This document shows positions 1 to 34,233 of a stretch of DNA of 34,233 nucleotides, piece by piece. A model generated the notes under the pieces. It ran no database searches. It worked only from the letters and a program-made list of their open reading frames with translations, and was not told where the DNA came from. The DNA is from Algoriphagus sp. (lineage in GTDB: Bacteria > Bacteroidota > Bacteroidia > Cytophagales > Cyclobacteriaceae): positions 1 through 34,233 of the forward strand of contig NZ_JAHEBC010000006.1 of the NCBI RefSeq assembly GCF_024642405.1. The letters are read 5' to 3'. Every line of letters begins with the position of its first letter. Positions within the stretch are counted from its first letter, which is position 1. The position numbers and the translations under genes are program-made.

Positions 1-413
1 GTATCTATTTGTAAAAACTTGGCCGCAATTAAAGCTGAACTTACTTTTTTGAATTTCTTGTAATATTTAGAATGAAGCTTTGAAAGAGCAATATCATTAT
101 TAATCGTTCTTTTGGCTAAATCATCTGCCTCGTCTTCCCCAATAGTTTCAAAATTCTCTAAATAATCGTTGATAATAATCATTCTTTCTCGAGAAATAGA
201 TTTTCTCTCTTCTTCATAAGCTTGGTAAACGGTCCAAAAGCCAGGGGCTATAGCATCCGGTAAATCCATGTAAGCATCTACAAGCATTTTTTTATCTTTT
301 CCAAAAGCTGATTGAATTAAAGTGATTTCGTCATCGATTGTCATCGTTTGTGAAATAGCATCTACCGTAGGTAAAGCCATTAAAAGAACTACTATAAAAA
401 TCCAATTTTTCAT
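1..413 (-). CDS. Hypothetical secreted protein, C-terminally truncated by window edge (reads MKNWIFIVVLLMALPTVDAISQTMTIDDEITLIQSAFGKDKKMLVDAYMDLPD...)
   Basis: Open frame on - strand from ATG at 413 to window start without a stop; N-terminal signal peptide-like segment. Confidence 0.75.
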   Translation of the reverse strand, partial: MKNWIFIVVLLMALPTVDAISQTMTIDDEITLIQSAFGKDKKMLVDAYMDLPDAIAPGFWTVYQAYEEERKSISRERMIIINDYLENFETIGEDEADDLAKRTINNDIALSKLHSKYYKKFKKVSSALIAAKFLQID

Positions 414-541
414 AATATTATTGATTTAGAACTCTCAAATATAACTCCGAAATTAAACAGTAAATAGACTACTTTATAAACTTTGACTGTTTAATCGAGA
501 AGAATGAATAAATGTTTACAAAAAAATGTGTTTTTACCTTT

Positions 542-1741
542 CTAAAAAGACTCATTTACATTCAGGTAAAATCCTGAATTCCCTTTACTTCCAAAACCAT
601 AATCCGCAGAAATTGTAGTTCTATTTTCTTTGTTAATCATCACTCGAAAACCAACTCCATAAGCAGCATTGATTTTTTCAAGAAGTTTTTCGTTGGTCAT
701 TTTACTGCCAAAGGACGAAGCGTTAAAAAATAAGGTTCCACCAAATGTTTCTTTGTTTTTTTGAAGAGGAAATCTGTATTCGGCCTCTGAATATAGCATA
801 GACTCACCACGGAATCTACCTTGAGCATATCCTCTTCCAGATCTACCAAACATATCGTAGCCGATTGAGGGTAAATTCATGTAGGGTAGGTCTCCTGAAA
901 CTAAGAAATTGCCAAGACCCCAGAGTGCAATCAGATGTCTTTTTCTATTCTCACTTAGGTTAAAGTAATGCCTGTAATCAAGCAATAGAGTGGAGGAATT
1001 CTTGTCTGACCCCATAAAACTTGGATTGACTTTATATGAAATTAGGGCAAAGTTTTTTTCATAAGGTGAAACGGCAATATCTCGGTTTTCCATGACACCG
1101 TTAAAAGTTATCCCAGAAAGTGTGTATTTATCTTGGTTGAAACCTAATTGTGAATTATAAAAATCATGTGAATAGTTTAATTCTGAAGGGAGAGATTCAG
1201 TATCCAAAAAGTTTTCAATTTTTGAAAATACATCTAAGTGATATCCTACTCCGAGGTAAAATTTTGAATCACCAATTTTTTTTAAGGCTGTTTCGTAAAA
1301 TCGAATCCAAGAATAATCCATTTGTTGCTCACCCCACAAAACTCCTTGTTGATTTGGATTTTCTATTGGTTCATTTGGAGAAGAACTTCCTAAACCATAG
1401 GTGGGTTGGGATGTTATGAAATATCTCCAATCTCCTACTAATATCCATTTATCTTCAGATAGAAAAATATTTGATCGGGAACTGAAGATCCATTGCTTTT
1501 TAGTTGTGTAAAGAAAATTCCCGACAATGTTTGAGAGATGGGTGTTTTCAGGTTCTCCCATCCTCCATGTAGCAGAAGGAGCTAGTCCAAAAAGCCATCC
1601 ATTAGCCGGGTTTGAACCTATCGCTGGCAAAGGAACCAGTTTAAAGTCTCTAATTTGATTTGGCTTATAAGATTTTTGATCCTGGCCGAGTAAAACTTGA
1701 GTAAAAATTAATACTAGAAATACAGTCAGGATTTTTTTCAT
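542..1741 (-). CDS. BamA/TamA-type (Omp85 C-terminal barrel / surface antigen D15-like) outer membrane protein lacking obvious POTRA domains
   Basis: Signal peptide; C-terminal GRSGRGYAQGRFRGESMLYSEAEYRFPL resembles Omp85 barrel motifs; only 399 aa. Confidence 0.75.
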   Translation of the reverse strand: MKKILTVFLVLIFTQVLLGQDQKSYKPNQIRDFKLVPLPAIGSNPANGWLFGLAPSATWRMGEPENTHLSNIVGNFLYTTKKQWIFSSRSNIFLSEDKWILVGDWRYFITSQPTYGLGSSSPNEPIENPNQQGVLWGEQQMDYSWIRFYETALKKIGDSKFYLGVGYHLDVFSKIENFLDTESLPSELNYSHDFYNSQLGFNQDKYTLSGITFNGVMENRDIAVSPYEKNFALISYKVNPSFMGSDKNSSTLLLDYRHYFNLSENRKRHLIALWGLGNFLVSGDLPYMNLPSIGYDMFGRSGRGYAQGRFRGESMLYSEAEYRFPLQKNKETFGGTLFFNASSFGSKMTNEKLLEKINAAYGVGFRVMINKENRTTISADYGFGSKGNSGFYLNVNESF

Positions 1742-2976
1742 TAGAATGATATTTCGTATTGAAGTCTGAATCTCAATTCATCACTTTGGGGAAGTGCTTG
1801 ATCCTCAAAAGTGAATTTGGTGATTTCGGTAGTCAATTTATTTAAATGACCAACAAAAAACCAGTTGAAAGCTAAAGCTAATTCTTTTTGTTTGTTTTTT
1901 GTTATGGTTAGATCTGGTCTGATTTCAGCATACCTCATAGCAATTTCGAGCGGTTTTGGCCAAAAATTAAAAATCTGATAAGGGAAATATCCGGCAGTCA
2001 AATAATATCCGCCTAAATTGGTGCTTCCACTATCTTCAAAATTATCAACAATGTTTTTTCTATGGAATTCACTAGCCCAAGAAAATCCTTTATAATTAAA
2101 AGCAGTTTCAATATTATATTGTTTGATGGTGTATTGACCATCATTTGTGCCTTCGAATCCAGCCAAATTACCGCCACCAGAACTTGAAAATCGCGTATAT
2201 GGGCTGGTATTGGTGATTCCTGCCAAAGCAATTAATGCGGCTGGTTTTTCCGAAACTTGTAGATCACCTCCAGAAAATGGGACTTCTCTTCCAAATATAT
2301 TCCACTGGAATCTACCGAAATACATCATTTTGGAATCATCATTAAACCGAGAACCTCTACCGGTACCTGTAAATACTCCCAACCAATAATCGAAATTAGC
2401 TGAACCACCACCATTCAAATTTCCATAAATAGAAACTCCTTGTTGCCGGTCCACGGTAAATGTTCTATTCAGTAATGATCTGTCTACTAATTGCTGATTT
2501 CCACTACTGATAAATCGTTCTCGGGTATATTCAACTTTCCATTGACCTGCTTTAAAATTTAGCCACGGCCATTTTTCTAACATGATTCTAAAATCGAGTA
2601 AGATACTTTGTCCAAGTTCATATTCGAAATAATATTTTAACCAAGGTTGGTAGGCATGTCCCCCAATTTTTAGTCTTGCTCTGTTTATTTTAAAAAGTCT
2701 AACATCTTGATTTCTAAAGTCATTGAATGTTATTGGGTCTTGATCATCTGGAGCAGCGAACCTGAATTGTAATCTACTAGCAAGCTGTAATTCAAACTTT
2801 TCATCTGCTGTTGTAAATACAAAGCCTTTTGAAGTATGCTTAATAGCTTTTTCTTTAGTTATAGAAGTAAGTTTTGAGCTATCATTTTCTTGGGCAAGAG
2901 AAAAATTAAATATTAAGAAAAAGAAAAATGGTATAATTTTGACTAAATGGCTAAGATTGACCCTTGTGGAATTCAT
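1741..2976 (-). CDS. OprO/OprP-type (phosphate-selective-like) porin
   Basis: Signal peptide; FELQLASRLQFRF, RARLKIGGHAYQPWLKYYFEYELG, AFNWFFVGHLNKLTTEITKF typical of porin O/P family. Confidence 0.8.
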   Translation of the reverse strand: MNSTRVNLSHLVKIIPFFFFLIFNFSLAQENDSSKLTSITKEKAIKHTSKGFVFTTADEKFELQLASRLQFRFAAPDDQDPITFNDFRNQDVRLFKINRARLKIGGHAYQPWLKYYFEYELGQSILLDFRIMLEKWPWLNFKAGQWKVEYTRERFISSGNQQLVDRSLLNRTFTVDRQQGVSIYGNLNGGGSANFDYWLGVFTGTGRGSRFNDDSKMMYFGRFQWNIFGREVPFSGGDLQVSEKPAALIALAGITNTSPYTRFSSSGGGNLAGFEGTNDGQYTIKQYNIETAFNYKGFSWASEFHRKNIVDNFEDSGSTNLGGYYLTAGYFPYQIFNFWPKPLEIAMRYAEIRPDLTITKNKQKELALAFNWFFVGHLNKLTTEITKFTFEDQALPQSDELRFRLQYEISF

Positions 2977-3010
2977 TGAGATTCTGAATGGTGAAGTTTT
3001 AGGGAGGCAA

Positions 3011-3060
3011 AAAACGGAAAAAGCATCGAGAAAAATTAGAATTTCCCCGATGCTTTTTTT
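3011..3060 (-). terminator. Intrinsic terminator downstream of the 3078-7266 gene cluster
   Basis: Inverted repeat AAAAAGCATCG...CGATGCTTTTT (3018-3058), with a U-tract on the - strand. Confidence 0.75.
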
Positions 3061-3077
3061 AATATTTATAGAAAAAC

Positions 3078-3740
3078 TTACTTAGAAGCTTGGGGTAATC
3101 TGAAAACAAGTCCTCCTTCTAAACCAAATTGATACATGCTGCTATAACTAGATAATCCTCCTCCGACTCCGCCTGTTCCGAAATATAATCCTCCTCCAAT
3201 GGCCTGAGTGGCAGAAAATAGACTTGCTTGGGCTCTAAAAGCAACATTGCTCGATAACCAGAAATTTGCTCCACCTCTTATATTGTAGGAGAACTTTGTA
3301 GCAGAATTGCTATTTCCATTATCAGGGTTGTTTACATTAAATATCCCCATTCCAACTCCAATTCCAGCAAAAGGTTCTACTGTTTCATTGACAGGAAAAT
3401 ATCTTGTAACATTTAGCATCACCCAGTTTATGGCTAGATCAAAATTTGTATTTTGAATAGCTCCTCCTAAAAAACCTCCATCTTGATAAATAGTAGGAGC
3501 ATTAGTGTCTTGCCTTAAATATTGGATTTCGATAGCTCCTCTATTTGGGATGTGATATTCTATTCCAGCTCCCCAACGTAATCCATCTTGAATTTGGCCC
3601 TCGTAGAAAGAGTTACTTGAAAAATAAGAGTCTACTTTATCTTTGAAGATGTAGCCTGCGTAAGTATTGATTCGCAATTCTTGGGAAAAACCTATTCCAG
3701 AAATGGAAATAAAGGTTAGTAACAATAATATTCTTTTCAT
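3078..3740 (-). CDS. Outer membrane beta-barrel protein
   Basis: Signal peptide MKRILLLLTFISISGIGFSQ; alternating barrel-like strands, terminal FGLEGGLVFRLP. Confidence 0.7.
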   Translation of the reverse strand: MKRILLLLTFISISGIGFSQELRINTYAGYIFKDKVDSYFSSNSFYEGQIQDGLRWGAGIEYHIPNRGAIEIQYLRQDTNAPTIYQDGGFLGGAIQNTNFDLAINWVMLNVTRYFPVNETVEPFAGIGVGMGIFNVNNPDNGNSNSATKFSYNIRGGANFWLSSNVAFRAQASLFSATQAIGGGLYFGTGGVGGGLSSYSSMYQFGLEGGLVFRLPQASK

Positions 3741-3776
3741 AATTCGTTTATTGAATTTTTAAAAGTAGTAAATACT

Positions 3777-6098
3777 TCAATACAAAACTCTAATTTCAAC
3801 TCTTCTATCGTTTTCAACAGATCCTTTAGTACTACCTCTGATGATCATTCCTCCAGTATTTTTTTCAATCCTCTCAGGTTCAATACCATATTCTTCCTGG
3901 AGTAATCGAGCAACCTCATTTACTCGTTTTTCTGAAATTTGTAGGTTATAGGATACTGATCCGGTATTATCCGCATAACCAATTAATTCTACCTTAACAT
4001 CAGGATTTTCTTCTAAATATTTAATAATTGGGGTTAGCTTGGCTAATTCCGGCTCAGTTAATGTGGTTTTGTTGATCTCAAAATAAACTTCAATTTTACT
4101 TTGATGCAGTAATTGAGGAATTGTTTTTTCAATTTCTACGGTATCTATTTGTCTTGGAACATTTCTTAAACTATCGATCAACATGGAATCCAAAGCAATT
4201 CTGGCAAGAAGCATGGAATCATAGGACGCTTGTTGCTCGGCTTCCTTTTTTTCACCACTATTTGCAATGGCAGCAGTAGCTGCTGCTGTTCCACCAACCA
4301 ACAGCGCATCTTTTAAAAGTTCATTGTTTTTCTTTTCAATTTTCTCTTGCTTTTTCCTGTTCTTTTCAAGTTTTTTAGCAGTTTTATTATCTACAGCCTC
4401 TGCATTGATCAAGACTTCTTGAGGCTCAGATTCTGCCACTCTTTCATCAGTCTTTTGAGGCTCGTCAGGGATTTTTGAAGCAAAAGCCATCATCATGGCA
4501 GAGTCCCTTGTAGCTTGTGCCTGTAGCATTTCTGAGCGGAAGGATTCCATTTCCTCCTCAAATTGATCCCTGGTCATCATTCCTTCAGTTTGAGCTCTTT
4601 GAAGAGCCGCACTTTCTTGGGCTGAATCTAATTGTAGTACAGTAGGATTTCCAGCAGAATATAATATCCTGCTGACTTGCCCAGGATAGATAATCAACTC
4701 TCGCATCATGGCAGCAGAATCCAAGGACAATTGTTCGGGAGAACTGCTATTTTGAATAGCTTTTAAAGAATCCAATTTAAACTGGTTCTGATTGGCCAAA
4801 CCATTGATGTTAGCCAATTCGCCTATTACAAAAGATTTTTCATTTTCAAAATTGCTAATTCTAACATCACGGATATTTGTAGAAACACTACTATCTCTCT
4901 CAGCCAGACCAATGGCCTGATCTAATCCTTGAACTTCAGTTTGGATGGAGTCTCGTTCTACTGTTAATTGATCTTGAATTATTTGAAGAGAGTCGATTTC
5001 ATTTTGTATTGTCACTAATTGAGCCGAATCTGCCACATATCCTTTGGAAAGATCTTTGGAATTCGACGGAAGTTGAATGACTGTAAAGTAATTATTTGTC
5101 GTTCCTGATAGCTTTTCATTTAATTCAGCCTCTTCTTCAGCCAATTGTTTTTGCGAGAGTTCTGTTGGAACATAGGTATACCTCTGGGTAATCACAGGAG
5201 GTCTAAACGCTTCTTTATTCGCTCCAAAGCTGAATTTAACGCCAATCCCATGGTATATGTACCAATCATTACGTCCATTATTTGAACCTCTATTAGGGTT
5301 ATCAACGGTTACTAAATTTGTTCCAGGCTTTGCTGCATAAAGCTGGAAATCATTATCATAAATTGTTCGGTAAACTCCAGAGATATCATCTAGGTAATCT
5401 GTTGCTGCTCTTTTAAAATCCGATTGTGCAAATAATTCTATAGTTTTTGTTATTCTAAATCTAAATCCTAATCCCACATTTGCATAGAACGTGGCATCTC
5501 TATAACCATTTGGGTTTTCTGTATTTAGATTTGCAAGGTTGGTCTCAAATGTTCCATCCGGAATAGTATTGATATTTCTATAATCATATCTATTTTCATT
5601 TTCATCCAGAAGGTCACCGTAAACTTTGAATGTTTGAACACCTAGTCCGATTGTCAAATAAGGAGCAAAAAATGATTTGCCTGAAAGTAACCAATTGTTA
5701 TCTGGTTTGATCACAAATGATAATCCTGCATCATACAAGTCTGTTTGGAAATTTAAAGCTCGATCAAAATTGGGGCTTTCTGTAAAAAGTGTCCCATCAT
5801 TTTGAATAAAACGATCTCCTGAACCAAATTGGTAGCTTCCTGCCGATAACATTAACCCAACAGAATTTCCTAAGGCATATTCCAAAGACAATTGATAGGA
5901 AAGTTGTTCTGAGTAATTTTCATAGCGCTTATAGAGCTTAGTGAAATTTTGAAAATTATTCACTTTGAGTGGCTTAATATCTCCCAAATAGTTTGTTGTA
6001 CCTGCACTAAATCCTATCCTCCATTTGTTGCCATGAAGCTGTGCTTGAGCATTTAGTATAAGAAAAAGGGAAAATATAATTGTGAATAGCTTCTTCAT
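3777..6098 (-). CDS. OmpA-family protein: N-terminal barrel, central coiled-coil region, C-terminal OmpA-like peptidoglycan-binding domain
   Basis: C-terminal IEVYFEINKTTLTEPELAKLTPIIKYLEENPDVKVELIGYADNTGSVSYNLQISEKRVNEVARLL is an OmpA/MotB domain. Confidence 0.9.
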   Translation of the reverse strand: MKKLFTIIFSLFLILNAQAQLHGNKWRIGFSAGTTNYLGDIKPLKVNNFQNFTKLYKRYENYSEQLSYQLSLEYALGNSVGLMLSAGSYQFGSGDRFIQNDGTLFTESPNFDRALNFQTDLYDAGLSFVIKPDNNWLLSGKSFFAPYLTIGLGVQTFKVYGDLLDENENRYDYRNINTIPDGTFETNLANLNTENPNGYRDATFYANVGLGFRFRITKTIELFAQSDFKRAATDYLDDISGVYRTIYDNDFQLYAAKPGTNLVTVDNPNRGSNNGRNDWYIYHGIGVKFSFGANKEAFRPPVITQRYTYVPTELSQKQLAEEEAELNEKLSGTTNNYFTVIQLPSNSKDLSKGYVADSAQLVTIQNEIDSLQIIQDQLTVERDSIQTEVQGLDQAIGLAERDSSVSTNIRDVRISNFENEKSFVIGELANINGLANQNQFKLDSLKAIQNSSSPEQLSLDSAAMMRELIIYPGQVSRILYSAGNPTVLQLDSAQESAALQRAQTEGMMTRDQFEEEMESFRSEMLQAQATRDSAMMMAFASKIPDEPQKTDERVAESEPQEVLINAEAVDNKTAKKLEKNRKKQEKIEKKNNELLKDALLVGGTAAATAAIANSGEKKEAEQQASYDSMLLARIALDSMLIDSLRNVPRQIDTVEIEKTIPQLLHQSKIEVYFEINKTTLTEPELAKLTPIIKYLEENPDVKVELIGYADNTGSVSYNLQISEKRVNEVARLLQEEYGIEPERIEKNTGGMIIRGSTKGSVENDRRVEIRVLY

Positions 6099-6102
6099 AC
6101 CC

Positions 6103-7266
6103 TTATTTCTTGTTTCCGAAACCTAACCACAATTTAAACTCAGCACTTAGTCCCACAAAAGGTTGGAAGCTATTTACATTATTACCCGAAAGAGTTTCGG
6201 TTGTAATAAAAGTACCACCGGCATTTAGTCTGATTACTCTGAAAAAGTTATAACCTAGACCTATGTAAACAGGTCTATCAATGATAGGACCCGATATTCT
6301 TTCATTTAAACTATTTTCCATTTTGCCTGAAATAAAAGCTCCTGTTGAAATGGATAAGTTGTTCATGAATCTAGCAAAGGTTCTATTTCCTAAAGGAAAT
6401 GAAAAACCAACGTAGGGGCTATGAACGAATTCCTGATCAGGCAGATTACTACTCAAAGATATTCCCCCATAACCTACATTAATTGGCAAGGCATTTGAAG
6501 TTTTTTCGGTTGGATAACTTTCAAATACTTTTTCATCTACTCGAACCAACATATTTGGGCTTAAGTATTGGCTAATTTCTGATGAGATGATTGCATTGAG
6601 TTCTTCCAGATATTGAGCCGCATATACTGCTCTGGCATTGTCATTTTCCCCGACACCTGTTGCGTTATATTTTGCCTTTCCCATTTTTAGCTTTTCTCTC
6701 TGTTCCAGTTTAGATAAAGTGATATCGCTAAATCCAGGAAAAGCTTCTCCATTAGGAAGCTCAAAATAATAAGCTCCTTGCTCGAGTATACTCCTGATGT
6801 TATTTAAAATGACTACATCAGACTCAGAAAAATGAATACCACTTTTTTTTATGGTAGTGATGTTACTCAAATAGGTTTTGATATTTTGGCTGATTAAAGC
6901 CCTGACCTCTTCTATTTGCTGCGCTCCTGCTTTTTGATAGAAGCCGAATTCCAAATAATAATCGGTATTAGACCTTAAAGGGTCAGAAACCAAAACCTGA
7001 TAGGAGAGTTCTTTATACCCGAAAGGAGCTTTCCAAAAATAGGAATATCCAGACTTCTCTGTTTTTTTTGCAGGATAAATGGTGAGCTTAACCATTTCAA
7101 TTTTCTCCGGGATTCCTCCAAGAATATAGAATTTTTCTTCTGCAGGTAGCGGCTGGCCACCAGCTATTTTATTTTGGATTAAGTCAAGACTCACTGTAGT
7201 CACTTGACAATAAAGTGGAATCGATAGAAGAAGAATACTTCCTATTAGTAAAAAAAGTTTTTTCAT
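6103..7266 (-). CDS. Hypothetical secreted/outer-membrane protein with barrel-like C-terminal part
   Basis: Signal peptide MKKLFLLIGSILLLSIPLYCQ; 4 nt gap to the OmpA-family gene; C-terminal aromatic-alternating strands. Confidence 0.7.
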   Translation of the reverse strand: MKKLFLLIGSILLLSIPLYCQVTTVSLDLIQNKIAGGQPLPAEEKFYILGGIPEKIEMVKLTIYPAKKTEKSGYSYFWKAPFGYKELSYQVLVSDPLRSNTDYYLEFGFYQKAGAQQIEEVRALISQNIKTYLSNITTIKKSGIHFSESDVVILNNIRSILEQGAYYFELPNGEAFPGFSDITLSKLEQREKLKMGKAKYNATGVGENDNARAVYAAQYLEELNAIISSEISQYLSPNMLVRVDEKVFESYPTEKTSNALPINVGYGGISLSSNLPDQEFVHSPYVGFSFPLGNRTFARFMNNLSISTGAFISGKMENSLNERISGPIIDRPVYIGLGYNFFRVIRLNAGGTFITTETLSGNNVNSFQPFVGLSAEFKLWLGFGNKK

Positions 7267-7491
7267 TTATTTCAATTAACTGGGTATAAAAAACTAGAAA
7301 ATAATGTTTGATTTAATTTTACAAACTGGCTAAAAGTTCTTTCTGACATAATGTTTTATCAATCCTAGAACACAATTAATATAGCGATTATATATAAATT
7401 ACCCATAGAGCTAATTTTTTTCTATTTCAATTTAAAAAGAAAAAGTCGTTTAAATGCAAGATTTTAGTTGCATATATTTTTTACAGAAAGT

Positions 7492-7689
7492 TCAATTTTT
7501 CTTTTTAAGTATATTCGGTTTCTTACCGCTAGCCGAATAAATACTTGACGGAAGTTTAATTTTATCTGCTAGCGACTGCGGTCTTTGGTGATTGGTCGAA
7601 TGTCCGCATATCTTAAAGCTTTGAACAATACTAGGGGCCGGATTGCGGATATTCATATTTTTATGTTCTGATTCCGATGAAAAAATCAT
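7492..7689 (-). other. Short ORF/anomalous GC-richer patch, possibly a non-coding interspersed repeat or element remnant rather than a gene
   Basis: 65-aa ORF with atypical codons (several CCG, TCG, CGC) and internal inverted repeat TATTCGG-N14-CCGAATA (7512-7539); overlaps the upstream stop as ATGA. Confidence 0.4.
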
Positions 7690-8261
7690 TTAAGTAAAGA
7701 TTTCAAGATTTCCCTTTTTATAAAAACTATAAAAAACCAACTTATAAGACCAGCTAAAAAACCTATAAAAGCACCCAGTAAAATATCAAAGGGGTAATGT
7801 ACCCCAAGGTAAACCCTTGTATAGGATATAATTGCAGCCCAAAGAAAGAGCCATTTCAAATGCTTTATTTTGGAACCAACTTTAAGATTCAAAAATGTAG
7901 CTATAGCAAAGGTATTTGCTGCATGGGAAGAAGCAAGTCCAAAAAGCCCCCCACATCTTCCATAATTATGTACAATTCCTTCCCATCGTTCATCGTGACA
8001 GGGTCTTAATCTTTCAAAAAAAGGTTTCATTAGTCCTGATGTTGTTTGGTCTGCGATCAGAATAGATAGGGCAACACCACCAAATACCCACCAGCTCATT
8101 TTTGGGTCAGATTTATAAATGAAGTAAACAAGAACTGCATAAAATGGGATCCAAGTTATGGTTTGAGAGATTTGGAACATTATCGGGTCTAACCAGTCCC
8201 AATGAAAAGAATTTAAGAAAATGAATAAATCCTCATCCCATTTTTTTACACTTTCTGTCAT
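7686..8261 (-). CDS. PAP2-family phosphatase (membrane)
   Basis: Motifs KPFFERLRPC, SSHAANTFA and RVYLGVHYPFDILLG match PAP2 signature blocks. Confidence 0.93.
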   Translation of the reverse strand: MTESVKKWDEDLFIFLNSFHWDWLDPIMFQISQTITWIPFYAVLVYFIYKSDPKMSWWVFGGVALSILIADQTTSGLMKPFFERLRPCHDERWEGIVHNYGRCGGLFGLASSHAANTFAIATFLNLKVGSKIKHLKWLFLWAAIISYTRVYLGVHYPFDILLGAFIGFLAGLISWFFIVFIKREILKSLLK

Positions 8262-9169
8262 GCTGTGAAATTAAGCCAATCAATTCCTTTTTTTAGATTT
8301 TCTAACGTAAAGTTTTCTTTGCCTCCAAACTCAGGTTGGTACATGTATTCCCAACTAGCTTCCGGGGGCATGCTCATTAAAATACTCTCTGTTCTTCCAT
8401 TAGTATCGAGACCAAATTTTGTGCCTGCATCCCATACAAGATTGAATTCTACATAGCGTCCTCTTCTCAGTTTTTGCCAATCCTTTTCCCTAGGTCCAAA
8501 ATCCAACTGACTGTTTTTTGCCATAAAGTAGTTATAGATTTTTGGAAACAACCTGCCAATATTTAAACTGAAATTTAGAATAGTATTAAATTCCTCATCT
8601 GATTCCGCCTTTAAATGATCATAGAAAATTCCTCCAATTCCTCTTGTTTCATTTCTATGTTTTATAAAAAAGTAATCATCAGCCCATTTTTTGAATTTTT
8701 CATAGGCTTCCGGTCTGAATTCGTCACATACTTTCTTTACCTCCGAATGAAAGTATTTTGCATCCTCAATATCAATATAATGTGGTGTCAAATCTATACC
8801 ACCTCCAAACCAGTGAACTCCATTATCCATTTCAAAATACCGAATATTCATATGTATAATTGGTACCAGCGGGCTTTTAGGATGAAGTACTATTGATACC
8901 CCTGTGGCATAAAAGTCAGACTTTTCAAGGTTAAGTTTTTGTAAAATCTTTGATGGTGTGGTACCATGAACTGCAGAAAATGCCACTCCTCCCTTTTCAA
9001 TTATTTTTCCGTTTTTGAATATTCTAGTTCTACCGCCACCTCCTTCTTCTCGCTGCCATTTATCTTCAATAAATTTGCCTTCTCCGTCTCCAAGCTCAAG
9101 TTCTTTACATATATGATCTTGAATTTCTTGGTAGATTTTAGAAATTTCTTCTTTACTTTTTCGGGCCAT
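8258..9169 (-). CDS. hemF: Oxygen-dependent coproporphyrinogen III oxidase
   Basis: HMNIRYFE, WFGGGIDLTPHY, RRGRYVEFNLVWDAGTKFGL motifs. Confidence 0.96.
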   Translation of the reverse strand: MARKSKEEISKIYQEIQDHICKELELGDGEGKFIEDKWQREEGGGGRTRIFKNGKIIEKGGVAFSAVHGTTPSKILQKLNLEKSDFYATGVSIVLHPKSPLVPIIHMNIRYFEMDNGVHWFGGGIDLTPHYIDIEDAKYFHSEVKKVCDEFRPEAYEKFKKWADDYFFIKHRNETRGIGGIFYDHLKAESDEEFNTILNFSLNIGRLFPKIYNYFMAKNSQLDFGPREKDWQKLRRGRYVEFNLVWDAGTKFGLDTNGRTESILMSMPPEASWEYMYQPEFGGKENFTLENLKKGIDWLNFTA

Positions 9170-9180
9170 TATTGATTTAA

Positions 9181-11631
9181 TTAAAAAGGGTAACCAATCC
9201 CAAAGTTAAACACAGTTTGGCCTTTTTCTCCTAATGGCCTCTTAAAACTCAATTTATTTAGAATCCATCTCTCCCCCTCAGGTCTTGCAGGGTCGATTGC
9301 CTTGGTAGCCATATCTAAACGTATGATCAGAAAATCAAAATCCATTCTTAAACCTATTCCTGTCCCTACGGCGATTTCTTTATAAAACCTATCATACCGA
9401 AAATCAGAACCGGGTCTTGATGCTTCAACGCCAATATTCCATGAGTTCCCGGCATCAATAAAAAGCGCCATATCGAAATAACCAATCAGGTTTCTTCTGT
9501 ATTCTAGCATAGATTCAATAATCATTTCGGCAGGTTGCTCAAAACGATAATCAAAATATCCTTCTTCATTGAGAGGAGGGGTGTTACTCCCTGGCCCCAA
9601 TCTTCTTGCTTGCCAGGCTCGAATACTGGTTCCTCCTCCTGCAAAAAAGTATTTTTCATAAGGAAGAATACCACTACTTAATCCATAAGGCTGAGCAATG
9701 CCAAAATTCAGTCGATAAGCCAGAGTTTGTTTTTTGTCTATTGGAAAATATCGTCTGAAATCAGCCTGAAATTTCAGCCATTGAAACCTTGCGAAATCCG
9801 TAGTTTCGTCATTGGATGGTTCATTCAAAAAGTTTAAAGATGTACCCCCACTTTCTGCAAAAAGCTTAAGTAGCGATGCACGATTCGTTTCAAAATTCCC
9901 GTATTTGTTAAAGTTTATAATGGTTTGCCCTGATACACTACTAACAATGGAGGGTAAAAAGGACCAAATCAAATTATTTCCTTGATCTGCCAAATCTGAA
10001 AGAACCTGATAGAATTCTTCAGTAATTTTCGGAGTTCTGATATAATTAATATCCAATAAGTTAAAAGTAAATTGCTGCCTATTACTTCTAGTTGCCCAAG
10101 TGTATGATAATAGTCCGTTGATGCCTGCTCTGGTGTATTCAGGTCTATTGGTATAGTTGTAGCCAACCAGCGTTCTGGTATTCGGATTATATCTTCCGTA
10201 TTTTTCTAAGCTTCTCGGAGAAAAGGGAATCAGAAATCTTGGAAAGATTATAGAGGCTGAGGTACCTAATTCCCTACTTTGATAAACTCCCTGATCAGTA
10301 GCCGAGGCAACGCCTTCCAATCCCGCTCTAAAATTGAACTCTAGAATTTCTCCAGCCCGAAAGAAATTTCTATTTCGAAGTGACGCAGAGAAAAATGGCC
10401 CAGGTAACTGTTCGGTGATACTTAGTCCCAATTGATTTGTGAGCTGATATTTTTGATTTGGCTGTGTTAAAATTTTGGCTGTCAAAGATGTTCCTACCGT
10501 ATCAAAAGAAATGTTTACAAACCTGAATAAATCTAGATTATTTAATTGTCTTTGAGATTCTAATACCTCTGTTCTATTGTATTTATTTCCAGTGTTGAAA
10601 AAGACACGAGAAGCAAAAATTTTCTGAGAATATCGGTCCCTGTAAAAAGAAAAATCAATGTTTCTAAAATCTCCTTGAATTTTTTGGTCTATAAAATCAT
10701 TGCTTGGCGGATTTACCCTAAAATAGATAGAATCAATGGTGTAAACTTCATGCTTCTCAGTGAATGTCGGTTTTCTAATTACTTCCTCGATCACCATAGA
10801 TTTTTTTGAGGTATCCTGAAATACATTGTATTCTATAAAAGATTTAGAAAACATGTAAAATCCATTATTTTTCAATAATTCCTCCACACGATTCCTTTCA
10901 GCTACAATGTTATCCTGATCGTAATTTTGATTTTTCTTTAATTCACTTTCTGAAGCAGTTCTTTTTAAAAGGTCAAGAATTTCCTCATTATCGGACCTTA
11001 CATAAATAGAGTCAACTATGTATGGTTTATTTTCTTTGATCAAATATGTGACAAATGCTTTCTTTTTCTTTGTTGCTACCTCAAAATCAACTGAAGCATC
11101 CATGTAGCCCCTGTTATAAAGGTAATTTCTAATTTCGGTAACTGTATTTTTGGTATCTGTACTATCCAAAATAGTGGCTGGGTTGCCAGTTCTCATTAAG
11201 AAGTTGCCAAACTCTATTTTCTTTTCAAGACTTTTAACCTTAGTCTCAAGTTTATCCTGTTTCTTTTGAAGCTTTCTATTATCTGGATTTTCTCCTCTTA
11301 AAGTTCCAATAGAGTCCAGCTTTTCTTTCGTTAATGATAGTTTATTTGCCACTTTAGAACTATCATAAAACTTTTGCCCAAATCGATAAATATTAACTCC
11401 AAGAGAATAATTAAGCAATGGAATTCTTGTATTTGGCTCTTGAATAAATAAAGGAACTATGTCTTCATTGTTTACCTGGTCAAGTCCTTTTGTTTCATTT
11501 TCAAAAAGCACATATTCTCCATCTGGTATGTTTTTAGTAATAGAACAGGCAACCATCCCGCCCAGGACAGAGATAAAAAGTATATATTTGATGAATTTCA
11601 AAATGGAAGAATAGATCGGAATGCTTAGCAA
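9181..11631 (-). CDS. tamL: TamL-like Omp85 lipoprotein (BamA/TamA family); alternative TTG start at about 11601 gives a better lipoprotein signal
   Basis: Lipoprotein signal KFIKYILFISVLGGMVACS; POTRA-like region then C-terminal barrel RLDMATKAIDPARPEGERWILN...FNFGIGYPF. Confidence 0.82.
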   Translation of the reverse strand: MLSIPIYSSILKFIKYILFISVLGGMVACSITKNIPDGEYVLFENETKGLDQVNNEDIVPLFIQEPNTRIPLLNYSLGVNIYRFGQKFYDSSKVANKLSLTKEKLDSIGTLRGENPDNRKLQKKQDKLETKVKSLEKKIEFGNFLMRTGNPATILDSTDTKNTVTEIRNYLYNRGYMDASVDFEVATKKKKAFVTYLIKENKPYIVDSIYVRSDNEEILDLLKRTASESELKKNQNYDQDNIVAERNRVEELLKNNGFYMFSKSFIEYNVFQDTSKKSMVIEEVIRKPTFTEKHEVYTIDSIYFRVNPPSNDFIDQKIQGDFRNIDFSFYRDRYSQKIFASRVFFNTGNKYNRTEVLESQRQLNNLDLFRFVNISFDTVGTSLTAKILTQPNQKYQLTNQLGLSITEQLPGPFFSASLRNRNFFRAGEILEFNFRAGLEGVASATDQGVYQSRELGTSASIIFPRFLIPFSPRSLEKYGRYNPNTRTLVGYNYTNRPEYTRAGINGLLSYTWATRSNRQQFTFNLLDINYIRTPKITEEFYQVLSDLADQGNNLIWSFLPSIVSSVSGQTIINFNKYGNFETNRASLLKLFAESGGTSLNFLNEPSNDETTDFARFQWLKFQADFRRYFPIDKKQTLAYRLNFGIAQPYGLSSGILPYEKYFFAGGGTSIRAWQARRLGPGSNTPPLNEEGYFDYRFEQPAEMIIESMLEYRRNLIGYFDMALFIDAGNSWNIGVEASRPGSDFRYDRFYKEIAVGTGIGLRMDFDFLIIRLDMATKAIDPARPEGERWILNKLSFKRPLGEKGQTVFNFGIGYPF

Positions 11632-12370
11632 AAATACAGTTAAGTTTATAAAAACCTTACATCAAAAGAAATACCGAAATCAAGAGCAAAAGTTCTTCGT
11701 TGAGGGTGGAAAATCAGTTTTAGAGGTATTGAACTCTGACTTTGAAGTAGAATTACTTTTGGTTACAGATTCTTTTTATGAAAGTAATCAGAAATTACTT
11801 AAAAGCTTTGATTTTGAGTTGTTGATAGTAACTCAAAAGCAACTTGAAAGTGTAGGTCAATTTCAAAGTAACGATAGTGCTTTAGCTGTAGTGAAAATGA
11901 AAGCAAATCAATATTTTGAAAGATCTGAAGAGGAATTGGTCATCGCTTTGGATGATGTTCGTGACCCAGGGAATCTAGGGACAATTATAAGAATAGCAGA
12001 TTGGTACGGGATTAAACATTTACTGTTTTCAAGACAAACAGCAGAGTTTTATAATCCAAAAGTAATCCAGGCTAGTATGGGGTCTTTTACAAGAGTCAAT
12101 TTCTACTATGGGGATTTAAAAGAGGTTATTGAAAAATGGAGATGTCCTGTTTATGGAGCTTTTTTAAATGGAATCAATATACACAAATTGGAAAATTTTA
12201 AACCTGGAATTCTTTTAATGGGAAACGAATCAAATGGTATTTCTGTAGAATTAGCTAGCTCAGTAACCAGTAAGTTAACGATTCCAGGTTCCGGAAATGC
12301 AGAATCCTTGAACGTAGCGATTGCTACAGCCATTTTTTGCGATAATTTTAGAAGGCTTTCTGTTCCATGA
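11621..12370 (+). CDS. TrmH/SpoU family RNA methyltransferase
   Basis: ALDDVRDPGNLGTIIRIADWYG, LLMGNESNGIS, IPGSGNAESLNVAIATAI motifs 1-3 of SPOUT methyltransferases. Confidence 0.95.
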   Translation: MLSKNTVKFIKTLHQKKYRNQEQKFFVEGGKSVLEVLNSDFEVELLLVTDSFYESNQKLLKSFDFELLIVTQKQLESVGQFQSNDSALAVVKMKANQYFERSEEELVIALDDVRDPGNLGTIIRIADWYGIKHLLFSRQTAEFYNPKVIQASMGSFTRVNFYYGDLKEVIEKWRCPVYGAFLNGINIHKLENFKPGILLMGNESNGISVELASSVTSKLTIPGSGNAESLNVAIATAIFCDNFRRLSVP

Positions 12371-13353
12371 TTCAAAAACTAGTAGGAATCTTAAATAAGG
12401 TAGGAATCAATGGTTTCCTCTTAGGGATTTTCGCTGCGATTCTTTTAGGATTTGCCTTACCTGATTTTGGATCTTCAGAATCAATGGTTCCTTGGAAACC
12501 AATCATAAATATCGGGATTGCCCTTGTTTTTTTCTTTTATGGACTAAAGCTTGATCCCGATCAATTAAAAAAAGGCTTAAAAAATTGGAAGTTGCATCTT
12601 TTGATTCAAGCATCAACATTTTTGATTTTCCCGGCCCTTGTTCTTTTGATTCTGTCCTTTTTTCCATCTTTCAACGAAGATTTTAAAATTGGTATTACTT
12701 ACTTATCCGTTTTACCTTCTACAGTGAGTGCTTCTATTGTGATGGTTTCTATTGCAGGTGGAAATATCCCTGGAGCAATATTTAATGCCAGTATTTCCAG
12801 CCTTTTAGGAGTTGTTATTACCCCTGCCTGGATGGGCGTTTTAGGTAATTCGGCCAATTTCGAAATTGAGTTTTTACCAACGCTGGGAGAGCTGTCGCTC
12901 AAGGTGTTGCTGCCAGTCATTATAGGAATTATTATGCATCCCTATATTTTTCCAAGAATCACCAATCATATTAGTAAAGTGAAATACTTGGATCAAACGG
13001 TGATAATGATCATAGTTTTCACCTCTTTTGCCCAATCATTTTCTCAGCATGTATTTGATCCTTATCGATTAGATACTTTACTGGAGTTAAGTGTTACGAT
13101 GCTAAGTTTATTTTTTATTGTTTGGGGAACGATCTACTTATTGACGAGATTTTTTAATTTTTCAAGAGAGGATAGAATTACAGCACTTTTCTGTGGTTCA
13201 AAAAAATCATTGGTTCAAGGCGTAGTTATTGGAAAAATTATTTTCACTGATCCTGCAGTTTTGGGATTGGTGTTGCTTCCGGTAATGATTTACCATATTC
13301 AGCAATTGATTGCAGGCTCTGTCATTGCTTCAAATATGGGGATCAAAAAGTAG
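12367..13353 (+). CDS. Bile acid:sodium symporter family protein (SLC10A7-like)
   Basis: Multi-TM; FFYGLKLDPDQLKKGLKNW, CGSKKSLVQGVVIGKIIF typical of SLC10A7-like proteins. Confidence 0.85.
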   Translation: MIQKLVGILNKVGINGFLLGIFAAILLGFALPDFGSSESMVPWKPIINIGIALVFFFYGLKLDPDQLKKGLKNWKLHLLIQASTFLIFPALVLLILSFFPSFNEDFKIGITYLSVLPSTVSASIVMVSIAGGNIPGAIFNASISSLLGVVITPAWMGVLGNSANFEIEFLPTLGELSLKVLLPVIIGIIMHPYIFPRITNHISKVKYLDQTVIMIIVFTSFAQSFSQHVFDPYRLDTLLELSVTMLSLFFIVWGTIYLLTRFFNFSREDRITALFCGSKKSLVQGVVIGKIIFTDPAVLGLVLLPVMIYHIQQLIAGSVIASNMGIKK

Positions 13354-13436
13354 TTTTGTAGCTAGTAATCCATTTGCCATATTTTGTAATTTATTTAGTT
13401 TATAACTTCATTTGTAAGATTAAAAGGATATTGCTC

Positions 13437-14318
13437 ATGAAAAATTGGTTTAAAATAGTTTCTATTCTTGTCTTAGTGACATTTTTTTCAATGACTGATT
13501 CAGAAATAATGGCTCAGGAAAAGGTTGATGTTGTATTTCTGAAAAATGGTGAGAAAAAAGAAGGAAAGGTAACTGGAATCACAAATGCGGTTGTGAAATT
13601 CAGATACACTGGTGAGGATTTTGATTACGAACTACAAAAATCTGATTTAATTAAAATCCAGCTAGCTAGTGGTAGAGTAGAATCTTTTGGGAACGAGGCA
13701 GAAACAGCAGCAAAGGTGAGTACTACCCCTGCACCAGCAATGAATTCCGATGTTCACAACACCATCGCAGTACTTCCATTTCAATTCATCTCTAATGATC
13801 AGAGTATGGATCCTTTAGCAATGAGTAATCTAGCTCAAAATACTACCGCTAATTCTGTAAAGGAACAATATGGTCAGTTGACACTACAGGACCCTATCAC
13901 TACTAATGCGCTATTAGCCAAAAGTAATATCGATCTTACGAATATTACTACAATGACTCCAGGGGAAATAGCAGCCTTGTTAGGAGTAGAATTTGTGATT
14001 TATGGTACTGTTAACCTTACCAACAAGGGTGCCACTACGTATGGATCCACTGGGACAAATTATAGCGAAAGAGAAAAATATAACGCAAATGGTAATAATT
14101 CAGACACCAGAACAAAAGGCACTATTTTTTCTTCCTCGAGTTCATCTACTACAATTGAATATGATACATCAGTTGATTTTAGATTGTTTAAAAATAATGG
14201 ATCAAATATTTATTCAGATTCGAGACATGTGTTTGGGACTGAAGCAAATGCCTACACTGCCGGGATTGATTATATGATCAAAAGAACCCCTTTTGGTTCT
14301 AAATACGGGAAAAAATAA
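13437..14318 (+). CDS. Secreted protein of unknown function with CsgG-like fold region; ORF track start 13374 is probably too early
   Basis: Signal peptide from ATG 13437 (MKNWFKIVSILVLVTFFSM...); HNTIAVLPFQF...AALLGVEFVIYGTVNL pattern. Confidence 0.65.
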   Translation: MKNWFKIVSILVLVTFFSMTDSEIMAQEKVDVVFLKNGEKKEGKVTGITNAVVKFRYTGEDFDYELQKSDLIKIQLASGRVESFGNEAETAAKVSTTPAPAMNSDVHNTIAVLPFQFISNDQSMDPLAMSNLAQNTTANSVKEQYGQLTLQDPITTNALLAKSNIDLTNITTMTPGEIAALLGVEFVIYGTVNLTNKGATTYGSTGTNYSEREKYNANGNNSDTRTKGTIFSSSSSSTTIEYDTSVDFRLFKNNGSNIYSDSRHVFGTEANAYTAGIDYMIKRTPFGSKYGKK

Positions 14319-14333
14319 AAAATGAGATTTGGC

Positions 14334-14368
14334 AAAAAAGGCTTGAAATTATTTTTCAAGCCTTTTTT
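14334..14368. terminator. Bidirectional intrinsic terminator between convergent genes
   Basis: AAAAAAGGCTTGAAA-TTATT-TTTCAAGCCTTTTTT perfect stem. Confidence 0.88.
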
Positions 14369-14369
14369 G

Positions 14370-14630
14370 TTATAGATGTGTTTGAGATAATTCTTCTACC
14401 AATCTGATATATTCTTCAATTGCCTCTTCTTTAGATTTTCCTTTATAGCTCATCCAACTATTATATTTTGCAGCTGCTTTGAAGTCAAATCCTCCCGGCC
14501 TTTCCGTTTCATTATCCCCTTCAGTAGCTTGTTTATAAAGCCCATACAATTTCAACAATTCTTCATTAGAGGGTTTGCTGGTAAATTTTTTAGTCAGTGA
14601 AACAGCTTGTTCTAAATTTTCTGGTTTCAT
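14370..14630 (-). CDS. Acyl-CoA-binding protein (ACBP family)
   Basis: LLKLYGLYKQATEGDNETERPGGFDFKAAAKYNSWMSYKGKSKEEAIEEYI matches the ACBP signature. Confidence 0.93.
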   Translation of the reverse strand: MKPENLEQAVSLTKKFTSKPSNEELLKLYGLYKQATEGDNETERPGGFDFKAAAKYNSWMSYKGKSKEEAIEEYIRLVEELSQTHL

Positions 14631-14693
14631 AAAAAAGCTTGTGTTTTTTCTCCAAATATGGTGCTATTTTCAATTTTATCTAATTCTTAAAAC

Positions 14694-14722
14694 AAAAAAA
14701 AGCCAGCTTTTTTTGCTGGCTT
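14694..14722 (-). terminator. Intrinsic terminator after gltA
   Basis: GCCAGC-AAAAAAA-GCTGGC stem with U-tract read on - strand. Confidence 0.8.
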
Positions 14723-14743
14723 ATATTGAGGATAGAGATTAAA

Positions 14744-16030
14744 TTATCTCTTATTCATAGAAACGTAATCTCGTTCATTTGCTCCTACATAAATTTGTCT
14801 AGGTCTTCCAATTGGTTCTCCGTTTTCACGCATTTCTTTCCATTGAGCAATCCAACCAGGTAATCTTCCAAGAGCAAACATCACTGTAAACATATCAGTA
14901 GGGATTCCTAGTGCTCTGTAAATGATACCAGAGTAAAAGTCAACGTTCGGATAAAGTTTTCTATCAATAAAATACTGGTCGTTTAAGGCAGCATGTTCCA
15001 ATTCCTTTGCGATATCCAAAACAGGATCATTAACTCCTAATTTGGTCAATACATCATCAGCAGCTTTTTTAATAATTCTTGCTCTTGGATCAAAGTTCTT
15101 GTAAACTCTATGACCAAACCCCATCAATCTAAATGGATCGTTTTTATCCTTCGCTTTATCTAGGTATTTTTTAGCATCGCCTCCATCAGCTTTTATTGCT
15201 TCTAGCATTTCTATTACTGATTGGTTTGCACCGCCATGTAAAGGACCCCATAAAGCATTGATTCCAGCAGAAATAGACGCATATATACTAGCTTGAGAAG
15301 AACCTACAACTCTTACTGTAGAGGTTGAACAGTTTTGCTCATGATCTGCATGCAAGATCAACAATTTGTCCAAAGCAGCTGAAACTACCGGGTCGACATC
15401 ATATTTCTCAGCAGGAAGTGCAAACATCATTTTTAGGAAGTTTGAACAATAATCCAGTGAGTTGTCAGGGTAATTTACGGGATGTCCGACTTCATTTTTA
15501 TAGGCCCATGCCGCAAAAGTTGGCATTTTGGCTAGAAGTCGAATAATACTCATGTTAACTTCTTCCTCACTTCTATTAGGATTCAAGGAATCAGGATAGA
15601 AAGCAGTTAATGAACAAATTAAAGAAGATAAAACACCCATTGGATGAGCATTGGAAGGAAAACCTTCTAATATTTTTTTAATATCCTCATGGACTAATGT
15701 GTGATGAGTAATTTCTTTTGAAAAATTCTCATACTCAGCTTGACTAGGCAATTCACCATAAATCAATAAATATGCTACCTCGAGAAAAGATGATTTTTCC
15801 GCAAGGTCTTCAATTTTATATCCTCTGTAGCGAAGAATTCCTTCCTCACCATCTAAAAATGTAATAGCACTAGTAGTTGAACCAGTATTTTTAAATCCTG
15901 GATCAAGGGTGATTAATCCAGAAGCTCCTCTGAGCTTTGCAATATCAATTGCTGATTCATTTTCTGTACCGGTAATTACCGGGAATTCATATTCTTGTCC
16001 TTTGAAGGACAACTTGGCGGATTCAGACAT
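14744..16030 (-). CDS. gltA: Citrate synthase
   Basis: HADHEQNCSTSTVRVVGSSQASIYASISAGINALWGPLHGGANQ and FGHRVYKNFDPRARI. Confidence 0.97.
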   Translation of the reverse strand: MSESAKLSFKGQEYEFPVITGTENESAIDIAKLRGASGLITLDPGFKNTGSTTSAITFLDGEEGILRYRGYKIEDLAEKSSFLEVAYLLIYGELPSQAEYENFSKEITHHTLVHEDIKKILEGFPSNAHPMGVLSSLICSLTAFYPDSLNPNRSEEEVNMSIIRLLAKMPTFAAWAYKNEVGHPVNYPDNSLDYCSNFLKMMFALPAEKYDVDPVVSAALDKLLILHADHEQNCSTSTVRVVGSSQASIYASISAGINALWGPLHGGANQSVIEMLEAIKADGGDAKKYLDKAKDKNDPFRLMGFGHRVYKNFDPRARIIKKAADDVLTKLGVNDPVLDIAKELEHAALNDQYFIDRKLYPNVDFYSGIIYRALGIPTDMFTVMFALGRLPGWIAQWKEMRENGEPIGRPRQIYVGANERDYVSMNKR

Positions 16031-16242
16031 ATAACAGGTTTGTTTGGATTGCTCTAAAGAAAAAACTTAATTTTCGGGTTTAAGTTAATAAAAGCAGCTT
16101 ATTTTTTAGGAGATATTTGTTTTAAGGGAGATATAATTCTTCGATTATTTGATAAACAGACTTTAAAGGACTTTGGTTTTGTTAAAATTCCAATAATTAA
16201 CTCTGTGTATTTTTGAATTTGATAAGATCTATACAGGTATAT

Positions 16243-16265
16243 AAAAAAAGCCCCGGAGGGCTTTC
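16243..16265 (-). terminator. Intrinsic terminator at the end of the SUF operon
   Basis: AAAGCCC-TCCG-GGGCTTT hairpin followed by U-tract on - strand. Confidence 0.78.
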
Positions 16266-16267
16266 TA

Positions 16268-16690
16268 TTATGCACAAAAGTGCTCAAATACTTCTACTAA
16301 ATGGTCACCAATCATTTTAGCATTTCTGCCTTCAATATGATGACGCTCGATAAAGTGAACTAATTCTCCATCTTTAAATAATGCCATAGCTGGAGAAGAA
16401 GGAGGATAGGGTAGTACAAGTTCTCTAAATTTCTCAACTGCATCCCGATCATTTCCTGCAAATACAGTTCCTAACACATCAGGTTTTACTTTTGCATGAT
16501 CTAGTGCATATTTCACGCCTGGTCTAGCTGCGCCAGCTGCACAACCACATACTGAATTCACAACAACGAAAGTCGTTCCTTTTTGCTCAGGGCCTAATTT
16601 ATCAGCCACAATTTCAGCTGTTCTAAATTCTTCAAATCCCTCATTAGAAAGTTCTGCTCTCATAGGAGCAATTAATTCTTCTGGATACAT
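16268..16690 (-). CDS. BrxA/BrxB (YphP/YqiW) family bacilliredoxin
   Basis: VVVNSVCGCAAGAARPG (CGC active site) and overall BrxA/B pattern. Confidence 0.92.
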   Translation of the reverse strand: MYPEELIAPMRAELSNEGFEEFRTAEIVADKLGPEQKGTTFVVVNSVCGCAAGAARPGVKYALDHAKVKPDVLGTVFAGNDRDAVEKFRELVLPYPPSSPAMALFKDGELVHFIERHHIEGRNAKMIGDHLVEVFEHFCA

Positions 16691-16715
16691 ATGTTTTTAC
16701 TTTTAATTGTTCTAT

Positions 16716-17054
16716 TTATAGAAAACCTAATTCTAATTTTGCTGCCTCAGACATCATATCCTGCGAATAAGGTGGATCAAATGTTAATTCAACTTCCACA
16801 TTATTAACTCCCTGAATCTGTTGGATTTTATCTTTTACTTCAGATGGAATAAATTCAGCTGAAGGACAATTTGGTGAGGTTAATGTCATCAGTACATATA
16901 CGTTGTTAACCGGATAGACAGTGATTTCATAAATTAATCCCAATTCATAAACGTCAACTGGAATTTCAGGATCATAGACCTGTTTAATTGAGGTTACCAC
17001 TTTCTCCTTCAAACCCGTAATTTGTCCCACACTGGTATTATTTTCAGTTTCCAT
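16716..17054 (-). CDS. MIP18/DUF59 family SUF-associated Fe-S assembly factor
   Basis: YDPEIPVDVYELGLIYEI, LTSPNCPSAEFIPSEVKDKI, FDPPYSQDMMSEAAKLELGF. Confidence 0.93.
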   Translation of the reverse strand: METENNTSVGQITGLKEKVVTSIKQVYDPEIPVDVYELGLIYEITVYPVNNVYVLMTLTSPNCPSAEFIPSEVKDKIQQIQGVNNVEVELTFDPPYSQDMMSEAAKLELGFL

Positions 17055-17056
17055 GC

Positions 17057-17488
17057 TTAGGAGATTTGCTTAGTTTGAAATGCCAGGGCATATAATTTCA
17101 TTTGCTTAATCATTGCAGCTAATCCATTTGATCTTTGACTTCCAATAATTCCTCCCATTCCAATTTTATGAATAAAATCAAGTTCAGCTGAAATGATTTC
17201 CTGTGGAGTTCTATCATTTAAAACTCTGATCAGCAAAGATATGAGTCCTTTAGTGATATCAGTGTTTGAATCTGCTTGAAAATGCACTTTTCCATCTTTT
17301 TCATCTGCAATCAACCAAACTTTTGACTGACAACCTTTGATGATGTTTTCTTCAATTTGTTCATTTTCAGGAAATTTCTCCAATCCACTTCCTAACTCCA
17401 TGATATAGAAAATGGTACTTTCCTTATCATCTCCAAGGATCTCAAATTCACTGATTATTTCGTTTTGAACTTCCTGAATACTGCTCAT
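17057..17488 (-). CDS. sufE: SufE family Fe-S cluster assembly protein
   Basis: NIIKGCQSKVWLIADEKDGKVHFQADSNTDITKGLISLLIRVLN. Confidence 0.94.
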   Translation of the reverse strand: MSSIQEVQNEIISEFEILGDDKESTIFYIMELGSGLEKFPENEQIEENIIKGCQSKVWLIADEKDGKVHFQADSNTDITKGLISLLIRVLNDRTPQEIISAELDFIHKIGMGGIIGSQRSNGLAAMIKQMKLYALAFQTKQIS

Positions 17489-18708
17489 TTATTTTTTATT
17501 CTAGCAATTTGGGCTACTGCCTCAGCTAATTTTTCTATTTCTGATTTGGAATTGTAAACAGCGAATGATGCTCTAACAGTTCCCTCAAGCCCAAGTCTTT
17601 TCATCAATGGTTGTGTACAATGATGACCAGTTCTGACTGCAATACCTTTTGCGTCCAGCATCATCCCAACATCAAAAGGATGCATTTCTTTAATGTTGAA
17701 AGATAGAACACTTACTTTATTCGAGGCTGTTCCAACAGGAATGAAGCCATTGATGGGGTTAAGTAATTCATTCGCATAAGCCAAAAGGTCATCTTCATGC
17801 ATTTTGATATTTGGCTTACCTATTTCTTTAATAAAATCTAATGCCTTCTTGAAAGCAATGACATCTCCTATATTAGGTGTCCCTGCTTCAAATTTAAATG
17901 GGATTTCATTGTAAGTTGTTTTTTCAAAAGATACCTCTTTAATCATTTCCCCTCCACCCTGGTAAGGGGGCATTTCCTCAAAAAGCTCTCTTTTTCCAAA
18001 CAATACACCTAATCCAGTTGGACCGTAAAGTTTATGAGCCGAAAAAGCCAGAAAATCACAGTCTAAAGTTTGAACATCTATTTCTAAATGGCTAGTGGAT
18101 TGAGCTCCGTCCAAAAGTACTTTTGCACCGATAGAATGAGCAGCTTCAATTATCCTTTCTACAGGGTTTATAGTTCCTAATGCATTTGAAGCATGAACAA
18201 TGCTAACTAATTTAGTTTTCGGAGAAAGTAATTTTTCAAAATCTTCGAAAATAATTTCTCCAACTTCATTGATTGGGATAATTTTTAAAAAAGCTCCTTT
18301 TTCCTCACATAGCATTTGCCATGGAACGATGTTAGAGTGGTGTTCTAAAGTTGAAATGATAATTTCATCTCCAGCTTGTATAAATTTTCTCCCGAAGGTA
18401 CTAGCAACTAGATTGATACTTTCAGTCGTTCCTTTAGTAAAAATTATTTCAGCAGATTCTTTAGCATTTATGAATTGCTGAACTGCCTCTCTGGTTTTCT
18501 CGAAATATCCTGTTGATCTGTCTGCTAAGGCATGCGCACCACGATGGATATTAGCATTATCATGATTATAATAATTAGATAATGAGTCAATTACCGATTG
18601 AGGCTTTTGAGTAGTTGCCGCATTGTCAAAATAAACCAAAGGCTTTCCATTTACCTCTTGATGAAGAATCGGGAAAGATTGTCTTATTTTTTCGATAGCG
18701 ATATCCAT
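17485..18708 (-). CDS. sufS: Cysteine desulfurase SufS
   Basis: LVYFDNAATTQKP, FLAFSAHKLYGPTGLGVLFGK, AVRTGHHCTQPLMKRLG. Confidence 0.97.
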   Translation of the reverse strand: MDIAIEKIRQSFPILHQEVNGKPLVYFDNAATTQKPQSVIDSLSNYYNHDNANIHRGAHALADRSTGYFEKTREAVQQFINAKESAEIIFTKGTTESINLVASTFGRKFIQAGDEIIISTLEHHSNIVPWQMLCEEKGAFLKIIPINEVGEIIFEDFEKLLSPKTKLVSIVHASNALGTINPVERIIEAAHSIGAKVLLDGAQSTSHLEIDVQTLDCDFLAFSAHKLYGPTGLGVLFGKRELFEEMPPYQGGGEMIKEVSFEKTTYNEIPFKFEAGTPNIGDVIAFKKALDFIKEIGKPNIKMHEDDLLAYANELLNPINGFIPVGTASNKVSVLSFNIKEMHPFDVGMMLDAKGIAVRTGHHCTQPLMKRLGLEGTVRASFAVYNSKSEIEKLAEAVAQIARIKNK

Positions 18709-18715
18709 TTATGAT

Positions 18716-19984
18716 TTAGAATTTACTCCCTAGTCTTTCTTGAACTAAATTGGTGCAATATTCTCTGAAGCTTTCATTTTCAATATGCTCAAGAACCTCA
18801 CCGGCGAAAGCAAATAAGAGTAAACCTTTTGCTTGTATTTTATCAATACCCCGTGCTTGCAAATAGAATAATGCTTCTTCATCTAGTTGACCTGTAGTAC
18901 AACCATGAGAACATTTCACATCATCTGCCCAAATTTCTAATTGTGGTTTGGTATTTATGGTAGCATCATTGGACAACAGTATATTGTTGTTTTGTTGAAA
19001 GGCATTGGTTTTTTGAGCATCCTGCCTCACAAAAATTTTACCATTGAATACCCCTCTTGATTGATCTGCAAGTATGCCTTTATAAAGTTCATTTGATTCA
19101 GCATGAGGAATAGTATGATCTACATTGGTGTGATTGTCCACGTGAGTTTTACCATTCAACAAGTAAATTCCATACATGTTTCCCTCTGAATTACTGCCTA
19201 AAAGATTCAAGCTTAGGTTATTTCTAACCATTTCTCCTGAAAGTGAAAGAGTAACCGAAGTAAAACGAGAATCCTGAAGGAGATTTGTTTCTATGTTACT
19301 TACCTCAAAAGCGTTTTTCCCTTCATTCTGAATTCTATAATATCTTATTTGAGAGTTTAACCCACCTTTAATTTCTACAACTTTGTTGACGAAATATGGT
19401 GTATCACCTTTATTTATGCTATGTGAAATAAAAGTAACCTCTGCAAAGTCTCCTGCATCAATCCAAACCCTTGGAGAAATAACATCTCCTAAATTGGCTT
19501 TGTTAAATGAGAGAAGAAGGATAGGTTTTTCAACAACTTCCTTTTTTGGAATGCTAATAAAAACACCTTCTTCAAAAGAAGCTTGATTCAATGCTGCAAA
19601 TGCATCTTTATCAACTTTAGCGATACTCCCGATGGGGGTTTCTAGTTTTTCGCTTAAAGTAGAGAAGTTTAAATGGTCAATACCAAGGCAAAGGTTTTTT
19701 ATAAGATGGCCATTCGAAAATACCAAAATTGGACCTTCAAAGCCTTGAGGAATTGCCTCACTAACTTCTTCCTCACTTAAATCAAAAGGTTTTGCAGGAC
19801 TTAAGTTAGAAAGTGATTGCTCAAGCTTTTTGGTTATTGCAGTGAATTTATATTCTTCTGATTTGAGAGTAGGAAGGCCTTGATTTAGGAAACTGGCTTT
19901 CCCTTCTTCTCTGGCTTTTTCAAATCCGACAAAAGAAGATTCCAAAAATCCTTCAAATAGATTTTGCTTAGTAAGCGTACTCAT
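18716..19984 (-). CDS. sufD: Fe-S cluster assembly protein SufD
   Basis: QNNNILLSNDATINTKPQLEIWADDVKCSHGCTTGQLDEEALFYLQARG. Confidence 0.96.
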   Translation of the reverse strand: MSTLTKQNLFEGFLESSFVGFEKAREEGKASFLNQGLPTLKSEEYKFTAITKKLEQSLSNLSPAKPFDLSEEEVSEAIPQGFEGPILVFSNGHLIKNLCLGIDHLNFSTLSEKLETPIGSIAKVDKDAFAALNQASFEEGVFISIPKKEVVEKPILLLSFNKANLGDVISPRVWIDAGDFAEVTFISHSINKGDTPYFVNKVVEIKGGLNSQIRYYRIQNEGKNAFEVSNIETNLLQDSRFTSVTLSLSGEMVRNNLSLNLLGSNSEGNMYGIYLLNGKTHVDNHTNVDHTIPHAESNELYKGILADQSRGVFNGKIFVRQDAQKTNAFQQNNNILLSNDATINTKPQLEIWADDVKCSHGCTTGQLDEEALFYLQARGIDKIQAKGLLLFAFAGEVLEHIENESFREYCTNLVQERLGSKF

Positions 19985-20006
19985 GTTTTTGGGGTTGATG
20001 AGAGTA

Positions 20007-20771
20007 TCAGACAGTTGCTTCAGAGTCTATGGCCTCTTTGATCCAGTCATAGCCTTTTTCTTCAAGTTCGAGAGCCAAATCTTTAGTACCAGATTTGACA
20101 ATTCTACCTTTATAAAGAACATGGACGAAATCTGGAACGATATAATCCAACAAGCGCTGGTAGTGAGTTACAACAATAGTTGCGTTGTCTTTAGACTTTA
20201 ATTGATTCACACCATTTGAAACAATTCTCAAGGCATCAATATCCAATCCTGAATCAGTTTCGTCAAGGATAGAAAGGGTAGGCTCAAGCATCGCCATCTG
20301 GAAGATTTCATTTCTTTTCTTTTCTCCGCCAGAAAAACCTTCATTAAGCGATCTGCTGAGAAGCTTTTGGTCAATTTCCACCAATTTCATCTTCTCTTTC
20401 ATCATAGTAAGAAACTTAACTGCGTCGAGTGCCTCAAGTCCTCTGTATTCTCTTACTTGATTTACAGCTGTCCTAAGGAAGTTAGTTGAACTTACTCCCG
20501 GTATTTCTACAGGATATTGAAAAGCTAGGAATACACCTTCCCGGGCACGATCTTCAGGAGCAAGTTCCAAAAGATCTTTTCCTTTGAAAAAAACTTCACC
20601 TTCTGTTACCTCATATTCTTCTCTTCCTGCTAATACTGACGCTAAAGTCGATTTCCCAGAACCATTAGGTCCCATAATGGCATGTACTTCACCAGCTTTT
20701 ACTTCCAAATTGATCCCTCTCAAAATAGGTGTTCCTTCGATGGAGGCATGCAGATTTTTAATACTTAACAT
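20007..20771 (-). CDS. sufC: Fe-S assembly ATPase SufC
   Basis: MGPNGSGKSTLASVLAG Walker A; SGGEKKRNEIFQMAMLEPTLSILDETDSGLDIDAL. Confidence 0.97.
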   Translation of the reverse strand: MLSIKNLHASIEGTPILRGINLEVKAGEVHAIMGPNGSGKSTLASVLAGREEYEVTEGEVFFKGKDLLELAPEDRAREGVFLAFQYPVEIPGVSSTNFLRTAVNQVREYRGLEALDAVKFLTMMKEKMKLVEIDQKLLSRSLNEGFSGGEKKRNEIFQMAMLEPTLSILDETDSGLDIDALRIVSNGVNQLKSKDNATIVVTHYQRLLDYIVPDFVHVLYKGRIVKSGTKDLALELEEKGYDWIKEAIDSEATV

Positions 20772-20804
20772 ATTCGTCTTAATCTTTCAATTTTAAATTT
20801 AAAC

Positions 20805-22250
20805 TTACCCTACAGATCCCTCTAGCGTCAGAGCGAGTAGCTTTTGGGCTTCTACAGCAAATTCCATTGGTAATTGGTTTAATACTTCTTTTGCATAACC
20901 ATTTACAATTAGAGCTACTGCATCTTCTGTGGATATACCTCTTTGATTACAATAGAATAATTGATCCTCACCGATTTTGGAAGTGGTAGCTTCGTGCTCA
21001 ACTTTAGCAGAAGAATTATTGATATCTATGTAAGGGAATGTATGTGCACCACATCTGTCTCCCATTAGCAATGAATCACACTGTGAGAAATTTCTGGCGT
21101 TATCTGCCCTTTTCATCACTTGTACTTGTCCTCTATATGAGTTTTGTGATTTTCCCGCAGAAATACCTTTGGAAACAATTCTTGACTTAGTGTTTTTGCC
21201 AATATGAATCATTTTAGTTCCTGTATCAGCCTGCTGATAATTGTTCGTGACTGCTACAGAATAAAATTCTCCAATTGAATTATCTCCTTTTAATATACAA
21301 GAAGGATATTTCCAAGTTACTGCTGATCCCGTCTCAACTTGAGTCCAAGATATTTTAGAATAATCCCCTGCGCAAATGCCTCGCTTAGTAACAAAATTAT
21401 AAATACCGCCTTTCCCGTTTTTATCTCCTGGGAACCAATTTTGAACTGTAGAATATTTTACCTCTGCATTTTTTGCAGCGTAAATCTCTACCACAGCGGC
21501 ATGAAGTTGATTTTCATCTCTTTGAGGTGCTGTACAGCCTTCTAGATAAGATACATAGGCCTCATCTTCGGCTACGATTAATGTCCTTTCAAATTGACCT
21601 GTATTAGCAGCATTAATTCTGAAATAGGTAGAAAGCTCCATTGGACATCTTACCCCTTTCGGAATGTAACAAAATGACCCATCTGAAAATACTGCTGAAT
21701 TCAATGCCGCGTAATAGTTATCAGTCATTGGTACAACTGATCCCAAATATTTTTTTACTAAATCGGGATGCTCCTTTACTGCTTCGCTGAATGAGCAAAA
21801 GACGATACCGAGTTTAGATAATGTTGCTTTGAATGTAGTTCCAACTGAAACTGAATCAAGAACTGCATCAACAGCAATTCCTTGAAGTTTCTTTTGTTCA
21901 TTAAGATTGATACCTAACCTTTCATAAATCTGAAGTAATTCTGGATCAACTTCATCAAGAGACTTAGGTTTATTGCTTTGTTTTGGAGCTGAATAGTATC
22001 TTAGGCTTTGAAGATCAACTTTAGGATATTTGACATTTGCCCAAGAAGGCTCGGTCATAGTTTTCCAGGTTTTGAAGGCTTTCAATCTCCATTCAAGTAG
22101 CCATAGAGGTTCCTCTTTTTTTGTAGAGATCCACTTTATGATATCTTCATTGAGTCCAATTGGAGCTTCATCTGCCTCATAATTAACAGACCAGCCGTGC
22201 TCGTACTCTTTGGAGGTAAATTCTTCTAAAATCTGATTGTCTTTGCTCAT
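20805..22250 (-). CDS. sufB: Fe-S cluster assembly protein SufB
   Basis: [81 protein letters not shown]. Confidence 0.97.
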
Positions 22251-22261
22251 ATTAGCTAAGT

Positions 22262-22276
22262 TATTTAGACTAATTA
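22262..22276. promoter_or_regulatory. Candidate operator: near-palindrome TATTTAGACTAATTA in sufB leader
   Basis: TA-N-TTAG-N-CTAA-N-TA symmetry, about 11 nt upstream of the sufB start. Confidence 0.35.
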
Positions 22277-22296
22277 CATTTTAACTGCGAATGTAC

Positions 22297-22320
22297 AACA
22301 TATAATGAAAAAAATATGTT
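22297..22320. promoter_or_regulatory. Candidate operator: inverted repeat AACATAT-N10-ATATGTT upstream of sufB
   Basis: Perfect 7-bp arms, 47-70 nt upstream of sufB start. Confidence 0.35.
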
Positions 22321-22401
22321 CAGAACTATTCGAAAATTCTATGATTGATAAATTAATTCAATCAAAAGTTGGCTTCTGAAGCGATTTCGAAGATATGTGA
22401 C

Positions 22402-22438
22402 AAAAAAAAAGTGCTGATAGGTCAACACTTTTTTTTTC
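22402..22438 (-). terminator. Intrinsic terminator downstream of the Lrp/AsnC gene
   Basis: AGTGTTGA-CC-TA-TCAGCACT stem (one G-U on - strand) flanked by A/T tracts. Confidence 0.7.
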
Positions 22439-22491
22439 AATATTCTCAAAAATACCGGATTTTTATTTATTTGGATTTAATCCAAATAGAG

Positions 22492-22965
22492 TTATTTCTC
22501 TTTATCAAAGAATTGAATAGGCCTGTTTATACTTTCTTCCAGTACAATAAGTGTTTCTGTTCTATCTATACCATCTACTTTCTGAATATTATCTAAAACT
22601 AATCTTAAGTGATTTGTGTCTCTGCATATAATTTTAGCAAAAATGGAATAGTTGCCAGTCGTATAATAGGCACTTACTACTTCAGAAATAGTTTTTAGTT
22701 TTTCAATCACATTGTCATAAAGCGAACTTTTTTCCAAATAGATTCCCAAAAAAGCCGATATATCATAGCCAAGTTTTGAGAAGTCTATGTTTAAAGTGGC
22801 GCTTTTCACAATTCCCATATCCTCTAATTTTTTCATGCGGACGTGAACTGTACCAGATGATACGAAAACCTTTTTTGCGATTTCTGTGTATGGAGTCTTC
22901 GCATCCTCATTTAAAAGTGAGATGATTTTTAGGTCAATATTGTCGATATCTAAAATTTTATCCAT
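22492..22965 (-). CDS. Lrp/AsnC family transcriptional regulator
   Basis: LDNIDLKIISLLNEDAKTPYTEIAKKVFVSSGTVHVRMKKLEDMGIV HTH plus RAM-type domain. Confidence 0.95.
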   Translation of the reverse strand: MDKILDIDNIDLKIISLLNEDAKTPYTEIAKKVFVSSGTVHVRMKKLEDMGIVKSATLNIDFSKLGYDISAFLGIYLEKSSLYDNVIEKLKTISEVVSAYYTTGNYSIFAKIICRDTNHLRLVLDNIQKVDGIDRTETLIVLEESINRPIQFFDKEK

Positions 22966-23044
22966 TTTCCTTTGTTGGATTTAGATGATTTTTAATGAAT
23001 GTGCCTGTAAATTAGAGGTTCTTCAAAAAATACCAAAATTTTTT

Positions 23045-23063
23045 TTTCAATTTGTAATTGAAA
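23045..23063. promoter_or_regulatory. Candidate Lrp/AsnC-type operator, perfect palindrome TTTCAATT-TGT-AATTGAAA
   Basis: 8-bp perfect arms, about 80 nt upstream of the lrp-like gene start. Confidence 0.45.
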
Positions 23064-23080
23064 CCAAAATCAGTTTACTT

Positions 23081-23100
23081 TGGCATTATTATAAATGCCA
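23081..23100. promoter_or_regulatory. Inverted repeat TGGCATT-ATTATA-AATGCCA
   Basis: 7-bp perfect arms, just upstream of the 23121 small ORF. Confidence 0.35.
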
Positions 23101-23120
23101 TTCGAATATTTGGTTTTTAC

Positions 23121-23195
23121 ATGAAACATTCAAATTTTAATTGGTTGTTATTAAAAACTCCAAATCTTCGAGCGTTATTTGATGGAAACTTTTAA
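23121..23195 (+). CDS. Candidate 24-aa small ORF MKHSNFNWLLLKTPNLRALFDGNF (small protein or leader peptide)
   Basis: ATG to TAA, followed about 31 nt later by a + strand intrinsic terminator; not in the ORF track. Confidence 0.35.
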   Translation: MKHSNFNWLLLKTPNLRALFDGNF

Positions 23196-23226
23196 TCTCT
23201 AAAGTTATATTTGGGTTTATATTCTG

Positions 23227-23257
23227 AAAAGGTCTTGCTTGTGGCAGGACTTTTTTA
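23227..23257 (+). terminator. Intrinsic terminator without an annotated upstream gene on the + strand
   Basis: AAAAGGTCTTGC-TTGTG-GCAGGACTTTTTT hairpin plus T-tract. Confidence 0.7.
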
Positions 23258-23520
23258 TTTAATGTAATCTCATTTATAACATTAAAGACACTTTTAAATA
23301 GCGAATTTTTAAAAATTATATTTTGACCGTCTTAGAATACAGTGGTTGATAGTCCATCATGACATTTTAATAAATAAAGATTCCACTTAGATATAACCAT
23401 TTATGCTGAATTCCGAAAAGCACTCTGTTTTTAGATATTTAAGGCGTTTACTTTAGCTTTTTTTTGAGCGGTTGTGTGGATTGTTTTCACTGTATTTATT
23501 TTGAACAAAAGAACCACACG

Positions 23521-25437
23521 ATGAAAAAATCTTTATTATTTATTATCCTAATCGGAATTTCAATTTCAGCATACTCTCAGATTAAGTCATTTGCTCCTGA
23601 AAAAACTTTTCCGGAAAATAATCCTGATTCTAAATTTTATACTGTCTCAGGCGAGAGGCATGGTCCATCTTTTTTTAAAAAATTCACTTTCCCTGAAGTA
23701 GAGTATAGTCCGGGCGAAACGCTCAATTTTGAACATTATCACACGGTTGATGTGATGTACCATTGGTATAAGGTGTGGGCTGAAAAATACCCTGATATAG
23801 TCGAGGTTTATGAGGTTGCCAAATCTTTTGAAGGAAGACCTATCCTACAAATGACGATCACAAATAAAAAGACAGGGAAGGATACTGAAAAACCTGCTGC
23901 ATATTTTGAAGGGGGGAGACACTCCGGAGAAATCACTTCTAGTGAATCTATTCTTTGGTTGACCCAACATATTTTGGAAAACTATGGGAAAGATCAAGAG
24001 ATCACAGAATTGGTAGATACAAAGGCTATTTACCTTAGACCTCAAAATAATCCAGATGGTTCTAATCTATATCTCAGAACTGAACAAAGAAATAGAAGTA
24101 CTGTTAAACCTCATGATAACGATAGAGATGGGTTACTTGATGAAGATCCAGAGGAAGACTTAGATGGTGACGGTATTATTTATCAAATGAGGAAAAAGGC
24201 AACTACGCCAGAGGATAAAGAAAAGGCCAATTTCATCATAGATCCGGAAGACCCAAGTCAAAAATTAATGAAAAGGACTTTTCCTGGAAAAGGAGAATAC
24301 TTAGTGTATACAGAAGGCTTTGATAATGATGGAGATGGTTCTTTCAATGAAGATGGAATTGGAGGTTTAGATCTGCATAGGAATTATCCTGAGAACTGGA
24401 GACCTGATACTGGTGGTGATTTAACTGGTAGAGGATATACTCAAAATGGAGCCGGAGAATTCCCAATGAGTGAATTAGAATCCCGTGCGACGGTTCTTTG
24501 GGTTCTAAGCCATCCAAATATTTCTGTAGTTAACTCCATGGATACACGAGTTCCCATGCATCTTAGAGCTCCATCTACTTCTAAAGCTGAAGAAAGAATG
24601 TACCCAAACGATTTGGCCATTTACAAGGAGATGGATCAATTAGGTTTGTCGTTTACTGCTTATCCTTGGGCTGGCGATGTGTATGAAACTTACGCAACTC
24701 GATATAAAGTAAATAGTATGACTGGAGATCCATTAAAACCAAGTCCACTTTTTGGACATGGTCCTGATTTCGGGTATTTCTACTATGGCAGTATTTGGTA
24801 TGGGGATGAGCTTTGGAATAATGGAGCCATGAAAGATTACAATGGCGATGGAATTTATGATGATTTTGATGGTTTAAGATGGGATGAAGAAGCAAATGGG
24901 GGAAAAGGTTTTAAATCTTGGACTCCCTTCAATCATCCAGTTTTAGGTGAAGTGGAAATCGGAGGTTTTCATCCTAAGTTTTTTGGACAGAACGGACCTA
25001 CCTGGCAATTAGAAGATTGGGCTAAAAAGCAGGCATTATTTAACCTTGCAATGGCAAAAAGGCTTCCACAATTAAATATTTCCTCCCTTGAAGTTACCAA
25101 TCAAGGAAATGGAGAATTTGAAATCTCTTTAGGATGGACAAATATAGGAGGCCTTCCAGTGGCACTTGAACAAGCAAAACTTGTGAAAATTGTTCAGGAA
25201 GATCGGGTTTCCTTGAATTTTGACAAGGAATTAACAAAGGGTTATGAAGATGCAAAAGTTCAGATTATTAGTCCTGATTTATACGATAAGACTATATACG
25301 CTGGATATACTGAGGTAGGAGAAGAAAAATCAGTAACATTTAAAATAAAAGTGAATACTGATGAAGAGGTCAAAGGAAAAATTAGATTGTCTTCCACTAG
25401 AGGAGGTTATTTTGAAAAAGAGTTTACACTAAAATAG
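23521..25437 (+). CDS. Secreted M14-family zinc carboxypeptidase with EF-hand-like acidic loops; start at 23521 preferred over 23464
   Basis: Signal peptide MKKSLLFIILIGISISAYSQ; GGRHSGEITSSE (HxxE) and GLDLHRNYPENW; DNDRDG/DLDGDG/DNDGDG/DYNGDG loops. Confidence 0.88.
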   Translation: MKKSLLFIILIGISISAYSQIKSFAPEKTFPENNPDSKFYTVSGERHGPSFFKKFTFPEVEYSPGETLNFEHYHTVDVMYHWYKVWAEKYPDIVEVYEVAKSFEGRPILQMTITNKKTGKDTEKPAAYFEGGRHSGEITSSESILWLTQHILENYGKDQEITELVDTKAIYLRPQNNPDGSNLYLRTEQRNRSTVKPHDNDRDGLLDEDPEEDLDGDGIIYQMRKKATTPEDKEKANFIIDPEDPSQKLMKRTFPGKGEYLVYTEGFDNDGDGSFNEDGIGGLDLHRNYPENWRPDTGGDLTGRGYTQNGAGEFPMSELESRATVLWVLSHPNISVVNSMDTRVPMHLRAPSTSKAEERMYPNDLAIYKEMDQLGLSFTAYPWAGDVYETYATRYKVNSMTGDPLKPSPLFGHGPDFGYFYYGSIWYGDELWNNGAMKDYNGDGIYDDFDGLRWDEEANGGKGFKSWTPFNHPVLGEVEIGGFHPKFFGQNGPTWQLEDWAKKQALFNLAMAKRLPQLNISSLEVTNQGNGEFEISLGWTNIGGLPVALEQAKLVKIVQEDRVSLNFDKELTKGYEDAKVQIISPDLYDKTIYAGYTEVGEEKSVTFKIKVNTDEEVKGKIRLSSTRGGYFEKEFTLK

Positions 25438-25443
25438 AAAATC

Positions 25444-28260
25444 ATGCTTAAAAAAATAGCTGTAGGTTATTTTCTCTGTTTTGCTTTCCTGATTTCAGTT
25501 TCGGAAGCACAACAAAAGAGATCTTTAAACCATTCTGATTACGATGGATGGGAAAGTCTTAGATCAGAAAAAATCACTAAAGATGGACTTTGGGTAGGTT
25601 ACCAAATTTCCCCTCAAGAAGGAGATGGAAGGGTTGAATTATTTTCATACAAAAACCCGACGAATAAATTTATAATACCTAGGGGATCAGGGTATGAATT
25701 TACAGCGGATAATGCATTTGCGGTAGGTAAAATTCTTCCTCAAGAAGATTCTGTCCATTTACTTAAAGTAAAAAAGACCAAGAAAGATGATATGCCTTCT
25801 GACAGTCTTTTCATTTATCAAATGAGTACTGGAAAATTGGAGAAATTCCCAGAAGTAAAATCTTTTGACACTCCTACTGAACGAGGAAGTTGGATTGCAA
25901 TTCATTTTGAAAAAGAAAAACCTGCAAAAAAAGATCCTGCCGATTCAACTGCAAAAGCAGAAAAGCCAAAAAAGACTGACGGCACAAAATTATTGGTGAG
26001 AAGCCTTGATGGGAGTAAATCGTTTGAGTTTGAAAGGGTTAAATCTTATGGTTTTGCACCAAATGGCGATTACCTACACTTTGAATTAGCGGAGGAGGAC
26101 ACATTAGATAATGCGGCGATTCATATTTTGAATTTATCTTCTGGAGAAAATAAAGCCATTCATGAAGGAATGACTTCCTACACGATGAATAGATTTTCTC
26201 CTCAATCAAAGTATTTGGCATTCCTTACTTCTGATGATTCAACAAAAGCTAAAAAAGCTTACTACCAACTTCATCTATATGATATTAAAGAGGGTAACCT
26301 AAAGAAATTGGCTGATGAGACTAGTAATGGAATATTGGATGATGGAAGAATAAGTGAAAATGGCTCTTTAAAATTTTCAGAGGACGAAACCAGATTGTTT
26401 TTTGGTACAACTCCTAATTACATAGACTATCCCTATGAAAATGATAGTACTATTTTGGAAGATGAAAGACCAAGCCTCGATATATGGGGTTGGCAGGATT
26501 CTCAGATCCAACCCATGCAATTGAGACAAAAATCGAGAGAGGAGAGAAGGTCTTACCTTGCCACAATCAACCTATCTAATGGAATGATTGCTCAGTTAGA
26601 ATCACCTGGTCTGGAAGATGTAAGATTGGAAAATAAAGTAACTAGAGATTTTGGTTTAGGAACAACAAACTCTCCATATGAAAGAAGCTACAGCTGGGAT
26701 ATTCAAATTGGTAGAGATGTATATCTGGTTGATTTTAAGGACGGATCTAGGAAATTGATTGAAAAAGATGCATCTGGGTTTCCAAGTATTTCACCTGCCG
26801 GCAAATATGTTTATTGGTATGCAAGTAGAGATAGCGCCTGGGTGGCGTATGATATTGCGGCAGAGAAAAAAATAAATTTGACAGTTAGTATTGAAAGCCC
26901 GTTTTTTGAAGAACTTCATGATTCACCATCATTACCTGGGAGTTATGGCGAAAGTGGCTGGCTTGATGATGATTTGGCTTTATTGATAAACGATCGATTT
27001 GATATTTGGAAAGTTGATCCTAAAAACCCTTCTGGCGCAGAAAATATTACTTTAGGAGAAGGTAGAAAAAACAATACCGTTTTTAGAGTAGAGAATTTGG
27101 ATCGGGAGATTTTGAGTATTGATCCTTCTAAGCCTTTGATTTTAAGTGTATTCAACGAAAATACAAAAGAATCAGGTTTTTATACTTCAATGGTTAATTC
27201 AAAAACAGCTCCTAAAAAGTTGATTTTTACCCCTAACAGATATTATGGATTAACAAAAGCAAAAGAAACCAACCAAGTCCTGCTGAGGAAATCCACTTAT
27301 GTGGAAAATCCTGATTTATATTTGTCAGATTTAACTTTTAAGAATCTTACAAAAGTCTCAAATTTAAACCCTCAGCAAGCAAGCATTAATTGGGGGACAT
27401 CAGAGTTGGTATCCTATATAACCACTGAAGGGGATCCATTACAGGGTATACTTTTCAAACCAGAGAATTTTGATCCGAATAAGAAATATCCTATGATGGT
27501 TTATTTCTATGAAAGAAGCAGTGATGGGCTTTATAATTACAGATCTCCAGCTCCTAGTGCTTCTACTATCAACATCCCTTATTTCGTAAGTAATGAGTAT
27601 TTGGTTTTTGTGCCAGATATTAAATATGAGTTGGGGCTTCCAGGACCAAGTGCTTTAAGTTGTATCATCCCGGGAGTTCAGGCAGTTGTAGCGAAAGGAT
27701 TTGTTGATGCAGATAACATGGCGATTCAAGGTCAGAGCTGGGGCGGATATCAAGTAGCATATTTGATGACGCAGACAAATATGTTTAAAGCTGCAGGAGC
27801 TGGTGCACCTGTGGTGAATATGACTTCTGCTTATGGAGGAATACGTTGGGGAACAGGGATGAGCCGTATGTTTCAATATGAGCAGACCCAGTCCAGAATT
27901 GGTGGTACACTATGGCAGAAGCCTCTTTATTACCTTGAAAATTCCCCATTATTCTTCATGGATAGAGTAGAAACACCAGTACTAATCATGCACAATGATG
28001 CAGATGGTTCTGTGCCTTGGTACCAAGGAATAGAAATGTTTATGGCTTTGAAGAGATTAAATAAGCCAGCTTGGTTACTACAATATAATGATGAAGATCA
28101 TAACCTTGTTCAAAGAAGAAACAGAAAAGATCTCTCTATGAGATTGAGTCAATTCTTTGACCATTATTTGAAAGGAGCACCTGCTCCACTTTGGATGACT
28201 GAAGGTTTACCGGCAGTAGAAAAAGGAAAGACACTCAAATATGAGTTGAGCGATAAATAA
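25444..28260 (+). CDS. Secreted S9-family (prolyl oligopeptidase-like) serine peptidase
   Basis: IQGQSWGGYQVAYLMTQ nucleophile elbow, HNDADGSVPWYQG, YNDEDHNL; N-terminal propeller-like region. Confidence 0.93.
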   Translation: MLKKIAVGYFLCFAFLISVSEAQQKRSLNHSDYDGWESLRSEKITKDGLWVGYQISPQEGDGRVELFSYKNPTNKFIIPRGSGYEFTADNAFAVGKILPQEDSVHLLKVKKTKKDDMPSDSLFIYQMSTGKLEKFPEVKSFDTPTERGSWIAIHFEKEKPAKKDPADSTAKAEKPKKTDGTKLLVRSLDGSKSFEFERVKSYGFAPNGDYLHFELAEEDTLDNAAIHILNLSSGENKAIHEGMTSYTMNRFSPQSKYLAFLTSDDSTKAKKAYYQLHLYDIKEGNLKKLADETSNGILDDGRISENGSLKFSEDETRLFFGTTPNYIDYPYENDSTILEDERPSLDIWGWQDSQIQPMQLRQKSREERRSYLATINLSNGMIAQLESPGLEDVRLENKVTRDFGLGTTNSPYERSYSWDIQIGRDVYLVDFKDGSRKLIEKDASGFPSISPAGKYVYWYASRDSAWVAYDIAAEKKINLTVSIESPFFEELHDSPSLPGSYGESGWLDDDLALLINDRFDIWKVDPKNPSGAENITLGEGRKNNTVFRVENLDREILSIDPSKPLILSVFNENTKESGFYTSMVNSKTAPKKLIFTPNRYYGLTKAKETNQVLLRKSTYVENPDLYLSDLTFKNLTKVSNLNPQQASINWGTSELVSYITTEGDPLQGILFKPENFDPNKKYPMMVYFYERSSDGLYNYRSPAPSASTINIPYFVSNEYLVFVPDIKYELGLPGPSALSCIIPGVQAVVAKGFVDADNMAIQGQSWGGYQVAYLMTQTNMFKAAGAGAPVVNMTSAYGGIRWGTGMSRMFQYEQTQSRIGGTLWQKPLYYLENSPLFFMDRVETPVLIMHNDADGSVPWYQGIEMFMALKRLNKPAWLLQYNDEDHNLVQRRNRKDLSMRLSQFFDHYLKGAPAPLWMTEGLPAVEKGKTLKYELSDK

Positions 28261-28265
28261 TAAGC

Positions 28266-28304
28266 AAGAAGCCCTGAAATTAAAAATTCAGGGCTTCTTT
28301 TTTT
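28266..28304. terminator. Bidirectional intrinsic terminator between S9 peptidase and thyA
   Basis: AAGAAGCCCTGAA...TTCAGGGCTTCTT stem. Confidence 0.88.
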
Positions 28305-29097
28305 ATACCGCTACAGCTGCTTTTATATGTGGATGTGGATCATAATCAATTAATTCAAAGTCTTCCAGTTTAAAAGAAAAGATATCTTTGACTTCCGGAT
28401 TTATTTTCATGGTAGGCAATTTCCTGATTTCCCTGCTTAACTGTAATTCTGCTTGCTCGATATGATTAGAATATAAATGAGCATCCCCAAATGTGTGTAC
28501 AAAATCACCTGGTTTTAAGCCACATACTTGGGCTACCATCATTGTGAATAAAGCGTAGGAGGCAATATTGAAAGGTACTCCTAGAAATACATCAGCACTT
28601 CTTTGGTATAACTGGCAAGAAAGTTTTCCATCAGCTACGTAAAATTGAAAAATAGTGTGGCATGGGGGCAGAGCCATTTGATCAACATCCGCTACATTCC
28701 ATGCGCTCACAATATGCCTTCTACTATCAGGTTTGGTTTTGATTTGATGAATCAAATTCTTGATTTGATCTATTTCTCCTCCTTTACCATCTGGCCAATG
28801 TCTCCACTGATACCCATAAACTGGTCCTAAATCACCATTTTCATCAGCCCATTCATCCCAGATAGAAACTTTATTTTCCTTAAGGTATCCTATATTGGAA
28901 TCTCCCCTCAAAAACCATAGGAGTTCAACGATGATAGATCTTAAATGAAGTTTTTTAGTCGTTACCAAAGGAAAGCCTTCTGATAAATCGAATCGCATTT
29001 GATGTCCAAAAATGCTTGTAGTTCCTGTTCCAGTCCTGTCTCCTTTTTGAGTTCCCTCATTTAGGATTTTCTTCATTAAATCGTGATACTGCTTCAT
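28303..29097 (-). CDS. thyA: Thymidylate synthase
   Basis: [60 protein letters not shown]. Confidence 0.98.
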
Positions 29098-29228
29098 TGA
29101 ATTTATAGGCTTTACTTTATCCGCAATTTAGTTAGTTCGTCTAAGAAAACGAACGAGTAAATAACAAAGATGTCAAATATCTAGTAATATTGGAGATAGT
29201 AATTAATCGTTAGAAGTTCCCTCCATTA

Positions 29229-31496
29229 ATGCCGATGTTCCAAAAATCAACAGCATACTTTTCACTTTTCATCGGTTTATTCCTCTCAATCCTAATTTTA
29301 TTATTTCCGCCAAAGGTTCAGTTTAACTACGACTTCGAGCAGTTTTTTCCTCAAAAGAGTGATGATTTGGAGTTTTATCAATGGTTTAGAAATGAGTTTG
29401 AAAATGACAATGATTATCTATTGGTGGCCATAGAAAATTCCAAAGGGGAATTGTTAAACAGAGATTTTTTAGCGAAAGCGCTTGAAGTTCAGACTGAACT
29501 CTCCGAATTGAATGATGTCGATACCATAATTTCTATTTTAAATTTTCAAAAACCTATCATAGGTCTATTTGGATCCCGCTGGGAAAAAGTAATGAAATGG
29601 GGATCAGATGAGGAATTAGTAAAATCGTCTAAAAATCTAGAGCAATATCGTTCTAAACTAATATCTAAAGACGGGAAATCTATTCTATTCTGGATAAAAA
29701 ATACTCAAAATATTTCTAAGGAAAACGGGGATATTCTTTATGAAGAAATCCAAAAAGTATTTGATCGAAACGAACTTCCACCCAAAGCGGTAGCAGGCAA
29801 AATTCAAGCTCAAGGTGATTTTATCAAATTAATGCAAAAAGAGTTTGGGTTGTTTTTCGGCGCATCAATTCTTTTGATTTTAGTCATGTTATTTCTGATT
29901 TTCAGGAGTTTTTGGGCAGTATGGATACCCGTATTAGTATTATTAATTGGCACGCTTTGGGCATTCGCTATATTTTTTTATTTCGGGAAATCTCTCGATG
30001 TGATGTCCATTATGCAGCCGACAATATTTTTGATCGTAGGTTTAAGTGCCTTAGTCCATTTTATAACTCATTTCAATATCAAATTTCAAAAAAGCAATTC
30101 AAAAGGCGAGGCTGTAAATGAAGTATTCAAAGAACTTTTTATCCCTGTTGGATTAACGATTTTGACAACTTCAGTGGGTTTTATTTCATTGTTTTTTACA
30201 ACAATTCCGGCTCTTAAAAATTTTGGATTAAGTACAGGAATAGGTGTTTTAATAATGTTTTTTGCCATTATACTTCTTACTCCTGGCTTACTTTTTTTAG
30301 TTCGAATAAAAATAAATAGATCATCTGACCTGATCATTTCATCTAGATTTCTTGCCTCACTATTATCAGCTATTCTTGAAAGGAAAAAACTTATAATCTT
30401 TTCATTTTTAGTGATCAGTTTATCTGGTATTTGGGCTGGTACGTCTATTAAGATCAATGGATTTCTTCTGGATAATTTACCGCAAGATCATCCTATCCAA
30501 CAAGATGTAGATTACTTTGATAAGCAGTTTGGTGGTTCTAATCCTTTAGAATTGTACTTGGAGGTAGGTTCTTCTTCAGCAACTCTTTTGGATTATAATG
30601 TCCTTCAAGAAATTGATAAAATTGAAAAGAAGCTGTTTGAGTTGATTGGCTCAAATCAAATTATTTCTCCTTTGACATTGGTGAAAACTTTGAATCAAGC
30701 ACAAAATCAAGGAAATGAAAATGCGTATGTCTTTCCTTCGCCAGGTCAATTTAAGAGAATGGAAAAATATTTAGAGAGAGATCTAAACAGCTATGGAATA
30801 AAAATTCTTTCTGACCAAAACCGCTCAGGTAGGGTAAGTGCCAGATCTCCGGATTTTGGGACTTATAGAATGTCACAAATCAGGAGTGACTTAATAGAAT
30901 ATGTAAACACTGAAATTGATTCTAGGTATTTACAAGTCAAATGGACTGGAACCGCGTATTTAATGGATAAAGGCCACAAATCTGTTACGGTCCAAATGGC
31001 AAAAGGACTGGGTTTTGCTTTTTTAGTAGTTGGAATTATAGCTGGTATCTTATTCAGATCTTGGAGAATATCTTTCATTTTATTAATTCCAAATATCATT
31101 CCTTTGATTTGGATGTTGGGGCTTATGCTCATAATCGGGGTAGACTTTAAATTGACTACTGCGATCTTATTTACAGTTGCTTTTGGAATTGCCGTGGATG
31201 ATAGCATTCATTTTATGACTCGATTAAGATTTGAACTGGGAAAAGGGAAAAGTCTTTTCTATGCCATAAAGAGAACTTTCTTGGAAACGGGTAAAGCTAT
31301 TGTATTGACATCTTTAATTCTGGTATGTGGGTTTGGTTTACTGATTTTCTCGGAGTTTGGCGTAACTCATTTTACAGGATTACTAATCGCGGCGTCCTTG
31401 ATTTTTGCTTTATTAGCTGACTTATTCCTTTTACCCTTATTGTTACTCCCCATGAAAAAAGTCTGGGAGAAGAAAGCCAAAAAGTTAATCTCTTAA
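29229..31496 (+). CDS. MMPL/RND-family transporter (HAE3-like exporter)
   Basis: Two 6-TM repeats; AFGIAVDDSIHFMTRLRFELGKG and SIMQPTIFLIVGLSALVHFITHF. Confidence 0.92.
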   Translation: MPMFQKSTAYFSLFIGLFLSILILLFPPKVQFNYDFEQFFPQKSDDLEFYQWFRNEFENDNDYLLVAIENSKGELLNRDFLAKALEVQTELSELNDVDTIISILNFQKPIIGLFGSRWEKVMKWGSDEELVKSSKNLEQYRSKLISKDGKSILFWIKNTQNISKENGDILYEEIQKVFDRNELPPKAVAGKIQAQGDFIKLMQKEFGLFFGASILLILVMLFLIFRSFWAVWIPVLVLLIGTLWAFAIFFYFGKSLDVMSIMQPTIFLIVGLSALVHFITHFNIKFQKSNSKGEAVNEVFKELFIPVGLTILTTSVGFISLFFTTIPALKNFGLSTGIGVLIMFFAIILLTPGLLFLVRIKINRSSDLIISSRFLASLLSAILERKKLIIFSFLVISLSGIWAGTSIKINGFLLDNLPQDHPIQQDVDYFDKQFGGSNPLELYLEVGSSSATLLDYNVLQEIDKIEKKLFELIGSNQIISPLTLVKTLNQAQNQGNENAYVFPSPGQFKRMEKYLERDLNSYGIKILSDQNRSGRVSARSPDFGTYRMSQIRSDLIEYVNTEIDSRYLQVKWTGTAYLMDKGHKSVTVQMAKGLGFAFLVVGIIAGILFRSWRISFILLIPNIIPLIWMLGLMLIIGVDFKLTTAILFTVAFGIAVDDSIHFMTRLRFELGKGKSLFYAIKRTFLETGKAIVLTSLILVCGFGLLIFSEFGVTHFTGLLIAASLIFALLADLFLLPLLLLPMKKVWEKKAKKLIS

Positions 31497-32528
31497 CCCT
31501 TCTAATGAAAAAGTTGCTGCGACTGGATAATGGTCAGAATAATCTACCTCTCTATGTGTTTTAAATTGAATAGGTTTTAAAATTGGAGAAGAAAAAATAT
31601 GATCTATTCTTAAGAAGAATAAAACCTTATTATAGGTAAACCCAAAGCCTCTTCCCGCATATTCAAAAGCATTTTCTAAAGTTTCATTTAATTTGAAATA
31701 GGTATATGAATAGGGTACTTCGTTCAAATCTCCCATTAATATCACGGGATGGGGACTATTTAAATAGTGCTCAACCAATAAATTTAATTGCTTACTTCTT
31801 TCAAGGCTTCCCCTATGAAGTTTTCCCAAAGTCTGCCTATAATTTTCCCTTACACCTTCTAAATCTTCCAAACCGTCTGAATTAATCCTCATAGACTCCA
31901 AATGAGCATTATAGATCCTGATCGTATCATTATTGACAAGGATATCAGCAAAAATTGCCCCATTGGTTCCATTCTTATCAAATACTTTTCCTTCATTGAT
32001 GATTGGATATCTACTAAAAATAGCTAAGCCATAAGATCTTTTTTTAGGATTTCCCTTTATCACTTGATATGAAGATTCAAACCCTGCATCTTTTCCTAAT
32101 AGCTTGATTGCATTTCTTGATGCAGAGGTAAAATCTTGATAAAACTCCTGAAATACTTTTATATCCGCAGGATGTTCCTGTAGCCAGGTAAAAACATTTG
32201 GATCAAATTGGCCTTCTACATTTCTACTGTAATTGAATAAATGAGCATTATAAGTTAAAACCTTTAAGCCTTCAGCTTCTTCGTTTTTCGAGTTTATCTG
32301 AAAAGTAATAAGAGCAAATTTGTATCCTATAATTAAAGCTGCTAAATGAAAAAGTGCCGTTTTTTTCCAAGAAAGAGTTAAAATGAACAGCATGAATAAA
32401 TTTATTAACCAAATAATTGGTATAAAAAATGGCAACAAACCAACATAGGGAATATATTCTGGAGAAATGTAAACACTAAAAAATAAAATCAGTGAGCAAC
32501 AAAATATAATTCCTGACAGGTATTTCAT
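31485..32528 (-). CDS. Endonuclease/exonuclease/phosphatase family protein with N-terminal TM segments
   Basis: VLTYNAHLF, IYNAHLES, ILMGDLNEVPYS, RIDHIFSS, SDHYPVAATF EEP motifs. Confidence 0.93.
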   Translation of the reverse strand: MKYLSGIIFCCSLILFFSVYISPEYIPYVGLLPFFIPIIWLINLFMLFILTLSWKKTALFHLAALIIGYKFALITFQINSKNEEAEGLKVLTYNAHLFNYSRNVEGQFDPNVFTWLQEHPADIKVFQEFYQDFTSASRNAIKLLGKDAGFESSYQVIKGNPKKRSYGLAIFSRYPIINEGKVFDKNGTNGAIFADILVNNDTIRIYNAHLESMRINSDGLEDLEGVRENYRQTLGKLHRGSLERSKQLNLLVEHYLNSPHPVILMGDLNEVPYSYTYFKLNETLENAFEYAGRGFGFTYNKVLFFLRIDHIFSSPILKPIQFKTHREVDYSDHYPVAATFSLEGLRD

Positions 32529-32771
32529 GTGATGAGTTTAGTGGTGCCCAAAGTAAATCAGTCAAAATTACTTATTTGAATTTCTGACTGATTTTATTTC
32601 GTTTTAACAAAAGTTCAAGCTTTTTCGTCTCTAATACGATATTTGTGAAATAACAGTTAGATTACTAATCCATTGAGGCTCTTTCAAATAAAAACACAGG
32701 ATTAATTAATTAGGGCGGGAATTTTGTATAGATGTAGTTAATTGTTTATTTCAATGAGAAATCTTACTATC

Positions 32772-33344
32772 ATGAAAACACAATATTTAATCTGGGTCTC
32801 TGCTTTTGCATCCTTTCTATTTTCATCTTGTGATCCCAAATCATCAGAGTCAATAGAAAAATCAGAAGTTTCTGATTCTGTCGAAGAGACATCGGAAGCC
32901 GAAAACAGGCCAAGTCCACTTGAAGTAAAAGATGCAATGATTTCAGGGAAAGCTTTCAAAGTACATTATGGCTCTCCTTCAGTGAAAGGCAGGACTATTT
33001 GGGGAGATTTAGTTCCATATAATATTGTATGGAGGACTGGTGCAAATGAAGCGACTTACGTAGAGTTAAGTGAGGAAATGTTGGTGGAAGGTGAAAAACT
33101 TGCAGCAGGGAAATATTCGCTTTTTACAATCCCAAAAGAAAATACAGATTGGACAGTAATATTTAACTCTGAATGGGATTTGGAACATGGCCATTTTCAA
33201 TACGATGAAAAAAACGATGTTTTGCGGGTGGAGGTATCCCCACAATGGGAATCAAGTTCACAAGACAGACTTTCAATTGACTTGGAAAATCCAGGGATGG
33301 TGATTAGGTGGGAGAAATTAAAGCTTCCTATTTCTATAAAATAA
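32772..33344 (+). CDS. DUF2911 family lipoprotein; start at 32772 preferred over 32742
   Basis: Lipobox FLFSSC; VHYGSPSVKGRTIWGDLVPYNIVWRTGANEATY typical of DUF2911. Confidence 0.88.
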   Translation: MKTQYLIWVSAFASFLFSSCDPKSSESIEKSEVSDSVEETSEAENRPSPLEVKDAMISGKAFKVHYGSPSVKGRTIWGDLVPYNIVWRTGANEATYVELSEEMLVEGEKLAAGKYSLFTIPKENTDWTVIFNSEWDLEHGHFQYDEKNDVLRVEVSPQWESSSQDRLSIDLENPGMVIRWEKLKLPISIK

Positions 33345-33357
33345 GTTTCATAGATAC

Positions 33358-33392
33358 ATGGCCCTCAATCCATAAGATTGAGGGCCATTTTT
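33358..33392 (+). terminator. Intrinsic terminator after the DUF2911 gene
   Basis: ATGGCCCTCAATC...GATTGAGGGCCAT plus T-tract. Confidence 0.88.
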
Positions 33393-33531
33393 GATTGATG
33401 TCAAATACAGATTATTCTGAAGGACATTCTAAAAGAAAGGATTAAATTTGCTGGATTTTAAAATTTCGGAAAGTTGATCTGATTACCCTCCTGATTTTCT
33501 AATTTACCTCATCTACTCTTCAAAATCTAAT

Positions 33532-34233
33532 ATGAAGTATATCTCTTTTTTGTTGGTTTTAGGGATTACAATCACTTTGGCGATTTATGTATCTAGGCCA
33601 ATAGGTCCAGTTCCTCCTATTGCACCTCTTTTGGATCCAAATCATGGGTTTTGGCAAAATATGTATAGCGAAGATGATCTGGCTGAAGAAGAGCTAGAAT
33701 TGCCAGGGCTTAGTTCTCCAGTACAGGTGGTTTACGATGAAAATTTAATCCCACATATTTTCGCCGAAAACAAAAAAGATCTTTATCAAGCCCAAGGTTA
33801 TATCACTGCCAAACATAGACTCTGGCAGATGGAATTCCAAACAAGAGCCGCGGCTGGAAGACTTTCTGAAATAGTTGGAGATGTGGCTTTAGATATAGAT
33901 CGAATAGCAAGAAGAAAAGGACTTGGGTATGGAGCTGAATTAGGTTTGGAATTTTTGAAAAATAACGATCCTGAAACTTTAGAATTTTTGGAATCTTATG
34001 CTGCTGGGGTTAACCAGTACATAGAAAGCCTTAGCCCAGGTCAAACTCCAGTTGAATATAAAATATTGAATTATAAACCTGAAGAATGGACTCCTTACAA
34101 GTCGCTTCTATTGCTTAAATACATGTCTGACATGTTAGTGGGAGATAGAGACTTGGAATATTCAAATTTGAGGAAAATTTTAGGTTCTCAAATGTTGGAT
34201 AAGCTTTATCCTGATTATCCAAATGAAGTTGAA
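33532..34233 (+). CDS. Penicillin acylase family protein, 3' truncated by window edge
   Basis: Frame open from ATG 33532 to the window end: VQVVYDENLIPHIFAENKKDLYQAQGYITAKHRLWQMEFQTRAAAGRLSEIVG. Confidence 0.92.
   Translation, partial: MKYISFLLVLGITITLAIYVSRPIGPVPPIAPLLDPNHGFWQNMYSEDDLAEEELELPGLSSPVQVVYDENLIPHIFAENKKDLYQAQGYITAKHRLWQMEFQTRAAAGRLSEIVGDVALDIDRIARRKGLGYGAELGLEFLKNNDPETLEFLESYAAGVNQYIESLSPGQTPVEYKILNYKPEEWTPYKSLLLLKYMSDMLVGDRDLEYSNLRKILGSQMLDKLYPDYPNEVE

Follow-up and report, generated by a model that had tools for sequence, protein, structure and literature searches.

A report of 2020 presented GibS of Bacteroides thetaiotaomicron as the first trans-encoded small RNA (sRNA) of the Bacteroidetes with mapped targets, which it represses by pairing at start regions without a Shine-Dalgarno sequence, and noted that Bacteroides has no evident homologue of Hfq or ProQ (PMC7366714). 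RsaE represses amino-acid catabolism (PMC9266662), and in enterobacteria the sRNA GcvB acts in amino-acid metabolism and has a dedicated regulator, GcvA (PMC3658693). In Vibrio, the level of gluconeogenic fbp is lowered by Vsr217, an RNA made from the malK 5' UTR under MalT (PMC8265627). Our literature search, whose coverage of subscription papers was thin, found no described sRNA for Algoriphagus or the Cyclobacteriaceae, and the RNA presented here apparently represents an undescribed sRNA family in another order of Bacteroidota. Computation shows a conserved non-coding transcription unit with conserved strand-specific complementarity at start codons. We read it with good confidence as a trans-acting, base-pairing sRNA, divergent from lrp, that represses gluconeogenesis and amino-acid catabolism through start-region pairing.

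The window, that is, the whole stretch of 34,233 nt that was analysed, comes from Algoriphagus sp. (NZ_JAHEBC010000006.1, assembly GCF_024642405.1). A preliminary description had pointed to a 24-codon Leu-rich open reading frame (ORF) followed by an orphan plus-strand terminator, and both are present as claimed: an ATG at 23121 opens the 24-codon ORF MKHSNFNWLLLKTPNLRALFDGNF (23121-23195, + strand), whose product has five Leu, among them one Leu-Leu-Leu run, and whose TAA stop occupies 23193-23195; about 30 nt past this stop lies an intrinsic terminator of 15 pairs and a U-tract (23225-23257, + strand). No plus-strand gene stands before the terminator, the lrp/asnC gene at 22492-22965 being on the minus strand, and an M14 peptidase gene starts downstream. 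Terminator-like sites occur in this AT-rich window at chance level (5 seen versus 4.5 +/- 2.3 in shuffles), so conservation had to decide whether this site is real. On the comparative evidence it is conservation, and not the terminator pattern, that establishes the terminator and its RNA unit as real.

Searching 39 genomes of related species, we found the locus in 23 of the 24 same-genus genomes, with 87-95% identity over positions 23186-23260. Among these genomes the ORF part is not conserved and changes freely with insertions and deletions, and the best-conserved DNA of the locus sits past the ORF stop codon. The preliminary description had left a choice between a small protein and a small RNA, with peptide conservation as a check, and only the RNA withstood the comparison of homologues. 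Across 103 distinct homologues of the RNA locus, which formed the sample of our coding test, only 6 have an ATG ORF that runs to the same TAA (3-24 codons), no peptide resembling the window's 24-aa product occurred among the ORFs, and in the closest relatives of the window species the ATG and reading frame are missing. A Pfam search with the 24-codon product likewise returned no match. Translation of this ORF, with the terminator closing its mRNA, would fit the intact ATG-to-stop frame found right before the terminator in the window species, but it is made extremely improbable by the rarity of the frame, the lack of peptide resemblance, the conservation peak after the stop codon and the empty Pfam search, and the small-protein gene was rejected because the ORF is not conserved among homologues. 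Judged from these alignments, the 24-codon ORF is not a gene but an incidental, fast-evolving and variable 5' part of a predicted sRNA of about 140 nt. The alternative, an sRNA gene served by a promoter of Bacteroidota type and a terminator of its own, is in turn strongly supported by the sequence.

Promoter, terminator and conservation place the predicted ends of this sRNA at about 23119 and 23257 on the plus strand. Within an upstream block conserved in the genus and in other genera, a -33-type element, TTTACTTTGG (23074-23083, + strand, with TTTG at 23079-23082), is followed 22 nt after the TTTG by a -7-type element, AATATTTG (23105-23112, + strand; compare the Bacteroidota TAnnTTTG), and from these elements we infer that transcription starts at about 23118-23120. 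Using a loose pattern, a -33-like element followed by a -7-like one was detected in 76 of 103 loci, mostly with a spacer of 22-25 nt. The spacer of the window species also contains a perfect inverted repeat (GGCATT-ATTATA-AATGCC, 23082-23099), which is absent in relatives and is probably species-specific or a product of chance.

The RNA at 23119-23257 folds better than 199 of 200 shuffled sequences (z -3.09), and its whole-structure covariation score exceeds all 500 shuffles. It is laid out as a variable 5' part, a small hairpin, an open core of about 24 nt and the terminator. The hairpin, AACUUU-UAAUCUCU-AAAGUU (23187-23206, + strand), lies on the 5' side of the core in the RNAalifold consensus and is paired in 98.5% of cells, with variation so scant that covariation lends it little support. 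The core itself, AUAUUUGGGUUUAUAUUCUGAAAA (23207-23230, + strand), is mostly single-stranded in the consensus and complementary to the target leaders described below, and the terminator stem (23225-23257) is paired in 100% of cells across the alignment and held by compensatory and wobble changes. The 3' half of the RNA is nearly invariant and the core is conserved far beyond its flanking sequence, its 24-mer being exact in 58 of 61 Algoriphagus genomes, with one full-length RNA locus in each. No tRNA or tmRNA was found, and Rfam yielded no family at the gathering threshold and no RsaE match in a permissive scan. Weak Rfam matches to OrzO-P (on the opposite strand), STnc370 and AbsR25 were rejected, since they rest mainly on the terminator and are at chance level.

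An exact 28-mer of the core is found in 96 stretches of our genome collection, and named records place the group in Algoriphagus and its neighbours, Belliella, Echinicola, Cecembia, Aquiflexum, Indibacter, Mongoliibacter, Rhodonellum, Anditalea, Nitritalea and others of the Cyclobacteriaceae. Within this family the RNA was detected at E < 1e-16 in 31 of 149 genomes and 18 of 85 sampled genera. When a covariance model was run against 292 genomes of the order, strong matches appeared only inside the Cyclobacteriaceae, the remaining matches outside the family having E values from 8e-5 to 0.01. Three metagenome-assembled genome (MAG) records titled Spirosoma fluviale (L284, L292, L294) carry an Algoriphagus-type RNA locus, and their titles are probably mislabelled.

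Upstream of the RNA, the minus-strand gene at 22492-22965 encodes a regulator of the lrp/asnC family with HTH_AsnC-type and AsnC_trans_reg domains, whose best NCBIfam match, AsnC, falls below the NCBIfam cut-off. This gene lies divergently, about 220 nt upstream of the core, in all 53 loci checked. The downstream side varies: the peptidase gene that follows lies about 85 to over 800 nt from the RNA, depending on the species, and switches between M14 and S9 types. The RNA shares its strand with the M14 and S9 peptidase genes and in many species a peptidase gene comes next, as a cis-acting leader or attenuator of these genes would have it; the unit nevertheless has its own promoter and terminator, the leaders that its core matches belong to genes at other places in the genome, and the pairing of a conserved leader peptide with a conserved downstream operon that marks an attenuator was not found. 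Control of the peptidase genes by attenuation, already disfavoured in the preliminary description, was rejected because the downstream gene and its distance vary while lrp stays constant, and we hold it to be very improbable.

Members of the Lrp family sense amino acids, and the position of the gene suggests that Lrp may control the RNA from the DNA that separates the two genes. A block of about 50 nt between lrp and the promoter of the RNA (23010-23060; relatives read …TTCAAAATATTGCAAAATTTTTTTTTCAATTTGTAATT…) shows strong conservation throughout the genus and is a candidate for the lrp promoter together with an Lrp operator. The first lrp codons (22938-22965, - strand, ATGGATAAAATTTTAGATATCGA) are nearly invariant in DNA across genera, beyond what the protein needs. 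For the mRNA of the neighbouring lrp, a duplex with the RNA is predicted at -14.0 kcal/mol across a longer stretch of sequence, close to the 1% tail of the background, and we do not claim this mRNA as a target.

Secondary BLAST matches to the core, in about ten genomes, fell on the opposite strand of the pckA leader, directly before the ATG. In a set of PF01293 genes gathered systematically from Algoriphagus, the core was antisense to the translation start region of every pckA (PEP carboxykinase) gene (47 of 47), the window species included. Nearly all of them have UUUUCAG-n-UAAACCCAA directly ahead of the start (in the window's own genome the leader reads UUAUUUCAGUUUGUAAACCCAAUUUUCUAUG), and AAACCC is invariant (47/47). 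Predicted duplexes between the core and the pckA leaders average -25.0 kcal/mol, as against -8.5 kcal/mol (sd 2.1, minimum -16.5) for a background of 251 other 5' regions and -8.2 kcal/mol for 300 shuffled cores; AAACCCAA is absent from the 40 nt ahead of the start in all 251 background genes. In other genera of the family, pckA leaders paired more strongly when the RNA had been detected (mean -15.0, n=16) than when it had not (mean -10.5, n=13; one-sided Mann-Whitney p=0.007), and several RNA-carrying genera are without a clear pckA site (G113, G117, G170, G112). These results are best explained by pckA being the main conserved predicted target of the RNA. Most of the reduced Algoriphagus MAGs that retain the RNA (2.2-2.8 Mb; L014, L016-L018, L020-L024) show no pckA and no fbp, which either suggests that other targets uphold the RNA there or reflects incomplete assemblies; in two reduced MAGs (G001, G005) a glutaryl-CoA-dehydrogenase-like gene is preceded by a site.

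A search of the 61 Algoriphagus genomes with core and terminator, made without choosing genes, returned mostly pckA leaders after the RNA itself. Among 40 further sites outside pckA and fbp, a start codon lay at -6 to +30 nt on the antisense strand in 22 and on the opposite strand in 2; the survey consists of BLAST and pattern matches, taken as individual sites. The genes with start-region sites recur across species and have a common metabolic theme. They encode a Met/Cys PLP enzyme of the cystathionine gamma-synthase/methionine gamma-lyase superfamily, of which 17 of 17 close orthologues pair at -15 kcal/mol or better, phenylalanine 4-monooxygenase (Phe hydroxylase), 4-hydroxyphenylpyruvate dioxygenase (HPPD), histidine ammonia-lyase, a Glu/Leu/Phe/Val dehydrogenase, acyl-CoA dehydrogenases and an Fe-S electron-transfer protein, to which related matches added a 2-oxoacid dehydrogenase E1 and a glutaryl-CoA-dehydrogenase-like enzyme. 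The search made without choosing genes also returned start-region sites in fbp. Counted by eye, roughly 28 of 45 genomes carry a site of the TATAAACCCAAATATTG type in the fbp leader, which is degenerate in the window's own species. Outside the metabolic theme, a two-block match (CCTTTTCAGAATAAAACCCAACTATG) was seen in one species in the leader of a cation-efflux-type transporter gene (G024:C5:625499-625523, L372). In three species (L362-L364) the motif falls within the opening codons of a gene for a B12-binding protein of the methylmalonyl-CoA-mutase type (MTTIPESYKPKNH), which the RNA may target early in the coding sequence.

In the window's own genome, 22 of 95 examined TAAACCCAAW sites stand before a start codon, compared with 0 on the control strand. 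They include pckA and a 3-hydroxyacyl-CoA dehydrogenase gene and, assigned by sequence only, genes for an acyl-CoA carboxylase subunit and a 3-oxoacid CoA-transferase. The total count of the motif in this genome is not above that of the reversed-pattern control, leaving position and strand as the informative features, and A-rich leaders somewhat favour the target strand. In genome G087, where the RNA was not found, three TAAACCCAATG motifs overlap an ATG. Given the motif total and these three motifs, we treat the own-genome sites other than pckA as tentative. Sites ahead of the genes for a sugar porter, a SusC-like protein and several secreted proteins may be due to chance and are not claimed.

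The short, AT-rich motif shared by the RNA gene and its predicted targets could instead be the operator of a DNA-binding protein that happens to lie in the RNA gene as well as in the target promoters, with the RNA acting otherwise; in pckA it indeed lies only about 10-15 nt after a -7-type element. Its orientation is, however, fixed relative to the start codon (22 versus 2 sites, and 22 versus 0 in the own genome), in the RNA gene it lies about 90 nt inside the transcript, and in several genes the pairing runs over 20-28 nt. The commonest change beside the invariant AAACCC of the pckA leaders, A to G (27/47), moreover keeps a G-U pair with the RNA. An operator is, on these grounds, unlikely, and the data point to base-pairing between the RNA and the leaders.

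In the mechanism that we propose, the largely unpaired core of about 24 nt, held between the small hairpin and the terminator in the near-invariant 3' half, would pair in the cell with the short 5' leaders of target mRNAs (UUUUCAG-n-UAAACCCAAAUA) a few nucleotides before the AUG. Such pairing would cover the translation start region, keep ribosomes from loading and reduce the mRNA level, in the manner of GibS in Bacteroides. Pairing with the opposite outcome, in which the RNA activates or stabilises the mRNAs, has precedents in that some sRNAs activate and that GibS is reported to raise one transcript, possibly via a coding-region site (PMC7366714). We consider activation improbable here, as the leaders are very short and the sites lie right against the start codon, so that a duplex there should shut ribosomes out, and as GibS represses both targets that it pairs with at the start region (PMC7366714). 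Under the repressing mechanism, pckA would be the main target, with fbp and several amino-acid and acyl-CoA catabolic genes as further targets in various species, and the predicted outcome would be that the RNA, possibly controlled by its Lrp neighbour from the intergenic region that they share, restrains gluconeogenesis and amino-acid catabolism.

A near-invariant core goes together here with a predicted regulon that is coherent in theme and covers central carbon and amino-acid metabolism. A broader proposition, which we put forward as a tentative one with slightly less than an even chance, is that this is a clade-wide master sRNA of the Cyclobacteriaceae that, under the divergent Lrp, couples amino-acid status to carbon flow through a single invariant core of about 20 nt. 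If true, it would shut off pckA and fbp together with the catabolism of carbon derived from His, Phe, Tyr, Met, branched-chain amino acids and Lys/Trp, and would be a Bacteroidota counterpart of RsaE and GcvB on leaders without Shine-Dalgarno sequences. The locus also offers a system in which to ask how sRNAs act on mRNAs without Shine-Dalgarno sequences, with lrp as a clear genetic partner.

As a free-standing unit with its own promoter and terminator and no conserved coding, and with a conserved accessible segment complementary to several mRNAs elsewhere, the RNA agrees in its sequence features with the general class of trans-acting sRNAs. The gcvB gene is arranged divergently from gcvA, and the RNA gene is likewise divergent from an amino-acid-linked regulator in 53 of 53 loci, although the Lrp/AsnC family differs from GcvA. 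In contrast to our RNA, which has no match to the GcvB Rfam family, GcvB mainly targets amino-acid and peptide transport, with Hfq (PMC3658693). RsaE/RoxS of staphylococci and bacilli directs a C-rich UCCC motif against Shine-Dalgarno sequences (PMC9266662), whereas here a G/U-rich core faces AAACCC in leaders without them, and Rfam scans gave no sequence relation between the two. Vsr217 resembles the RNA in that both are directed, here by prediction, against the gluconeogenic enzyme gene fbp, its described trans target, but it is of unrelated lineage and origin. With GibS the RNA shares the phylum, trans-encoding and an extended, AT-rich, single-stranded seed against the start regions of metabolic mRNAs without Shine-Dalgarno sequences. 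Compared by description, GibS differs in having its seed in the unstructured 5' part, where our core lies in the 3' half by the terminator, and in its targets, its neighbours and its conservation, described as within Bacteroides. By analogy, GibS would be the closest precedent for the mode of action, and the best reading of the comparison is of an RNA with a GibS-like mode and a role like that of RsaE and GcvB.
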